Of a stretch of 64,000 nucleotides of DNA, positions 1 to 64,000 are shown one piece after another. Where the stretch lies: positions 124,001 to 188,000 of the forward strand of contig JAEUJZ010000160.1 in assembly GCA_016794505.1 (NCBI GenBank), in the 5' to 3' direction. The DNA comes from Myxococcales bacterium (GTDB taxonomy: Bacteria > Myxococcota_A > Polyangia > Palsa-1104 > JAEUJZ01). How positions within the stretch are numbered: position 1 is the first letter of the stretch; each line of letters starts with the position of its first letter. The notes beneath the pieces were generated by a model. The model was not told the origin of the DNA, did no database searches, and saw nothing but the letters and a program-made list of their open reading frames with translations. The position numbers and the translations under genes are program-made.

Positions 1-698
1 TGCTTCCAGGGCGGGATCAAGCGTATCTGGGCGTGATGATCGACGACCTGACAAACAAGGGCGTCGACGAACCGTACCGCATGATGACGTCCAGAGCTGA
101 GTATCGGCTGCTCTTGCGTGAGGACAATGCAGACGAACGGCTGATGCCGCTGGGGCGCCGGCTTGGGCTTGTCGGCGATGCCCGCTGGCGGCCGTTCTGC
201 GAGAGACAGCACGTGTTGCAGGAAGAACGCCGCCGTCTGGATACGGTGCAAGTGACGCCCAGCCCAGCAACGAACGAGCGACTTGCGGCGTTGGGGACGG
301 CTCCACTGTCGCGCCCGTGTGCCGTGGCGGACCTGCTGCGTCGACCCGAGCTTTCCTATTCGACACTGCTGCCCGCGCTGGGGATGGAGCCCCTCTCGCA
401 ACGGGCCCTCGCTGAGCGAGTCGAGACCGACGTCAAATACGCGGGCTATCTGCAGCGACAGTCCGAGGAAGCGCAGCGCTTTCGATCGCTGGAAGAGACG
501 CCGCTTGCCGAGGACATCGACTACGCGCAGCTTCCGGGACTGTCTCGCGAAGTCGTCGAGAAGCTGCTGCGACATCGGCCTCGCTCGATTGGGCAAGCCA
601 GCCGCATTCCTGGCGTGACTCCAGCCGCTGTGTCCGTTCTGCTCGTGATGTCGCGGGCTCAGGCGGGTCAGCAGCGGGCCGAAAGCCCGGCAAGATAG
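1..698 (+). CDS. mnmG: tRNA uridine-5-carboxymethylaminomethyl modification enzyme MnmG, C-terminal part
   Basis: The gene enters from the left edge (frame starts at base 3) and only about the last 230 residues are visible. MnmG (GidA) works with MnmE to install the cmnm5 group on U34 of certain tRNAs, using FAD and methylene-THF. The conserved block around EPYRMMTSRAEYRLLLRED is present, followed by the helical C-terminal domain (VKYAGYLQRQ, then a repeat of short helices near IPGVTPAA) that binds MnmE. The stop is at 696-698. No rsmG or parAB gene follows, unlike the common mnmG neighbourhood; a separate lipoprotein gene comes next after about 155 bases with no recognisable signal. The FAD-binding N-terminus lies outside the window. 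Confidence 0.95.
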   Translation, partial: LPGRDQAYLGVMIDDLTNKGVDEPYRMMTSRAEYRLLLREDNADERLMPLGRRLGLVGDARWRPFCERQHVLQEERRRLDTVQVTPSPATNERLAALGTAPLSRPCAVADLLRRPELSYSTLLPALGMEPLSQRALAERVETDVKYAGYLQRQSEEAQRFRSLEETPLAEDIDYAQLPGLSREVVEKLLRHRPRSIGQASRIPGVTPAAVSVLLVMSRAQAGQQRAESPAR

Positions 699-853
699 CC
701 GCAAATCCAGGGGCGGTTTCTCGGGCTCGAACCGGGCCGATCGACCCGATGGCGCGGCGCAAAGGAAGCGCGCTGGCGGGCTGCGTGGCCTGCCGAGCAA
801 GTCGGCATTTTCACACCAGCCCAGACCGGGATCCGTGGTAGCGTGCGCCCGCT

Positions 854-1585
854 ATGCGCGCCCGCCAGAGAATGGAGAGGTTGTCTGCCCAGTCCCGAGG
901 ACCGTTGTCAGAAGCCAGATCATGGTTTGCTTCTGCAACCTTGCTTGCCGCCAGCTTGGGATTGGCTGCATGCGAGACGGACGATCCCTGCGCCCGTCGA
1001 GAAGCCGCCTGTGTTGACGTGGTCTTGATCGGCAAGAAAGACGACGGTGCAGGCAACCCCGTTGCCTATCGTGGGCTCAAGGTGTCGATCTTTGCAGCCA
1101 ACTGGCCCCGGCCGGCTGCGACGCCGCCCGAGGACAAGTGCGAGATCACCATGGTCTCGGGCAAGCCGGTACGGCGGGTGTTTGGCAGTGAAGTGGGGCC
1201 GATCGGCACGACGTTAGCGACGGGCGATGTGCCTGAGTTGACGCGCAGAGAGTCGTACTCGCCGACGATCCAAGCCAAGCTGACGTTTATGCTGCCGGCT
1301 GAGTTCAACGCGCTGGCCGACACAGACTTGGATGACGCGTTGTTCAACGAGCCCGACGACAGCGCCCGAATCGCACGGCTCAAGACGCTGCGTGATAGCG
1401 ATCCCCGTGGGCTGCGCATCCTGATCACACAAAGTGGCCAGAGCAAGACCGCTTGGGATAGTCGCTGCGAGGAGGGGGTGTTCAGCACAAGCGAGTGGCT
1501 GATGAAGCGCTACTATCGAGCGGGCCGTAACCAGCACGCGGCGGTCTTTGCTCCGCTAGACGGCGCTATGACGACGAGCCCCTAG
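854..1585 (+). CDS. Hypothetical lipoprotein
   Basis: This encodes 243 residues of unknown function. A hydrophobic stretch ending in LGLAAC at about residue 40 is a good lipobox, so the mature protein should begin at that Cys and be lipid-anchored. The N-terminus before the hydrophobic core is long from 854; an internal ATG at 872 gives a more usual signal peptide and may be the true start. Neither has a clear Shine-Dalgarno. After the lipobox comes a Cys-containing stretch (CETDDPCARREAAC), then a globular region with no family I can name. The next gene is co-directional, 113 bases on. Codon use matches the neighbours. Confidence 0.75.
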   Translation: MRARQRMERLSAQSRGPLSEARSWFASATLLAASLGLAACETDDPCARREAACVDVVLIGKKDDGAGNPVAYRGLKVSIFAANWPRPAATPPEDKCEITMVSGKPVRRVFGSEVGPIGTTLATGDVPELTRRESYSPTIQAKLTFMLPAEFNALADTDLDDALFNEPDDSARIARLKTLRDSDPRGLRILITQSGQSKTAWDSRCEEGVFSTSEWLMKRYYRAGRNQHAAVFAPLDGAMTTSP

Positions 1586-1698
1586 CAGCACGGGCGCGGG
1601 TGTTGAGTTGCGTACACTGAATCCAAGCTATGCGGCCGGTGCGCGACACAGACGGTCGTAGAGCTACGCGCTCCGCGGCCCAAGCATGAGACGTTCCC

Positions 1699-3084
1699 TT
1701 GAATCCCACTCTTCGCCGAATCCTGTTGCTCACCGTTTTGGCTGTCGTCTTGGCAGGCGGTGTGTACTCCCTGGTTGGCTATTTTCGAGCTCCAAAGGGA
1801 CCGCGCTGGATTACTCAGAAAGTCACGCGCGGTGACATTACACAGGTGGTGAGTGCGACCGGGACGCTGCAGCCCATGGTGCTGTCTCCGGTCGGCTCGC
1901 AGGTGTCGGGCATCGTCTGGAAGATTCACGCGGACTACAACGACGCCGTGAAGAAGGGCCAGGTTCTGGTCGAGCTGGATCCAGCGCTGTTCCAAGCAGC
2001 GGTCCGGCGCGAAGAGGCCAACGTGGCGGCGGCGCAGGCTGGGCTGCTGCGCGCAAAAGCTGATGCCCGCAACGCCGGTCTGGCTGCCGAGCGAGCGCGT
2101 GCGCTGGCGGGGCGGAACTACATCTCACTGGCCGAGCGTGATACGGCGATCGCGCAGAGCGAGAGCACCCGTGCCGCCGTCAGCAATGCAGAAGCGGGCA
2201 TCAAGCTGGCTCAGGCTGCACTCGATCGCGTTCGACTGGATCTGAAAAACTCGGTCATCCTTTCTCCCGTCGACGGAGTCGTTATTGCTCGCAATGTGGA
2301 GCTAGGGCAGGCGGTGGTGGCTTCGTTTCAGGCGCCCAATCTCTTCACGATCGCTGAGGACTTGCGCAAGATGCAGGTCCTCGCGAATGTTGATGAGGCG
2401 GATATTGGCCATGTCCGCGTCGGATCCGCAGCCGAATTCACCGTCGATTCATTCCGCGGTCGGCGTTTCTTCGCGCGTGTCGCGCAGGTGCGGAATGCGG
2501 CGCAGACCGTGCAAAACGTCGTCACATATGTCGTCGTGCTGCAAGTCGACAACAGCGATCTGCTGCTGCGTCCGGGAATGACGGCGAACGTGCGATTGGA
2601 AGTGGCTAAGCGACAGAATGTGCTGGTGATTCCATCTTCTGCCCTGCGCTTTAAGCCGCGACTTGAGCAGCAAGGCCAGCGCAGCGCTGCATCGTCGTCT
2701 GCCCCAGGCTCTGGGGCAACGGACGCCAGTGGGCCTGGCGAGGGGCGTCGGCGCGGTGGTCGTCGCGCGGACAGAGACGAAGGCAAAGTCAGCAAGGAAA
2801 CCAAAGGGGATGCGTCTGGGGCCGCAAAAGAGGCGCCTGACCCCGCCGCGATCAGCGTGGCTGCTGTCGTGTACACGGTGCCCGATGGGACAGCTGGGGA
2901 TCTTTCGGCCAGCCGCATCCAGATTGGTATCAGCGATGGTTCGCTGACCGAAGTGCGCGAGGGGCTCAGCGAAGGACAGACCATCGTCGTCGACACTGTG
3001 CGCGGCGCCAATGCCATGCCCCCAGGGATGGGCCCGGCGCGACCTAGCGGTGGTGGGGGCGGCTTTCGGCGCGGCGGCATGTAG
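1699..3084 (+). CDS. MacA-like periplasmic adaptor (membrane fusion protein)
   Basis: This is a 461-residue member of the RND/MFP adaptor family, which bridges an inner-membrane transporter and an outer-membrane channel. The frame seems to start at a TTG (MNPTLRRILLLTV), because no ATG is placed better. A transmembrane or signal segment covers residues 5-27. Next come the first half of the lipoyl domain (GSQVSGIVWKI), an alpha hairpin (about 95-180), the second lipoyl half (SPVDGVVIARNVELGQ) and the beta-barrel (NVDEADIGHVRVG). Unusually, the membrane-proximal C-terminus carries about 60 residues of Ser/Gly/Arg/Lys-rich low complexity (about 330-390) and a Gly/Arg-rich tail. The ATPase gene follows after 23 bases, so the pair is probably co-transcribed. 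The TTG start is an inference. Confidence 0.88.
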   Translation: MNPTLRRILLLTVLAVVLAGGVYSLVGYFRAPKGPRWITQKVTRGDITQVVSATGTLQPMVLSPVGSQVSGIVWKIHADYNDAVKKGQVLVELDPALFQAAVRREEANVAAAQAGLLRAKADARNAGLAAERARALAGRNYISLAERDTAIAQSESTRAAVSNAEAGIKLAQAALDRVRLDLKNSVILSPVDGVVIARNVELGQAVVASFQAPNLFTIAEDLRKMQVLANVDEADIGHVRVGSAAEFTVDSFRGRRFFARVAQVRNAAQTVQNVVTYVVVLQVDNSDLLLRPGMTANVRLEVAKRQNVLVIPSSALRFKPRLEQQGQRSAASSSAPGSGATDASGPGEGRRRGGRRADRDEGKVSKETKGDASGAAKEAPDPAAISVAAVVYTVPDGTAGDLSASRIQIGISDGSLTEVREGLSEGQTIVVDTVRGANAMPPGMGPARPSGGGGGFRRGGM

Positions 3085-3107
3085 CGACCGGCCCACAGAC
3101 AGGTTCC

Positions 3108-3923
3108 ATGACCAGCGTGACGCGCCCTCAGAATGCGGAGTCTTCCTCTTCTTGTGTCGCCGAGGACCGGTCGGGACCCGTGGACGTCGCGCTGCGTGAG
3201 CCGGTGATCCGGCTAGAACAGATCCAGAAGATCTATAGTCGCGGCAGCGAGGAGGTCGCGGCGCTGCGTGGGATCGATCTCACGATCAGTGCGGGCGAAC
3301 TCTGCGCGGTGATGGGCCCCAGCGGATCGGGCAAGTCGACGTTGATGAACCTGCTCGGGTGCCTCGACCGGCCGACATCGGGACGGTACTTCTTGCTCGG
3401 ACGCGATGTAGCGCAAGAGGGACGGAACGCGCTGGCAGCCATCCGCCTGCGAACCATTGGCTTCGTCTTCCAAGGCTTCCATTTGTTGCCGCGCACGACC
3501 GCGCTTGAAAACGTCGAGCTACCGCTTTACTACGCGGGGGTTGCGACTGCTGAGCGGAGGCAGCGGGCGCTGGCTGCCCTGTCTCGCGTCGGCTTGGCGG
3601 ATCGCGCGGGCCATACCCCCGCCCAGCTGTCCGGCGGCCAGCAGCAGCGGGTGGCCATTGCTCGCGCTTTGGTCAACCGTCCGTCACTGCTTCTCGCCGA
3701 TGAGCCAACGGGCAACCTGGACTCGCGCACCTCGCTGGAAGTCATGGCGCTGCTACAGGACTTGCATCATGAAGGCATGACCATCTTGGTCGTGACGCAC
3801 GAGAACGACATCGCGGCGTACGCTGAACGTCGTCTGTTCATCAAGGACGGCCGCGTGCGGGCAGACGATCGCCAGGTGCCACGATCAGCTGCAGCGGACC
3901 TGGAAGACTGGCGCGCCGAGTAG
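3108..3923 (+). CDS. MacB/LolD-type ABC transporter ATP-binding protein
   Basis: This is a 271-residue nucleotide-binding subunit. Walker [10 protein letters not shown], the signature LSGGQQQR, Walker [12 protein letters not shown] and the H-loop (VVTHE) are all intact. The sequence is typical of the MacB/LolD/FtsE branch, whose permeases have the FtsX fold. The first 30 residues are a polar extension not needed for the fold. A later start near the GTG that opens [12 protein letters not shown] (about 3180) is possible. It sits 23 bases after the adaptor gene. No permease follows: the next gene is convergent. Either the permease is encoded elsewhere or a previously fused MacB has been split. 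Substrate unknown. Confidence 0.92.
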
Positions 3924-3950
3924 CGCAGCGGAAAGCGCCGCGCGGACGGG

Positions 3951-4724
3951 CTAGAGCGGCTCGATCCGGCCGAGCACGCAGGTGATGTTGTCCGTGCCCC
4001 CCGCTTCGTTGGCCGCGCGCAGCAAGCGATCGACGGCGCTGTCCAAGTCAGGCTCATCGGACAGAATCTCTGCCATCAGTGGATCGGGCACCATCCCCGA
4101 CAGACCGTCGGAACACAGCAGGTAGATATCGTGTAGCTGCGGGGTGTCGACTTGGGTATCGACCTGCACCGATTCCTTCATGCCGAGGGCTCGGACGATG
4201 ACGTTCTTCTGCTGGAAGCGTCCCACCTCTTCACCAGAGAGGCGCTTCATCTTGATGTAGTCGTTGAGCAGCGAGTGGTCTTCGGTCAGCTGCAAGAGCT
4301 GCTGGCGGCGTAGGCGATAGCAGCGGCTGTCTCCGACGTGCGCGATGATGACGCGGTCGTCCAGAAACAGAGCTCCGACGATGGTCGTGCCCATGCCGTG
4401 CTGCTCTTCGTTGCGCTGCGACGTCTCCCAGATGCGCTGGTTTGCGTGCTTGACGCCGACGACCAAGCGGTTCGTCTCGTACCGCACGTGCTGGTCCATC
4501 TTGAAGGGCCACGTGGTCGGTGCTTGGTCCTGTGTTGCCTTCAAGTACGCTGCGACGGCCTCGACCGCCATGTTCGAGGCCACTTCGCCGCTGGCATGGC
4601 CACCCATGCCGTCCGCAACGATCGCGACCCGCTCGAACTCCGGCAGGATGAAGCTGTCCTCGTTGTGCTTGCGCTTCATTCCGATGTGTGTGTCACCGGA
4701 GAAGCGCACCCTCATGTTCCGCAT
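3951..4724 (-). CDS. PP2C-family serine/threonine phosphatase (Stp type)
   Basis: This is a metal-dependent protein phosphatase of about 257 residues. Family motifs are present in order: THIGMKRKHNED, IVADGMGGHASGE (metal-binding Asp), MGTTIVGALF, HVGDSRCYRLR, CSDGLSGM and GGTDNITCV. Bacterial Stp enzymes reverse phosphorylation by Hanks-type Ser/Thr kinases, which are abundant in myxobacteria. The frame stays open far upstream, but homology begins at MRNMRVRFSGDTH, so the start is placed at 4724 (a second ATG is at 4715). No kinase gene is adjacent. The gene is convergent with the ABC ATPase gene, with only 27 bases between them, and divergent from the M48 peptidase gene. A second PP2C lies at 29200-29934. 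Confidence 0.93.
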   Translation of the reverse strand: MRNMRVRFSGDTHIGMKRKHNEDSFILPEFERVAIVADGMGGHASGEVASNMAVEAVAAYLKATQDQAPTTWPFKMDQHVRYETNRLVVGVKHANQRIWETSQRNEEQHGMGTTIVGALFLDDRVIIAHVGDSRCYRLRRQQLLQLTEDHSLLNDYIKMKRLSGEEVGRFQQKNVIVRALGMKESVQVDTQVDTPQLHDIYLLCSDGLSGMVPDPLMAEILSDEPDLDSAVDRLLRAANEAGGTDNITCVLGRIEPL

Positions 4725-4944
4725 AGGAAAAGAAGAGGACATGCGCGCTAAGCATATCACGGGCGTCCGTGGCGGAATGGCAAAGATTTTTTCGTTTCTG
4801 CCGCGGTAGATCGCGAGGCGCGTACCGCGTGCCCATGCTAGCGTGCCGGAGCCTCGCCAGAGAGAAGATGATGGAGATTTCTGCATCTGGCGAGCTGCCT
4901 TTCTGAGTACACGAGGACCACACCCAGGGCGAGGACAGGCGGAC

Positions 4945-6009
4945 ATGGCCATTGATGGACCCTTTGTGGGCAGTTCTTCAGTCGGTGCTGCCGGCTCGGC
5001 ATCCGGCGGCGATCCTTCGACGGAGGCGGGCCCGTTTCCGTACCCGCTACCCGACGATGCTGCGCGGATCGTCCTGTGCCATTCCTGCCAGGGCAAGAAC
5101 CGCGTGCTGCTGCAGCGGGCTTTTGATCAGCCCGACAAGCTGCGCTGCGGTCGCTGCCAGCAGGCCCTGCTTATTGGCAAAGAGTCACCGCTGCGCGGCC
5201 TTCAGGGGAAGATGTACCAGCATCCGCTCGATCAAAAGAGCCTGGCCGCCTTGGAGGCGGTGCCCGGTGTGTCGACGCTGCTGCGCAAGCTGGTCGAGGC
5301 GACGGTCGAGCGCTATGACAGCTTGTTCAACGAAAGCAGCTTCGTCCGCGTTGGTGGCACGCAACTGCCGACGGTTGAGCGGCTGTTTGAGCGGGCCGCA
5401 TACGCCTTGGATGTCCGCGAGCTGCCCGCGTTGTACGTGTATCAGGGGGCGGAAGCCAATGCCTTTACCGGCGGAGTCGAGGCGCCGTACATCGCCATGA
5501 CCAGCACACTTCTCGACGGCATGAGCGATGACGAGGTGATGGCGGTCCTGGCCCATGAGCTGGCGCATATGCAGTCGCGTCACGTCTTGTACAAGACCGC
5601 GGCACGCCTCTTGGGCTTTGCCGCCGCCGAGCTGGCGAAGGTCACCTTGGGAATCGGTGGGCTGGTCATGGTTCCACTTCAGCTCGCGCTGCTCAGCTGG
5701 GATCGCTGCTCAGAACTGACGGCCGATCGGGGCATGCTGCTCGCGGTGCGCGACCCAGCGATTGCACTGCGCGTCTTGATGAAGCTGGCCGGAGGCTCGG
5801 CGCGCCTCGGGCGCGAGCTCTCGCTCGCTCGCTTCATGGAGCAGGCGCTGCGTGCTCGGCAAGCGGGGGACGAAGACGTCATGAGTCGTGTCTTCACGCT
5901 GCTGCAGACGGCGTGGCGCAGTCATCCCTTTCCTCTGTGGCGCGCTGCTGAGCTATGGCGCTGGGCGTGCCAGGGCGAGTATCTGAACCTGCTGCAGTCC
6001 GCAGCCTAG
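4945..6009 (+). CDS. M48-family zinc metallopeptidase with N-terminal zinc-ribbon-like region
   Basis: This encodes about 354 residues. The catalytic motif VLAHELAHMQSRH (HExxH) lies near residues 200-210, followed by a hydrophobic stretch (residues ~220-250). A downstream Glu in CSELTADRG (ExxxD) is the third zinc ligand of M48 enzymes such as HtpX and Ste24. Unusually, the N-terminus carries two CxxC pairs (CHSC and CGRC, about 25 residues apart), which look like a zinc ribbon. The start at 4945 is chosen because GAGGAC lies just upstream; an in-frame GTG at 4843 would add 34 residues of poor quality. Its likely role is membrane-associated or cytoplasmic proteolysis; substrate unknown. Confidence 0.9.
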   Translation: MAIDGPFVGSSSVGAAGSASGGDPSTEAGPFPYPLPDDAARIVLCHSCQGKNRVLLQRAFDQPDKLRCGRCQQALLIGKESPLRGLQGKMYQHPLDQKSLAALEAVPGVSTLLRKLVEATVERYDSLFNESSFVRVGGTQLPTVERLFERAAYALDVRELPALYVYQGAEANAFTGGVEAPYIAMTSTLLDGMSDDEVMAVLAHELAHMQSRHVLYKTAARLLGFAAAELAKVTLGIGGLVMVPLQLALLSWDRCSELTADRGMLLAVRDPAIALRVLMKLAGGSARLGRELSLARFMEQALRARQAGDEDVMSRVFTLLQTAWRSHPFPLWRAAELWRWACQGEYLNLLQSAA

Positions 6010-6067
6010 TGCCGAGCGGCGAGCGGCGACGGGCACGCTACGGGTCGTGCGTGCTGGCCAGGAGGCG

Positions 6068-7018
6068 TCAGCGAGCCGTCAGCGCGGGCGGGTGCAGAAG
6101 ATCCGCGAGTTGTCGCAGCGCTTCGCCCAGCCTGGGCCCTGGCGTCACGAACATGCGATCGGCCAAGACATAAACGCGTCCATTTCGCACGGCCGCGACC
6201 GATCGGAGCTCGTTCCAGTCCGCCCTTCGCGCCGCAGCGTTTTCTGGATCGGTGTGAACCGCATCGAGGATCACGTCGGGTTGACGTTCCTCGATTGCTT
6301 CGAGCGCGACTTTGGCATAGCGCGGAGCCATGTCTGAAAAGACGTTTTGCCCACCCGCCAGTCGCACCAGCTCGTCGAGATAGCTGCCCGGACCGGCCAC
6401 CACCAAGCCGCGCAGGCTGCCGATCTGGCGGTCCACCGCGAATAGCGTCTTGCGCTTGGGCTGCGAGGCGGTACGCGCGCTGACGGCCGCGAGGTGGCGA
6501 TCCAGTTCGCCGAGTAGCTCAGCCGCTCGGGCTTGTCGGTCTCCAAGCTGCGCGCCGACGATCGTGAAGGCCGATCGTACCTGCGCGAGATCCTGCATCG
6601 GCACCGCAACGGCGTGTGTTCCCGCCTGCTTCAACATGGTCGCAGCATCCCCCTGCACGCCGTCGAGCAGCACCAGATCAGGCTGCAGCGACAAGATGCG
6701 TTCGATGGCCGGGGACAGGAAGCTGCCAACCCGTGGCAGAGCTTTGACCGCCTCGGGATAGTCGCAGTAGTCAGAGACTGCGACCACGCGATCACCGGCC
6801 CCGAGCGCGAACACCAGCTCACTGAGGCTGGGGGTCAAGGTGATGACGCGATGGGGAATTTTTTGGTTGACCGATCCGGCCAATGGCGCGCTAGCTGCGC
6901 TGACACGACTCGCGTCTTGCCGTCGACAACCGGAACCCATCAAGCCGAACAGTGACGGAAAAAGAAGCCATACAAGAGCGACAAGGCACTGTTCCCGTCG
7001 AGAAATTAGCGAGCTCAT
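6068..7018 (-). CDS. ABC transporter substrate-binding protein, BtuF/FecB type (cobalamin or iron-chelate)
   Basis: This is a periplasmic binding protein of the helical-backbone class. A signal peptide ends near GSGC (a weak lipobox). The domain begins with HRVITLTPSLSELVFALGAGDRVVAVSDYCDYP, a pattern shared by BtuF (vitamin B12) and siderophore-binding proteins. LQPDLVLLDG and QPDVILDAVH are the usual lobe-linking segments. The start is placed at 7018 because an upstream in-frame ATG at 7066 lies inside a 19-bp palindrome likely to be an operator. No permease or ATPase gene is nearby. The gene is divergent from nrdJ, whose product needs B12, which makes cobalamin an attractive but unproven ligand; the upstream Fur-like box argues for iron. 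Confidence 0.85.
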   Translation of the reverse strand: MSSLISRREQCLVALVWLLFPSLFGLMGSGCRRQDASRVSAASAPLAGSVNQKIPHRVITLTPSLSELVFALGAGDRVVAVSDYCDYPEAVKALPRVGSFLSPAIERILSLQPDLVLLDGVQGDAATMLKQAGTHAVAVPMQDLAQVRSAFTIVGAQLGDRQARAAELLGELDRHLAAVSARTASQPKRKTLFAVDRQIGSLRGLVVAGPGSYLDELVRLAGGQNVFSDMAPRYAKVALEAIEERQPDVILDAVHTDPENAAARRADWNELRSVAAVRNGRVYVLADRMFVTPGPRLGEALRQLADLLHPPALTAR

Positions 7019-7058
7019 CTGTTTTTTTGGCGTCCAAGCGTTCTGGAAGTTGCCATGC

Positions 7059-7077
7059 ACTACCATACGATGATAGT
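7059..7077. promoter_or_regulatory. Inverted repeat, candidate operator
   Basis: ACTACCAT-ACG-ATGATAGT is an 8-3-8 inverted repeat with one mismatch. It lies about 40 bases upstream of the chosen start of the binding-protein gene. Its size suits a dimeric regulator. The regulator is not identified. Confidence 0.45.
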
Positions 7078-7107
7078 GATCTCTTACTTCGCGGTTGGCG
7101 GTGCCAA

Positions 7108-7124
7108 GTAATGAGAATCGTTAC
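7108..7124. promoter_or_regulatory. Fur-box-like inverted repeat
   Basis: GTAATGA-GAA-TCGTTAC is a 7-3-7 inverted repeat with one mismatch. In a 19-base alignment it agrees with the classical Fur consensus at 13 positions (counted by eye). It lies about 90 bases upstream of the binding-protein start, centred 48 bases from the other palindrome. Iron control of the binding protein is inferred. Confidence 0.5.
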
Positions 7125-7363
7125 GAAACTCCGCCGGCTCGAGACTTTGCAGGGTGCTTCGATGGCTATCTGGAGCGGCCTTGCTAGTTCGAGCGATCGC
7201 GTGAGTGTAAGAGAACGATCCGCATCTCGAAACTCGAATCTTCCAGGCCATTTGCCGCCTGCCCATTGAATGAAGGGCAGGGCTTGACTTGGGTGCCGGG
7301 CCGCGGCGAGTGGGTGTGGTTTGCCTATGACCCTCGGCATTTCACAGGTATGGGGTTTGCGAC

Positions 7364-10300
7364 ATGATCGAAAAGGCAGTCACCACAGGGTCCCTGGCTA
7401 ACGGTAGGCAGGTAAGCAGAATGACGAGCGACAAGGCAGCGGGGAAGCTTCGCCCCGTGTCTGCATCAACCGCGGGACCGGCACCAGCCGATGGTTCACG
7501 CCGCCGCAAGGACGGCGCGAAAGACAAAGAGCCGCAGCGAGCACGAGGTGGCAAGGGCAGTGGCCGAGCCGTGCGTGTGGCGCCTGCTCCGACGCGCGGT
7601 ATTCAACTGAAGCGCTTGTTTACGCGGGCTGGCATAGCCCCGTTTGATCAAGTGCGGTGGGAGCTGCGCACGGCGTCGATTACCGGCGATGGCGGCCAGG
7701 TCTTCTTTGAACAGAAGGACGTCGAAGTTCCTGCTGGCTGGTCGCAGCTCGCCACCAATGTGGTGGTGCAGAAGTACTTCCGGGGCGCGGTTGGCACGCC
7801 CGCGCGCGAGCGCTCGGTGCGCCAGCTGATCGGCCGCGTCGTATCGACGCTGACAGGCTGGGGTCTGAAGGATGGCTTCTTCAAGACGGACGAGGATGCG
7901 CAGGTCTTTGCCGATGAATTGACCCACCTTCTCGTCGAACAAAAGATGTCGTTCAACTCGCCGGTCTGGTTCAACGTGGGCGTTGAAAAGGACCCGCAGT
8001 GCTCGGCTTGCTTCATCAACTCAGTCAACGACACGATGGAGAGCATTCTCGGGCTAGCCAAGACCGAGGGCATGCTGTTCAAGTACGGCTCCGGCACGGG
8101 GACAAACTTCTCGTCGCTACGCAGCTCGCGCGAGCAGCTGCAGGGCGGCGGTGGGGCGTCGGGACCTGTGTCGTTCATGAAGGGCTTCGACGCGTTCGCC
8201 GGGGTCATCAAGTCGGGCGGCAAGACGCGTCGCGCCGCCAAGATGGTCATCCTGAATGTCGAGCATCCCGACGTCATGGAGTTCATCCACTGCAAAGCAG
8301 CGGAAGAGCGCAAGGCTTGGGCGCTCATCGACGCGGGATACGATGGCTCGTTCAATGGCGAAGCGTATAACTCCATCTTTTTCCAGAACGCGAACCACTC
8401 GGTGCGTGTCACCGACGAGTTCATGGAAGCCGTGGTCCACGATCGTCAGTTCCACACGCGGGCCGTCACGACAGGGGCCGTAACCGACACGTATCGTGCG
8501 CGCGAGCTATGGCACGAGATCGCGCTGGCTGCACATCAGTGTGGCGATCCGGGACTTCAGTTCGATACGACGGTGAACAGCTGGCACACCTGCCCGAACA
8601 CCGCGCGCATCAACGCGTCGAATCCGTGCTCTGAGTACATGTTCCTCGACGACAGCGCCTGCAATTTGGCATCGCTGAACCTGCGCAAGTTCCAGTACGC
8701 CGACGGCCATCCACGCGCGGGCGATTTCGACATCGAGGCCTTCCAGCACGCCGTCGACATCACGACGCTGGCGCAGGAAATCATCGTCGACAACGCCAAG
8801 TACCCAACGGAGCGGATTGGCCAGAACAGCCATACGTTTCGTCCGCTGGGACTTGGCTATGCCAACCTTGGTGCGCTGCTGATGTCGCGCGGTCTGCCCT
8901 ATGACTCCGACGCGGGGCGGGCGTACGCAGGGGCGATTACCGCACTGATGGGCGGGCGGGCCTATCGCATGAGCGCGGTGATTTCGCGCGATGTCACGGG
9001 GCCCTTCGCTGGGTACTCGGAAAACCGCGAGCCGTTCTTGGGCGTCATGCGCAAGCATCGCCGCCACGTCGACGACATTGACTCGGCTCTGTGCCCTTAT
9101 GATCTTTTGCAGGCTGCTCGCGGCGCGTGGGATGACACGGTCGACATCGGCAGCAAGGCGGGCTTCCGCAACGCGCAGGCTACGGTGCTTGCTCCGACGG
9201 GCACCATCGGCTTCATGATGGACTGCGACACGACCGGGGTTGAGCCCGACATCGCGCTCGTCAAATACAAGCGCCTCGTAGGCGGCGGAATGCTCAAGAT
9301 CGTCAACAACACCGTTGGTGAGGCCCTCGGCCGCCTCGGCTATGACGAGCCGCAGCGTCAGAAGATCATGTCGTACGTAAACGAGCGCGAGACCATCGAA
9401 GGCGCGCCGGGTCTTCGTCCTGAGCACCTGCCCGTGTTCGACTGCGCGTTCCGGCCGCAAAACGGCGTGCGATCGATCCACCATATGGGTCACTTGCGCA
9501 TGATGTCTGCGACGCAGCCTTTCTTGTCGGGCGCGATCAGCAAGACGGTGAACCTGCCAGGTGACTGCACCGTCGAGGACATCGAAAACGCCTACATGCA
9601 GGCATGGAAGCTCGGCTTGAAGGCGGTCGCGGTGTATCGCGATGGCTGCAAACGCAGCCAGCCTTTGTCGACCAACAAGCGCGAGACGGCGAACGATCGG
9701 CCCGCAGAGGCTGCGACGGCAAATGCTCTGCAGCACCTGTTTGCGCGTCTGCCTGAATCGACGCGAGCCATGCTGCAGACCATGCACGATGTGCCTGTCG
9801 AAGAGCTGCTGCGGCATATCTCGGCGCTGACCAATCCCAAGGGCGCTCCGGTGGCTGTCCGCCGTCGGCTGCCTGATGAACGGCGCTCCCTGACGCACAA
9901 GTTTTCGGTGGGAGGTCACGACGGCTATATCCACGTCGGCATGTACGACGATGGCTCTCCGGGCGAGATCTTCATCCGCATGGCCAAGGAAGGCTCGACG
10001 ATCTCGGGTCTGATGGACTCGATGGCGACGGCCGTTTCGCTGGCGCTGCAGCACGGAGTGCCGCTGAACCTGTTCGTCGACAAGTTCACGCGCACGCGCT
10101 TTGAGCCGTCTGGCTTCACCGGCAACCCGGACATTCCGCGTGCGAGCTCAATCGTCGACTATCTGTTCCGCTGGTTAGAGTCGAAGTTCCTGCCCGAGCA
10201 GCGCCAGGGCGAGCAGCTTGAGATGGAGCTGCCGGTGGCCAAGTCCGACGGAACGGGCGAAACCACGGCGGCCGCAGCAAGCAAGACGAGCTACGTCGAT

Positions 10301-10441
10301 CTCAGCCAGTCGGGCAACATCCGAACGGCGTGGCGTGCCGAGACGGATGCGCCGACGTGTCACGAATGCGGCACGATCATGGTGCGCTCGGGCGCCTGCC
10401 ACAAGTGCCTGAACTGCGGCTCGACCTCAGGCTGCTCGTAG
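7364..10441 (+). CDS. nrdJ: Vitamin B12-dependent (class II) ribonucleoside-diphosphate reductase NrdJ
   Basis: This is a 1025-residue adenosylcobalamin-dependent ribonucleotide reductase, making deoxyribonucleotides with or without oxygen. Visible landmarks are MSFNSPVWFNVG, the FKYGSGTGTNFS and SGPVSFMKGFD blocks, NPCSEYMFLDDSACNLASLNL with the radical-site Cys, LAPTGTIGFMMDCDTTG (phosphate binding), and a C-terminal Cys cluster (CHECGTIM, CHKCLNCGSTSGC) of the zinc-ribbon/redox type that receives electrons from thioredoxin. The first 80 residues are Lys/Arg/Gly-rich and not part of the fold. An ATG at 7421 is an alternative start and is better placed behind a GGTAAG-like site. No classical B12 box was seen upstream. 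Divergent from a B12- or iron-type binding protein. Confidence 0.97.
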   Translation: MIEKAVTTGSLANGRQVSRMTSDKAAGKLRPVSASTAGPAPADGSRRRKDGAKDKEPQRARGGKGSGRAVRVAPAPTRGIQLKRLFTRAGIAPFDQVRWELRTASITGDGGQVFFEQKDVEVPAGWSQLATNVVVQKYFRGAVGTPARERSVRQLIGRVVSTLTGWGLKDGFFKTDEDAQVFADELTHLLVEQKMSFNSPVWFNVGVEKDPQCSACFINSVNDTMESILGLAKTEGMLFKYGSGTGTNFSSLRSSREQLQGGGGASGPVSFMKGFDAFAGVIKSGGKTRRAAKMVILNVEHPDVMEFIHCKAAEERKAWALIDAGYDGSFNGEAYNSIFFQNANHSVRVTDEFMEAVVHDRQFHTRAVTTGAVTDTYRARELWHEIALAAHQCGDPGLQFDTTVNSWHTCPNTARINASNPCSEYMFLDDSACNLASLNLRKFQYADGHPRAGDFDIEAFQHAVDITTLAQEIIVDNAKYPTERIGQNSHTFRPLGLGYANLGALLMSRGLPYDSDAGRAYAGAITALMGGRAYRMSAVISRDVTGPFAGYSENREPFLGVMRKHRRHVDDIDSALCPYDLLQAARGAWDDTVDIGSKAGFRNAQATVLAPTGTIGFMMDCDTTGVEPDIALVKYKRLVGGGMLKIVNNTVGEALGRLGYDEPQRQKIMSYVNERETIEGAPGLRPEHLPVFDCAFRPQNGVRSIHHMGHLRMMSATQPFLSGAISKTVNLPGDCTVEDIENAYMQAWKLGLKAVAVYRDGCKRSQPLSTNKRETANDRPAEAATANALQHLFARLPESTRAMLQTMHDVPVEELLRHISALTNPKGAPVAVRRRLPDERRSLTHKFSVGGHDGYIHVGMYDDGSPGEIFIRMAKEGSTISGLMDSMATAVSLALQHGVPLNLFVDKFTRTRFEPSGFTGNPDIPRASSIVDYLFRWLESKFLPEQRQGEQLEMELPVAKSDGTGETTAAAASKTSYVDLSQSGNIRTAWRAETDAPTCHECGTIMVRSGACHKCLNCGSTSGCS

Positions 10442-10443
10442 GC

Positions 10444-10501
10444 TGGGTCGACAGCGCCGCTGGATCGAGCGGTGGGTCGACAGCGCCGCTGGATCGAGCG
10501 G
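10444..10501 (+). repeat. 29-bp tandem direct repeat, two copies
   Basis: Two identical 29-base units (10444-10472 and 10473-10501) begin with TGGGTCGACAGCGCCGCTGG. They start three bases after the nrdJ stop. They lie in the gap before the convergent gene at 10613 and encode nothing evident. Probably a local duplication. Confidence 0.85.
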
Positions 10502-10612
10502 TGGCTGCACTCCGTGCACTCGTTCGCGCATGCACACCCTCATCCGTCGCGGTGCCAGACCCAGCGTCGTCGGCTGATGGTGCCAAGCGTTGATGGGCGT
10601 TGGAGAGCGATC

Positions 10613-11890
10613 CTATTCCTTCGCGAACTGCCCGCCCTTTAAGACGAACTTGGTCTTCTTGTCCTGCCAGGGCAGAAGGATCGGCACCACATCCTCGGCG
10701 GGCATGTCGGCGTAGTTTGCCGGCGAAAACCCAACCGGTGGCTGTGGGGCTAGCACGATGTCGGTCGTGCTTCCCCGTCGAGTAAACAGGATCTGCGTCG
10801 ACAGGCGCTTGCTTCCCTGTTCCTTTGCGACTTCAGCGGCAAAGATGCTCTCGAAGCGATTGCCTTTGAGAACGTAGACGCGCAGGACTTCGCGCGAGCC
10901 GCTGCTGCCGCGCTCGACGATCCGCAGCGCCATGGCCTGCTTCTTGGGCTCGATGTCGATGAGCTGTGCTTCGCGGATATCGGCGCGTGATGGCGCGACT
11001 TCCTGGTACGCAAAGCTCTTGCTCGCGAACGCGAGGAAGCGGCCGACCAACAAGATGCGTCCGGGCCCCTCGCCAAGGTCGCCGGACTTGTCGAAGAAGA
11101 CATCCGATTCCTTGGCTTTTAGATCGCCGAGGATGTCCCCCATCGACATGCCCTGCTGCTCCAGCTCGATGGCGGCCAGATCCTCGCCTTTGTCCATCGA
11201 GCCGAGCGTCGCGGTTGCGGCCAAGGCCCCACTTGGCGCATCGCTGTCGACGGCGCGCAGGCTCATGCGCAGCGGCGTGCCCTCGACATAGCCTGGAATG
11301 ATCGACTTGGGCATGCGCAGCTCAACGGCATAACCGCGTGGCTGCAGCGCGTCCCACACCTCAAAAGCGGCCCCCTTTGCGGCTTTCTTGCGCCCCGCGG
11401 GACCCTCTCCGTCGATGACCTTGGGTGGCTTCTGGGCCTGCCAGCGGACCACGCGCTTCTGTTTTTGTGCCGCAGCACCGGGATAGATCAGCAGCTTGTC
11501 GATCCGTACGTCGTTCTTCTTCTTGTTCTCGACGCCAAACGCAAACTCAAGGTGGTCTTCATTGCTGGAGGCCGCCGCGCTGCGCAGAAGCACGTCGTCA
11601 TCGACCTCGATAAGCCAGTACAGGCTCTTCTGATCGTAGTTGCAGCGGACACGCACGGTCAGCGTCCGCGGCGTAGCACCTGCGACGAGATCTACCTTGA
11701 GAGTCACCGGCCCAACGCCATCCCAGTCGCTGGTCAAGCCATCGATGTGGATCGTGTTTTCTTCGACCAGCCCGCAGGACATCGATGCGGGCTCTGCGGC
11801 CTGCGCCGACAACGGTGCCAGCATCAGAAAGGCGGGCAGTGCCAGGGCGGCGGAGCATCGCGACCAGGGCCATCGCTGCATGCGTTGCAT
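10613..11890 (-). CDS. Exported protein with CBM9/DOMON-like N-terminal domain
   Basis: This encodes 425 residues. A signal peptide (hydrophobic residues 12-30, cleavage after AQA) shows export. Residues ~45-210 have the pattern of the CBM9-like/DOMON fold: an opening IHIDGLTSDWDGV, a middle YWLIEVDDDVLLR and EDHLEFAFG. This fold binds sugars or haem in other proteins. The C-terminal half (about 250-425) has no family I recognise and contains a segment rich in charged residues and beta structure. It is the last gene of a four-gene minus-strand run (arginase, inositol-phosphatase-like, VTT protein, this), 18 bases behind the VTT gene. Ligand unknown. Confidence 0.8.
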   Translation of the reverse strand: MQRMQRWPWSRCSAALALPAFLMLAPLSAQAAEPASMSCGLVEENTIHIDGLTSDWDGVGPVTLKVDLVAGATPRTLTVRVRCNYDQKSLYWLIEVDDDVLLRSAAASSNEDHLEFAFGVENKKKNDVRIDKLLIYPGAAAQKQKRVVRWQAQKPPKVIDGEGPAGRKKAAKGAAFEVWDALQPRGYAVELRMPKSIIPGYVEGTPLRMSLRAVDSDAPSGALAATATLGSMDKGEDLAAIELEQQGMSMGDILGDLKAKESDVFFDKSGDLGEGPGRILLVGRFLAFASKSFAYQEVAPSRADIREAQLIDIEPKKQAMALRIVERGSSGSREVLRVYVLKGNRFESIFAAEVAKEQGSKRLSTQILFTRRGSTTDIVLAPQPPVGFSPANYADMPAEDVVPILLPWQDKKTKFVLKGGQFAKE

Positions 11891-11908
11891 CGACCCAGTA
11901 TACGCAGG

Positions 11909-12745
11909 TCAGTCGCCTTTTGGCGGTGCCGTCCTGTCTGCAGTCATTCCGTCGCTGACAACCTCTTTGTGTAGGTGTCCGGCCGGCGTGGGGCTTGCGT
12001 TGGTTGCACGGCGCAAGGCCGCCCGCGACATGTGCGTGATCAGCAAGAGGACGCCCAGCGCCAAAAGTGCAGCCAGCGTCATCATCACGGGATGCTCGCT
12101 GCGCTTGACGAGGTCGCGCAGGTCGCGGGCTCCGGTGCCAGCCGCCGTCGCCGCGACAAAGGTCGCAACCGCCACTCGGGGCAGCAGCCCCAGGAATGTG
12201 GCGAGCAGATAGACAGGCAACCGCACGCCACAGCAGGTCAGAAGCAGGTTTGAAAACGGAAAGGGGAAGCCGGCGGATCGCCACAGCGTCACCAAAAACA
12301 GCGTCCTCGGCAGTGAACGCTGCAGCAGGGCATGGCGGATCTTGCGCGCTGGCTCGTGTTCTTCGATCAGCGCTTCAACGCGCGCCTGCGATGTGCGCTT
12401 GGCGATGGAAAAGCCGATCAAGGCACCGATCAGATAGGTCCCAAGCGCCATCACCAGGCCGATGCCCCAGCCATACACCCAGCCGAACAACCAGTTGCAG
12501 CTAGCGACGGGAAACAGGCCGATCCCGATCCCCAAGGCCAGCAGCACCGGATAGCCCCAGAACGACATCAAGCCAGGGGCGCTCCTCCAAAAGTCAGCGA
12601 TGTCACCGAGCATCGCCAGCATGGTCAGGCCGGTGACGCTCGGAATCGCCACCCACAGCGCACCGAGCAGTCCGACGGGCCCCAAGCGCCGCACAACGGA
12701 AACCAGTCGCTGGACTAGCGGGCGTAGCGTCTGGTGAGAAACCAC
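11909..12745 (-). CDS. TVP38/TMEM64-family (VTT/DedA-like) membrane protein
   Basis: This is a 278-residue integral membrane protein starting at a GTG. It has about six hydrophobic segments. The VTT signature region is visible: a Gly-rich stretch with NWLFGWVYG, an alanine/glycine helix (GALIGFSIAKR), then LWRSAGFPFPFSNLLLTCCGV with the re-entrant-loop Arg and Pro pattern of the SNARE-associated/DedA superfamily. Family members include lipid scramblases and undecaprenyl-phosphate flippases. The start lies 17 bases after the stop of the inositol-phosphatase-like gene, so they are probably co-transcribed. Substrate unknown. Confidence 0.87.
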   Translation of the reverse strand: MVSHQTLRPLVQRLVSVVRRLGPVGLLGALWVAIPSVTGLTMLAMLGDIADFWRSAPGLMSFWGYPVLLALGIGIGLFPVASCNWLFGWVYGWGIGLVMALGTYLIGALIGFSIAKRTSQARVEALIEEHEPARKIRHALLQRSLPRTLFLVTLWRSAGFPFPFSNLLLTCCGVRLPVYLLATFLGLLPRVAVATFVAATAAGTGARDLRDLVKRSEHPVMMTLAALLALGVLLLITHMSRAALRRATNASPTPAGHLHKEVVSDGMTADRTAPPKGD

Positions 12746-12762
12746 GTGAGATCTACCTCTGG

Positions 12763-13599
12763 TCAGAGCGATGTGTGAACGCCCTGTAGCACCGAGAGCA
12801 TCGAGTCATGTAGGAAGCGATTGCTCGCCAGGACCTCACCACGAAACAGATCCAGGGGGCCGCCGCTCCAGTTGGTGACCAGTCCGCCGGCTTCTTCGCA
12901 GATCAGCGTGCCGGCCGCGATGTCCCAGGGCTTGAGCTTCATTTCCCAGTATCCGTCGAACTTGCCCGCGGCCACCAGCGATAGATCGAGGGCAGCGGAG
13001 CCTAGGCGGCGGATGCCGCGCACGCGTTTCTTGAAGGCGACAAACTGCGCCAAGTTGTTGGCGGGAGATGTGCGGCGATCGTAGGGGAAGCCGGTGGTGA
13101 GCAGCGCAGAGTCCAGCGACTCCGTCTGCGACACGCCGATGGGGCGGCCGTTTAGTGTCGCACCTTGGCCGCGAACCGCCGCGAATCGCCATCCCATAGC
13201 CGGTGCCAGTACGACACCGACGCGCACCACTCCATCTACAAGACACGCGATCGAGACCGAGAACAGCGGCAAGCCATGCGCGAAGTTGGTAGTGCCATCA
13301 AGCGGATCGATGATCCAGCAGGGGGCTCCGTGCTCGCCGGGGCGCTCGCCGCCTTCTTCCGCAAGGATGCGGTGATGCGGATATCGGGCCCGCAGGCCGT
13401 CGACGATGACTGTCTCTGCCTCGCGATCAAAGCGGGTGACTAGATCGGTGTCATCGCTTTTGGTCTCGACGATCAGGCTGCGGCCGAGACCGGACAGCAG
13501 CACTTCCCCTGCAGCGGCGGCCAACGCCTGCGCACTGTCCAGCAGCTGCAGGTCTTCCTGTACGCGCGGATTCACCACGTCTTGCATCTGGGAGTTCAT
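12763..13599 (-). CDS. Inositol monophosphatase family protein
   Basis: This is a 278-residue member of the IMPase/CysQ/FBPase superfamily of Mg-dependent, lithium-sensitive phosphatases. Metal-site motifs are intact: ILAEEGGE, then WIIDPLDGTTNFAHG (DPxDGTxN), and WDIAAGTLICEEAGG. This is closer to inositol monophosphatase than to CysQ. The open frame continues upstream, but the ATG at 13599 is chosen since it shares one base with the arginase stop (TAATG), a translational-coupling arrangement. It may dephosphorylate inositol-1-phosphate for lipid or solute synthesis, or another sugar phosphate. Exact substrate is not readable. Confidence 0.94.
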   Translation of the reverse strand: MNSQMQDVVNPRVQEDLQLLDSAQALAAAAGEVLLSGLGRSLIVETKSDDTDLVTRFDREAETVIVDGLRARYPHHRILAEEGGERPGEHGAPCWIIDPLDGTTNFAHGLPLFSVSIACLVDGVVRVGVVLAPAMGWRFAAVRGQGATLNGRPIGVSQTESLDSALLTTGFPYDRRTSPANNLAQFVAFKKRVRGIRRLGSAALDLSLVAAGKFDGYWEMKLKPWDIAAGTLICEEAGGLVTNWSGGPLDLFRGEVLASNRFLHDSMLSVLQGVHTSL

Positions 13600-14519
13600 T
13601 AGACGATTGCTTTGCCCAAGGCCGACAGCGCCAGCTCGATCGTCAAGCGCGCCGTCTGATGGTTGTTGTCGTACATCGGGTTGACCTCGACGAATTCCAT
13701 CGACCGCAGGATGCCGCGGGCAGCCACCATTTCTAACAGCAGGTGCGCTTCGCGATAGGTCAGGCCACCAGGTACGGGCGTGCTGACTCCGGGAGCCCAC
13801 AGTGGATCGACGCCATCTAGGTCGAAGGACAAGTGGATCGCGCTGCAGCGGCGGCACAGATCGTCGAGGGCATCCGTGATCACGGCATAGATCCCGCGCT
13901 GATCGATCTCAGTCATCGTGTGATACGCGATGCCGGTCTGTCGCACGAACTCTTTCTCGCCTGCGTCGAGATTGCGAATGCCGATGAGCGCGACGTTCTC
14001 TGGACGCAAGCGAGTGCCTGGACCACCGACGCGCGTGAGCGCTTCATGCCCCACACCCAGGACGGTTGAAAGAGGCATGCCATGGACATTGCCAGATGGG
14101 GATGTGCCCGGCGTGTTCATGTCGGCGTGCGCGTCGACCCAGATGAGTCCCAGCTCTCCGCCTTGGCGATGGAAGTAGTTGGCCGCACCCGTGATGGTTC
14201 CGATCGCGATGCTGTGGTCGCCGCCGATGACCAGGGGAAAGCGGCCAAACGACAGCGCGCGATCCATCCGACTGCACAGGTCGTCGCAGACTTCGGCGAT
14301 GACATGAACGTAGTGCTCGGCAGCCGCGCTGGGGCCCAGGGTTTCGCGCAAGGGAACGGGCACATCGCCGCTGTCCAGCGCACGGATACCAAGCTCGCCC
14401 AGCTTGTCGGCGAGTCCCGCGATGCGCACCGTCGCTGGCGCGATGTTGGCACCGCGCAGATTGCAGCCTAGATCCAGCGGCGCTCCGATGATTTCCACTT
14501 CGTGTGGACGCTTGTGCAT
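13599..14519 (-). CDS. rocF: Arginase
   Basis: This is a 306-residue ureohydrolase that splits arginine into ornithine and urea with a binuclear Mn centre. All metal-binding motifs are present: VIGGDHSIAIGT, WVDAHADMNTP and SFDLDGVDPLWAPG. Residues SGNVHGMPLS match the arginase substrate loop, which separates it from agmatinases. The start at 14519 (MHKRPHEVEIIGAP) is preferred over an upstream in-frame codon because homology begins there. It is first in a tightly spaced minus-strand run with the inositol-phosphatase-like, VTT and CBM9-like genes. The start is about 115 bases from the divergent FG-GAP lipoprotein gene. Confidence 0.94.
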   Translation of the reverse strand: MHKRPHEVEIIGAPLDLGCNLRGANIAPATVRIAGLADKLGELGIRALDSGDVPVPLRETLGPSAAAEHYVHVIAEVCDDLCSRMDRALSFGRFPLVIGGDHSIAIGTITGAANYFHRQGGELGLIWVDAHADMNTPGTSPSGNVHGMPLSTVLGVGHEALTRVGGPGTRLRPENVALIGIRNLDAGEKEFVRQTGIAYHTMTEIDQRGIYAVITDALDDLCRRCSAIHLSFDLDGVDPLWAPGVSTPVPGGLTYREAHLLLEMVAARGILRSMEFVEVNPMYDNNHQTARLTIELALSALGKAIV

Positions 14520-14634
14520 GGGCCCGACTCGACGCGCAACTGCGCGAAGGCGCGACCATATCACAGGGCACTTCGGCTACAGGAACGCAAACTTGCGTCC
14601 GCAGTGTGGCGCTGGGCTATGCTGCGCTGCGTCG

Positions 14635-16827
14635 ATGTTGATGGCGCGCATGCTCATTTGCTGCCTGCTTGCTCTGGTCGGCTGTGGCCCCGATCGCGAG
14701 GGCCTCGAACCGCTTCCCGACATGCGACCGATACGGCCGGACGAAGATCCCTATGCCGAGGCGCCGCTGGGCTGCATGGGCGAACCATGCCGTGACGAGC
14801 GTAGCTGCCCGCCAGACTATCGCTGCATCGATGGCGCCTGCGTGGCAAGCACAAGGGCCTGCAGTTCCGATCTGGACTGCGCGGGAGACACGCGCTGTGT
14901 CCGTCGGGCCTGCGTCGCCTACGACGCCTGCGTGCAGCTAGAGCCATTCCGTCGTGCGTGTCGCGACGCTCGCTTTCCAGGAGACGCGCCGCTGGCGCCA
15001 CTTGCGGTGCGCTGCCAAAACGCAGGCTGGAACAGCACGTCGCAGCCGGTGATCGCCGATCTCGACGGCGATGCGCGTCCCGAGATCATTGTTCAGACGT
15101 TTCCCAGCGCGCTTCTGGCAGTGCGCGCCGACACCTGCGAGACCGTCTTTCGCAACCAGATCGCGCTAAGGAGCGACGGCATGGGAAGTGTGGCGGTCGC
15201 TGATCTCGATCAAGACAGCCACCCCGAGATCGTCGCTGTAGACGCTCAGGATCGCTTGGTTGTCTTTGACTGGCGCGGCAACGTGCTCGCTGTGGCCAGC
15301 CAGCCCAGTCTTGAACGCAACATCTATGGTCATGCACTGTGGAGTGCCCCCGCCATCGCTGATCTCGACGGCATGGCTCCGCCCGAGATCGTGCTTGGAG
15401 CCCTCGCGGCGCGGTACGTGGGGCCCAAGGCAGGCGGGCCGCGCATCGAGGTTATCTGGTCGCAAGAGAGCCGGACTCCACCTTGGGGATCGCTGTCCGT
15501 AGTCGCCGATCTCGACGGCGATGCGCGTCCCGAAGTGATCAGCAGCGAGCGCATCCACGATGGCCTAACGGGCGTGGACAAGACGCCCAGGGATCTTGCA
15601 GCGCTGTTGCCAGTACCGTTTCATCCGCAAGTCGCGGACTTTGGCGGCGACGGAATTCCAGATCTGCTGGTGATCGAGTCGCGACCCGAGGGGCAAGTCG
15701 TGCGTGTGTTCGATCTGCGCGCCAACCGAACCATCTTTGGTCCGTATCGCGCAGAGTCCGGTGGCGTTGGCGGGCCTGCCGTGATCGCAGACTTCGACGG
15801 CGATGGCACGCCCGACTTCGGGCTCGCTGGCGAAAAGTGGCTCTATGCCTATGCACTGCGCTGCGGCACTTCGTCGAGCTCTGGGGATCCGTCGATGCTG
15901 CGGCCACGCGGCTGCACGGGACACGAGCCAGGCCTTTTGTGGTCGCGCCGGATCGACGATCGCTCGTCGGGAAGCGCTGGGGTGAGTGCCTTTGACACGA
16001 ACGGCGATGGCGCCGCCGAGGTGTTCTTCCGCGATGAGTGCTGGCTCCGCATCCTGTCGGGCTTCAGCGGCCGAACACTGGCTGCAGTCAATATCACCAG
16101 CAGCACAGGTCTTGAGACTCCGTCGGTGGCTGATGTCGACGGCGATGGCCACGCCGAGGTGATCGTCAGCAGCGACGTGGATATCGATCTATTCGGTTAC
16201 TGCGCGCGTGCGAATCGGCCGGAAGCGGATCTGCAGCGCCCTTGGTTGGGCTACACGCGCGGGCTGTTTGTCCTGTCGGATCCGACGAAGCAGTTCCTGC
16301 CTGCGCGATCGGTATGGAACCAGCACAGCTATCACGCTGCCAACATCCGCGACGACCTCAGCGTACCGACGCGAGAGCCGGCGTATTGGCAGAGTCACAA
16401 CAGCTTTCGCATGGCGCAGGCTGGCTACGACGTGCCGCCGGGGCGCGAGCGAGCGCTGCCCGATCTGACCGGCCGGATCGAAGCGGTGCAGTTTCCCCGT
16501 GACTGCACCCAGCCGTGGACGCTGGCTGCAATGGTCTGCAATCGGGGCGGTGCCCTTGCCATGGCGCCGATCTTTGCAAGCTTTTATGACGCGCCTCCCG
16601 ACGGTGTTCGGGCTGCGATCTGCAGCGCTCGGCTGGATGTTCCGCTCAGCCCTGGGCAGTGCCAGCGCGTGAGCTGCATGTGGAGCTCTCCTCCGATAGC
16701 GACGACAAGCGTGGTTCTTCGCGTGGCTGACGATGGGAGGATGCCGCGAGAGGCTGTCGAGCAGTGCCGCGAGGACAACGATCAGGATGCGCGGACAGAT
16801 GTAACGTGCTTCAACGCGCCTCCCTAG
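14635..16827 (+). CDS. FG-GAP/VCBS-repeat lipoprotein with Cys-rich N-terminus
   Basis: This encodes about 730 residues. A signal peptide ends in ALVGC (lipobox), so it is a surface or periplasmic lipoprotein. Mature residues ~35-85 form a Cys-rich module (CMGEPCRDERSC, CIDGAC, CSSDLDC, CVRRAC) of the type common in myxobacterial surface proteins. Residues ~140-520 hold eight DxDxDxxPE calcium-loop repeats (for example DLDGDARPEI, DFDGDGTPDF, DVDGDGHAEV), giving an integrin-like beta-propeller. The C-terminal part has paired Cys residues and resembles a beta-sandwich. The frame is open upstream of 14635, but the signal peptide fixes the start. Possible role in adhesion or extracellular binding; partner unknown. 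Confidence 0.88.
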   Translation: MLMARMLICCLLALVGCGPDREGLEPLPDMRPIRPDEDPYAEAPLGCMGEPCRDERSCPPDYRCIDGACVASTRACSSDLDCAGDTRCVRRACVAYDACVQLEPFRRACRDARFPGDAPLAPLAVRCQNAGWNSTSQPVIADLDGDARPEIIVQTFPSALLAVRADTCETVFRNQIALRSDGMGSVAVADLDQDSHPEIVAVDAQDRLVVFDWRGNVLAVASQPSLERNIYGHALWSAPAIADLDGMAPPEIVLGALAARYVGPKAGGPRIEVIWSQESRTPPWGSLSVVADLDGDARPEVISSERIHDGLTGVDKTPRDLAALLPVPFHPQVADFGGDGIPDLLVIESRPEGQVVRVFDLRANRTIFGPYRAESGGVGGPAVIADFDGDGTPDFGLAGEKWLYAYALRCGTSSSSGDPSMLRPRGCTGHEPGLLWSRRIDDRSSGSAGVSAFDTNGDGAAEVFFRDECWLRILSGFSGRTLAAVNITSSTGLETPSVADVDGDGHAEVIVSSDVDIDLFGYCARANRPEADLQRPWLGYTRGLFVLSDPTKQFLPARSVWNQHSYHAANIRDDLSVPTREPAYWQSHNSFRMAQAGYDVPPGRERALPDLTGRIEAVQFPRDCTQPWTLAAMVCNRGGALAMAPIFASFYDAPPDGVRAAICSARLDVPLSPGQCQRVSCMWSSPPIATTSVVLRVADDGRMPREAVEQCREDNDQDARTDVTCFNAPP

Positions 16828-16938
16828 CCGCTGGCTGGCGATCAGGCAGAGCAGGCAAGAGGGATCTATGGCGGGCCCAAAGCGGGATCAGCGAAGCACA
16901 GGGCCTTACAATATGTGCCCTGTCGAGATGGCAGGCCG

Positions 16939-17598
16939 CTAGTCGTTTTCGACGGAGATCAGGCCCCGCTTGACGGCATAGCGAACCAGCGCTGCGTGAT
17001 TTTGCAGGTCCAGCTTGCGCATGGCGTTTGCGCGATGGATCTCGACGGTGCGTGGGCTGATGCTCAGCTTGTCCGCCACTGCGGCGTTGGTCAGGCCCTC
17101 TGCCACCATCTTTAGAACTTGGCGCTCGCGTCCCGTCAGCGTGTCGTACGGATCGAACTCGCCGCTGTCGCGCGTCTCGTACGGCTCCAGATCCGCCTCG
17201 CTGATCGATGGGGGCAGGTATCGCCGACCTGCTGCGATCTCTTGGATCGCGCGCAGGATCTCCGTCGCATCCGAGGCCTTGAGGGCATAGCCCGCGGCAC
17301 CACAGCGCAGCGCTTCTGCGACATACGCTTTGGTCGCATGCATCGACAGAATCAGCACGCGGCAGCGCGGGTGCAGCTTGGCGACTTGCCGCGCGATGTC
17401 GAAGCCGCTGACGTTGGGCAGCATCAGGTCCAAGACCAGGACGTCGGGCTTGTGCTTTGAAACCAGATCGACGACTTCAAGGCCTTCTCCGGTCTGCCCG
17501 ACAACGGTCAAATCCGACTGCGCCGAGAGCAGAGCGCACAGCCCCTGCCGAACGACGGTGTGATCATCTGCGACTACGACTCGAATCAGCTTGTTCAT
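16939..17598 (-). CDS. NarL/LuxR-family response regulator
   Basis: This is a 219-residue two-component regulator. The receiver domain shows the acidic pair (VVADDH), the phosphoacceptor Asp in VLDLMLP, the Ser/Thr switch in LILSMHA and the Lys in YALKAS. The C-terminal LuxR-type helix-turn-helix reads LTGRERQVLKMVAEGL, then SPRTVEIHRANAMRKL. The start at 17598 (MNKLIRVVVADDH) is where homology begins. It lies 48 bases after the stop of the PAS histidine kinase on the same strand, so the two form an operon and a likely cognate pair. Target genes unknown. Confidence 0.95.
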   Translation of the reverse strand: MNKLIRVVVADDHTVVRQGLCALLSAQSDLTVVGQTGEGLEVVDLVSKHKPDVLVLDLMLPNVSGFDIARQVAKLHPRCRVLILSMHATKAYVAEALRCGAAGYALKASDATEILRAIQEIAAGRRYLPPSISEADLEPYETRDSGEFDPYDTLTGRERQVLKMVAEGLTNAAVADKLSISPRTVEIHRANAMRKLDLQNHAALVRYAVKRGLISVEND

Positions 17599-17646
17599 GT
17601 CCGTTCTCTCCAACGGAAGTGCCCTGGTTGAAAAGGGCATCCTGGG

Positions 17647-19740
17647 TTATCGCTGGGCTGTCTGTCCTGCGTTCGGCTCAGAAGGTTCTGAGGGACGCGA
17701 TAAGGCGTCTTGCATTTCCAAGAGCCCCTCGGGCGCGGCGGGCTGCAGCGGGAGCTCGGCTGTGACTCGCGTGCCTTCACCTGGCCGCGACTCGATGGTG
17801 CATGTGCCTCCGAGTAAGCGTGCGCGTTCCATCATTCCTGAGAGTCCTGCCGCCTGTCGTGCTGAGAGTGATCCTTCGGGATGAAAACCCTGTCCGTGAT
17901 CTTCTATCTGAAGTCCTAAATGCACTCCATCCGACCATATACGGACAGTTGCCTCATTTACCTTGGCGTGCCGCGCAACATTGGTCAGAGCTTCTTGCGC
18001 GATGCGGTACGCGGTGCTTTCGAGCTCGGGGGGAAAGCGGCGATCGACTCCGCGGGCCAGCAGCTGTACGCGAATGTGCATCATTCGCTCATAGCGCTCA
18101 GCCAGCCAGCGCAGCGTGGGAAAGAGCCCCAGATCATCGAGAATCGTTGGACGCAGCTCTAAGGACAGCCGACGCACTCGCTCGACGATATCGCCGACCA
18201 GCTCTTGCGCGTTGTGCAGCGCGGTGCGGCCGGTGTCGTCCTCGATCTTGGCTGGGTCGACTCGCTGCAGGCTGAGCTTGAGGCCCGTGAGCAGCTGTCC
18301 GATATCGTCATGCAGCTCGCGTGCGACGCGACGACTCTCGGTCTCTTGCGCATTGGCTAGGCGGCGTGACAGATCCTGCACCATCTGCAGTGCTTCCAGC
18401 GTTCGTGAGCGCTGGGCTCGTTCGCGATCGAGGTTCTTCTGCAAGCCGGCCGCGTGATCGCGCTCGGTCAGATCACGGATGATCGTCAGCGTCGCCGCGC
18501 CCTCTTGCAGATGCACATGGGCGCTCTGTCCGCTTACGTGAACCAAGCGGCCGTCCTTTCGCACGAGGTACAGCTCCAGAGCCTCCCGACACTGCGCATC
18601 GGGTTTCTGGAGGAACTCCGCCATGCGCGGCAGGACGCGATCTCGTTCCACCTCGGGCAGAAGCTGGGCCTGATCCGCGCCGATCAGCTCCTTGCTTTCG
18701 TACCCGGTGATTCGCAGCAGCGTCGGGTTGACATACTGGATGGTGCTGCCCTGCGTCAGCAGCAGCCCATCGGGTGAGCCCTCGGCGAGCGTGCGGAACA
18801 TGGCTTCGGAAGCGCGCAGGCGCTGCTCGGTCGAGAGCTGCTCGGTTACGTCGCGCATCAGACCGATGGCGCCGCTGATTCCTCCCCGTGCATCGCGAAG
18901 CGGGCCCCAGTTGAGCTGACCCCAGATTTCGCGATTTGTGCGGTGGTGGCGAACCACGCAGGGCGCTTCCGTGTGCGTCTCACCACGCAGGGCGGGTTCA
19001 CTGCCGCGCAGCAGGGGATGCGACGGCACCAGCACATCGGCGTGCTTCCCCTTGAGGACATCCTGTTCCGAGAAGCCTGTGGTCTCTTCCATGTACCGGT
19101 TCCACGCCAAGAAGCGAGCCTGCTGCGCGAGAACGACGATGCCGATCTCGGCGTTGGCAAAGATCGAGTTCTGGAAGTCGATGGACTGACGAAGCTGCTG
19201 CTCTGCGCTGTGGCGTTCTGTGATGTCTTCCAAAAGCGCCGCCCGGCGATACGGCTGGCCTTGGGCGTCGAAGATCGGAAACACCATGATGCGCACGTAG
19301 CGGACCGCTCGATCGGTCGCGCGCACAATGCGAAACGTTCGCTCGGTGTCGGGCATGGCTTCGAGCGTGCGCAGGCGCTGCAGCCGCTCAGCCAGAGCCG
19401 GCATGTCTTCGGGGTGAACGATCTTTCGCCAAACCGTGATGTCCTTCAGAAGATCGCTCGACGGCAAGCCCGTCAACGTCTCAAAGCTCGGACTCACGAA
19501 CAGCACGTTGAGCGTGGCGCTTTCCAGAATCCAGAACACCACGGGCAGGGCGCTGGTGAGCTGGACAAACAGTTGAATGGTCTCACGCTGCGAGCGGCTG
19601 GCCGACAACGCAGCATTCTGCGCTTCTAGCAGCAGGGCATTGACCTGCTGAAGCTCGTTTTCCAGGCGCAGCCGATCCGCGCTCAGGGCATTGAGCTTCG
19701 CCAGAAGATCCGTCCAAACCTGTGAGCCAAAATTCTCCAT
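17647..19740 (-). CDS. PAS-domain sensor histidine kinase (HisKA_3 / NarX-like)
   Basis: This is a 697-residue soluble sensor kinase with no transmembrane segment. An N-terminal coiled coil (about 10-50) precedes three PAS/PAC units (about 55-180, 185-305, 310-430), suggesting a cytoplasmic redox, light or ligand signal. The dimerisation/phosphoacceptor region has SRRVARELHDDIGQLL with the conserved His. The ATPase domain shows AYRIAQEALTNVARHAK (N box), IEDHGQGF and GLSGMMERARLLGG. This layout is that of kinases partnered with NarL-type regulators, and such a regulator is encoded directly downstream. The start at 19740 is about 137 bases from the divergent mutM. Signal unknown. Confidence 0.94.
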   Translation of the reverse strand: MENFGSQVWTDLLAKLNALSADRLRLENELQQVNALLLEAQNAALSASRSQRETIQLFVQLTSALPVVFWILESATLNVLFVSPSFETLTGLPSSDLLKDITVWRKIVHPEDMPALAERLQRLRTLEAMPDTERTFRIVRATDRAVRYVRIMVFPIFDAQGQPYRRAALLEDITERHSAEQQLRQSIDFQNSIFANAEIGIVVLAQQARFLAWNRYMEETTGFSEQDVLKGKHADVLVPSHPLLRGSEPALRGETHTEAPCVVRHHRTNREIWGQLNWGPLRDARGGISGAIGLMRDVTEQLSTEQRLRASEAMFRTLAEGSPDGLLLTQGSTIQYVNPTLLRITGYESKELIGADQAQLLPEVERDRVLPRMAEFLQKPDAQCREALELYLVRKDGRLVHVSGQSAHVHLQEGAATLTIIRDLTERDHAAGLQKNLDRERAQRSRTLEALQMVQDLSRRLANAQETESRRVARELHDDIGQLLTGLKLSLQRVDPAKIEDDTGRTALHNAQELVGDIVERVRRLSLELRPTILDDLGLFPTLRWLAERYERMMHIRVQLLARGVDRRFPPELESTAYRIAQEALTNVARHAKVNEATVRIWSDGVHLGLQIEDHGQGFHPEGSLSARQAAGLSGMMERARLLGGTCTIESRPGEGTRVTAELPLQPAAPEGLLEMQDALSRPSEPSEPNAGQTAQR

Positions 19741-19877
19741 TGGATCCTAGATTATGGCCAAGTAATGTCACCTAACCATTTCTACACTCAGGGTACCGCG
19801 GAAGCAGTCTCTGGGAAAAGGAATATCTCGCGCCTCTTGCACTCGGTTTGCAGGGCTGGTGTAGGGTGCAACATTCC

Positions 19878-20723
19878 ATGCCCGAGCTTCCCGAAGTTGA
19901 GACGATTGTCCGCGGTCTGCATGTAGAGATCGCTGGGAGAATTCTGCGCGATGTGTGGGTTCGCCGCCGCGATCTACGACTGCCAATTCCGCGTGAGTTC
20001 CCAGAGCGCGTCATCGGACGGCGCATCCTCGCGGTGCAGCGACGGGCCAAGTATCTGTTGTTCAGGCTGGACGATCCGCTGCGCGCAGATGGGACGTTGA
20101 TCCTCGCGCATCTGGGAATGACCGGGCGCTTTGCCGTCCAGACGCCGCCCTTTCCTGAGCTTGGCGCGCATGATCACGTCGTCTTCCTCACCGATGACGG
20201 CCGACGTACGACGTTCTCGGATCCGCGGCGTTTCGGACTCCTAAGTCTGGGATACTCCGACCGCCTGGCAGAGCATCCCTTGCTCAAGGATCTGGGACCC
20301 GAGCCGCTTGACGCCAGCTGGACGGGCGAGCAGCTACTTGGAAAGGTCGCCGCCCGCAGGAGTCCGCTCAAGGCCTTGCTCTTGAATCAGAGTGTGGTGG
20401 CGGGCCTGGGCAACATCTACGTCAGCGAGGCCCTGTTTCGCGCACGCCTGTCGCCTCTGCGGCTGGGGTGCAGCCTTAAGCTCGTTGAAGCGCGGCGGCT
20501 CGTGCGCGCGGTGCGGGATGTTCTGCAGGACGCCATCGCGGCCGGAGGCTCCACCTTGCGTGACTATGTGCAGGCGGACGGCTCGATCGGCGGCTTCCAA
20601 ACGCACTTTTCTGTCTACGAACAACAGGACCAGAGCTGCTCGCACCGTGGCTGCCCAGGGGTTATCCGCCGCATCGTCCAGGCCGGACGCTCCACGTATT
20701 TCTGTCCAGCCTGCCAGCGCTGA
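19878..20723 (+). CDS. mutM: Formamidopyrimidine-DNA glycosylase (Fpg/MutM)
   Basis: This is a 281-residue base-excision-repair enzyme that removes 8-oxoguanine and formamidopyrimidines and cleaves the abasic site. The start at 19878 is fixed by the invariant MPELPEVETIVRGL, in which Pro2 (catalytic amine) and Glu3 act. RRAKYLLF carries the conserved Lys, NQSVVAGLGNIYVSEALF is the helix-two-turn-helix, and the C-terminus forms a zinc finger (CSHRGC ... CPAC) with the conserved Arg in QAGRSTYFC. It is divergent from the histidine kinase gene. Full length, with nothing unusual. Confidence 0.97.
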   Translation: MPELPEVETIVRGLHVEIAGRILRDVWVRRRDLRLPIPREFPERVIGRRILAVQRRAKYLLFRLDDPLRADGTLILAHLGMTGRFAVQTPPFPELGAHDHVVFLTDDGRRTTFSDPRRFGLLSLGYSDRLAEHPLLKDLGPEPLDASWTGEQLLGKVAARRSPLKALLLNQSVVAGLGNIYVSEALFRARLSPLRLGCSLKLVEARRLVRAVRDVLQDAIAAGGSTLRDYVQADGSIGGFQTHFSVYEQQDQSCSHRGCPGVIRRIVQAGRSTYFCPACQR

Positions 20724-20887
20724 TGATTCGGAGAATACCCAGCATATCCCAGGCAGATCTCTGATGCGCAATGCCTGCCAGGCAATCGGGCAAGCAGTGT
20801 GGCTGTGAAATTGATGAATAGGTACCTCCCCGCGCACTAACGGCAAGACCACGCGGGTCCTAGTGCAGAACCGTAATTAAGAGCAGA

Positions 20888-20909
20888 CCGCTGCTATGCA
20901 GCAGTGCGG
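20888..20909 (+). terminator. Possible hairpin between convergent genes
   Basis: CTGCT-ATGC-AGCAG, extended by CCG/CGG with a two-base bulge, lies in the 263-base gap between mutM and the convergent gene at 20987. There is no T tract, so it is not a classical intrinsic terminator. The rest of the gap shows nothing else. Confidence 0.25.
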
Positions 20910-20986
20910 CGTCGGAGCTATCACGGTCACGGTCCGAGGGGAGGTGCGGGACGAGCGGCGGGACGAGGGCAGGCGGGGCGGGGGGA

Positions 20987-21526
20987 CTACTTCTTCTTGG
21001 TGCCGCCTGGAACGTACTTCATCAGGCGCTTCTCACCGACGGTGTGGATCTTGTTCTCGCCAACCAACTCGGCCAGCGGAATGCGCAGCTTGTCGGCCAG
21101 TTCTTCGTCGGCAATGCCAGCCGGCTTGAGCTGCTCATCGCGAATCACCGCGGCCAGCTCGGTTCGGCTCAGGCCTGCCTTGTGCGACTCCAGCAAGCGC
21201 AGGGCCACACCCTTTAGGCCCGCCTTCTGATCGTCGCTGAGCCGCGTACGCGTCTTCGGCCCAGTCGCCATCTCGGAGGCTGGCATCGAGCGCCCGGTGA
21301 GCGCCATGGCCAGATCGATGATTCCCATCGTCGAGACCACCGCCCACACGTCCTTGTGCTTCTGGATGCTGGAAACGAACTGGTCGACTGTGACGCGGTT
21401 GTTCAATCGCAGGTTGTTGATCGTCGAGAGCGCAGCCTTGCGGCGCACATCCTCGTTGATGGCCTGAAGCTCACGCTGAAAAATGCCTTCTACATCGGCG
21501 GCTGGATCGTTTCTTGTTGCGGACAT
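20987..21526 (-). CDS. Conserved hypothetical protein, possible winged-helix C-terminus
   Basis: This encodes 179 residues with no signal peptide or membrane segment and no family I recognise. A perfect GGAGG lies about ten bases upstream of the ATG, supporting the start and strong translation. The first 70 residues are helical (MSATRNDPAADVEGIFQREL onward). Residues ~95-175 read like a helix-turn-helix: LSDDQKAGLKGVALRLLES, then SRTELAAVIRDEQ and a basic C-terminus ending GGTKKK. DNA or RNA binding is a guess from this pattern. It is transcribed away from the aldehyde dehydrogenase gene across a 299-base gap holding an AT-rich stretch and a 12-bp palindrome. Confidence 0.8.
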   Translation of the reverse strand: MSATRNDPAADVEGIFQRELQAINEDVRRKAALSTINNLRLNNRVTVDQFVSSIQKHKDVWAVVSTMGIIDLAMALTGRSMPASEMATGPKTRTRLSDDQKAGLKGVALRLLESHKAGLSRTELAAVIRDEQLKPAGIADEELADKLRIPLAELVGENKIHTVGEKRLMKYVPGGTKKK

Positions 21527-21609
21527 GTTCTCTTGTTCCTCCTAACAGGCGCGGCACCTTAGCTGAGTCTGCTTTGCCCTACAAGAAAATAAATATATGA
21601 GACACAGAT

Positions 21610-21621
21610 TGCCAATTGGCA
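21610..21621. promoter_or_regulatory. Perfect 12-bp palindrome in a divergent intergenic region
   Basis: TGCCAATTGGCA is a perfect palindrome in the 299-base gap between the divergent genes at 21526 and 21826. It follows an AT-rich stretch (21580-21600) that could hold a promoter. It may be an operator, but a 12-base palindrome can arise by chance. Confidence 0.3.
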
Positions 21622-21825
21622 GCACCTGTGCCGGTACGAGCGATTGCGCGCAGGCTGCCCAGAAAGGCTGTGCGAGGCGCGGTGCCTCGTGGCTAGGTCC
21701 CCCGTCTGGGGCTGGGGTTGGGCAGAGCCAGCCCGCACTTGCGCAGCCTTCGCCGCGCGTCCCGTTGTACGCTGTCAATTCGGCTATTCAGCTCGCCTGC
21801 TCGACTGCCAGAAAGGGTGTATCGG

Positions 21826-23508
21826 ATGTCCTCCGCTTCTTCGGATGTTTCTGCGGCTCGATCGTCGGTGCCGTCTTTGCCCGGCGAGGTCCAACTTGCC
21901 ACCAGCTTCCCGGCGCGCGATGCGGTGCCGGCGGCCATGGTGTGGCCGGCGACGCAGCCGCGCGTTTTGATCGCGGGCGAGACGCGCATCTATACCGCTG
22001 CGACGCGGGATGTCGTCTCGCCGCTGTGGCTGCGAGCACATCCAGGGGAAGCGCCGCAGCCAACCGTCATCGGACAGACCGCGCATGTATCGGTCGAGGT
22101 GGCTCTGGAAGCCCTGAACGCTGCGCAGGCGGCGTGGGCCCGCGGGGCTGGGCGCTGGCCGACCCTGCGTGTCGAAGAACGCATCGAGGCCGTCGAGCGC
22201 TTCACGGCCGCCATGGTCGCCGTCCGCGATCGCGTCTGTCGCCTCTTAATGTGGGAAGTCGGCAAGACCTGGGCCGACGCGCAGGGCGAGTTCGATCGCA
22301 CGGTGCAGTACATCCGCGACACCATCGAGACGCTCAAGTCGCAGGACCGCGACAACAGCCGCCTGCAGTTTCGCGAGGGCATCATCGCCCAGGTGCGACG
22401 GGCTCCCTTGGGTGTGACGCTGTGCATGGGGCCGTTTAACTACCCGCTGAACGAGACCTTCGCGACGCTGATTCCCGCCTTGATCATGGGCAACACCGCC
22501 GTCGTCAAACTGCCGCGCTTTGGCGTGCTCTTGTGGGATCCGCTGCTCGATGCGTTTGCCGCGGCGTTTCCCCCCGGCGTCGTCAACATCGTAAACGGCC
22601 AGGGCAGCGAGATTGTCCCGCCGCTGATGCAGACCGGCCGCATCGATGTCCTGGCATTTATCGGTAGCTCCAAGTCCGCCGACGCCATCAAAGGCGCCCA
22701 TCCGCGCTTGCACCGCTTGCGCTGCATCTTGGGCCTGGATGCCAAAAACCCCGCCGTCATCCTGCCTGACGCCGATCTATCGACGACGATTCCCGAGTGC
22801 ATCAAGGGCGCGCTGTCGTTTAATGGCCAGCGCTGCACCGCTCTGAAGATCTTTTTCGTCCACCGCGACATCGCCGAGCGCTTTACGGCCGCGCTCTCGG
22901 ATGCGGTCGACAGTCTGCCAAACGGCATGCCCTGGGCCCCCGGCGTGCGCTTGACACCGCTCGTCGAGCCGGACAAGGCCAGCCGCTTGGATTCCTATCT
23001 TCGCGACGCCATCGCGCAGGGGGCGGCGGTGGCCAACCAGGCGCGCGGCGGCGGATCGCACGCCTATACCGCGTATCACCCGGCGGTGCTGTCGGGTGTG
23101 ACGCCGCGCATGCGCATCTATCACGAAGAGCAGTTCGGTCCGATCCTGCCCATCGTGCCCATCGCCGATCTGTCCGAGTTCACCGAGTACATGCTTGAGA
23201 CCAGCTATGGCCAGCAGGCGGCACTGTTTGGTCAGGATCCGGCGACGCTGGGCAAGCTCATCGACGTGCTGTCGACGCAGGTCTGTCGCATCAACCTCAA
23301 CTCGCAGTGTCAGCGCGGGCCCGATGTCTTTCCCTTCACCGGCCGCAAGAGCAGCGCCGAAGGGACGCTCTCGGTCGGGGATGCGCTGCGCAGCTTTTCT
23401 GTTCGCAGCATGGTGGCCGCAAACGGCAACGCCGCTGGCAAGGCCACCGTGCGCGCCATCTTGGATCACGATCACTCGAACTTCCTCAGCACCGACATCA
23501 TCCTGTAG
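21826..23508 (+). CDS. Aldehyde dehydrogenase, probably NADP-dependent glyceraldehyde-3-phosphate dehydrogenase (GapN-like)
   Basis: This is a 560-residue ALDH-superfamily enzyme. Landmarks are GVTLCMGPFNYPLNETF (oxyanion Asn), the FIGSSKSADAIK cofactor turn, and the catalytic Cys in FNGQRCTALKIFF. The C-terminal EEQFGPILPIVP is also standard. Non-phosphorylating GapN oxidises glyceraldehyde-3-phosphate to 3-phosphoglycerate while making NADPH. The stretch that usually reads E-L-G-G-K (general-base Glu) is G-L-D-A-K here, so the base may be displaced. The start at 21826 has a GAAAGG-like site upstream; the open frame begins earlier but with poor sequence. A small STAS-like gene follows after 21 bases, probably in the same transcript. 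The GapN assignment is moderate; ALDH membership is certain. Confidence 0.85.
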   Translation: MSSASSDVSAARSSVPSLPGEVQLATSFPARDAVPAAMVWPATQPRVLIAGETRIYTAATRDVVSPLWLRAHPGEAPQPTVIGQTAHVSVEVALEALNAAQAAWARGAGRWPTLRVEERIEAVERFTAAMVAVRDRVCRLLMWEVGKTWADAQGEFDRTVQYIRDTIETLKSQDRDNSRLQFREGIIAQVRRAPLGVTLCMGPFNYPLNETFATLIPALIMGNTAVVKLPRFGVLLWDPLLDAFAAAFPPGVVNIVNGQGSEIVPPLMQTGRIDVLAFIGSSKSADAIKGAHPRLHRLRCILGLDAKNPAVILPDADLSTTIPECIKGALSFNGQRCTALKIFFVHRDIAERFTAALSDAVDSLPNGMPWAPGVRLTPLVEPDKASRLDSYLRDAIAQGAAVANQARGGGSHAYTAYHPAVLSGVTPRMRIYHEEQFGPILPIVPIADLSEFTEYMLETSYGQQAALFGQDPATLGKLIDVLSTQVCRINLNSQCQRGPDVFPFTGRKSSAEGTLSVGDALRSFSVRSMVAANGNAAGKATVRAILDHDHSNFLSTDIIL

Positions 23509-23529
23509 GACGCCGCCCCGGAGCCACCT

Positions 23530-23973
23530 ATGCCATGGTCTGAGCTTCCCCATCGCGGAACCCTGTACATGCAGGTTGCCTTTGACTCGGCGCGTCGGCT
23601 GGCCCGCTTTCGCCGCAGCGACCGGGCGCTTACCGCGGGATCCGCCGACGGAATCTTGGCGCAGTTCACCGAGGATCTCGATCGCGTCCTGCCCAAGAGC
23701 GAGCGCGCCAAGCTACGGCTTCTGGCCGATACCCGCGAGGCCCCACGCGCCGCCGATCCAGAGCTGGAAGGCAAGCTGCTCACGATCATGACGCCGATCA
23801 TGACCAGCTTTGACTGCGTCGCCGTCCTTCTGCGCACGCCGATCGGCCTCTTGCAGATGCGTCGCCTGATGCGCACCTGGCCCATTCGCGGCGAGGTGTT
23901 TGAGGACGAGAGCGAAGCCATCCTGTGGCTTCTGCGGCAGGACGCATCTACGCCGCGCTCAGGTCGCGACTAG
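23530..23973 (+). CDS. Small conserved protein, STAS/SpoIIAA-like
   Basis: This encodes 147 residues. Alternating beta/alpha segments (TLYMQVAFDSARRLARF, LLTIMTPIMTSFDCVAVLLRTPIGLLQMRRLMRTW, GEVFEDESEAILWLL) give a pattern like STAS or SpoIIAA-like proteins that tune kinases or sigma-factor switches. No catalytic motif is seen. It begins 21 bases after the aldehyde dehydrogenase and is probably co-transcribed. Its last 26 bases overlap the 3' end of the convergent bshA. Function inferred from pattern only. Confidence 0.7.
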   Translation: MPWSELPHRGTLYMQVAFDSARRLARFRRSDRALTAGSADGILAQFTEDLDRVLPKSERAKLRLLADTREAPRAADPELEGKLLTIMTPIMTSFDCVAVLLRTPIGLLQMRRLMRTWPIRGEVFEDESEAILWLLRQDASTPRSGRD

Positions 23974-25234
23974 TCGCGAGGATTCGCCGGTACAGCGCTT
24001 CATAGTCTGCGATGCGCTGCGACTGTTGGAAGCGGGCGAGGACGGCCTCGCGCGCCCGCTGCGCCATGTGGGCATGACGCTGCGGATCCGCGATCAGAAC
24101 CAGGATGCCGCCCGCCATGCCGGCGACATCGCCGACCGGAAACAGGAATCCGGTTTCTTCCGGGCCTTCTGCGATCACCTCGGGCAGACCTCCCACACGC
24201 GACGCCACCACGGGCACGCCGCAGCTCAGCGCTTCCAGCGCCGCCAGCCCAAACGACTCGCTTTGGCTGGGCAGCAGGAACACATCGCTCTCGTGCAGGC
24301 TCGCCGTCAGCGTGGGCTGAGCGCCGCGAAACTGCACGTCCCCCGATAGGCCCAGCGACGTCACCAGCGCTTCCATGCGTGGCCGCTCGGGCCCTTCACC
24401 GATCAGCAGCAAGCGGACGCTGCGCGCCGTCTGCCTTTTCACCGCGGCGAAGATCGCGATGACATCTTCGATGCGCTTGAGCGGGCGAAAGTTCGAGGCA
24501 TGGCACAGCGTAAACGGACGCGCATCCGCGTTCGATCCAGACCGCGGCCCAGCCGGCGCGAAGACCTTGGTATTCACAAAGTTCGGAATCACCGAAATCG
24601 GAAGCTCGCGCGGCAGCTGCAGCAGGTCATACGCGGCGTGCCGCAGGAACTGCGAAGGCACCGTCAAGGCATCGCAGGCCATCAGCGAAAAGCGATGGAT
24701 CTCGCGCAGGCTGGGGCTTTGACCCACGCCGGTTACATCGGTGCCGTGCAAGGTCACCACCGAGCGGGCCAGGGGGCGTGTCGGCGACGGAAACGGCGGG
24801 CCCACGGGCGTCGCTAGGGCGGTCGGCTGCGCAAGCAGGGCCTGGCCAAGAAAGGCGCTGACCGCGTGCGGCACGCCATAGTGCAGGTGCCAGATATCGA
24901 GCCCCTGTTCCCGCGTGATCTGCGCCAAGCACACCGCCAAGGCCAGCGGATAGCTTCCCATGTTCGGCAGCAGATACTCCTCGACCGGTACCTGATGAAA
25001 AAGGAGTCCGGGGTGCTGCGATTCCTTTTTCTCGTTCACATGCGCTCGCAGCCGCTCGGGAACATCGGCGCAGACCATGTGGACCTGGTGGCCGCGCTCG
25101 GCCAGCGCCAGCCCAAGCTCGGTCGCGATCACGCCGCTTCCGCCCATCGTCGGGTAACAGGTCAGCGCAATGCGCAGCGGCCTTTCGTCCGGCGGCTTTA
25201 CCAGGCTGGACCGCGCGTCGTCAGGCGCCGGCAT
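23948..25234 (-). CDS. bshA: N-acetyl-alpha-D-glucosaminyl L-malate synthase BshA
   Basis: This is a GT4-family (GT-B) glycosyltransferase of about 428 residues, the first enzyme of bacillithiol synthesis, joining UDP-GlcNAc and L-malate. [22 protein letters not shown] at the N-terminus and [14 protein letters not shown] are typical of BshA. The donor site reads [28 protein letters not shown]. The 20 residues before the fold are loosely conserved. A GTG at 25252 would overlap the bshC stop as GTGA, a coupled-start pattern, and is a strong alternative to the ATG at 25234. It is immediately downstream of bshC, together encoding two of the three pathway steps; bshB was not found here. Confidence 0.92.
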
Positions 25235-25248
25235 CCGATCGCTCGGGC

Positions 25249-27012
25249 TCACGAGAGGATCAGGTCCCGCACGTCGGTGTGCTCGCAGCCCTGTTCCGCC
25301 AGGCTGTGAAACACGCGCTCTTTGAAGGCCGCCAGCCCATAGCGAGCCAAGAAATAGGGCAGGGACATGTGGCGCTCTTGCGGCTCGCCGTGGGGATACA
25401 GCATGCGCTGCAGGCGATCGATGCGCTGGCACAGCACGCCATCGCGCTCGCGCAGCAGTCGCTGATAGCGCTGCAGCAGGCGATCGACGTTGAGTTCAAT
25501 CGATCGGCGGGTCCGCACGATGGCGTCGCGCAGACCCGGCTCGCTCTGGGCGAGCGCATCCAAGCGCGCCTGCGCATCGGCTAGCAGCGACTGCCGCAGC
25601 GCTTGGCTGGCGACCCTGGGGTCCAGGGTATGGCTGGCCGCCTCAGACGGATCGCGAAGCGGGCGCTGATGAAGCAGGGCGCGCTGCAGCGCATCTGCGC
25701 GCGGGCGCTCGACATCGCTTGGCGAAAGGCCGAGCTTTGCCAGAAGCGATCGGCTGGACTCGTCGAGGCAGCGGAAGCGGGCGCGTGGCACCACCACCGG
25801 CTGCTGAATGGGCAGCGTGCCTGCGACGGCGCGATACAGCGGGGCAAGCTGCGCGAAATAGTTGATCTCGCCCGGCCCGCCCACATACGCCACCGTCGGC
25901 AACAGCAAGTCCTGCAGCAGCGGTCGCAAGAGCGCCGAGGTGCTGAAACACAGCGGCTCGCGATCGAGCGCAGCCAAGAGCTCCGTGGTCGATAGGCGGC
26001 GCGACGCCCGGCCCTCGGGCTGCGGCAGGAGCCAGGCATCGGACTCGGCTTGGCGATCTAGGCGGAAGCGCGGTCCCGTCGGTGTCTCGTGAAAGAAGAA
26101 CAGCGACGAGCCGGGGCGCACGGCCACCTGCTCGGCAAAGCCCGCCTGCACAAGATCGCTCCCACGCGCCGACAGCGCCGCGGCCAAGTCCGCGTGCTGC
26201 GCGATGGCGACGCGATACAGCCCGGCTGCTTCGCGGCTCAGCGCGGCGCGGCGCGGGTTGATGAGCAGCAGGCCTTCCTCAGCGAACAAGGCAGAAAGGA
26301 CCCCGGCAAAGGCCGTCGAGATCGGCACGCCGCGACGATAGTGGGCCGAAACACGCGCCAGGCAGTCGGCGGCATGCGGCAGTCCCGCAAGGGCTTCGCC
26401 AAGCTCTTGCACCCGCGCTTCGATCTCGGGACCGAGCGTGCGGTGATCGATCGAGCCGCGATCGGGCGAGCCGCGATCGGGCGAGCCGCGATCGGGCGAG
26501 CCGCGATCGATGCGCTGCCCCGCGTTGCTTTCATTCGTCGGTGTTGCGGACAAAGACAGCGTCAGACCGTCCAGATCGTGCTCGCCGGAAAAGATCGGCA
26601 GGTGACAGTGGCGGATCTCTTCGAAGTCGTGATCTTCGGTCTGCAGCCAGAACACCGGGACGCAGCGCACGCGGTGCTCGCGCTCGATCGTCCGGGCCAG
26701 TTGGATCGCGGTGGCGGCCTTGTAAAAGGTGTAAAGCGGCCCGAGAAACAGGCCAAGCTGCTGCCCGCTGACGACGACGACGGTGCCGGGCTGGCGCAGG
26801 GCGTCGAGGTTTGTGGCCCGCGCGGGGCTGTCGCCAAGGACGGCTTGCTGCGCTGCAAGCTCGGCAAAGACGGCCGGCGAGACCGGCAGGGCCCGCTGCG
26901 CCTGTCGCTGCACCAGCGCGGCGCGGGCCTCGCGGTCGCGGAAGTCGGCCGGCAGAAACGCCGCGGCCCTGGGATCTCGACGGAGAAAGGCGGAAGAAAA
27001 CGGCGCCATCAT
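25249..27012 (-). CDS. bshC: Bacillithiol biosynthesis cysteine-adding enzyme BshC
   Basis: This is a 587-residue putative cysteine ligase of bacillithiol synthesis. Family landmarks: VVVVSGQQLGLFLGPLYTFYKAATA, FWLQTEDHDFEEI and LPTVAYVGGPGEINYFAQL. The C-terminal helical region ends with YFLARYGLAAFKERVF. An unusual insert at residues ~168-188 repeats the pentapeptide DRGSP in tandem (15-bp DNA repeat), probably in a surface loop. It overlaps or abuts bshA by 4 bases (depending on the bshA start), and is divergent from mazG, whose start lies about 100 bases away. Bacillithiol genes are best known from Firmicutes and Deinococcus; their presence in this apparently Gram-negative genome is notable. 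Confidence 0.95.
   Translation of the reverse strand: MMAPFSSAFLRRDPRAAAFLPADFRDREARAALVQRQAQRALPVSPAVFAELAAQQAVLGDSPARATNLDALRQPGTVVVVSGQQLGLFLGPLYTFYKAATAIQLARTIEREHRVRCVPVFWLQTEDHDFEEIRHCHLPIFSGEHDLDGLTLSLSATPTNESNAGQRIDRGSPDRGSPDRGSPDRGSIDHRTLGPEIEARVQELGEALAGLPHAADCLARVSAHYRRGVPISTAFAGVLSALFAEEGLLLINPRRAALSREAAGLYRVAIAQHADLAAALSARGSDLVQAGFAEQVAVRPGSSLFFFHETPTGPRFRLDRQAESDAWLLPQPEGRASRRLSTTELLAALDREPLCFSTSALLRPLLQDLLLPTVAYVGGPGEINYFAQLAPLYRAVAGTLPIQQPVVVPRARFRCLDESSRSLLAKLGLSPSDVERPRADALQRALLHQRPLRDPSEAASHTLDPRVASQALRQSLLADAQARLDALAQSEPGLRDAIVRTRRSIELNVDRLLQRYQRLLRERDGVLCQRIDRLQRMLYPHGEPQERHMSLPYFLARYGLAAFKERVFHSLAEQGCEHTDVRDLILS
26449..26510 (-). repeat. 15-bp in-frame minisatellite inside bshC
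   Basis: Three perfect 15-base units (26459-26473, 26474-26488, 26489-26503; plus strand CGATCGGGCGAGCCG) are flanked by partial units. They encode DRGSP repeats in bshC. The 15-base period keeps the frame, so copy-number changes would be tolerated. Confidence 0.9.
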
Positions 27013-27112
27013 GCGGTTCGGCGCAGTCTACGACAAAGCGTCGACCTGCACAGCCCATCGTGGCGCATGCACGGTCTTGCCAAGCGACTTCGATGTGTGT
27101 GTGAAATGCCGC

Positions 27113-27949
27113 ATGCATCCTTCGCCCAATGCTCCCCCTGCGAGTCCGCGGCCTCGGACAGAAGGCCACCGCTTCGTTGACGTCGTCGAGCTGATGAACC
27201 GCCTGCTGGCCCCCGATGGCTGTCCCTGGGATCGCGAGCAGACGCTGGCCTCGCTGAAGCCGTATCTATTGGAAGAAGCCCACGAGGTGCTTGAGGCGCT
27301 AGAGAGCGGCGATGTGCAGCACCACCGCGAAGAGCTGGGCGATCTGCTGCTGCAGATCGTGTTTCAGTCGGCGCTGCGCGAGCGCGAAGGCGCGTTTGAC
27401 ATCGATCAGGTGTGTACCGCGCTCGTCGACAAGATGAAGCGGCGACACCCGCACGTCTACGGCGAGCTTGCGGTCAAGGACTCGCAGGAGGTCCTGGCCA
27501 ACTGGGGGGCGATCAAGGCCGCGGAAAAGAAGGCGCAGGGGACGAGCGAAAAGCGCGGCACTCTCGACGGGATTCCGGCTGGGCTGCCGGCGCTGCTGCG
27601 GGCGCAGCGGCTGGGGGAACGGGCGGCGGCGGTGGGCTTTGACTGGCCGGATCTCGGCGGCGTACGCGACAAGCTGAACGAAGAGCTGGCCGAGCTGAAT
27701 GAAGCGCTCGGCCACGCCGACGACGCGGCGATCGTTCACGAGCTAGGCGACGTGCTGTTCACGCTGACGCGCCTGTGTTCCAAGCTGGGCCATCCGCCGG
27801 AAGACGTGCTGCGCGCCGCCAACGCGCGCTTCGTGCAGCGCTTTACCGCCATGGAACGGGCCGCTGAGTCAGACGGGCACGCGCTCAAGGAGCTGTCGCT
27901 GTCTCAGATGAACGCCTATTGGGATCGCGGCAAGACCTCGGCGCGCTGA
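27113..27949 (+). CDS. mazG: Nucleoside triphosphate pyrophosphohydrolase MazG
   Basis: This encodes about 278 residues that hydrolyse NTPs and dNTPs to NMPs, acting in nucleotide-pool cleaning and stress control. Two MazG helical domains are visible. The first has CPWDREQTLASLKPYLLEEAHEVLEAL with REELGDLLLQ. The second has LNEELAELNEAL with VHELGDVLFTLTRLC. The Glu/Asp metal ligands are intact in both. The start at 27113 (MHPSPNA) is the last ATG before homology; a GTG at about 27095 is possible. It is divergent from bshC and convergent with the acyltransferase gene across a gap filled by a 21-bp repeat array. Confidence 0.95.
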   Translation: MHPSPNAPPASPRPRTEGHRFVDVVELMNRLLAPDGCPWDREQTLASLKPYLLEEAHEVLEALESGDVQHHREELGDLLLQIVFQSALREREGAFDIDQVCTALVDKMKRRHPHVYGELAVKDSQEVLANWGAIKAAEKKAQGTSEKRGTLDGIPAGLPALLRAQRLGERAAAVGFDWPDLGGVRDKLNEELAELNEALGHADDAAIVHELGDVLFTLTRLCSKLGHPPEDVLRAANARFVQRFTAMERAAESDGHALKELSLSQMNAYWDRGKTSAR

Positions 27950-28037
27950 ACGCTCGGCTGCGTCTCGGCCGGCCGCTTCGTGGTTCAGGGGACCCGGTCG
28001 CCCTGTCCAGGGAACCAGGGCTCGGCCGCAGCGCGAC

Positions 28038-28183
28038 GAAGGCTGGGCACGGCGGAACGGCGGCTCGGCACGGCGGAACGGCGGCTCGGTACGGCGTGAC
28101 AGCGGCTCGGTACGGCGTGACAGCGGCTCGGCACGGCGGAACGGCGGCTCGGTACGGCGTGACGAGGGCTGCGTACGGCGCAC
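28038..28183. repeat. 21-bp tandem repeat array, seven units
   Basis: Seven head-to-tail units of 21 bases (the last is 20) fill the gap between convergent mazG and the acyltransferase. Two versions of the unit end are mixed: ...CACGGCGGAAC and ...TACGGCGTGAC. From 28038 the order is A, A, B, B, A, B, then a diverged unit. Each inner unit has the core CGGCTCGG. The open frames through it have poor starts, so it is read as non-coding. Bases 27950-28037 and 28184-28273 show nothing further. Confidence 0.9.
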
Positions 28184-28273
28184 ATCCCGGTAAAACCAAG
28201 GTGTTCTAGGAAATGTGATATGCGCAAATACGAGGGTTGAGCTGTCTCCCTTGGACGTACAGCGGACCCGCGG

Positions 28274-29128
28274 TCAGCCGAGGATCGGGAAGCGCCTTTC
28301 GGCATACAGCCGGTCCAGGGCGCGCTGCATGCGATCACGGACCAGATGAAATGCGGTATGCGCGATGTCCGGTTGGTCGTCGATGTCGCGCGGCGTAAGC
28401 GGGCGACCCAGCAGGTTTTCCGCTTCCTGATGGACATCGATCGGCGGCAGCACCTCGACGGTGAGCTTGGCCGGCAGGGGAAGCTGGGGAGCGATCGCGC
28501 CCAGCCAGATGCCAAACGGCAGCCCGGCGACGATGGGAAAGACATCGGCGCGCAGGTGGCGCCTGATGCCCAGGCGATCGGCCAGCCAGCCGCCGCGCCA
28601 CAGCACAAAGAACGTCTCGTGCATACCGACCGAGACCACGGGGGTGATCAGCAGGCGTCGACGCAAGGCCTGCTTGATGAAGCCGGTGCGGTGGCCCAGC
28701 GTGACCTGCTTGCGTTCCCAATACGGCCGGAAGGTCTCGTGCGAGCCACCGGGATAGACCATCACGCTGTGCCCGGCATCGAGGACGGCTTCCATGTGCG
28801 GGCGATCGGCGAGCACTCCACCCAGGCGGTTGATCCAGCCGGCCAAGCGCATGACCATGTCGTGAACCAAGACGGCCAGCGGACGCTGGAAGCCGAAGCG
28901 GTGGTGCCAGGCCGAGCCAATGGAGATGCCATCCATCGGCAGCATGCCGCCATCGTGGTTGGCGATGACCAGCGTCTGGGTCGTGGGAAAGTTCTCGACG
29001 CCCCGCACCTCGCTGCGGAAGTACAGATGCATGAGCGGGTCGAGCGCACGCACCACGCGCTCAGTAAAGACGGGATCGAAGTTCAGTTCGCTGCCGCGTG
29101 GCTTGTCTGCGCCCACACGCATCGACAC
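28274..29128 (-). CDS. Lysophospholipid/diacylglycerol acyltransferase family protein (LPLAT, MGAT-like)
   Basis: This is a 284-residue member of the PlsC-like superfamily, which transfers acyl chains to lipid hydroxyls. The catalytic block reads VIANHDGGMLPMDG, the NH-x-GG-x-LP-x-DG version seen in the MGAT-like branch rather than strict HX4D. Further blocks are HSVMVYPGGSHETFRP (acceptor binding) and TPVVSVGMHETFF. The start at 29128 (MSMRVGADKP) is well spaced, with no clear Shine-Dalgarno. It is convergent with mazG and 71 bases from the 3' end of the second PP2C gene on the same strand. Acceptor unknown. Confidence 0.88.
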   Translation of the reverse strand: MSMRVGADKPRGSELNFDPVFTERVVRALDPLMHLYFRSEVRGVENFPTTQTLVIANHDGGMLPMDGISIGSAWHHRFGFQRPLAVLVHDMVMRLAGWINRLGGVLADRPHMEAVLDAGHSVMVYPGGSHETFRPYWERKQVTLGHRTGFIKQALRRRLLITPVVSVGMHETFFVLWRGGWLADRLGIRRHLRADVFPIVAGLPFGIWLGAIAPQLPLPAKLTVEVLPPIDVHQEAENLLGRPLTPRDIDDQPDIAHTAFHLVRDRMQRALDRLYAERRFPILG

Positions 29129-29199
29129 AGAAAATGCGAACCGCTGCGGCCTGTCAAGCTACGTCCGGCCTGGCTATCTGCGAATCGGCAGGCACTGTG

Positions 29200-29934
29200 T
29201 CAGGGCAGGACGCGCAGCAGGATCGCGGTTGTGTTGTCCACGCCGCCGCTGTTTAGAGCCGCACGCACCAGCGCGTCGCAGGCTTCTTCCAAGTTGCCGG
29301 ACATCGTGGCGTCGTGCATGACCTCGCGCAGGATCCAGTCGTCGACCATGTCGGTCAGCCCGTCGCAGCACAGAAGATAGAGGTCGCCGACTTGCAGCGT
29401 CTCTTTCTGATGCTCGACTTCGACTGCTTCATGCAGGCCGACGGCGCGCACGATGACGTTGTCGTTCGGCGGGCCATAGCGTCGCGCTAGCTCGGGGTTG
29501 TCTTCGTACAGGTTGACCAGCGAGTGATCGCGCGTCACCTGCACCAAGTCGCCGCTCGTCCCGGACAAGCGATAGATCCGACTGTCGCCGACGTGACACA
29601 GGTGGACGATCGGGCCTTCCTGGCGGACGGCGACGACGGTCGTTCCCATGTTGTGTAGGCTGGGATCGCTGCGCGCTTGACTGAAGATGGCGAGGTTCGC
29701 GTTTCGGATGGCCGTGACCAACACATCGAGATCATCCACCGAGGGTGGCTGCCCGCCGCGAACCGTCTGCTCAATGGTGCGGACGGCAAGCTGGGACGCG
29801 ACCTGGCCGCCGACGTGTCCCCCCATGCCATCACAGACCGCCCAGAGCCCCAGATCCGGGGCCATGAGCATGGAGTCCTCGTTCTTTTCTCGGACCAGCC
29901 CCACGTGGGTGCGCCCTGATTGCTCTAATCGCAT
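29200..29934 (-). CDS. PP2C-family serine/threonine phosphatase (second copy)
   Basis: This encodes 244 residues. Motifs in order: GRTHVGLVREKNEDS, WAVCDGMGGHVGGQ, MGTTVVAV, HVGDSRIYRL, CCDGLTDMVDD and GGVDNTTAILL. It has the compact Stp layout without regulatory domains. The start at 29934 (MRLEQSGRTHVG) is where homology begins; upstream in-frame codons are in an AT-rich stretch likely to be the promoter. It differs clearly from the copy at 3951-4724, so the two are not a recent duplication. No Ser/Thr kinase gene is adjacent. It is divergent from the radical-SAM-like gene by 44 bases. Confidence 0.94.
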   Translation of the reverse strand: MRLEQSGRTHVGLVREKNEDSMLMAPDLGLWAVCDGMGGHVGGQVASQLAVRTIEQTVRGGQPPSVDDLDVLVTAIRNANLAIFSQARSDPSLHNMGTTVVAVRQEGPIVHLCHVGDSRIYRLSGTSGDLVQVTRDHSLVNLYEDNPELARRYGPPNDNVIVRAVGLHEAVEVEHQKETLQVGDLYLLCCDGLTDMVDDWILREVMHDATMSGNLEEACDALVRAALNSGGVDNTTAILLRVLP

Positions 29935-29978
29935 CGTTGAGTATTTTCGACGATATTCTGACAAAAGGTGCCCTGTCA

Positions 29979-31073
29979 ATGAGCGGGCTTATCAGCATCC
30001 GAAGGCCAACGAAGTCGGGTTCTGCCGCGGCGAGCGGACCTACCCCTACCCACATGCCTGGGGACGACCCTGGGCGGGGGCCTGGCCTTGGGTCTGGCCC
30101 GACGCAGGCGGGGGCTGCGCCGCTTGGCGTCCTGTCGGTACACTTCGAGCGAGGGCGCTGTCGCGTGAAGTGCCCGTTCTGCTATCTCGGCGCGCGGGAG
30201 GGCGCAGTCGATGCAGGCCCGGTCGCTGGAAGCGGGCTGCTGACGACAGAGGCGACGGATCTGGGACTTGAGGAAGCCAGCCTGGCCCTTCTAGAAGCGG
30301 CGCTGCACCAACTGCCCTATCGCGAGCTGGCGATCACCGTCAGCGAGCCCATCGAACCGCTTGTGGAGTCGGGGGCGCTGTCGCGGCTTCTGCAGGTGGC
30401 GCAGGCACGTCGGCTGCCGCGCGCCGTCACAACGACGCTGTCCGTCGCCGTATCGGCGGATGCGTCGCTGTTTGCGGCGGCCACGCGCCTAAACCTTTCG
30501 ATCGATCCATTTAAGGGACCGGCCCAGGGGCGGCTGCAGGCACCGGTCGGTGCGGTCCTTGCGGCCGATGTCGATGCGGCGCTGCGCCAGGTCGCCGACA
30601 GGTGGCCGCAGGCCGAGCGGGTCCTCATCGCGACGCTGAGCACGCAGCGCTTTGCCGAGCAGCTCTGCGATGGGCTTCTGGCCGAGCTTGTGGCGCTGCC
30701 CAGCGTCGATCGCATCGCGCTAAACGCCGTCAAGCCGCCGCCTGCCTGGTGCGATCGCGCCTTCTGGCTGCGGGCCTTGCATCGCCTGCGCCCGCTGCTC
30801 GCGCAGCACCTGGACTCGCGTCTGTTCCTGGACTGCTATGTCGCGGCGCGGATCTTGGGCCTGGGGGACTGCCCGGCCCGCCCAGACGTGGCCCCGGCGC
30901 CGGCAGCCTTGGCTGCGGACGGAAACGATGTGGATACGACCCGCCCGCGGCTGGCTTTTCGCGGCTGCGTGTATCAGCCCGGCGCCGACTTCACGTTTGA
31001 TTCCAGCGACGATCTGATCCAACGGCTGCACGCCTTCCGCCCGCCAGCGGTCTGCCCCTTTCCCATCCGCTAG
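29979..31073 (+). CDS. Radical-SAM-like protein, divergent
   Basis: This encodes 364 residues. After a Gly/Pro-rich N-terminal tail of about 50 residues comes CRVKCPFCYLG, the CX3CX2C iron-sulfur signature of radical SAM enzymes. Downstream blocks have the right order but are degenerate: LAITVSEPIEPLV in place of GGEP, then TTTLSVAVS and LNLSIDPFKG. The C-terminus has further Cys (FRGCVYQ, VCPFPIR). The start at 29979 has an AAAGGTG-like site upstream; a TTG at 29937 is less likely. It stands 163 bases ahead of moxR, so it could be read with the Bat operon. Substrate unknown. Confidence 0.7.
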   Translation: MSGLISIRRPTKSGSAAASGPTPTHMPGDDPGRGPGLGSGPTQAGAAPLGVLSVHFERGRCRVKCPFCYLGAREGAVDAGPVAGSGLLTTEATDLGLEEASLALLEAALHQLPYRELAITVSEPIEPLVESGALSRLLQVAQARRLPRAVTTTLSVAVSADASLFAAATRLNLSIDPFKGPAQGRLQAPVGAVLAADVDAALRQVADRWPQAERVLIATLSTQRFAEQLCDGLLAELVALPSVDRIALNAVKPPPAWCDRAFWLRALHRLRPLLAQHLDSRLFLDCYVAARILGLGDCPARPDVAPAPAALAADGNDVDTTRPRLAFRGCVYQPGADFTFDSSDDLIQRLHAFRPPAVCPFPIR

Positions 31074-31236
31074 CCGCCGCTTGCCTTCTCGGCACGTGGC
31101 GATTAGTTTACGTGCGCTTCGGTGTCTATCGTCTGTGGTCAGCCGTCGGGCGCTCTGTCCGGCTGTGTCGTCCACAGCGCCTGTGCCAGCGCGCCGGGTG
31201 ACCCCGCTTTTCCCCCAGACAGTGCAAAGAAGAGCC

Positions 31237-32205
<969 letters not shown>

Positions 32206-32211
32206 GCCGCC

Positions 32212-33210
32212 ATGTTGCCGACGGAGATCGTCAAGCAAGTCCGGCGCATCCAGTTTCAGACCGGCCGCCACGTCGCCGACATGCTGGCCGGCCAGTATCT
32301 GTCCGTCTTCAAAGGGCAGGGGATGGAGTTCGAAGAGGTCCGCCCCTATACCCCCGGCGACGACGTGCGCAGCATCGACTGGAACGTCACGGCGCGCATG
32401 GGGGCGCCTTACGTCAAGCGCTATCAGGAAGAGCGCGAGCTGACCGTGCTCTTGGTCGTCGACATCAGCGCCTCACAGGACTTTGGATCGCAGGGGCGAT
32501 CCAAGCGCCAAGCCGCCGTAGAGCTATCGGCGCTGCTGGCCTTTTCAGCCATTCATAACGACGACAAAGTGGGCCTCTTGCTGTTCCATGGCGGCGTCGA
32601 AGAGTACATCCCGCCGCGCAAAGGACAGAAGCACGCGTTGCGCGTCGTGCGCGAGGTCTTGGCCCGCGGTCTCGACGAGAGCGCAGCGCAACCGACCGCG
32701 GATACGGGCCGGGCGGCCTCGCCGACAGGGCGGCTGTCTGCCTGGGTGAAGCGCTGGCTGTTGCGTCTGCGGGCGCAGCGGGAACGCGATCCGCGGCGCG
32801 CTACACACATCGCGGGCGCCTTGGAGTTCTGCCGCCGCGTCTTGCCGCGTCGCGCCGTGGTGTTCCTCATTTCGGACTTTTTGGACGAGGGGTATCTGCC
32901 CGCACTGCGCAGCGTAAACCGTCGCCACGACGTCGTTGCCGTGCAGATCACCGACGATAGAGAGCGCACCTTGCCGGCAGCGGGCCTGCTGATGCTGGAG
33001 GATGCCGAGACGGGCGAGGCTCGCCTGATCGACACGGGCTCGCCGCAGGTGCGCCAGATCGCGTCGGCCGCCGCTCAGGGGCAGGATGCGGCGCTGCTGA
33101 GCAGCCTGCGCAGTGCCGGCATCGACGTGATGCGCGTTGATGCGACCCGCTCGGTGGTCGACCCGCTGCTCGCCTTTTTTCGCATGCGCGAGCGGAGGCA
33201 GCGACGATGA
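32212..33210 (+). CDS. DUF58-domain protein (Bat operon)
   Basis: This is a 332-residue cytoplasmic VWA-like protein. The DUF58 signature reads FEEVRPYTPGDDVRSIDWNV, then YVKRYQEERE and a degenerate MIDAS (VDISAS) near residue 80. No transmembrane segment is seen. DUF58 proteins are constant partners of MoxR in Bat and similar operons. Residues ~155-190 contain a variable Ala/Arg-rich insert. It ends in an ATGA overlap with the next gene. Confidence 0.93.
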   Translation: MLPTEIVKQVRRIQFQTGRHVADMLAGQYLSVFKGQGMEFEEVRPYTPGDDVRSIDWNVTARMGAPYVKRYQEERELTVLLVVDISASQDFGSQGRSKRQAAVELSALLAFSAIHNDDKVGLLLFHGGVEEYIPPRKGQKHALRVVREVLARGLDESAAQPTADTGRAASPTGRLSAWVKRWLLRLRAQRERDPRRATHIAGALEFCRRVLPRRAVVFLISDFLDEGYLPALRSVNRRHDVVAVQITDDRERTLPAAGLLMLEDAETGEARLIDTGSPQVRQIASAAAQGQDAALLSSLRSAGIDVMRVDATRSVVDPLLAFFRMRERRQRR

Positions 33211-34277
33211 CGGCCGCCCTGCGGATGTTGAATTGGCGCGGCCTGTCGCTGGGGATCGCGCTTTTGTGCCTTGGGGCCTGTCGCAAGCCAGACCCAGCGA
33301 CGCCATCCCCGACGGACGCCGCCGTCGACGAGATCGTGCAAGTCAGCGAGTCCGGTCCGGTCAAAGCCACCGTGACGCTGAGTCCAAAGAAGCCGCAGCT
33401 GGGCGACTCGCTGACATTGACGCTGACCGTTCGCGCCCAGCCAGGGGTCCAGGTCGAGATGCCGCCGTTTGGCGAGGCGCTCGGGCGCTTCGCCATCGCC
33501 AGCTTCACACCGCGCAGCGATGGTCAGCCCGATGGCAGCACCCTGCACAGTCAGCGCTATGTCTTGGAAGCACCGATGAGCGGGCGCCAGCGCATTCCAT
33601 CGCTGCGCATCGAGTTCGTCGACAAGCGAGCGTCGGCAGCGTCTGCTGATGCCGGGACGGCCCAGACTGGCGACGACGGGCATGAGCTTCTGACCGACGA
33701 GATCGCCATCGACATCGCATCGGTCCTGCGCGAGGGACAAGACCACGAGCTGCGCGGCCTGCGCGACCCCCTTGCCGAAGGCCCTGGCCCGGCGCAGCTT
33801 GCGGCCTTCGCCGTCGCTCCGATCGCGATCCTTGTGGGGCTTGGCATGGCGTGGCAGCTGCGTCGTATGCGGCGGCGCAGCGCTCTGCAGGTGCGTATCA
33901 GCGCATACGATCAGGCGCGCCAGCGCCTCGCCGATCTGGAAGGTCGCGGCTGGCCCGTGCAGCAGGATGCCGATGCCTGGTACGTCGATCTGTCGGATAT
34001 CGTCCGTCGCTACATCGAAGATCGCTTCGGCGTGCGCGCTCCCGAGCTGACCACCGAGGAGTTCCTGCGCGAGGCGCATCAGCAGCTCGGTCTTTCGCCT
34101 GCGCAGCGCGAGCTTCTGGAGGCATTTCTTCGCACCTGCGACCGCGTGAAGTTCGCAGGCTATGTGCCGCAGCAGGCCGAGTCGCAGCAGGCCTTTACCG
34201 AAGCCTGCCGCTTCGTCGAGGACACGCGGCTCAAGGGCGCAGGCGTACCCTCTGCATCAGTGGGAGGCTCGCCATGA
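33207..34277 (+). CDS. DUF4381-like membrane lipoprotein of the Bat operon
   Basis: This encodes 356 residues. The N-terminus is a signal peptide ending in LCLGAC, a good lipobox. Residues ~45-190 form a periplasmic beta domain (VTLSPKKPQLGDSLTLTLTV) that resembles the BatD-type Ig-like domain. One transmembrane helix follows (about 195-215, AVAPIAILVGLGMAWQL). The cytoplasmic C-terminus has the helical DUF4381-like region DLSDIVRRYIEDRFGVRAPELTTEEFL. It overlaps the DUF58 gene and the BatA gene by 4 bases each, indicating coupled translation. Confidence 0.82.
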   Translation: MTAALRMLNWRGLSLGIALLCLGACRKPDPATPSPTDAAVDEIVQVSESGPVKATVTLSPKKPQLGDSLTLTLTVRAQPGVQVEMPPFGEALGRFAIASFTPRSDGQPDGSTLHSQRYVLEAPMSGRQRIPSLRIEFVDKRASAASADAGTAQTGDDGHELLTDEIAIDIASVLREGQDHELRGLRDPLAEGPGPAQLAAFAVAPIAILVGLGMAWQLRRMRRRSALQVRISAYDQARQRLADLEGRGWPVQQDADAWYVDLSDIVRRYIEDRFGVRAPELTTEEFLREAHQQLGLSPAQRELLEAFLRTCDRVKFAGYVPQQAESQQAFTEACRFVEDTRLKGAGVPSASVGGSP

Positions 34278-35308
34278 GCTGGCTTTCTGCCATCGAGCTT
34301 CGCCAGCCGTGGTTTCTTCTGTGTGCCCTTTTGGCGCTGCCCGTGTATTTCTGGGCGCTGCGCGGCGGTGGCCGCGTTGTCTTTTCGTCTCTGCGCTTGC
34401 TGCCGGCAGCCACGAAGACCTGGCGTACGCGCCTGCGCTTTGTGCCGCCGCTTTGCTTGGCGCTGGCCACGGCGGCGCTTGCGCTTTCGCTGGCCGGTCC
34501 GCGGGTGGCGGATCGTCAGACGCGCGTAAAGAAGCAGGGCATCGCCATCATGCTGGTCATCGACGTCTCGGGCTCGATGCAGGCCCTGGATCTGTCGACG
34601 CCCGACCGAGAGCGCACGCGCCTGGATGCCGTGCGCGATGTCTTGCTCGACTTTGTCCTGGGTGGTCATGGGCTGCCGGGGCGGCCCGACGACCTGCTGG
34701 GCATCGTCAGCTTCGCCGCGTATGCCGATACGCGCTGTCCCCTGACGCTCGACCACGCCAACCTGGCGAAGTCTGCCAAGCAGGTCGAGATCGTCAGCAA
34801 GGAAGACGAAGACGGCACCGCCATCGGCGACGGCCTGGGCCTGGCGCTTGAGCGCCTTCGCGAGTCCAAGGCGACATCGCGGGTGGCCATCTTACTAACC
34901 GACGGCGTCAACAACCGCGGCGAGACCGCGCCGCTTCAGGCCGCCGATCTGGCCGCGACGCTGGGCATCAAGGTCTATACCGTCGGAGCAGGCACGAATG
35001 GCATGGCTCCGGTGCGGGTGACCGACGCGTTTGGGCGTCGCTTCCTTTCGCGCATGCCGGTCGAGATCGACGAAAAGATGCTGCGCGCCATCGCCGAAAA
35101 GACCGGGGGGCGCTATTTCCGGGCCACCGACGACAAGACCCTGTCCCAGGTCTATCGTGAGATCGACGCGCTAGAGCGCAGCGAGTTCATCGAACAGCGC
35201 TACCGCCAGTATCACGAGTACTACCCACTGGCTCTGGCCGTGGGCCTGCTCTTGGCCGCCGCGGCCTGGCTGCTGCAAGCGACCCTGCTTCGGAGGGTGC
35301 CCCAGTGA
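34274..35308 (+). CDS. batA: VWA-domain membrane protein BatA
   Basis: This encodes 344 residues. Two N-terminal hydrophobic segments (about 13-30 and 58-75) precede a von Willebrand A domain with a full MIDAS: DVSGSM near residue 97, the Thr in DGTAIGDGLG, and LLTDGVNNRG. A third transmembrane segment is at the C-terminus (YPLALAVGLLLAAAAWLL). This is the Aerotolerance-A layout. Its start is an ATGA overlap and its end is a GTGA overlap with the next gene, which also carries a VWA domain. Bat proteins are linked to oxygen and stress tolerance in Bacteroides and spirochaetes, and are thought to work as a membrane complex with MoxR. Confidence 0.93.
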   Translation: MSWLSAIELRQPWFLLCALLALPVYFWALRGGGRVVFSSLRLLPAATKTWRTRLRFVPPLCLALATAALALSLAGPRVADRQTRVKKQGIAIMLVIDVSGSMQALDLSTPDRERTRLDAVRDVLLDFVLGGHGLPGRPDDLLGIVSFAAYADTRCPLTLDHANLAKSAKQVEIVSKEDEDGTAIGDGLGLALERLRESKATSRVAILLTDGVNNRGETAPLQAADLAATLGIKVYTVGAGTNGMAPVRVTDAFGRRFLSRMPVEIDEKMLRAIAEKTGGRYFRATDDKTLSQVYREIDALERSEFIEQRYRQYHEYYPLALAVGLLLAAAAWLLQATLLRRVPQ

Positions 35309-38300
35309 GCCACGTCACGTTCGTTCATCCACAGCTTCTGTGGCTGCTTCTGCCGGCGTCTGCGCTGTGGCTGCTTTTGGTGTGGCTGGATCGTCGCCAT
35401 GCCGAGGCGCTGTCGCGCTTCCTGTCGACGCGGATGCAGCACCGCTTGGCCAGCCGCTTGCCGCCCAGCCGTCGCGTTCTGCGCTTGCTCGGCGTCCTTG
35501 TGATGCTGGTGTCCGGCACGCTGGCCCTGTCGCGTCCGCAGAGCCCCGGCGAGCTGGAGACCGTCCGTACGACGCAGATCTCGGCCGATGTGATGGTCGT
35601 TCTGGATGTCTCGCGCAGCATGCTGGCCGAGGACGCGGCACCCAATCGGCTGCAGCGCGCCAAGGCTGAGATCTCCGATCTGTTGAGCAAGCTCAAAGGA
35701 CATCGCATCGGGCTCGTCGCGTTTGCCGGTCGAGCCCAGGTGTTATGCCCGCTGACACCCGACTACGGCTTCTTTCGCATGGTGCTCGACCGCGCCGACC
35801 CGCGCAGCATTGGGCGCGGCGGGACGCGAATCGGCGATGGCCTGCGCTTGGCCAAGTCGGCCTTTGGAGAAGGCAGCAGCGCTCGCCTGGTGTTGCTGAT
35901 TACCGACGGGGAAGACCATGACTCGTTTCCGCTGGAAGCCGCGCAAGAGCTGAAGAAAGACGGCATCCGGGTGGTGGCGATCGGCTTTGGCGATGAGCGC
36001 GGCAGCGAGATCACGCTGACCGATCCCAACACCGGGGCGCGCACCTTCTTGGTCGATCGCGGCGGGCAGCTTGTGCGCTCGCGCCTCGACGGAAAGACGC
36101 TGCGCGAGATCGCGCTGGCCACCCAGGGCGCGTACATCCCAGCCGGCGTCGCGGCGCTGGATCTTGAGTCGATCCTGCGCGAGCACATTCAGCCGCTGGT
36201 GCGCAGCCAGCCACAGACCGCGACGCGGACGCAGCCCAAGGAACATCACCCCTGGCTGCTTTGGGTCTGCTTGCTGGCGCTGGTTGCGTCGGTGCGCCTG
36301 GGGATCGGGGCGCGTCGGGCGCTGCGCTGGGATGGCCTGGCCGACGAAAAACGGCTGGTGCCTGCCACGATCTTGGTTTGGCTGCTGGGCCTGTTCGCTT
36401 CGGCGCATGCGAGCCCGGCTGCACTCACGAGCGGGGCGCTACCTACGCGGGCCCTCGGCAGCGCTGCCGCCGCCACGGGTGGATCAGGGGCTGCGGACAG
36501 CGTGGATGGGGGAACCGCGAGCGCTGCGCCTCCAGCCGTGGAAACCGGCTCGCCGCGCCGACGATACAACCAGGCGCGCGAGGCTTGGAAGAGCGGTAAC
36601 TGGGCCCGCGCCGAGGCCGGCTTTTTGGCGGCCCGCGACCATGCCGAAGGCGACGAAGATCTGCGCTTTCGTGCGGCCTTCAACTTGGCCCTGACCCATG
36701 CCCAGCGCGCCGCGACGCAGGCGCAAGACAAGCCGCAGGATGCGCTGAACGAGCTTTCGCAGAGCGCCGCGTGGTTTCGCGATGCCGTGCGCATACGTCC
36801 CAGCGACGGCGATGCGCGCCACAACCTCGAAGTCGTGCTGCGTCGAATGCAAGAGCTGCGCGAAAAGCTCAACCACGGCCAGAGCTCGCTAGAGGCGCGC
36901 TTGGCCCGCATCATCGCCGACGAGCGGACGCTGCGCGATCGCGTTCGCGGGCTGCTGGTGCGCATCCAACAAGCCGGATCCACCGCCGAGCCGCTGAGCT
37001 TTCACAGCGAGTTTGAGGACGCCTCGAACTTTCAGCGCACGCTCTTGTCCGAGGCGGGTGCGATCGTCGATCTGGCCGGAGACGAGCGCGACAAGCTGTC
37101 TCAGCGCGCAGAAAAAGATCGCAGTGCCGAAGACCAAGGGCGGCTGATCCAGCTTCAGAATCTCGAACACTACATGAACCTTTCGCGTGGCACGCTGGCC
37201 GACGTGGCGCGGCTTCTGCGCCGCCTGCAGGGCGAGCGAGCCCACCGTCAGTCCGATGTCGGCGTCGACCAGCTGAAGCGGGCCATGGAACAGCTGCAAG
37301 ATCCGGTGACCGTGCTCAAGGGCTTGGTGGCGGATCAAATGAACGCGCTGGGACAGACTCGCGCGCTTGACGAGGCCCGCGCACAGAGCGCGCAGCTTGC
37401 CATCGCACCGTCGCCTGCGACGGCCAAGACCGCGCCGTCTGCGCTGTCGCCCGCGTCGCCAAATACCAAGGCTGCCGCTCACGTTCCGGCGTGGCTGACT
37501 GCGAGCTTCCTGGGCGATCAGCAGCGGGCCCTGATGCCGCGCGGCGAAGAGCTCTTGGCTCGCTTGAACGCGGGTGTTGAGCACGAAGCCAAGGCCGCTC
37601 AGAACCCGTCATCAGCGACGCAGCCGGCGCCGGGCCAGCCACCTGGCGATCCGCGGCAGGAAGCGCAGCGCAAGCGCGTTCTGCAAGCAGCGCGCGAAGC
37701 GATTCCCCTTCTCAAAGAAGGCATCCAGGCGATGGATCAGGCGGCGACTTCGCTGGCAGCGGATCAGCTGCCAGCCGCGACGAAGGCGCAGCTTCAGGCG
37801 CTGGCTTCGTTGTTGCGTGCGGTCGAGCGCTTCAGCGGTCTGCGCGACCTGATCGAGCTGGCCTTTGGCGATCAAAGCCAGCTTGCGCAGCTTCTTTCGG
37901 GAAAGGCCAAGGCCGAGCTGGAAAGGCTGCCGCCTGCTGAGCGCAGCCGCCTGTTTACCGAGTCGGTGGCGCGCAATCGCGATCGCTTGGCTCGCTTGCA
38001 GGGGCTGTTTTCCGACGAGCTGCAGGCGCTTGCCGCACCACCACCGAGTCCGCAGCAGGGCAGCCCGCCCAGCGCAGAAAAAGACGAAGCCGAGAAGCGT
38101 GCCGCCGAAAAGCAGCGCTTCGAGCAGGCCGAGCAGAAGCGCAAGCTGGCAGAAGACTCGCTGCTGCGCTTGGCCGCGCAGATGGCGCAGAAGAATGCCC
38201 AACTTCTGCCGACGGTCGAGGAAGGCCGCAAGCACCTGGAAGATCTGCGGCGTCTGTTCTTTTCGATTGTCGAACACTTAAAAGACCTGCACCGCAACCA

Positions 38301-38862
38301 GACCGAGACGCTCGATCACACCGGGTCGGCTCAAGCGCAGAAAGAAGAGGCAGAGCGCCGTCGCCGGGCCGGGCCGCTTTTCGGCGAGCAAGAGCGGCAC
38401 CGCGATCTAGGCCGGGCCTTGGCCGAAGCCTTGGCCGCGCAGGCGGACCAAGCCGGAAGCGCGAGCGAGCCGCAGGCCAAGCAGGCCCAGAAGCCGCTCG
38501 CGGACGCCGCCGAGGAAGTGCGCAAGGCGCATACGGCGATGGAAAAAGCCGGTCAGCTGCTCAAGCCCGACGAGGCAACGCAGTCCGACGCGCACGCTCA
38601 GTCGCTGCCGCTGGATCTAGAGCCGGCGATGGAGCAGCAGAAGCGGGCGCTTGCGCACGTCGAGGCGGCGATCCGCATTCTGGAGCCACCGCAGAAAGAT
38701 CAGCAGAAGCAAGAGCAGAAGAACCCGCAGCAAGAGCAAGAGCAGCTCTCGCAGGATCAGGCGGCGCGTCGCCTGCAGGCCATTCGCGAGCGCGAGGCCG
38801 AGCGTCAGCGAAAGCAGAAGCAGCCAGCCGGTCCCAGCGATCCGGTAGAGAAGGACTGGTAA
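35305..38862 (+). CDS. BatB/BatC fusion: VWA domain, TPR region and long coiled coil
   Basis: This encodes 1185 residues starting at a GTG that overlaps the BatA stop (GTGA). Residues 1-75 hold two transmembrane segments. A VWA domain with MIDAS DVSRSM (about 101-106) and LLITDGEDHDS follows, then two hydrophobic segments (about 316-332 and 351-370). From about 419 there are TPR-like repeats (RYNQAREAWKSGNWARAEAGF; LNLALTHAQRA-type helices), the signature of BatC. The last 650 residues are charged, Gln/Glu/Ala-rich coiled coil. BatB is normally about 330 residues and BatC about 250-300, so this is a natural fusion with a large added coiled coil. Fusion and operon position are direct observations; the exact role of the coiled coil is unknown. 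Confidence 0.88.
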   Translation: MSHVTFVHPQLLWLLLPASALWLLLVWLDRRHAEALSRFLSTRMQHRLASRLPPSRRVLRLLGVLVMLVSGTLALSRPQSPGELETVRTTQISADVMVVLDVSRSMLAEDAAPNRLQRAKAEISDLLSKLKGHRIGLVAFAGRAQVLCPLTPDYGFFRMVLDRADPRSIGRGGTRIGDGLRLAKSAFGEGSSARLVLLITDGEDHDSFPLEAAQELKKDGIRVVAIGFGDERGSEITLTDPNTGARTFLVDRGGQLVRSRLDGKTLREIALATQGAYIPAGVAALDLESILREHIQPLVRSQPQTATRTQPKEHHPWLLWVCLLALVASVRLGIGARRALRWDGLADEKRLVPATILVWLLGLFASAHASPAALTSGALPTRALGSAAAATGGSGAADSVDGGTASAAPPAVETGSPRRRYNQAREAWKSGNWARAEAGFLAARDHAEGDEDLRFRAAFNLALTHAQRAATQAQDKPQDALNELSQSAAWFRDAVRIRPSDGDARHNLEVVLRRMQELREKLNHGQSSLEARLARIIADERTLRDRVRGLLVRIQQAGSTAEPLSFHSEFEDASNFQRTLLSEAGAIVDLAGDERDKLSQRAEKDRSAEDQGRLIQLQNLEHYMNLSRGTLADVARLLRRLQGERAHRQSDVGVDQLKRAMEQLQDPVTVLKGLVADQMNALGQTRALDEARAQSAQLAIAPSPATAKTAPSALSPASPNTKAAAHVPAWLTASFLGDQQRALMPRGEELLARLNAGVEHEAKAAQNPSSATQPAPGQPPGDPRQEAQRKRVLQAAREAIPLLKEGIQAMDQAATSLAADQLPAATKAQLQALASLLRAVERFSGLRDLIELAFGDQSQLAQLLSGKAKAELERLPPAERSRLFTESVARNRDRLARLQGLFSDELQALAAPPPSPQQGSPPSAEKDEAEKRAAEKQRFEQAEQKRKLAEDSLLRLAAQMAQKNAQLLPTVEEGRKHLEDLRRLFFSIVEHLKDLHRNQTETLDHTGSAQAQKEEAERRRRAGPLFGEQERHRDLGRALAEALAAQADQAGSASEPQAKQAQKPLADAAEEVRKAHTAMEKAGQLLKPDEATQSDAHAQSLPLDLEPAMEQQKRALAHVEAAIRILEPPQKDQQKQEQKNPQQEQEQLSQDQAARRLQAIREREAERQRKQKQPAGPSDPVEKDW

Positions 38863-38865
38863 GCC

Positions 38866-41646
38866 ATGCCGACCCCCAGAACTCATCGGCTATGTCGCAG
38901 GCCGCGGCGGTGGCTGCTTGTGGCGTTGATCATGCTCGCCGCACTCGGCCCGGTAGCGCAGGCGCGGGCGCAGCAGCTTCAGCTACAGCTTGAAAGCGAA
39001 GAGGTCTATGCCAACCTGCCGTTTGTTCTGCAGGTGGTGGCGCGGGGCTTCGATGAGAACCCTACTCCGACGCTGTCGAAGCTGGCCATCCCCGGCTGCC
39101 GCGTGACGGCGCTGGGGATGACGCCGCAGGTGTCGAGCATGGTGCAGATCGTCAACGGTCAGCGCAGCGAGCAGCGCAGCGTCACCTTTGCCTTTCGCTT
39201 TCGCATCGAGGCCGCGCAGGCCGGGGCGCACACCGTGCCTGCCCTTACCGCGACGCAAGGGGACCGCAAGGCGTCGTCGCAGCCGGCGCGCTTTGTCGTC
39301 AAAGATGTCGACGAGACGCGCGATATGCAGCTGCGCCTGGTGCTGCCCAATCGCCCGCTGTGGGTCGGCGAGACCGTCGACGGATACCTGGACTGGTACC
39401 TGCGGCGAGACGTTGGCAATCGATCGTTTTCGGTGCCGCTTTTCGACCAGGACGAGTGGCTTGAGATCGAGGCGCCGCCGAGCGGCCCGACGCAGGCCAA
39501 GCTGCCGGCTTTTCATGCAGGCAGCCGGGCTTTGGAGCTGCCATTTGAGCAGCAAAAAGCCGCTCTCGATGGCGTCGAGTACAGCCGCTTTCGCTTTCAC
39601 TTTCGTCTGACGCCGAGCAAGCCCGGAGTGTTGCTTCCGCCTGCGGCCCGCGTCGTGGCCGAGCTTCAGACCGGCTATGGCCGTGACCTGTTCGGCTTTC
39701 AAGTGCCGCAGTCGCAGCTATTTTCGTCGGTGGCCAAGCCAGTCAAGGTCGAGATCCGCGGGCTGCCGCAGAGCGGTCGCCCAGCCAGCTTCAAAAACGC
39801 GGTGGGGCAGGCGTTTGCCATCGACGTGCAAGCCGGACGCACCGTCGTGCGTGTCGGCGATCCGATTGAGCTGCGCGTGCTCCTGCGCGGAAACGGCCGG
39901 CTGGCGGGGCTGATCCTGCCGGATGTCGCAGCCATGGGTTTGTCGCCGAGCCTGTTTGCGGCCCCCGAGGAGCCTCCCTCTGGCGAGCTGCTCGACGACG
40001 GCAAGGGAAAGCTGTTCCGTGTCGCTGTTCGGCTGCGTAGCTTGGAGGCCAAAGAGATCCCCGCGCTGTCGTTTGGCTACTTCGATCCCGAGAAAGGCAC
40101 GTACCAGACGGTGCAGAGCCAGCCGATCGCGCTGTCGGTGAAGGGATCCGCGGTCGTCTCGGCGGGAGACGTCGTGACGACGCCATCGGCTGCGACGTCG
40201 GGCACGACCGCGCAGGCTCCGACGGAGGTGGGGCGGGCTGCAGCCGTTGATACCGCCCTGCCGACGTCGCTTGTGGGGGCCGACCTGGCGCTGAGTGATG
40301 AGCGCCTGACGCTGCTTCCTGCTCCGTCGCTGCGTCGGGTAGCGCCGATCTTGGCGGTGCTCTACGCACTAGCCGCAGGGCTGGCGGTGGCATACGTGCT
40401 GATCCGAGGGCGGAGCAAGAGCTGGCCGGCGGATGCCGCGATCGCCGAAGCGCAGGCCCGGCTCCGCGCTGATCTGCAAGCGGCAAAGAGTGCTGCGGCC
40501 CGCGATAGTGCCCCGCTTCTGTCGGCGTCGCTGCGGGCTCTGCGCTCGCAGCTTGCGCTGCCAGCCAGCGAAGGCCAGCGCCTGATCGAGCGGCTAGAGA
40601 CGGAAGCCTACGCACCCGGTGCCGCGGACCAGCCGCTGCCGCTGTCGCTGCGTACCGACATCGAAGCACTGCTGCAGGAGTGGAGCCGCGCGCAGCGTCG
40701 CCCGTCGTCGGGACGTGGCCATGGGGCGCTGGGACTGTGGCTGCCGCTTCTTTGTTCTGCGCTGTCCGTGCTCTCGGCGCGTGGCGTCTCGGTTGCCGAC
40801 GAAGCCGCAGCCCTGTCGGCGCTGAAACCGGCGCGCTCGGCGTATCAAGCCGCGCTGTCTGAGTCGGATCGCGATCGTCGACGCAGCGGCTTTGCCCAGG
40901 CCGAAGCGCTGCTGCGCGATCTGTCGCTGCGGCATGCCGACTGCCCACAGCTTCTTGCGGACTGGGGAACGGCCGCGCTGCTCGCGCAAGAGCCGGGGCG
41001 AGCCGTGCTCGCGTATCGCCGTGCTCTGTCGTTGGATCCGAGCCTGTCGCGGGCTCAGCGCAACCTACGCTTTCTGCGCGAGCGACTTCCCGACTGGCTA
41101 CCGCGGCCCAAAGTCAGCGATGCCGTGTCGTCGCTGCTGTTCTTTCAGAGCGCGCTGCCCGTCGCGCATCGCCACGTTCTTTTGGCGTCGCTGGTGCTGT
41201 TGATTGCGATCCTGGTCTGTGTGCCGTCCATGGTGACGTTGCTTCGTCGTGCAGGCCGGCGCTTGGGGACGGGGCGCCTGTTTGCCACGCCGCAGGAAGC
41301 ACGCGCTTTGCCCGACAGCCACGAGGCACCCGTCCGCGATCGAGCGGGGCTGTGGCAGCGGCTGGCGCTGATCCCCGCGCTGCTGGGCGTCGCCGTTGGC
41401 TTGTCCATCGTCGGCGAGATCGATGCAGCGCAGGAAGGCGTGGTGATCCTGCCCGGCGCCATCCTGCGCTCGGCCGACAGCAACGGGGCGCCGCCGGCCT
41501 TTGCGCATCCGCTGCCTGCCGGCACCGAGCTACACATCGATGAAGTGCGCGGCCTGCATGCCCGCGTGCGTCTGGCCGACGGGCAGAATGGTTGGATCGT
41601 GGGCAGCGCGATCGCCTCGTTGGCTTCGGCCCGCGGCGATCTGTGA
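38866..41646 (+). CDS. BatD/BatE fusion: oxygen-tolerance protein with TPR and SH3 regions
   Basis: This encodes 926 residues, 3 bases after the BatB/C gene. A signal peptide ends near ARAQQ (about 36). Residues ~40-430 match BatD: LQLESEEVYANLPFVLQVVA, a repeat of Ig-like beta domains. A transmembrane helix lies near 491-513. After a second hydrophobic segment (624-645), residues ~650-740 are TPR-like (AQAEALLRDLSLRHADC; PGRAVLAYRRALSLDPSL). Two more transmembrane helices follow (768-790, 836-852), and then an SH3-like tail (AGTELHIDEVRGLHARVRLADGQNGWI). TPR plus SH3 is the BatE layout. BatD and BatE are usually separate genes, so this is a second fusion in the same operon. Confidence 0.88.
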   Translation: MPTPRTHRLCRRPRRWLLVALIMLAALGPVAQARAQQLQLQLESEEVYANLPFVLQVVARGFDENPTPTLSKLAIPGCRVTALGMTPQVSSMVQIVNGQRSEQRSVTFAFRFRIEAAQAGAHTVPALTATQGDRKASSQPARFVVKDVDETRDMQLRLVLPNRPLWVGETVDGYLDWYLRRDVGNRSFSVPLFDQDEWLEIEAPPSGPTQAKLPAFHAGSRALELPFEQQKAALDGVEYSRFRFHFRLTPSKPGVLLPPAARVVAELQTGYGRDLFGFQVPQSQLFSSVAKPVKVEIRGLPQSGRPASFKNAVGQAFAIDVQAGRTVVRVGDPIELRVLLRGNGRLAGLILPDVAAMGLSPSLFAAPEEPPSGELLDDGKGKLFRVAVRLRSLEAKEIPALSFGYFDPEKGTYQTVQSQPIALSVKGSAVVSAGDVVTTPSAATSGTTAQAPTEVGRAAAVDTALPTSLVGADLALSDERLTLLPAPSLRRVAPILAVLYALAAGLAVAYVLIRGRSKSWPADAAIAEAQARLRADLQAAKSAAARDSAPLLSASLRALRSQLALPASEGQRLIERLETEAYAPGAADQPLPLSLRTDIEALLQEWSRAQRRPSSGRGHGALGLWLPLLCSALSVLSARGVSVADEAAALSALKPARSAYQAALSESDRDRRRSGFAQAEALLRDLSLRHADCPQLLADWGTAALLAQEPGRAVLAYRRALSLDPSLSRAQRNLRFLRERLPDWLPRPKVSDAVSSLLFFQSALPVAHRHVLLASLVLLIAILVCVPSMVTLLRRAGRRLGTGRLFATPQEARALPDSHEAPVRDRAGLWQRLALIPALLGVAVGLSIVGEIDAAQEGVVILPGAILRSADSNGAPPAFAHPLPAGTELHIDEVRGLHARVRLADGQNGWIVGSAIASLASARGDL

Positions 41647-41658
41647 CAGGCTGGGACC

Positions 41659-42096
41659 ATGCCGTCGATGGAGCCGCTGTGGATCAACGAACGCCTGTCG
41701 ATTCCCGGCAGCGACCTGTCGTGGGAGGCCAGTCGCTCGTCGGGGCCAGGCGGACAGAACGTCAACAAGGTGGCGAGCAAGGTCGAGCTACGCTTCAACC
41801 TGCCTGGCTCGCGCGCCCTGTCGGACGAAGTCAAGGCGCGCTTGGCCAGCTTGGCCGCGTCGCGGCTCGACGCCAATGGCTGGATCTTGATCGTCAGCCA
41901 GCTCTCGCGCGACCAAGGGCGTAACCTCGACGACGCGCTCGACAAGCTGCGCCAGCTTGTGCTGCGTGCGCTGGTGCGGCCCACGCCGCGGCGTCCGACT
42001 CGACCGACGCGCGCCTCAAAGGAACGGCGGCTGAGCGAGAAGCGTCGACATGGCGAGCGCAAGCAAGGCCGACGATCGCACGACCCCGACGGCTAG
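41659..42096 (+). CDS. arfB: Alternative ribosome-rescue factor ArfB (peptidyl-tRNA hydrolase)
   Basis: This is a 145-residue factor that releases peptides from ribosomes stalled on non-stop mRNA. It has the class I release-factor GGQ loop (SSGPGGQNVNKVASKVELRF) and a basic, unstructured C-terminal tail (RRPTRPTRASKERRLSEKRRHGERKQGRR region) that inserts into the empty mRNA channel. Length matches the family. It starts 12 bases after the BatD/E stop, so it is probably at the end of the same transcript. It is convergent with gloA. Confidence 0.95.
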   Translation: MPSMEPLWINERLSIPGSDLSWEASRSSGPGGQNVNKVASKVELRFNLPGSRALSDEVKARLASLAASRLDANGWILIVSQLSRDQGRNLDDALDKLRQLVLRALVRPTPRRPTRPTRASKERRLSEKRRHGERKQGRRSHDPDG

Positions 42097-42114
42097 CCGG
42101 CACCGTCTCTGACG

Positions 42115-42516
42115 CTAGCTGGCTGACTTCAGCGTCTTTTCTTCGATGAGCTCGATGCGATAGCCATTGGGATCTTCGACAAAGGCGATGACCGTCGAGC
42201 TGTGCTTCATCGGGCCGGGCTCGCGGACGACCTTGACCCCTTTTTCGCGCAGGCGCTCGCAGACGGCATAGATGTCTGTCACGCCAATCGCCAGGTGTCC
42301 GAACGCCGTGCCGAGCTCGTATTTGGATGTGCCCCAGTTGTGCGTGAGCTCCAGCACCGTCTGGTCTTCTTCCTCGCCGTATCCGACGAAGGCCAGCGTG
42401 AATTCGCCCGCCGGATAGTCTTTGCGGCGCAAGAGCTTCATGCCCAGCGCATCGCAGTAAAAAGCCAAGGACTCGTCGAGGTTGTTGACCCGCAGCATCG
42501 TGTGAAGTAGTCGCAT
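42115..42516 (-). CDS. gloA: Lactoylglutathione lyase (glyoxalase I)
   Basis: This is a 133-residue VOC-fold metalloenzyme that isomerises the methylglyoxal hemithioacetal. All four metal ligands are present: His in RLLHTMLRV, Glu in TVLELTHN, His in FGHLAIGV and Glu in GYRIELIEEK. NNLDESLAFYCDALGM is the typical first module. The normal thiol partner is glutathione; because bshA/bshC are also here, bacillithiol could serve instead, but this cannot be read from sequence. Short length suits the Ni-type bacterial enzymes. Convergent with arfB. Confidence 0.96.
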   Translation of the reverse strand: MRLLHTMLRVNNLDESLAFYCDALGMKLLRRKDYPAGEFTLAFVGYGEEEDQTVLELTHNWGTSKYELGTAFGHLAIGVTDIYAVCERLREKGVKVVREPGPMKHSSTVIAFVEDPNGYRIELIEEKTLKSAS

Positions 42517-42600
42517 CGCTCCACTCTATCACTCGTGTGACATGCGCTGGCCACGGCCTTTCCGTGCGTCCGCCGGCCAGGAACTCGCCCGCGCCGTTGA

Positions 42601-42628
42601 CCCGACATCCGTAGCCCGACATCCGTAG
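42601..42628. repeat. 14-bp tandem duplication
   Basis: CCCGACATCCGTAG occurs twice head to tail (42601-42614 and 42615-42628) in the gap between gloA and the gene at 42681. Significance is unknown. Confidence 0.8.
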
Positions 42629-42680
42629 ATTGAGCAGATGACTCTCGCCCCTATCGGGCAGATCGCGATACAATCAAGTC

Positions 42681-42920
42681 GTGGCCGAACTAGACGAAAA
42701 GACCGTCGCTCACCTCAAGGAGCTCCGGCAGGTATTGGTCGAGATCGAGCGCTTTTCTTCCCGTGCCCGCGAGCTTCTCGATGAAGTCGAGGGCAAGCGC
42801 GACAAAGCGCTGGAAGAGCTCGCGCGCAGCGTCGTGGCGGAGCTTCGCGCCCGCGCCCGCGCCAAAGAGCTGGGCCTGCCGCCGCCGCCCCGCGTACGAC
42901 GCAAGCGGCCGACAGGCTAG
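42681..42920 (+). CDS. Small coiled-coil protein, hypothetical
   Basis: This encodes 79 residues from a GTG. The first 55 residues are a continuous charged helix with heptad character (HLKELRQVLVEIERFSSRAREL), and the C-terminus is Pro/Arg-rich (PPPPRVRRKRP). No signal peptide. The family is not recognised. Codon use fits a real gene, but its short length and lack of homology make the call moderate. It is followed after 33 bases by a lipoprotein gene on the same strand. Confidence 0.6.
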   Translation: MAELDEKTVAHLKELRQVLVEIERFSSRARELLDEVEGKRDKALEELARSVVAELRARARAKELGLPPPPRVRRKRPTG

Positions 42921-42953
42921 CCCGCGCCGTCCCGGATCGGCGATGATGGGCAC

Positions 42954-43436
42954 ATGAAAGGTCTTTTTCGTCTCGCTGGGATCTTGGGAGGCTTCGTCTT
43001 GGCAGCGGCCTGCACGTTGACGGCCGGCTGCACGTCGCCTCTGAAGCCGTATTTGTTTAATTCGCCGCACATGGCGCGCGATCCCCTGGAAGCACTGGCC
43101 GCGGCGTTTTCGCAGAACCAGATTCTGGCGATCATCGTCGATCCGCAGGGCAACTTGGTGCAGTCGCGCTGGAACGACACGGGCGTGGCCAGTCGGCCTC
43201 TCGACGGGCGGCAGACGACGATCGTGCGGCGCTATTCGGCGGTCTATACGCGCGGGCGCAGCGACAACGAAGTCGCCCTGACGCTGGAAGAGCAGCGCTG
43301 CGTCGTCGGCGACTTCACGCTGGCTGAGTTAGAAGTACGTGGACGCTGCGAGCCCCTGAGGGAAGTTCCTGAGGCACACAAAGAAGAGCTGCATCGCCTG
43401 GGGCGACGGCTGCAGCAGGCCATGTCGATTCCCTAG
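42954..43436 (+). CDS. Hypothetical lipoprotein
   Basis: This encodes 160 residues. A signal peptide with two overlapping hydrophobic runs ends in LTAGC, the probable lipobox (an earlier LAAAC is an alternative). The mature part contains ILAIIVDPQGNLVQSRW and a beta-rich middle (VALTLEEQRCVVGDFTLAELEV) with two Cys that could pair. The family is not recognised. It lies 9 bases ahead of the large methyltransferase gene, so the two are probably co-transcribed. Confidence 0.75.
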   Translation: MKGLFRLAGILGGFVLAAACTLTAGCTSPLKPYLFNSPHMARDPLEALAAAFSQNQILAIIVDPQGNLVQSRWNDTGVASRPLDGRQTTIVRRYSAVYTRGRSDNEVALTLEEQRCVVGDFTLAELEVRGRCEPLREVPEAHKEELHRLGRRLQQAMSIP

Positions 43437-43445
43437 GCGCAGGCC

Positions 43446-46007
43446 ATGGACGCGCAAGACGGGGCACCCAAGACCGCGAATCCATCGCCCGATCCAACCG
43501 ACGCAGCGACGAGCTATGCCGGGCAGGCGCGCGGTGGAACCGAAGCGTACGCCGCGTACTACGCCGGCATGGACAAGTCCATGCAGCAAAAGGTGGCGCT
43601 GACCACGGCGTACTTTCCGGTGCGCGGCACGCTGGCGGACATGGGGTGCGGCTCGGGGGCTGGCTCGTATGACCTGGCCTGCCTGCACGAAGGCCTGCAC
43701 GTCGTCGGCGTGGATGTGGCGCCCGAGTCGGTGGCCTATGCCAAGGCGCACTATCGTCGGCCCAACTTGGAATACCGCCTGGGTGATATTGCCGAGCCGA
43801 TCTTCGACCGCGAGAGCCTGGACGGCGTGCTGAACTCGTCGGTGTTTCATCACCTGACCAGCTTCAATGACTTTTCGCTGCAGCCGGTTCGCCGGGCGCT
43901 CGATGAGCAGACGCGGGCGCTGCGACCGGGGGGCGTGCTGATCATCCGCGACTTCGTGGTACCGCGCGGCCCGGCCGAGGTGCTGATCGATCTGCCGATG
44001 CGCGACGGGGCGCCAGCCGAGCCGAGCGGCGCATCGGATGTCGCGGGTCTTAGCTCGGCCGCGCTGTTCGAGCGCTTCGCTGCCGAGTGGCGCAGCAGCC
44101 AGAATCCGACGGGGCCGGTGCCGTATCGGCGGCTTGGATCGGTGCGGCCCGGCTGGCAGCGCTATCGCACCAGCCTGCGCGCCGCCAGCGAGTTCGTGCT
44201 GCGCAAGGACTATCGCAGCGACTGGGCTGCCGAGTGCAAAGAGGAGTACACGTACTTCAGCCAGGCCGAGTTTGAGCGCGAGCTTGCTCAGCGCGACCTG
44301 CGCATCGCCGTCTCGATCGAGCTGCGCAACCCGTGGATCGTCGAGAACCGCTTTCGTGGTCGCTTCTTTCTGTACGACCTCGACGAAAAACCGCTGCCGT
44401 ACCCGCCGACGAACTATCTGGTCGTCGGTGAAAAAGTGCGGCGCGGGCAGGGCGTGGGCTTTTCGCTGCAGGTCGAAGCGCCGGAACGCAGCGCGCCAGC
44501 GCCTGACGGCGTCCTTGTGCCGTCGAGTCGACCCCGTTTTTTGCGCCTGTCGCGCAGCCAACACCGCGAGACCGGCCGCTGCATGGAGCTGATCGAGCGA
44601 CCGCATCCCGTCGTCGATCTGCTGCCCTTTTTTCACCAGCACGGCCGCTTGTTTGTGCTGGGGCGCCAGGGCTATCCGCGACCTCTTGTGCATGCGGCGC
44701 AGCGCAGCGGTCTTGGCGCCGAGCCGCAGGGCACAGCCGACTGGCCGTGGGCCAGCCCGAGCTTGGATGGCGCGAGCGTGGCGGGATATCTGACCGAGCC
44801 CCTGACCGCCATGGTTCGAAACGACGAAGGCTTGGGCGGCGAGGGCGTGGGCGACGACGGCGAGGCTTCGCCGGCCTTGCGACAGCACCTGCATGCTCTG
44901 TGGCACGAGCGCGTCGGTCTGCCGGAGCGCTGGATTGCCAAGGTGCGTCCGGGGCTGCGCTATTTCACCTCGCCGGGGGGCCTGAACGAGCGCGTCTCGT
45001 CGCTGTTTATCGAGCTGCACTTTTCCCACAGCGACCTCGGACCCGATGGCCTGCCTCTTTTGCCGGAGCATGCGCCGAACCCCACGAAGTTCGCTCGGGC
45101 TGGCTGCGTGCGACCCCTTTTGGCGACGCAGCTTCTGCGGGCGGCACAAGTCGGCGGGCTTTTGGATGCGCGGCTTGAGCTGAACGTCTACGAGCTCTTT
45201 TCCTGCCTTATTCAATCGGATGTTCCGACGGAAAACGCGCTCACGCTGGGCACGGCAGAGCCCGACTTGGCACGCACGCTGGGACCGTGGATCGGGGCCG
45301 AGATCAGCCTGCGCATCCAGGCTGCAAGCCCGGCGCTGCAGCGGACGCTGCTTGGTCCGGCAGCGCCGCGCCCCGACGACATCGACGCGGTTCTGCAGCC
45401 CGCGCCGCGGGCGGTGTTTGTGCCGTTTGCCGTGCAGACCGATGTCGGCACGGAGCCACCTGCGCCGTTTCTGCGCATCGAGCGCCTGCGCATCGCTGAG
45501 CACGCCGCCGACGGTCAGATCGTGGCGAGCGAGATCCTTGAGTGCGCGCTGCCCAGCCCCACCAGCAGCAACACCGTATCGGTCTTCCCGGTGCTGCGCG
45601 TCGGCGACGCCGCGGGCGAGGTCTTCGTCGGGATCGAGCTGCGCGATCTGCCGGCGGTGCAGGCGTTTACCGGGCAGTCGCGCTTTGCCACCAACCCGGC
45701 GTGGCGGCTGCCCCGCAGCATCGTCGACCTGACGCAGGCCGAGGCCTGGCTGGGTCTGCAGCTTCGTCAGCAGTTCGGATTGCGGACACTGCGGAGCTGG
45801 CCACTAGGCGGCAAGTACTACCCCGCGGTGGGCGCCACCCCCGAGCAGGTGTATCCGCTGGTGGCCGAAGTCGACGCCGAGAGCGTGGCGACGAGCTCGC
45901 TGTCCTTCGTGCCGCTGACCGAGCTGTGGCGACGACGGCAGAGCATCGAGGACGGCCACCTGCGCATCGGGCTGTGGCGGCTGTGCCATGCGCTCGGTGT
46001 GCTGTGA
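43446..46007 (+). CDS. Class I SAM methyltransferase fused to two NUDIX-like regions
   Basis: This encodes 853 residues. Residues ~55-180 are a Rossmann methyltransferase: motif I LADMGCGSGAGSYDLA, VVGVDVAPESV, DGVLNSSVFHHL and LRPGGVLIIRDF. Residues ~395-520 resemble a NUDIX hydrolase (GRLFVLGRQGYPRPLV start, LHALWHERVGLP in place of the REUXEEXGU box, and YFTSPGGLNERVSSLFIEL). A second, similar stretch at ~700-853 has LGLQLRQQFGLR and YYPAVGATPEQVYPLVAEV. Both boxes lack the catalytic Glu pair, so hydrolase activity is doubtful and binding is more likely. The methyltransferase assignment is firm; the NUDIX reading is by pattern. It follows a lipoprotein gene by 9 bases. Confidence 0.8.
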   Translation: MDAQDGAPKTANPSPDPTDAATSYAGQARGGTEAYAAYYAGMDKSMQQKVALTTAYFPVRGTLADMGCGSGAGSYDLACLHEGLHVVGVDVAPESVAYAKAHYRRPNLEYRLGDIAEPIFDRESLDGVLNSSVFHHLTSFNDFSLQPVRRALDEQTRALRPGGVLIIRDFVVPRGPAEVLIDLPMRDGAPAEPSGASDVAGLSSAALFERFAAEWRSSQNPTGPVPYRRLGSVRPGWQRYRTSLRAASEFVLRKDYRSDWAAECKEEYTYFSQAEFERELAQRDLRIAVSIELRNPWIVENRFRGRFFLYDLDEKPLPYPPTNYLVVGEKVRRGQGVGFSLQVEAPERSAPAPDGVLVPSSRPRFLRLSRSQHRETGRCMELIERPHPVVDLLPFFHQHGRLFVLGRQGYPRPLVHAAQRSGLGAEPQGTADWPWASPSLDGASVAGYLTEPLTAMVRNDEGLGGEGVGDDGEASPALRQHLHALWHERVGLPERWIAKVRPGLRYFTSPGGLNERVSSLFIELHFSHSDLGPDGLPLLPEHAPNPTKFARAGCVRPLLATQLLRAAQVGGLLDARLELNVYELFSCLIQSDVPTENALTLGTAEPDLARTLGPWIGAEISLRIQAASPALQRTLLGPAAPRPDDIDAVLQPAPRAVFVPFAVQTDVGTEPPAPFLRIERLRIAEHAADGQIVASEILECALPSPTSSNTVSVFPVLRVGDAAGEVFVGIELRDLPAVQAFTGQSRFATNPAWRLPRSIVDLTQAEAWLGLQLRQQFGLRTLRSWPLGGKYYPAVGATPEQVYPLVAEVDAESVATSSLSFVPLTELWRRRQSIEDGHLRIGLWRLCHALGVL

Positions 46008-46045
46008 CCGTGGCCCGGCGCGCTGTCCGGTGATGCCGCCATCGG

Positions 46046-47002
46046 CTACCAGTTGATCGACCAGGATCCGCCGCTGTTGCGGATCATCGACGTGCCGGCG
46101 TTGGCCCAGCCGGCGCTCGGTCCATTGGTCCACAGCGCCGAGAGTCCATAGAGCGACACAACGCTCCACATCGTGCCGTTGTAGCGATAGGTGTCGTAGC
46201 CGCCGTACAGCCAGACGTCGGTGTCCGAGCTCATCCACAGGTGAGAGGCCTGATAGCCTCCCGAGATGCGCGCCCACTTGGTGCCGTCAAACGTCCAGAC
46301 GTTGTTGTCCTTGCGCGCGGCCCAGACCTTGTTGGGGGCGGTGCCGCGGATGTGGACAAAGGGCAGGGTGCTGTTGCTCGGCTGCTCGGTCCAGCTGCTG
46401 CCATCCCAGCGCAAGAGCATGCCCAGGTCGCCACCGATCCACGCGTCGGTGGTGCTGGCCGCCCAGACCGTCAAAAGGTGGTTGATCGAAGGCAGGCTGA
46501 ACGAGCCCCAGGCCGATCCGTTGTACTGGATGATGACGCCGCGGTCGCCGACGGCCCAGATGTTGTTGCCGCTGGTGCCCCAGATGTCGTTGAGCTCCGA
46601 TGTGTCGGGGACGGGTGTGGTGGCGCGGCTCCATGCGCTGCCATCCCAGTGAATGACGACGCCGGCTTCGCCCACGGCCCAGACGTCTTTGTCGCTGCTG
46701 CCCCACACCGACAAGAGATCCTTGCCCGTCGGCACTGCGACGCTGCGCCACACCTTGCCGTTCCAGTGCAGCATCAGGCCGTTGGGCCCCACAGCCCAGA
46801 CATCCTTGTCGCCGCTGCCCCAGATGCGGTTTACCGCGGGCTGGACAAGCATGTAATCCGTCGGCGATACCGTCGGGCGTGGCTCGGGCAGTGTGTCGCC
46901 GGCCTGCGGCAGGCTGCGGCTGTCTGGATCCTGTGGCCCACAGCCCAGGGACAGCGACAGCAGGGCCAGCGCTGGAACGGCCAATACGTGAGATGTCTTC
47001 AT
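46046..47002 (-). CDS. Seven-bladed beta-propeller lipoprotein with DVWAVG repeats
   Basis: This encodes 318 residues. The signal peptide ends in LSLGC (lipobox). Seven repeats of about 38 residues follow, each shaped like xxIWGSGDKDVWAVG...G.(L/V)xxxxG..W (for example VWGSSDKDVWAVGEAG, IWGTSGNNIWAVGDRG). The last three units are more diverged. This gives one seven-bladed propeller. Related repeats are common in myxobacterial exported proteins and are probably binding modules. The start at 47002 is set by the signal peptide; the longer open frame is spurious. It is divergent from the UDG gene across 234 bases with no evident regulatory element. Confidence 0.85.
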   Translation of the reverse strand: MKTSHVLAVPALALLSLSLGCGPQDPDSRSLPQAGDTLPEPRPTVSPTDYMLVQPAVNRIWGSGDKDVWAVGPNGLMLHWNGKVWRSVAVPTGKDLLSVWGSSDKDVWAVGEAGVVIHWDGSAWSRATTPVPDTSELNDIWGTSGNNIWAVGDRGVIIQYNGSAWGSFSLPSINHLLTVWAASTTDAWIGGDLGMLLRWDGSSWTEQPSNSTLPFVHIRGTAPNKVWAARKDNNVWTFDGTKWARISGGYQASHLWMSSDTDVWLYGGYDTYRYNGTMWSVVSLYGLSALWTNGPSAGWANAGTSMIRNSGGSWSINW

Positions 47003-47236
47003 GGTTGCCTCACAGAGCAGGGCGTGCAGCCCACACCTTGAGGAGCCAAGCGCGCAGGCCACGCACTTTTCGGGGCCTCGACTGTAAGGACGGCCCGTCG
47101 ACGCTGTCAATTTTCGGCCCTGCCAGCCGCGGAACGGCCCAGCCGGCCTGGCAACCGCCGCTGCCCCACCGCGGAGTGTCGGAAGCGGGGGATCTGCGAT
47201 CTCGTGTGCCGGCGGGCAGTGGTATAACCCACGGCG

Positions 47237-48418
47237 ATGGAACCGACGGCAGCCCAGGAACAAGACCGCGGCGGCAGCCTCCGCGACGGCGACACGACAA
47301 AGGACGCTTCGACTGTGGAGGGGCAGGCGCTGGTGGCCGAGCATGTGCAGGCACCGCCCGCCGCAGCACCGGAAGAAGAGCTTTTGCAAGTGACGCGAGC
47401 GACGCGATCACGTCTGCGCAAGCTGCAGGAACAAGGCGTGTCGGGCGTGCCTCGGTCGCGGGCGACGCCTCGACCTAGCGGAGGGCGCTATGACTTTCCT
47501 GGGGCATACGGGGTACCACGAGCCGATTCAGGCAGCGCGTCGGTGGCTGAGCACGTCGAGCCACCGGCTGCGGCAGGTCCTGGTGCTGCGGCAGGTCCTG
47601 GCGCTGCGGCACTGGCCGCGATCGCGGTGCCGTCGTCGCTGCCAGCGTCGGCAGCAGCTGCCGCAGTTGCGCCACGAGCGCCGCAGGTCCCGCCGGCACG
47701 AGCCCTGCCATCGGCTGCCGCTGGGCGTGGCTTTACCTTGGTCGAGGCGAGCTATCCTGAGCTGCCACCAGCCGGCGCGCTGCGTGGGGCAGACGGCCTT
47801 TCCGAGCTGCGTCGACTGCTGGGCGACTGTCAGCGCTGCAAGCTGTGTCACGGCCGCAACAACCTGGTCTTTGCCGACGGCAGTCCCGATGCCTGGCTGG
47901 CCTTTGTCGGCGAAGGACCGGGGGCCGATGAAGACCGCTTGGGGCGCCCGTTTGTCGGAGCGGCTGGGCAGCTTCTGGATCGCATGATCGACGCCATGGC
48001 GGGTGAAGCCAAGCGTCGCGGATACAGCCAGATCGTGCCGCACCTGTCGCGGCAGGCGGTGTACATCGCCAACGTGGTCAAGTGCCGCCCGCCAGGCAAC
48101 CGCACACCCGAGCCGGACGAGATGGCCGCGTGCTCACCGTTTTTGCGTCGTCAGCTCTTGGCCCTGCAGCCGGGTCTGCGGGCCATCGTTGCGCTGGGGC
48201 GCACACCGACGCAGTACTTGCTGCGTACGACGGCGCCGATTAGCGGCCTGCGCGGCCAGTTCGCACAGTGGGAAGGCATTCCCGTGATGCCGACCTATCA
48301 CCCCGCGTACCTTTTGCGCACGCCGAGCGCCAAGCGGCAGGTGTGGGAAGACCTGCAGCGCGTCATCGATGCGCTGGCCGCGCCGGGCACACCTGAGGAA
48401 CGCCCGGCCGCCCCGTAA
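47237..48418 (+). CDS. Uracil-DNA glycosylase, family 4, with long N-terminal extension
   Basis: This encodes 393 residues. The catalytic domain (about 185-390) contains CQRCKLCHGRNNLVFADG, FVGEGPGADEDRLGRPFVGAAGQLLDRM, NVVKCRPPGNRTPEPDE, CSPFLRRQL and MPTYHPAYLLRT. The Cys set fits the [4Fe-4S] cluster of family 4 UDGs, and GEGPGADE is the uracil-recognition motif. The first ~185 residues are Ala/Pro/Arg-rich low complexity with an internal duplication, with no known fold. The start at 47237 gives the full extension; a later start is possible, since the core needs only about 210 residues. Removes uracil from DNA in base-excision repair. Confidence 0.92.
   Translation: MEPTAAQEQDRGGSLRDGDTTKDASTVEGQALVAEHVQAPPAAAPEEELLQVTRATRSRLRKLQEQGVSGVPRSRATPRPSGGRYDFPGAYGVPRADSGSASVAEHVEPPAAAGPGAAAGPGAAALAAIAVPSSLPASAAAAAVAPRAPQVPPARALPSAAAGRGFTLVEASYPELPPAGALRGADGLSELRRLLGDCQRCKLCHGRNNLVFADGSPDAWLAFVGEGPGADEDRLGRPFVGAAGQLLDRMIDAMAGEAKRRGYSQIVPHLSRQAVYIANVVKCRPPGNRTPEPDEMAACSPFLRRQLLALQPGLRAIVALGRTPTQYLLRTTAPISGLRGQFAQWEGIPVMPTYHPAYLLRTPSAKRQVWEDLQRVIDALAAPGTPEERPAAP
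47568..47615 (+). repeat. 18-bp in-frame tandem repeat in the UDG extension
   Basis: Units 47568-47585 and 47586-47603 (CTGCGGCAGGTCCTGG core) are nearly identical, and a partial third follows to about 47615. They encode AAAGPG repeats in the low-complexity N-terminus of the glycosylase and stay in frame. Confidence 0.8.
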
Positions 48419-48538
48419 GACGGCCAACTCGCCGACAAATCGTCGTCGGCCCGTCCGCAGATCGTCAGCAAGCAGAAGGCACATCAACCCACTATCAGCG
48501 CGGCTTGGCATCGCGCATTCGTTCTGTGGAGGAACTTC

Positions 48539-49036
48539 ATGGCCACTTCATCGCTCCTTCGTGTACTGGGGTTTTCACTTGTGCTTCTCGTCGCGGGCGC
48601 ACCGCATGCGCAAGCCGGGGGGCCATCGCCTGGCACCATCGTCATCACCGAGCGCATGCTCAACCCCGCGCTTTCGACGTTTCAGTCGGACCTGAAGAGC
48701 GAGGCCCGCGCGACGCTGACCAAGAACCCCGACAGCGAGTCGTGGAAGGTCCACTTCGTTGCGCACTTGAAGAAGTCTCCCGGATCGCCCGACGTGAACA
48801 TCGTCTTTTATGAGCTGGGCCAAGCGGCCAAGGCTGCCAGCAAGTCCGCCGAGCCGCGTGAGCCCGTGCAGGCCTATCCGATCAAGACCAAGCAGACCGC
48901 GACGATCTTGATCTCGGAAGTGAACCTAAAGACCGAGGAGGGCTTCAAGCCGGGTGGCAAGTATCAGGTGCTGATCACGCGCTTGATCAACGGCAAGGAA
49001 GAGGTCTACGCGCGGACCTCGCTGGAGCTGAAGTAG
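48539..49036 (+). CDS. Exported hypothetical protein
   Basis: This encodes 165 residues. GGAGGAACTTC sits just ahead of the ATG, fixing the start. A cleavable signal peptide ends at AQA-GG. The mature part is a beta-rich domain (TIVITERMLN, SWKVHFVAHLKK, VNIVFYELG, ATILISEVNL, KYQVLITRLINGKEEVYARTSLEL) with no Cys. The family is not recognised by me; it looks like a small periplasmic or secreted beta-sandwich protein. It is convergent with the lipoprotein gene at 49045, with 8 bases between stops. Confidence 0.8.
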   Translation: MATSSLLRVLGFSLVLLVAGAPHAQAGGPSPGTIVITERMLNPALSTFQSDLKSEARATLTKNPDSESWKVHFVAHLKKSPGSPDVNIVFYELGQAAKAASKSAEPREPVQAYPIKTKQTATILISEVNLKTEEGFKPGGKYQVLITRLINGKEEVYARTSLELK

Positions 49037-49044
49037 CCGCGCGC

Positions 49045-49719
49045 TTACAGGTTGCGTTCTTCTTCGATCACCCAGCGACCGCCGCGACACCACAGCGCGC
49101 TGCTCCAGCCACCGGGCTTTCCCCAGGACAGGACGCAGTAGCCTTCGCCGTCTTTGCAGGGGGTACCAGGGCGCGGGCTTGGCTCGCAGCGTCCGTCGCC
49201 CAGGTGCCGAATAGGCGGCGGCGGTGATGGCATCGGTGCTAGCTGCACAACGGCGCTTTGGTCGCGGGCTGAAAGCAGGCGGACGCAGTGGCCGAGGATC
49301 TCGCTGCTGGTCGGTGGGCTGAGCGCGCTTGGCAGGCGCTGCACTTCGTCGTTGCCGCGACGGAACACTAGGTGGGCCAAGAGTTCGAAGCGCCCGTCGT
49401 CGTACTGGTCGTGCGAGATGCCTTGGTACTGCACGGAAAAACCGCTTGGGCTGGTGCGGCGGCCACCGACGGGAATATCGAGTGTCGGTGCATCCGCGGG
49501 AAGTGGGCAGGCGTCTTTTGGCTCGGGTGTCGACGGCAGCGCCGCATCGGGAAGCGCGGCGATGGAGGTTGACGAGGCCAACGGGACGGCACTCGACGGC
49601 GTAGGCGCAGACGCCGGGTTTGCCGAGCGTGCCGCGGCCGAAAGATCGCTGCGCGGGGGCACGACCGCTGGGGATCGGCAGGCCAGCAGGGCAAGTAGCA
49701 GCAGGCCACGGGGTCGCAT
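49045..49719 (-). CDS. Hypothetical lipoprotein
   Basis: This encodes 224 residues. A short signal peptide ends in LLAC (residue 13). About 60 residues of Ser/Ala/Pro-rich linker follow, then a small domain (about 80-224) with six Cys (CPLPADAP, GHCVRLL, DGRCEPSPRPGTPCKDGEGYCVLSW and a final one before the C-terminus). Disulfides are likely. Function unknown. It is 41 bases downstream of the SRPBCC gene, so it may be the last member of the long minus-strand run. Confidence 0.7.
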   Translation of the reverse strand: MRPRGLLLLALLACRSPAVVPPRSDLSAAARSANPASAPTPSSAVPLASSTSIAALPDAALPSTPEPKDACPLPADAPTLDIPVGGRRTSPSGFSVQYQGISHDQYDDGRFELLAHLVFRRGNDEVQRLPSALSPPTSSEILGHCVRLLSARDQSAVVQLAPMPSPPPPIRHLGDGRCEPSPRPGTPCKDGEGYCVLSWGKPGGWSSALWCRGGRWVIEEERNL

Positions 49720-49760
49720 GAGGGCAGCGTAGCAGGCTCGCGCCGATCCGGTGCTGCGCT

Positions 49761-51068
49761 CTAGTAGACCTGCGTCTCAGGCCCGAAGGCGACGGAGGGA
49801 CGCGGGCGACCACTCGTGCGCTCGGCTCGCGTGCGGATGGCTTCCAGGATGACCAGCTGCATGCCGACGTTGACGCCGTATTCCATGAGCGGCTCCAGCT
49901 TGTAGAGCTGGCGCATGACCAAGCTCGCGCGGTCGTACTGCATCGACGACCGCAGGACGATCTGCGTGCCGCCTTGGCGCAACGGCACCAGGTCCCAGCG
50001 CATGCGTGCGCCCTTGAGGTCACCGGACAGCCCCATCATGTCCATGGTGCGGCCCTGGACGCGGGCGCCATAGGTTGTGCGAAAAGACAAAAGGGGCAGT
50101 GACTGCTCGATATCCACCATGCTGGTCGTGTCTTGCGCGCCGGCTCCGACGCTCTGCGTAATGCTGGGGATATAGTTCTTCCAGTCCGACGTCTGTTCGA
50201 CCAAGGCGGAAATAAACTGCGAAGGAGCGGGGGTTCGATCAATCAGCGATACCTCAGAAAGGCGGCCTCCTTGACTGCGCAATAAGACCACGGTGCCGCG
50301 GTCAGCCAAGAAATCCACCGAGGCCGATTGAGAGGGTGCGGGAAGCGCTGCAACCGGTGCGACCTGCTCGGCCCGGCGCTTGACCTGCAGCAAGAGCGTG
50401 CTCTGCGCGACCAGCGCCATGCCCTGTTCCAGCGTCGGGACCTTTTCCAAAACCTTGGCGATCATGCCGCCAGACTTGGTCACTTCAGTAAAACCATACA
50501 TAACAAGCAGGGTGCCGCCGTATACGCTGTAAAATTCAAAGCGAAAACGACGTACTGAATAATCAAAGTTGGGATCAACATCACGAATTTCAACCGGCGC
50601 CCCAGCCATTTGTTGATTTGCAGGCAGTTGCATATAACGATTCGTGCCTTCGACAGAAAATAAGCCATAGCTTAACTGATAGCTATAATCAAAGCTGCCG
50701 TCTGGATTGTTGGATACGATTGACTTCTTAAAATTCTGGACATATTCGCGATATTGGTCGGCTCGCCACAGCACCTCGCGTACGACGCTGGGCGGGGCAG
50801 CGACGAACGTAAACAGCGAAAGCTGGCGCAGGTGACCGTCGGGCTTTGACTCGATCACGGCGATGTCGGTGCTGCGCAGAAGCGGGGCCAGCGACACGAT
50901 CTTTTCCTGGGGCCAGCCCGCAAGCGGGACCATCCGCTTGACCTGTGCCCGCGCAGGCGACACCAGCAGGCCCAGGCCGATCAGGCACAGCCACAGAGCC
51001 TGGCTGCGGACAAGACCGCGCACGCAAAAGCGAGGGCAGGGGCGGGGGCGGGGGATGTGTCGGCTCAC
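49761..51068 (-). CDS. Exported protein with two SRPBCC (START-like) domains
   Basis: This encodes about 435 residues starting at a GTG, chosen because GGGAGG lies eight bases upstream. A signal peptide (cleavage after ARAQ, about 43) shows export. Two START/polyketide-cyclase-like lipid-binding domains follow: one around 60-225 (LSLFTFVAAPPSVVREVLWRADQY) and one around 250-400 (LIDRTPAPSQFISALVEQTSDWKNYIPSI; LVPLRQGGTQIVLRSSM). SRPBCC folds hold hydrophobic ligands, so a periplasmic lipid-carrying role is plausible. The region 50470-50760 has unusually AT-rich codons. It follows the polysaccharide deacetylase gene by 34 bases. Confidence 0.82.
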   Translation of the reverse strand: MSRHIPRPRPCPRFCVRGLVRSQALWLCLIGLGLLVSPARAQVKRMVPLAGWPQEKIVSLAPLLRSTDIAVIESKPDGHLRQLSLFTFVAAPPSVVREVLWRADQYREYVQNFKKSIVSNNPDGSFDYSYQLSYGLFSVEGTNRYMQLPANQQMAGAPVEIRDVDPNFDYSVRRFRFEFYSVYGGTLLVMYGFTEVTKSGGMIAKVLEKVPTLEQGMALVAQSTLLLQVKRRAEQVAPVAALPAPSQSASVDFLADRGTVVLLRSQGGRLSEVSLIDRTPAPSQFISALVEQTSDWKNYIPSITQSVGAGAQDTTSMVDIEQSLPLLSFRTTYGARVQGRTMDMMGLSGDLKGARMRWDLVPLRQGGTQIVLRSSMQYDRASLVMRQLYKLEPLMEYGVNVGMQLVILEAIRTRAERTSGRPRPSVAFGPETQVY

Positions 51069-51102
51069 GGGGAATGCCTCCCGACGGGCGCAGGCCCGGC
51101 AG

Positions 51103-51810
51103 TTAGTTGGGCGCAAGCTCGCGCATGGTGTGGAACGTGGCACCGCGCTGCCGGAAGAAATCGACGGTTGCAGCCAGCGAGTCCAAGGCTGGCTGCCCGG
51201 TGCGATAGCGGCAGTCGATCGGAATCGGCCAGTCGGTCGCGTCGACGAATTCCCAGGGGTGAAAGAAAAAGACAGCCGGGCCGCGTAGCTGCGACAAGAG
51301 CGCGCTGCGCAGCGTCGCTGGAATGCGCAGCCACGAGGGCGCCACCGAGGCGGGTACGCGCGACAGGCCGTGCGTGCGGCTGGGCTCAGCGAAGAACGTG
51401 CCGGGCTTGTGGCGGCCGATCGATGAGTCCACGCGATAGCCGTGCTGCGACAAGATGGGCAGAAACGGCTCGGGAAAGTCGAGGTTGGGGGCGCGAAAGG
51501 ACACGACCTCGCCAAAGCTGCGCAGCGTGGCCGAGGCATCGCGGACCTCGCGCTCGGCCTCGTCGTGCGACATCAGGCTAAAGCGCTTGTGGCTGTCGCC
51601 GTGACAGCCTAGCTCGTGCCCGGCCTCGACGATGCTTTGCACCACCTGGGGAAAGCGCCGAGCGACATCGCCGGTCGTAAAGAACGTGCCGCGGATCCCA
51701 AGCTGCTTGAGCCGAGCCAGCACCCGCGGCGTGCCCTGCACGACACCGAAAAAGGTGCTCAGGTACGGCGGGCAGTCTTGCTCCATATCGATGGTGATGA
51801 GGATCTGCAT
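51103..51810 (-). CDS. NodB-type polysaccharide deacetylase
   Basis: This is a 235-residue carbohydrate esterase family 4 enzyme. The five motifs are recognisable: ITIDMEQD (catalytic Asp region), HELGCHGDSHKRF (metal-binding HxxxH), VVSFRAPNLDFPE, and FFFHPWEF near the C-terminus. No signal peptide, so it probably acts on a cytoplasmic or membrane-attached sugar, which fits deacetylation of a lipid-linked sugar as by ArnD or the XrtA-locus enzymes. It starts at 51810, 18 bases after the methyltransferase stop. The neighbouring glycosyltransferase supports a role in glycolipid or glycan assembly; substrate unknown. Confidence 0.92.
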   Translation of the reverse strand: MQILITIDMEQDCPPYLSTFFGVVQGTPRVLARLKQLGIRGTFFTTGDVARRFPQVVQSIVEAGHELGCHGDSHKRFSLMSHDEAEREVRDASATLRSFGEVVSFRAPNLDFPEPFLPILSQHGYRVDSSIGRHKPGTFFAEPSRTHGLSRVPASVAPSWLRIPATLRSALLSQLRGPAVFFFHPWEFVDATDWPIPIDCRYRTGQPALDSLAATVDFFRQRGATFHTMRELAPN

Positions 51811-51828
51811 GGGCCGGTCTCCGGGCGG

Positions 51829-52488
51829 CTAGACGGATCCGCTATAGCGCGCGGGTTCATGGCGTTGCGAGGTGTCGGCGTCGCTGCGCTCGCCCAAGAT
51901 GAACGAGCGATCGTGCCAGATGTTGGCGTTTTCGTTGGTGTGGCTACCCAGGATGCGCAGGCCGCTTGCTTCCATGGCTGCGACGATTTCGTCGACGGTG
52001 CGGATGCGATAGGGCGATGCCTCCAGCGGGAACCATGGGGCCCCGGTGAAGCGGTGCAGCAGCGTCGTGCGCACGGTGCTGTCGACGACCAAGACATAGC
52101 GACGGCTCAAGCGGCGCAGGGCGGCGATGAAGGGATCGGCATCGCGAAAGTGGTGCATCGCGCCATAGGTGATGGCGACGTCGAAGTTGCCGGTCACGGT
52201 CATCGAAAGGACATCGGCCAGCACGATCGGCAAGCCGCGGCGACGGGCTTTTTCAACGAGGCGCGGGTTGATCTCGAAGCCATGGATGGTGTCAAGCTGC
52301 AGAAGGTCGCGCAGCCTGGCGGTCACGTGGCCATCGCCGCAGCCGACATCGACGGCGGTGCGGGCGACGACGCCGTGTGCGGAAAGAAAGCCACGCAGAT
52401 CGCGCAGCTCTTTTTCCAAGTCCTGAACATGCACGCTACCCGTCGTGAACGAGTAAAAGTACTGCTCGATATTGGGTAAGCCAAACAT
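51829..52488 (-). CDS. Class I SAM-dependent methyltransferase
   Basis: This is a 219-residue small-molecule methyltransferase. Motif I is TAVDVGCGDGHVTARL, followed by IHGFEINPRLVEKAR and FDVAITYGAMHHF. AGGAGAC stands ahead of the ATG at 52488, fixing the start (MFGLPNIEQYFY). The N-terminus contains an aromatic stretch that may contact a lipid or sugar substrate. Neighbours are a glycosyltransferase upstream and a deacetylase downstream, so the acceptor may be a lipid head group, sugar or quinone-like ring. Substrate not readable. Confidence 0.9.
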   Translation of the reverse strand: MFGLPNIEQYFYSFTTGSVHVQDLEKELRDLRGFLSAHGVVARTAVDVGCGDGHVTARLRDLLQLDTIHGFEINPRLVEKARRRGLPIVLADVLSMTVTGNFDVAITYGAMHHFRDADPFIAALRRLSRRYVLVVDSTVRTTLLHRFTGAPWFPLEASPYRIRTVDEIVAAMEASGLRILGSHTNENANIWHDRSFILGERSDADTSQRHEPARYSGSV

Positions 52489-52550
52489 TCCGTGTCTCCT
52501 GTGCGGACGTGCCGATCGATGCAAGGCGTCGGCGACCTGCGCCCGCCACT

Positions 52551-53738
52551 CTAGCAAACTGCGACGGTCTTTTCGTTCAGGGGCAGACCAAAGCGATCGA
52601 GGAGGGGCTCGGTCTGTTTTCGCTCGCGCGCCACGGCCAAGTCATAGACGTTGAGCTGCCGCTCGATGATGTGTTCCCACGCGAAGCGTCCCACGCGCGT
52701 CGTGGCCTGCTGCGCCATGCGCTGCCGCAGCGCGGGATCGGCAAGCAGTCGCACGATGAAGTCGGCGAATTCGTCGCGGTTGTTCGCCAGATATCCTTCG
52801 GAGCCGTGGGCTACGACGTCGGCGACGCCGCCCTTATTCATGGCCACGACAGGCAGGCCAGCGGACAGCGCCTCGACGCAGACGATGCTCATGGCTTCGC
52901 GCTCGGTGGGCAAGACGAAGAGCGTCGATTCTTCGAAGATCTCGCGGATCTTCGGTCGGTCGAGAAATCCGGGAAGCTCAAGGTGCTGCGTGACGCCAAG
53001 CTGGGCAGCTTCCCGCTCGACCTTGCGGCGGGCGGTGCCGTCGCCAATCAGCGTGAACACAGGCCGCAGCGGCTCGGGAAGCTGGGCATGCACGCGGGGG
53101 ATGGCGCGCACGACGTCAAAGGGGCGCTTGCGGTTGGTAAAGCGCATGACGCTGACGACGCGAGGACGGATCGGCGGTCGCGGCTGCGTCTTCCACTCGG
53201 CCACGTGGACGCCGTTATGCAGCACGAAGACATCGCTTCGGTCTGTGATGCGCGCGAGCTGATCGGCGACGCACTGACTGACCCCGGAAAGCAGCGTCGG
53301 CCAGTGACCCCAGTCCGAGACGCGGTGCAGCGCTTCAAAGAAGCGCAGCCAGCCGGCTCCCAGCCACGAGCACTCGGTGAACAGACAGGGAATTCCAAGC
53401 TGACGCGCTTGGTAGGTCGCGACGTGGGTCATGGGCAGAAACGCCGCCTGGACGTGGACGATGTCATAGCGCTCGCGCTCGAACAGTCGGCGCAGCGCCG
53501 CCGCGGCCGACGGATCGCGAATGGTCTGCAAGAACGGCAGGCGCGGCAAGCCCAGGCGATGCAGCGTCACTCCGTCGTCATAGCTGGCCGGACCCGGCGT
53601 GTTGCACACCACGTGTACGTCGTGCCCGCGACGGGAAAGTTCGCGGGCCAGATCGCGAACGTGAAGCTCAAGGCCGCCGATACGCGGCAGGTACATCTCA
53701 CTGACGAGGGCAACTTTGTATTTCTTCCGAGGCTGCAT
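52551..53738 (-). CDS. GT4-family glycosyltransferase
   Basis: This is a 395-residue GT-B enzyme. The N-terminal acceptor domain opens with KVALVSEMYLPRIGGLELHVRDLAREL. The donor site shows TLIGDGTARRKVEREA, LPGFLDRPKIREIFEESTLFVLPTEREAMSIVCVEALSAGLPVVAMNKGGVADV, the E-x7-E pattern of retaining GT4 enzymes. No membrane segment, so it acts at the inner face of the membrane on a lipid acceptor or soluble substrate. The start at 53738 (MQPRKKYKVALV) is where homology begins. It lies 61 bases downstream of the RND/MMPL gene and 62 upstream of the methyltransferase. Sugar and acceptor unknown. Confidence 0.93.
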   Translation of the reverse strand: MQPRKKYKVALVSEMYLPRIGGLELHVRDLARELSRRGHDVHVVCNTPGPASYDDGVTLHRLGLPRLPFLQTIRDPSAAAALRRLFERERYDIVHVQAAFLPMTHVATYQARQLGIPCLFTECSWLGAGWLRFFEALHRVSDWGHWPTLLSGVSQCVADQLARITDRSDVFVLHNGVHVAEWKTQPRPPIRPRVVSVMRFTNRKRPFDVVRAIPRVHAQLPEPLRPVFTLIGDGTARRKVEREAAQLGVTQHLELPGFLDRPKIREIFEESTLFVLPTEREAMSIVCVEALSAGLPVVAMNKGGVADVVAHGSEGYLANNRDEFADFIVRLLADPALRQRMAQQATTRVGRFAWEHIIERQLNVYDLAVARERKQTEPLLDRFGLPLNEKTVAVC

Positions 53739-53799
53739 GACGCAAGTCCGCTCTCGCTTTCTGGGCGTGACGGGTGAGCCAACAAAGGGAAGCGGCCGG

Positions 53800-56403
53800 C
53801 TAGCTCTGCACCGGGGCTTCGGCGGGCTGCGTCGCTTGGAAGCGCGCCTGCAGCTTGGCATAGAGCACGGCGACGGCGGGCAGCAGGGTTGCGGCGGCGA
53901 ACAAGCAGGTGACTTCGCCGATGTCCGCGGCCAAGCCAAACGATCGCAGCGCGCGGTTGCTGGCCAGAAGCAGCGTCGAATAGCCGATGATCGTCGTGGC
54001 CGAGCACAGCGCCACCGCAGATCCCGTGTCGGTGATGACGCTGCGGATGCTGGCCGGGCCTTCGCTGCGCAGGCGCGACCAGATGTTGGCGGCGTAGTCG
54101 GCTCCGACGCCCAGCGTGATCGGCATGGTCACGAAGTTCATGAAGTTCAGCTTCAGGTTGATCAGGCCGAGAATTCCCAAGAGCCAGGTCATGCCGACCG
54201 CGACGGTCAGAAGCACGGGCAAGGCGCCCAGCGGGCCGAACATGAGGATCACCAAGCTGACCACGCCGACCAGCGCGATCAGCGTCAGCTTGGGGGCGTC
54301 GCGATGGATGGCATCGACCATGCCCGCAAAGATCGAGCCCGCGCTCGCCGCCACCCAGGTCTTGCCCAGTGCCTGCACGGTCAGCGATTCCGACAGGCGG
54401 ATCAGGTCATGGCCGTTCCAGCCGGCATAGTTGGTGAAGTCGGCATCGATGCCAATCAAGCGCCCGCGCTGTCCGTCGGATTCAGTAAAGGCTTCCAGCA
54501 CCAGCTTGGGCAGATCGTCGGCGGTCAGGCGACGTAGGTACTCAGGCGGGCGAAAGGCCTGCAGATCCTTCCACTCGCTCTCGTCCATCAGCGACTGGTT
54601 CTGGTCGAGCTTGTGACGAATTCGCGCGAGGATCGCCAGCTTTTCGTCCTGTTCCGTCGGCAGGGCCGAATTCAGCGTGCGCACCGTCGCCAGCGTGTGC
54701 TTATCGCCGCGCGCCTTGTCCTGCTTGCGCATGGCTTCGGCGACGATGTCGGCCTGCTCGGGTGCGTCGACCAGCAAGACGCCGTCGTTGCCGATGTACC
54801 CGGCACCGACGTTGCCCATGCCCAGCGAATCGGCGCGGCCCCACAGCTTTTCGGATTCTGTCGGATCGCTGCGCAGGTTGTTGAAGTTCCACTCCAGCGG
54901 GTCGACGGCGTACTTGCGCAGCGGCAGCAGCGCGGCGGCAAACAGCAGCACCGAGACAAACGCGACCGAAATCGGCCGCCAAGCGAGCAGGCGGCCAAGA
55001 AGCCCGAACGGCCAGTGCCACAAGCTGGGCTTGGGCGTGAACACGCCGGGAATCAGCCGCTCACCGAGCAACACCAGCGGGGGAGCGAGCACAATCGAGG
55101 ACAACCACACCAAGATCATGCCGGCGCCCCCGAGGACACCAAACTGGCTGAAGCCGCGGAAGTCGGTGAAGGTCAAGCTGCCATAAGCGATGCTGGCGGC
55201 CAGCATCGCGGTCGCGGTGCCGAGCATGGTGGCCGACAGCGCGATGCTCAGCGCTCGTTCCGTCGAGCGCCCCGAGCGCCGCTCTTCACCATAACGGGCT
55301 AATAGCATAATTGGCGTATTAATGCCATTGCCAATAATGATTGATACCAGAAAAGCTGTATTGATATTTAGATATTTAATTAGCACCTGAGCCAGCATCA
55401 GTGCCAGCAAGACGCCGTACAGCGCGGGCAGCGTAATCACCAGCAGCATGCCGATGCGGCGGAAATACAGATAAATCGCCAGCATGACGACGACGACGCA
55501 GACCAAGGTGGCCATCGTGATGTTTTCTTGCACCGTCTTTTGTTCACCTAGCGCCAGCGCGATGTGGCCGGTGTAGTGGATCTTCATCTGCGGGTGAAAC
55601 GACACCGGGTTCAGGTCGTTGACGAGGCCCTGCACCGTCAGAAACGTTTGCTTGTCGCCCATGGTGGCGAAGCCGTCGCGCTGCCGCCACAGCATCACGC
55701 CGACCGAGTCGATGCCGTTTTCGCGGCTGGAAAAATACGTCTCTTTCAGCTCGGGACTGCCGGCCTGCTCGGGGGGGACCACGACGGGCTGCGGCTGCGG
55801 CGTGCTGGACGCCAAGACCACGCGCGAGTCGAGATCGCGGCGCAGCGCGGTTAGCTCGGCCTCGGCATCGCCTTCCAGGTCGACGAACACCGGCAGCTTG
55901 CGACGGGCGAGGATGCGGTCGAGCAGCGACTCGGCCTTTTCTAGCTCGCTCTTTTCCGCGTACAGCCACTTCCACTTGGCGGCGTAGCGCGGCACTTCGT
56001 CGTCGGGGCGCCACTGAATCGACGAGAACACGCTGGGAATCAGCGGATCGAGCTTGGTCTTTAGCGCCTGAAAGAAGCGGCGGTTGGCGATCGGGTCGGG
56101 GCTGTCGACGATCAAGACCAGGTTGGTGGCGCTCTTCTGACGGCCGGCGATCTTGCGCAGGGCCGCGACCGAGGGATGACTCTCGGGCAGTAGCTCGGCG
56201 AGATCGGTGCGTAGCTCAAGCTGCTTGGCGTAGCTGCCGGCCAAGAGCCCAAGGAGCAGCGCCGCCAGCAGGATAAAGCCGCCGCGACGCGCTGCGAACG
56301 TGACATAGCGGGTACACAGCCGCTCCAAGCGACTGCCCGGCGACGCAGGATTCGATGAGCCGGACGACGGAGGAGGAGACGCAGGGACGGGAAGCGAGCT
56401 CAT
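53800..56403 (-). CDS. RND/MMPL-family lipid exporter (HpnN-like)
   Basis: This is an 867-residue member of the hydrophobe/MMPL branch of the RND superfamily. Twelve transmembrane segments are expected: TM1 (about 37-57, FILLAALLLGLLAG), a large periplasmic loop with LRTDLAELLPESHPSVAALRKI, TM2-6 (about 297-430), a second half starting near 490 (ISVAFVSVLLFAAALLPL) and TM8-12 to about 850. DLAELLP is a hallmark of the hopanoid/lipid exporters. MMPL proteins move lipids or glycolipids across the envelope. An AT-rich coding island at about 55300-55400 (TM3-4 region) is odd. It lies 157 bases after the flippase-like gene, in which a weak promoter is possible. Confidence 0.92.
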   Translation of the reverse strand: MSSLPVPASPPPSSGSSNPASPGSRLERLCTRYVTFAARRGGFILLAALLLGLLAGSYAKQLELRTDLAELLPESHPSVAALRKIAGRQKSATNLVLIVDSPDPIANRRFFQALKTKLDPLIPSVFSSIQWRPDDEVPRYAAKWKWLYAEKSELEKAESLLDRILARRKLPVFVDLEGDAEAELTALRRDLDSRVVLASSTPQPQPVVVPPEQAGSPELKETYFSSRENGIDSVGVMLWRQRDGFATMGDKQTFLTVQGLVNDLNPVSFHPQMKIHYTGHIALALGEQKTVQENITMATLVCVVVVMLAIYLYFRRIGMLLVITLPALYGVLLALMLAQVLIKYLNINTAFLVSIIIGNGINTPIMLLARYGEERRSGRSTERALSIALSATMLGTATAMLAASIAYGSLTFTDFRGFSQFGVLGGAGMILVWLSSIVLAPPLVLLGERLIPGVFTPKPSLWHWPFGLLGRLLAWRPISVAFVSVLLFAAALLPLRKYAVDPLEWNFNNLRSDPTESEKLWGRADSLGMGNVGAGYIGNDGVLLVDAPEQADIVAEAMRKQDKARGDKHTLATVRTLNSALPTEQDEKLAILARIRHKLDQNQSLMDESEWKDLQAFRPPEYLRRLTADDLPKLVLEAFTESDGQRGRLIGIDADFTNYAGWNGHDLIRLSESLTVQALGKTWVAASAGSIFAGMVDAIHRDAPKLTLIALVGVVSLVILMFGPLGALPVLLTVAVGMTWLLGILGLINLKLNFMNFVTMPITLGVGADYAANIWSRLRSEGPASIRSVITDTGSAVALCSATTIIGYSTLLLASNRALRSFGLAADIGEVTCLFAAATLLPAVAVLYAKLQARFQATQPAEAPVQS

Positions 56404-56560
56404 GGTTTTTTATCTAGGTATCTAGGATTAAGGCCCAGAGGGCGGCTAGGTTGCTACGTACGTGCTACAGGATCTGACGGCTAGGCCAAGGCGTAAGAAA
56501 GAAACAAATAGGACTGACCAACTCGTGTGGCAAGTAAAGACGTGCGAGCGGCGCGAATCG

Positions 56561-57694
56561 TCATGGAGGGTTGATGCGGGTTGCAGCACGCTGCCCAAGG
56601 GGTCGCCGCGCAGTCGGCTGGTCCCGTCTGTCGGAAGGCAGGCACAGATTCCACTGTCGTCGAAGCTCAAACAAGCCCACGAGAGTCACGGGCACGAAGT
56701 GGACCATGTGATACAGGACGGCGATGGCGAGAGCGCGTGAGGTGTCGATGCCAAGGGCGGAAAAGCCCATGACCAGGCCGGCCTCAATGACGCCAAACTG
56801 GCCCGGTGTCGATGGTGCGAGGCTCGCCAAGCGGCCGATCATCATGAGGACGACGCAGGTGCCAAAACCAAGCTGGGTGCCGACGGATGCTGCGGCCATG
56901 CCGATGCTGAGCGCGTTGGCGACCTCGACGAGAAGTGAGCAGCCAAGGCCCGCCAGCCATAGGCCCGGACGCCGCAGGAGCTGCATGGCCTGGGCGGTTC
57001 GTCGCAGAAATCCGGCGTTCTCGGCGGCGATGTCTTCTCCGTCGCGCAGGGCATCGGGGTGCTGGCGCCCCCAGATCCAGGACACCGCCAGAAACGCGAC
57101 GACGCCACCGGCTCCGATGGCTCCGCCGATGAACATGGCTTTGTTCAGGGCATAAGGCAGGGGCGTAGACAGCGCCACACCAACGGCCAAAAGACCCAGG
57201 CAGAGCCCGTCGATGATGGCGGTGACAAGCTGGCTCGCCACCAAGCGACCCGTGGTGTACCCGTGCCCGCGCTGCAAGAGCACGGTGCGCACAACGAACG
57301 CGGCGGGCGACGGCAACAGGTTGTGCGCGGCCGAGGTGGCGAGATAGATCGAAGTCAGCGCGCCGAGTCCGACGCCGGGCCCTTGCACCGGCAGCACGCG
57401 CAGCAGCAGCCACAGCCGCAGGCTGCCGGCCACCATGCAGACGGCCACCGCCGGCACCGCCGCGGCCAGCCAGCGATGGTCCGCGGTCCACAGCACGCTC
57501 TTGAACAGCGAAAAATTCACCGAGCGGATGGCGAGCCAGATCAGCAGGCCCTGCAACAACACGCCAAGTACGGTGCGTATCCAGCCGGGCGCCCTAGGGG
57601 AAAACCCCGACAACAAGGACGCGCGATCCAGCCTCGTCGGCGGGGACGAAAGGCCAGGGCTCGAAGGCTCGCTATCGGTCGGTACCTGCAGCAT
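56561..57694 (-). CDS. Flippase-like membrane protein (lysylphosphatidylglycerol-synthase TM domain / AglD-like)
   Basis: This is a 377-residue integral membrane protein with about eight transmembrane segments starting at residue 40. The family pattern is visible: LLQGLLIWLAIRSVNF, LTSIYLATSAAHNLLPSPAAFVVRTVLL (conserved N/P region) and LASLAPSTPGQFGVIEAGLVMGFSALG near the C-terminus. Members include the flippase-like half of MprF and AglD-type proteins that accompany glycosyltransferases. It lies upstream of the MMPL exporter on the same strand. A polar N-terminal tail of about 35 residues precedes the fold. Likely to flip a lipid-linked intermediate; substrate unknown. Confidence 0.9.
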   Translation of the reverse strand: MLQVPTDSEPSSPGLSSPPTRLDRASLLSGFSPRAPGWIRTVLGVLLQGLLIWLAIRSVNFSLFKSVLWTADHRWLAAAVPAVAVCMVAGSLRLWLLLRVLPVQGPGVGLGALTSIYLATSAAHNLLPSPAAFVVRTVLLQRGHGYTTGRLVASQLVTAIIDGLCLGLLAVGVALSTPLPYALNKAMFIGGAIGAGGVVAFLAVSWIWGRQHPDALRDGEDIAAENAGFLRRTAQAMQLLRRPGLWLAGLGCSLLVEVANALSIGMAAASVGTQLGFGTCVVLMMIGRLASLAPSTPGQFGVIEAGLVMGFSALGIDTSRALAIAVLYHMVHFVPVTLVGLFELRRQWNLCLPSDRRDQPTARRPLGQRAATRINPP

Positions 57695-57799
57695 ACAAAT
57701 CGAGCGGCATCATACTTCATCCCCGGTGGGCGGGAAGCCGAATGTGCCGACGACGAGCCAGCAAAAACCGCCCATCGTTCGGCTCGCTCAGCGGGGTGC

Positions 57800-58384
57800 T
57801 TATGGGCAGGGGATGGCCCGGAACTGCGCTGCCGCTTGCACATCGCGCAGGCCACCGGGCAGCGTGCTGCATGACAAATCTCCCTCGAACAAAGCGAAGG
57901 GATCAGGCCCCTTGACGCGGATGCTGCAGACTAGCTCAGCGGCGCGGTCGGAGGTGACCCAGGTCATGGGGTTCGAGGTCTCGAACGTGCGGGCATCTAG
58001 GCTAAGCGGCAGCTTCAGGCTGATTTCTCCGACGCTGACGGTGTCCTTGTCGATGCGCATCGAGGCATAGGGGGCAGCACCCAGGCCCTGCAGCGAGATG
58101 GTGATGCCGGCCGCGCCTCCGGTGGCGGCAACGACGATTTTTTGGCCAAAGCGCTGGCACTGCAGCACTTCAGTGACGACGGGCAGCTTCAAGGGCGTGT
58201 TGCCCGTGGTGGTGCCGGGGGGTTTGACGGTGTACGTCAGGTCCATGTACTGAGTGGGCCCTGCGGGCGCTGGGTTGCCACAGCCCGGCGCGGCAGCCAT
58301 GGCCATACTGGCAGCCACGGCCACAAGACCACGGCGCACTGTGAAAAGGCGCAATCTAGACAGGCGATGGGTCGGCATGTCCAC
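57800..58384 (-). CDS. Hypothetical lipoprotein
   Basis: This encodes 194 residues. The signal peptide (LVAVAASMAMAAAPGC) ends with a lipobox-like APGC. The mature part has a short Pro/Thr-rich linker and beta-rich segments (MDLTYTVKPPG, KIVVAATGGAAGITISLQG, ISLKLPLSLDARTF) and four Cys, probably two disulfides. Two start codons are close together (58384 and 58378). The family is not recognised. It is 105 bases upstream of the flippase-like gene on the same strand and divergent from the WD40 protein gene. Confidence 0.75.
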   Translation of the reverse strand: MDMPTHRLSRLRLFTVRRGLVAVAASMAMAAAPGCGNPAPAGPTQYMDLTYTVKPPGTTTGNTPLKLPVVTEVLQCQRFGQKIVVAATGGAAGITISLQGLGAAPYASMRIDKDTVSVGEISLKLPLSLDARTFETSNPMTWVTSDRAAELVCSIRVKGPDPFALFEGDLSCSTLPGGLRDVQAAAQFRAIPCP

Positions 58385-58516
58385 ACGTTACCCCGACGGA
58401 CAGCCACCTGTCATCCGGCACACCCGAGGCGGCAGCGAAAGGAGTGGTGGGCGTCGCGCCTGCATCGTCCGGCTTGCCGACCGCCGCGCGGAACGAGATG
58501 ATGCGGCTCTGCGGTC

Positions 58517-61500
58517 ATGCCTGACGCACTCAGCAATCCTTATCGCGGCCTGCGGCCCTATGGCTTGGCCGATGCCGATCGCTTCCATGGCCGTCGCCGG
58601 CTGACGCAGCGCGTGATCGATCGGCTGCAAGGCGGGGCGAAAAAGCTCTTGCTGACGGGGCCCTGTGGCAGCGGCAAGACCTCGCTGATCATGGCCGGCT
58701 TGTTCCCGTCGCTAAGCAGCCTGTCGATGCACGGTGTGGTCCTCGCGCATCCGGGGCTGGATCCCTTTGAGCAGCTGGCGCGGCAGGGCCTGTCTGGGGC
58801 CGCGGAAGATCTGCTGGGGGCGCTGCGGGCGAAAGCGGGATCGCACAAACCCCTTCTGTTTATCGACCACGCCGAAGAGCTAGCCACTGCAGAGCTGGGC
58901 TTGGTCCAGCGCAACCTGCTGCAGCAGCTTGCTCAGAGCTTTGGTGGGGCAGATAGCGGGCCCGAACCGACGGTGCTGATCGCGGTGCGGACCGACTGCC
59001 AGGATGCCCTGTCCGGCGCCGCGCCACAGCTTCTGCCATGGCTCGACGGGCCCAGCGTGTACGTACCTGCGGGCCTAGAGCTATCCGAGTGGATGGCCAT
59101 CGTGCGTGAGCCGGCGCGAGCCGCGGGGCGCGACGTCGAAGCGTCGCTGATCGCGGCGATCGGCAGCGAGCTTGCGACGCTGAACCAAGAAGTCAGCGAG
59201 CGCGGCGCTGCCGTCTTGCCGCACCTGTCGTTTGTGCTGCACGCGCTGTGGCAGCACGGGCAGGAAGGGCCTCTGCGCTGCGCGGACTATCAGCAGCTGG
59301 GCGGGCTGCGGCACAGCCTGCAGCGCTGGGCGGATAGCGCCTGGGCGTCTTTGCCCAGCCACAGCGCGGCGCGACGGGCGATCCTGCCCCTGCTGTCATT
59401 CATCGGCCGCAGCGAGCGCGGACTGCTTCTTGCGCGACCTCTGTCGCTTGCAGCCTGGCGACTTCACGAAGCGACGGCGAGCAGCTCTCTTGAGGCGACC
59501 TCGGCGGCGGGCCTGGCTGCTCTTTTGGACAGTGGATTGATCCACATCGACGAGACACAAGACAGCGTCGAGCTGGTTCATGCCGTGCTGCCTGAGGCCT
59601 GGCCGCAGCTCGCCCAGATGCATCGGGATGAGCAGCGGTTTACGATCTGGCATCGCAGCATGACGACGCTGGTCTTGCCCCGGCCCGATGCAGAAGGCAC
59701 GGCAGCGGAGCCGATGTCAGCGGGTCCATCGACGGGGGCGGCGAGCGGGCGAGTCAGCAGCGAGGCGGCTCAGTCAGTGGTGGCTGCATCGACGCTGTCG
59801 GGCACCCAGCTTGCTGAAGCAGAGCGCTGGTTGGGCGAGCGCCCCGGCGAGATCGACGGAGCGGTCCGTCAGCTTATCGAAGACTGCCGGCAGAGCCGCA
59901 GCAGTCGCCAGCAAGCCATGCGCTCGCGTCCGCCGGGGACCTTGGGGTCGCCGCCGCAACCGGGGCTGCCCTGGCCACTGGCCTTGGGCGCGGGGCTTGT
60001 GCTGGTGCTCTTGGGTCTAGCGGCGCAGCGCTTTGTCCACTATCGCGAGCTACGCGGCCGCGACTTCGATCTGGCCACCGAGCGCGGAGCGCGAGCATCG
60101 CTTTTGGTGATGCAGCCCGGCCAAGACGGCACGGCGTTGGCGTTGGCCATCAAGGCAGTGGCCCCGGCTCTGCGGGCGGGGCGACCGGTACCGCTCTTTG
60201 CCAAAGAGGGCTTGATGACCGCGTACTCGTTGGCCAGGAACAGCCAGCCGCTGCACGGTCACACCGATCGCGTGGACAGCGCGGTGTTTGACCCCAGCGG
60301 CAGCCTGGTTTTGACGGCCAGCACCGACCGCACGGCGCGCATCTGGGACGCGCGGACCGGCCGCCAGCTGCTGACCTTTTCGGGGCATCGCCAGATGCTG
60401 ACCAGCGCCAGCTTTTCGGCCAATGGACAGACGGTCTTGACCACGAGCACCGACGGAACGGCGCGGCTTTGGGAAGTCAGCAGCGGCCGGCTCTTACACG
60501 AGCTAGTCGGCCATGGCGTGGCCGTGGAAAACGGGCAGTTTTCCCCCAATGGCAGCGCCGTGGTGACCGCGGGGCATGATGGCGCGGCCCGCATCTGGGA
60601 TGTACAAAGCGGTCGCTTGCTGCACACGCTGGCCGGCCACCGCGACCGCGTCACGAACGCCACATTTTCACGCGATGGGCGTCGCATCTTGACCGCAAGC
60701 TGGGATCGCTCGGCTCGCATCTGGGATGCCGGCAGCGGGCGCTTACTGCGCGTCTTGGTTGGGCATAACGCTCGCCTCTATCTGGCCGCGTTTACGGCCG
60801 ACGGGCAGCGCGTGGCCACGGCGGGCTGGGATCAGAGCGTTCGGCTGTGGAACGTAGCCGAAGCTCCGACGGCCGCAGAGACCGGCCCGCCACCGCTTGG
60901 CCCCGACGGCGCGCAGCTTGCTTCAGCCATGCCGGTGGCCGAAAGTCCACCCGCTGTCCTGCCCCATGAAGAGCTGATCCAAGTGCTTGTGTTTTCCCCC
61001 GATGGGGCATGGCTGGCGACGGCAGGAGCCAACGGCATGCTCAAGCTGTGGGATGCGCGCAGCGGCACTCTCAAGGCCAAGCTCAGCGGGCACTATGGCA
61101 GCGTCTACGGCTTGGACTTTGCGTCGGACAGCAAGCACTTTGTCAGTGCCGGCAGCGACCGCACCGTGCGTCTTTGGAACGTCGGAGTCGAGCGGGCCGT
61201 CGCGGTTTTGTATGGCCACAGCAGCCATATCTACACCGCGGCATTTTCCCCCAGTGGCGATCGGGTGGTCACGGCCAGCTATGACCAGACCGCGCGCATC
61301 TGGGATGTTCGCGCTGGGCAGCCGGTGGCCATTTTGCAGGGGCATCGCCGAGGCGTCACCAGCGCCAGCTTTTCGCGGCAGGGCACGCGCATCATCACCT
61401 CTAGCGAAGATCACACCGCCCGCCTGTGGGCGTGGCCCGGTGGAGCTTTGATCCGCGAGCTTCGCGACCACACCAACCTCGTCAACATGGCCGCGTTTTC

Positions 61501-62314
61501 CCCCGACGGATCGTTGGTGGCAACGGCCAGCAGCGACTACGACGTGCGTCTGTGGGATGGGCAGAGCGGTCAGCCGCTGCGGGTCTTGCACGGACATGCC
61601 GGGCCGGTGTTTGCCGTCGCGTTTTCCCCCGACGGCAGTCGCTTGGTGTCGGCGGGCTTCGATCACGTCTTGCGCTTCTGGGATCCCAAAACCGGTGCCC
61701 AGACCGCCGAGGTTCCAGGGCACAGCGGCAATGCCAACTGGCTGGCGTTTTCACCGGACGGAAAGCTCATGGTCTCGACCGGCAGCGAAGGCGAGACATG
61801 GATTCGAGACGGTCGCACGGGGGCCGCGCTTCGCTCGCTGCGTGGCCACAGCGGACGCGTCAACCGCGCCGAGTTCTTTGTCCCGACGGGCGCCGCGCCG
61901 GGCGAGCTTCGCGTCGTCACCGCATCGAGCGATCGCAGCGTGCGCATCTGGGATCCTCAGACCGGCAGCGCCCTGAGTGTGCTGGCCGGGTTTGCCGACG
62001 ATGTGACCTCGGTGGCTCCGTCGCCCGATGGCCGACGTCTCTTGGTGACCAGCGGTGAGCAGGGCGTTCGGCTGTGGGATGTCGCGGCCGAGATGCCGCT
62101 TGCCGTTCTGCCCGGCTTTTTTGAAGAGTCGGTCACCGCCAGCTATGGCTGGCCAGACGGGCGGCACTTCATCATCGCCAGCAGCGACGGGCTGACCAAG
62201 GTCTATACCGACGACTACCCCGCCAACTTGGCCGGCACACTCAGCAACGCTTGCGAGCTTTTGCGTTACCAGCGCGACTTCGAGCGGGTGCGCGAAGACT
62301 GTCTCGGCAACTGA
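58517..62314 (+). CDS. STAND-type ATPase with transmembrane helix and 14 WD40 repeats
   Basis: This encodes 1265 residues. It opens with NPYRGLRPYGLADADRFHGR, the typical lead-in of nSTAND1 NTPases. Walker A is LLTGPCGSGKTSLI (about residue 48), and Walker B reads PLLFIDHAEEL (about 115). Residues ~130-470 are the helical arm. One transmembrane helix (about 489-506, LALGAGLVLVLLGLAA) is followed by a WD40 region from about 575 to 1230 with 14 units ending in (I/L)W(D/N/E), enough for two seven-bladed propellers. There is no protease, nuclease or other effector domain at the N-terminus. Likely a membrane-tethered sensor or scaffold; the signal and output are unknown. Confidence 0.9.
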   Translation: MPDALSNPYRGLRPYGLADADRFHGRRRLTQRVIDRLQGGAKKLLLTGPCGSGKTSLIMAGLFPSLSSLSMHGVVLAHPGLDPFEQLARQGLSGAAEDLLGALRAKAGSHKPLLFIDHAEELATAELGLVQRNLLQQLAQSFGGADSGPEPTVLIAVRTDCQDALSGAAPQLLPWLDGPSVYVPAGLELSEWMAIVREPARAAGRDVEASLIAAIGSELATLNQEVSERGAAVLPHLSFVLHALWQHGQEGPLRCADYQQLGGLRHSLQRWADSAWASLPSHSAARRAILPLLSFIGRSERGLLLARPLSLAAWRLHEATASSSLEATSAAGLAALLDSGLIHIDETQDSVELVHAVLPEAWPQLAQMHRDEQRFTIWHRSMTTLVLPRPDAEGTAAEPMSAGPSTGAASGRVSSEAAQSVVAASTLSGTQLAEAERWLGERPGEIDGAVRQLIEDCRQSRSSRQQAMRSRPPGTLGSPPQPGLPWPLALGAGLVLVLLGLAAQRFVHYRELRGRDFDLATERGARASLLVMQPGQDGTALALAIKAVAPALRAGRPVPLFAKEGLMTAYSLARNSQPLHGHTDRVDSAVFDPSGSLVLTASTDRTARIWDARTGRQLLTFSGHRQMLTSASFSANGQTVLTTSTDGTARLWEVSSGRLLHELVGHGVAVENGQFSPNGSAVVTAGHDGAARIWDVQSGRLLHTLAGHRDRVTNATFSRDGRRILTASWDRSARIWDAGSGRLLRVLVGHNARLYLAAFTADGQRVATAGWDQSVRLWNVAEAPTAAETGPPPLGPDGAQLASAMPVAESPPAVLPHEELIQVLVFSPDGAWLATAGANGMLKLWDARSGTLKAKLSGHYGSVYGLDFASDSKHFVSAGSDRTVRLWNVGVERAVAVLYGHSSHIYTAAFSPSGDRVVTASYDQTARIWDVRAGQPVAILQGHRRGVTSASFSRQGTRIITSSEDHTARLWAWPGGALIRELRDHTNLVNMAAFSPDGSLVATASSDYDVRLWDGQSGQPLRVLHGHAGPVFAVAFSPDGSRLVSAGFDHVLRFWDPKTGAQTAEVPGHSGNANWLAFSPDGKLMVSTGSEGETWIRDGRTGAALRSLRGHSGRVNRAEFFVPTGAAPGELRVVTASSDRSVRIWDPQTGSALSVLAGFADDVTSVAPSPDGRRLLVTSGEQGVRLWDVAAEMPLAVLPGFFEESVTASYGWPDGRHFIIASSDGLTKVYTDDYPANLAGTLSNACELLRYQRDFERVREDCLGN

Positions 62315-62334
62315 CCAGCCGGCGGACCCAGTGC

Positions 62335-63630
62335 ATGGCGACGACTAGCCCCGTACCCGCGATGCCTTCTGTCCCCCTGATGCGATCCGCGTACTCGGAG
62401 CGTCTTTCCCGGTCGCTGTGGTGCTTGGCTGCGCTGGTTGTGTCTGTCTGTCTGGGCTGTGGGGCCCGCCAGCAGCGTACGACACCGACGGGCCACGCAG
62501 CGCCAGCAGCCAGTTCTGGATCGGGATCGCCAGCCGCGTCCATTGCGCACCCTGGGATATGTCCCGATGTGCCGACGATGATTACGCAGACTTCCGCTTC
62601 GGAGCGCCCAGGCTGGGCCGCGGGTCTGCGAGCCAGGCCGTGTCCAGGGGATCGCTGTCTCGGCTACCAGAGCTGCCTCTGCGACGACAGCGGTCGCTTG
62701 ATCAGCCGCACCTCGCACCACGACGAGACCATGCTGTTCGATGAGTCTGGACGCCCGCAGGAGTCGCGCTTCCCCGACCGCAGCACCGGGCGCACCGTCC
62801 ACGTGGTCTATGCCTATGCTGGCGACTGCACCGTCGAGGCCTTCGATCTCGATAGCGATGGCTGGGTCGAGCGCTTCTGTCGCGTGCGCTCGGTCTGCGG
62901 ACCCGGCGTCCTCTGCCGCGAGTGCGCCGACGTGCAGGTCGAGCTTTTGTCTCGGCCTTGCCCAGCCGGCGTCTGTCCCGCCCTCTATTCACGCTGTGGC
63001 TGCGACGAAAAGGGCCGCATCATCGAAGCCGTCCGCGATGCCGAACACTCGCGCCAGACCACGCGGTACGACAGCGCCGGGCGCATCATCGAAGAGGCGC
63101 ACTATCGCGCCGGCCAGCGCCTGCTTTTGCAGCAGACCGCGTACGACTCGCGCGGGCGCGTCGTTGAGCAGCGCGTGATTCCGCAGGGCCCGCAGACGCG
63201 GACGCAGATCGAGTGGCACGACGATGGATCACGGCGCGAGGTGGTGTATCTCGATGACAAGCCCCAGCGCGAGACCCGCGTCGACCTATCCCAGCCAGGC
63301 CGGGAAACGGTCACGATCCGCGACGCCACGGGCACGCACACCCAGACGACGCTGCTGCGTCGCGATGGCGGCAGGACGCTGCGTATCCCGCTTTCGCCGC
63401 CTGTGACCGAAGACTGGCTCGCTTGTCGTGAGCAAAACGACTGCCGCGTCGTCTTCGATCGCTGTCACTGCGACGCCGCGTGGATCGTCGGTCGCAGCTT
63501 TGAGCCGCAGCTACGCCAGCACGTCGAGCGCACGTGCCAGCGGCAGCAAGCTCCGGTCCCCTGTCCGACGGTGGTCTTTCCGGTGCCAGTGCCGCGCTGT
63601 GTGCAGGGCCTGTGCGCGGCTGGGAACTAA
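62335..63630 (+). CDS. Lipoprotein with YD/RHS-like repeats and Cys-rich segments
   Basis: This encodes 431 residues. A signal peptide ends in VCLGC, a lipobox. Cys-rich blocks (CPGDRCLGYQSCLCD, CSRVRSVCGP-type pairs, CPAGVCPALYSRCGCDEKG) alternate with YD/RHS-like repeats (DESGRPQESRFPDR, TRYDSAGRIIEEAHYRA, TAYDSRGRVVEQRVI). These repeats bind carbohydrate in larger proteins. The C-terminus has a third Cys cluster (CREQNDCRVVFDRCHCD). The start at 62335 is chosen for the signal peptide; an internal ATG at 62380 is closer to the hydrophobic core. It starts 20 bases after the STAND-WD40 gene stop and may be co-transcribed. Function unknown. Confidence 0.78.
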   Translation: MATTSPVPAMPSVPLMRSAYSERLSRSLWCLAALVVSVCLGCGARQQRTTPTGHAAPAASSGSGSPAASIAHPGICPDVPTMITQTSASERPGWAAGLRARPCPGDRCLGYQSCLCDDSGRLISRTSHHDETMLFDESGRPQESRFPDRSTGRTVHVVYAYAGDCTVEAFDLDSDGWVERFCRVRSVCGPGVLCRECADVQVELLSRPCPAGVCPALYSRCGCDEKGRIIEAVRDAEHSRQTTRYDSAGRIIEEAHYRAGQRLLLQQTAYDSRGRVVEQRVIPQGPQTRTQIEWHDDGSRREVVYLDDKPQRETRVDLSQPGRETVTIRDATGTHTQTTLLRRDGGRTLRIPLSPPVTEDWLACREQNDCRVVFDRCHCDAAWIVGRSFEPQLRQHVERTCQRQQAPVPCPTVVFPVPVPRCVQGLCAAGN

Positions 63631-63654
63631 GACACCGGACGAAGCGAATGGTCG

Positions 63655-64000
63655 CTAGCCCAGAGCAGCCAGCGCGGCGTCGTAGTTCGGTTCTTGCGCG
63701 ATCTCTGGCACAAGCTCGCGATACACGACCTGGTTGTTTTCATCGACCACCACCACGGCGCGAGCGCACAGCCCGGCCAGCGGTCCGCCCGCGATCGTGA
63801 GGCCGTAGTCGTTGGCGAAGCTGCCGCGAAACGTCGAGAGGCTCTCGACGTGCTCGATCCCTTCGGCTGCGCAGAAGCGCTTGTGCGCAAACGGCAAGTC
63901 GGCCGAGATGTTGAGCACGACGACGCCACCGCGCCCAGTCGCCTTCTTATTGAACGTCCGCACCGACGCCGCGCAGACCGGCGTATCGACGCTGGGGAAG
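63655..64000 (-). CDS. tpx: Thiol peroxidase Tpx, C-terminal part
   Basis: The 5' part runs off the right edge of the window. About 115 residues are visible: the peroxidatic-Cys motif [17 protein letters not shown], then [34 protein letters not shown] with the resolving Cys, and the C-terminus to ALAALG. Spacing between the two Cys matches atypical 2-Cys Tpx enzymes that reduce lipid and hydrogen peroxides with thioredoxin. It is convergent with the YD-repeat lipoprotein gene. Confidence 0.95.

Follow-up and report, generated by a model that had tools for sequence, protein, structure and literature searches.

What do six closely spaced genes of a Myxococcales bacterium, which encode among others a membrane exporter and a secreted protein, do together? 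The genes lie on the minus strand at 49761-57694 of the window, by which we mean the whole stretch of 64,000 nucleotides that was analysed (the assembly comprises 9.2 Mb in 191 contigs). Beyond the Lol, Mla, Lpt and HpnN/Bst systems, the passage of lipids through the periplasm to the outer membrane is, to our knowledge, an open question.

All six open reading frames are present and co-directional. In the order of transcription the gaps are 157 bp (FLIP-MMPL), 61 bp (MMPL-GT4), 62 bp (GT4-MT), 18 bp (MT-DAC) and 34 bp (DAC-SRP), which is exactly the range of 18-157 bases given in the first-pass annotation. A second promoter may be situated in the 157 bp between FLIP and MMPL. The starts of three genes were corrected, to ATG 53738 for GT4, ATG 52488 for MT and GTG 51068 for SRP. 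Two neighbouring genes, at 57800-58384 upstream and 49045-49719 downstream, were considered as members of the block and rejected, since tblastn gave no match in 20 of 20 loci of relatives.

Five of the six proteins score above the Pfam cut-offs, so that the families read from the sequence at first pass (flippase-like protein, MMPL, GT4, methyltransferase and NodB deacetylase) were all recovered. FLIP (56561-57694, minus strand, 377 aa) matches PF03706 (LPG_synthase_TM) with 139.6 bits at a gathering score of 33.4. It is by this match a flippase-like membrane protein of the MprF/AglD/HpnL superfamily with a putative flipping function. The glycosyltransferase GT4 (52551-53738, minus strand, 395 aa) matches PF00534 with 109 bits and also PF13439, and its EX7E motif is intact. 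The class I SAM methyltransferase MT (51829-52488, minus strand, 219 aa) matches Methyltransf_25 with 42 bits, and the NodB-fold deacetylase DAC (51103-51810, minus strand, 235 aa), in which the Asp/His motifs are conserved, matches PF01522 with 66 bits. No hydrophobic N-terminus was found in MT or DAC, in line with the earlier description of a deacetylase without signal peptide. Among the NCBIfam models the best match of DAC is the XrtA family TIGR03006, with 75 against a cut-off of 276; the glycosyltransferase reaches 86 with the XrtA family TIGR03088, where the cut-off is 409.

The MMPL protein (53800-56403, minus strand, 867 aa) contains PF03176 in two stretches (85 bits), with MMPL domains in both halves as expected for the superfamily, and a simple scan found 11 hydrophobic segments. 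Its nearest NCBIfam model is HpnN (TIGR03480; 156.5 bits, cut-off 751.85), followed by HAE3 and BstA; the BstA equivalog model gives 122 bits with a cut-off of 1400, and NF052374 gives 98 bits with a cut-off of 1100. The best relative of solved structure is likewise HpnN (5khn, 7e-20). Judged by these scores the protein is nearest to the lipid exporters HpnN, BstA and HAE3, and its early classification as an RND exporter of the lipid type is supported by both NCBIfam and the PDB. In the alignment it differs from HpnN in two transmembrane motifs. In TM4 (GNGINTP, 55312-55332, minus strand) an Asn takes the position of the TM4 Asp of HpnN (GLGVD), and GNGIN is read in 15 of 15 aligned members of the order. 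In TM10 (GVGADYA, 54091-54111, minus strand) an Asp-Tyr stands against GVGVAF of HpnN; all 14 aligned members of the order that reach TM10 have an acidic residue there, as DY or, in two of them, EY. By this alignment the acidic site is situated in the opposite half of the protein from that of HpnN, which may have a mechanistic meaning.

The sixth protein, SRP (49761-51068, minus strand, 435 aa, GTG start), carries a signal peptide (1-43) with a hydrophobic stretch at 18-36 followed by ...SPARA/Q. It has no family match in Pfam or NCBIfam, and its sequence matched no known SRPBCC family; the PDB profile match to 1t17 has an E-value of just 0.32. The mature protein was therefore considered by its predicted structure. 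A single-sequence AlphaFold (AF2) prediction gave a pLDDT of 33, and the model made from an alignment of 6 homologous sequences has a pLDDT of 76.9 and a pTM of 0.80. This model shows two repeats, each an antiparallel sheet with a long C-terminal helix packed on it (helix-grip). In a Foldseek search of the PDB the top matches are the di-domain aromatase/cyclases StfQ (2.5e-13) and BexL, and a large number of single START/SRPBCC proteins come next, for which the target-normalised TM-score rises to 0.82. Compared over the full length with the di-domain proteins, the model gives low TM-scores (0.3-0.4), which means that SRP does not share their arrangement of the two domains. By predicted fold rather than by sequence, SRP is a tandem SRPBCC/START protein, as the first-pass annotation had proposed for a secreted protein with two such folds.

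In a set of 318 genomes of the class, only this order has strong matches to SRP; weak ones occur in two other families. In a maximum-likelihood tree the six SRPs linked to MMPL form one clade (97/100), into which an unlinked paralogue from the window genome also falls. A second clade (97/96) consists of paralogues associated with TRAP transporters; these are operonic with DctP (at a distance of 1-60 bp) and TatT and adjoin DctQM, and at two of the three loci a FadL/TodX gene is present as well. BstC, a demonstrated sterol binder, belongs to the Tp0956 (TatT) superfamily (PMC10942540). The SRP family thus stands beside three kinds of transport components, MMPL, TatT-TRAP and FadL, which supports, independently of the fold, a periplasmic role in handling lipids or other hydrophobic ligands. 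The hydrophobic-ligand role originally assigned to the SRPBCC folds agrees with this company of the paralogues.

If the six genes form a functional unit, they should stay together in relatives. The comparison comprised 14 genomes of the order (the relatives named here are Myxococcales MAGs), and a scan of the genome contigs revealed no relatives beyond the five already found. Orthologues or close paralogues of MMPL (47-67% identity) are present in most of the 14 genomes; solo MMPL paralogues with other neighbours also exist. DAC orthologues (55-61%) were found, besides the window genome, in G003, G005, G007, G009 and G011, GT4 orthologues (47-51%) in G005, G007, G009 and G011 and partially in G013, and FLIP orthologues (34-47%) in G003, G007, G009 and G011; G006 and G010 have further ones of 37-38%. 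All five orthologues lie within 6532-15505 on contig 89 of G007 and within 130510-142077 on contig 12 of G009. These two genomes represent two other genera of another family of the order, and in them the five genes occupy 9-12 kb in shuffled order and orientation, so that the linkage was retained through rearrangement. The chance of finding four single-copy genes near the fifth is 3e-11 for G007 and 6e-11 for G009, as a rough estimate that assumes independence. Parts of the block recur elsewhere: G003 carries MMPL-FLIP-DAC on a 3.4-kb contig, one contig of G005 carries DAC-GT4-MMPL, and the fragmented G011 keeps the pairs MMPL-GT4 and SRP-FLIP. In G003, G007 and G009 the FLIP orthologue adjoins MMPL with overlapping coding regions. 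Five of the six genes form a real, selected neighbourhood and not a chance grouping. The exception is MT, for which 13 of 13 relatives lack an orthologue (E<=1e-8); it was dropped from the core and is regarded as a lineage-specific accessory. The co-occurrence in relatives that the first-pass annotation had named as its check was thus observed for five genes but not for the methyltransferase.

The set of genes also varies. In genus g2 (G001 and G004) orthologues of MMPL (57%) and SRP (54%) are accompanied by a GT4 of just 28% identity, by a PF01522 deacetylase of another subfamily in place of the block DAC, and by a different PF03706 protein (Pfam made this assignment in G004, and family clustering extended it to G001). 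As these members are not orthologous, the same set of functions is rebuilt here from replaced parts. In three relatives the gene of a radical SAM enzyme adjoins the block or lies in its vicinity; the enzyme is 75% identical between G007 and G009, and in G011 its gene is on the same contig as the N-terminus of MMPL. A GT87-like protein and, directly beside SRP, a FemAB-like acetyltransferase are further additions, and in G007 an mlaE/mlaD set adjoins the block. The window genome has no orthologue of the radical SAM or FemAB-like proteins at the thresholds used. Viewed as a unit, the original six-gene set holds as a conserved neighbourhood but not as a fixed inventory, given these additions and the missing MT.

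What could the conserved module do? Starting from the gene identities, the motifs, the modelled START fold, the secretion signal and the linkage, we infer the chemistry of each step, the order of the steps and the direction of flow. GT4 would add a sugar, probably an N-acetylated hexosamine, to a lipid at the cytoplasmic face. The cytosolic NodB-type DAC would then free the amine, and in the window genome MT might methylate the sugar or the lipid. FLIP, the PF03706 protein, would assist in flipping the lipid into the periplasmic leaflet, from which MMPL could extract it in a proton-driven manner. Finally, the cavities of SRP would hold the hydrophobic part during carriage to the outer envelope. 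We consider it somewhat probable that the product of the module is an envelope lipid bearing a sugar, which is transported outward with the START protein as periplasmic carrier; glycolipid product, outward flow and carrier are all putative. Against it counts that surface polysaccharide clusters, too, typically hold genes such as GT4, DAC (with its best match to XrtA TIGR03006) and the FemAB-like neighbours, that the g2 deacetylase is of another subfamily, and that MMPL has solo paralogues.

Several other explanations were weighed. That the genes are chance neighbours without joint function is extremely improbable: the gaps are ordinary, up to 157 bp, and MT is lineage-specific, but the linkage of five genes in two other genera in rearranged order has a probability near 1e-11 and rules out a chance grouping for five of the six genes. 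A surface polysaccharide module seems rather unlikely. Here GT4, DAC and the FemAB-like and GT87-like proteins would build and trim a polyprenyl-linked oligosaccharide, the PF03706 protein would flip it, and MMPL and SRP would deal with the lipid, either the carrier or a terminal anchor. XrtA/EPS families are indeed among the best NCBIfam matches of DAC and GT4, and FemAB-like and GT87-like genes do occur in the relatives. However, all XrtA matches are far below the cut-offs, the block of the window has just one GT4, the annotated neighbours include no gene for Wzx, Wzy, chain length, a polymerase or XrtA, and the coding overlap of MMPL and FLIP connects the RND exporter with the pathway. The SRP paralogues beside TRAP importers and near FadL raise a different concern, namely that the flow could be inward, with SRP and MMPL bringing in a hydrophobic compound which the enzymes modify or detoxify. 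The mlaE/mlaD set next to the block in G007 would fit such uptake, but the MMPL-linked loci, as far as they are annotated, contain neither a FadL nor a TRAP gene, a GT4 with a deacetylase and a flippase-like protein follows a biosynthetic logic, and the characterised HpnN is a lipid exporter. We regard uptake as very unlikely.

A more specific version of the glycolipid pathway takes a sterol as the acceptor, so that a steryl (amino)glycoside would be made and exported with the START carrier in place of bstABC. The window genome encodes a cyclase of the oxidosqualene type (osq_cycl 794 bits, hopene cyclase 235 bits; VSDCTAE motif), besides two weaker SQHop_cyclase_C matches. Next to this cyclase are SdmA-like (384 bits), SdmB-like (319 bits) and P450 genes, so the genome probably makes sterols, and no bst gene is among the genes annotated in this 17-kb stretch. 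Eukaryotic START folds bind sterols (PMC10942540), and the score of MMPL with BstA points in the same direction. However, START folds bind many ligands, the HpnN score of MMPL exceeds its BstA score, and the block shows no linkage to the sterol genes. VSDCTAE cyclases were found in 11 further members of the order, and the cyclase is present in nearly every genome of the order with or without orthologues of GT4 and DAC; the association is therefore not specific, and a substrate cannot be deduced from the co-occurrence. We judge the sterol version unlikely, with sterols as a testable candidate substrate. That sterol-making myxobacteria pair the tandem START protein with an MMPL subfamily of its own kind (Asn in TM4, Asp in TM10) and use it to shuttle a steryl or another amino-glycolipid through the periplasm is distinctly unlikely as well; if true, such a shuttle would offer an alternative to bstABC and be the bacterial counterpart of the START proteins that carry sterols in eukaryotes.

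Returning to the sugar-bearing envelope lipid, its interest lies in SRP, which represents a family of secreted proteins with a tandem START fold that neither Pfam nor NCBIfam contains and that is linked to MMPL, TatT-TRAP and FadL within one order. These three transport settings make the ligand of SRP directly testable. Should it be a glycolipid or a sterol, SRP would represent a new class of periplasmic carriers, and the module a second, independently assembled pathway of glycosylation, deacetylation and export beside the hopanoid one.

How does the block compare with known systems? Its logic is closest to that of the hopanoid branch, where the GlcNAc added by HpnI is deacetylated by HpnK, the radical SAM enzyme HpnJ makes the cyclitol ether, HpnN acts as exporter and HpnL has no assigned role (PMC12583986). 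The block resembles hpnI, hpnK, hpnJ, hpnL and hpnN in having a glycosyltransferase, a deacetylase, a PF03706 protein (as HpnL) and an RND exporter, and the radical SAM enzyme of three relatives corresponds to HpnJ. It differs by the added tandem START protein, by the absence of the TM4 Asp of HpnN from its MMPL and by the oxidosqualene type of the main cyclase of the genome. The GT4 of the block is not of the hpnI type, and the PF01522 protein DAC is not of the hpnK type. An assignment to the hpn cluster was rejected on the scores: MMPL stays below the HpnN cut-off and has Asn for the TM4 Asp, the window FLIP has no match to HpnL at E<=0.05, and its G007 orthologue reaches 24 bits with HpnL at a cut-off of 195.65. 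By analogy, the block would work like the hopanoid branch without being a member of the hpn system, and its function is putative. The first-pass statement that no named system has exactly this set is fair, but it missed the functional parallel to hpnI/K/J/L/N.

BstABC of Methylococcus capsulatus likewise combines an MMPL inner-membrane protein with a secreted lipid-binding protein (PMC10942540), and the window genome has SdmA/SdmB-like and OSC genes. BstB is phosphonate-binding-like and BstC of the TatT type (PMC10942540), whereas the candidate carrier of the block is a tandem SRPBCC protein; neither a phosphonate-binding nor a TatT gene is among the block genes of the window, and the score with the BstA equivalog is far below its cut-off. 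The TatT-containing TRAP (TAtPT) transporters share the operonic arrangement of DctP and TatT with SRP paralogues, but the annotated parts of the loci with MMPL showed no TRAP gene and the TRAP-linked SRPs form a separate clade. Aryl polyene and flexirubin clusters combine an MMPL exporter with a periplasmic LolA-like hydrophobic carrier; they differ in the fold of the carrier, and no ketosynthase or acyl carrier protein is among the six block genes. From XrtA/PEP-CTERM EPS clusters the block is set apart by the scores of DAC and the glycosyltransferase under the XrtA cut-offs. In the literature no SRPBCC-MMPL glycolipid system was found. The export of glycolipids or terpenoid lipids is a kind of function already known from these systems; what the block would add to it is a periplasmic component of the START type.

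The gene for the HpnN/BstA-like RND transporter (MMPL; window 53800..56403, minus strand) has an average GC3 of 0.84, which drops to 0.25 over 20 codons in an island covering the conserved TM4 motif (window 55276-55410). Likewise, in the gene for the secreted tandem SRPBCC protein (SRP; window 49761..51068, minus strand; average 0.72) GC3 falls to 0.15 over 20 codons (window 50502-50708). A comparable dip was absent from the orthologues checked. Perhaps the two islands represent slow codons or local conversion. A further low-GC3 patch, distant from the six-gene block, comprises codons 591-642 of a 2.1-kb minus-strand gene (window 17647-19740).

Paralogues of SRP form an operon with DctP and TatT, with a DctQM fusion alongside, at three loci (L045 8268-13297, L048 9203-14295 and L051 6162-11166); a FadL/TodX gene lies close by in two of them, L048 and L051. 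These operons could possibly be a TRAP variant carrying an additional START-fold periplasmic subunit. The second tandem SRPBCC gene of the window genome has a bacterial Pnkp-Hen1 RNA-repair pair nearby (L044 1790-5766, contig C151). Distant tandem SRPBCC genes from another family of the class (L056 9992-16645, L057, L058) lie in the same neighbourhood as an LpoB-like gene, together with the gene for a conserved protein of 450 aa that matches nothing in Pfam.

The window genome also contains a sterol gene cluster (L103 536-9077, contig C187) encoding an oxidosqualene cyclase, an SdmA-like Rieske protein, a P450, an SdmB-like protein and an FA_hydroxylase-family protein, a gene set like that of sterol-making methanotrophs. 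As for MMPL, the alignment places an acidic residue in TM10 (window 54091-54111) and none in TM4 (window 55312-55332) in all aligned members of the order whose MMPL reaches TM10, whereas in HpnN the placement between TM4 and TM10 is reversed.
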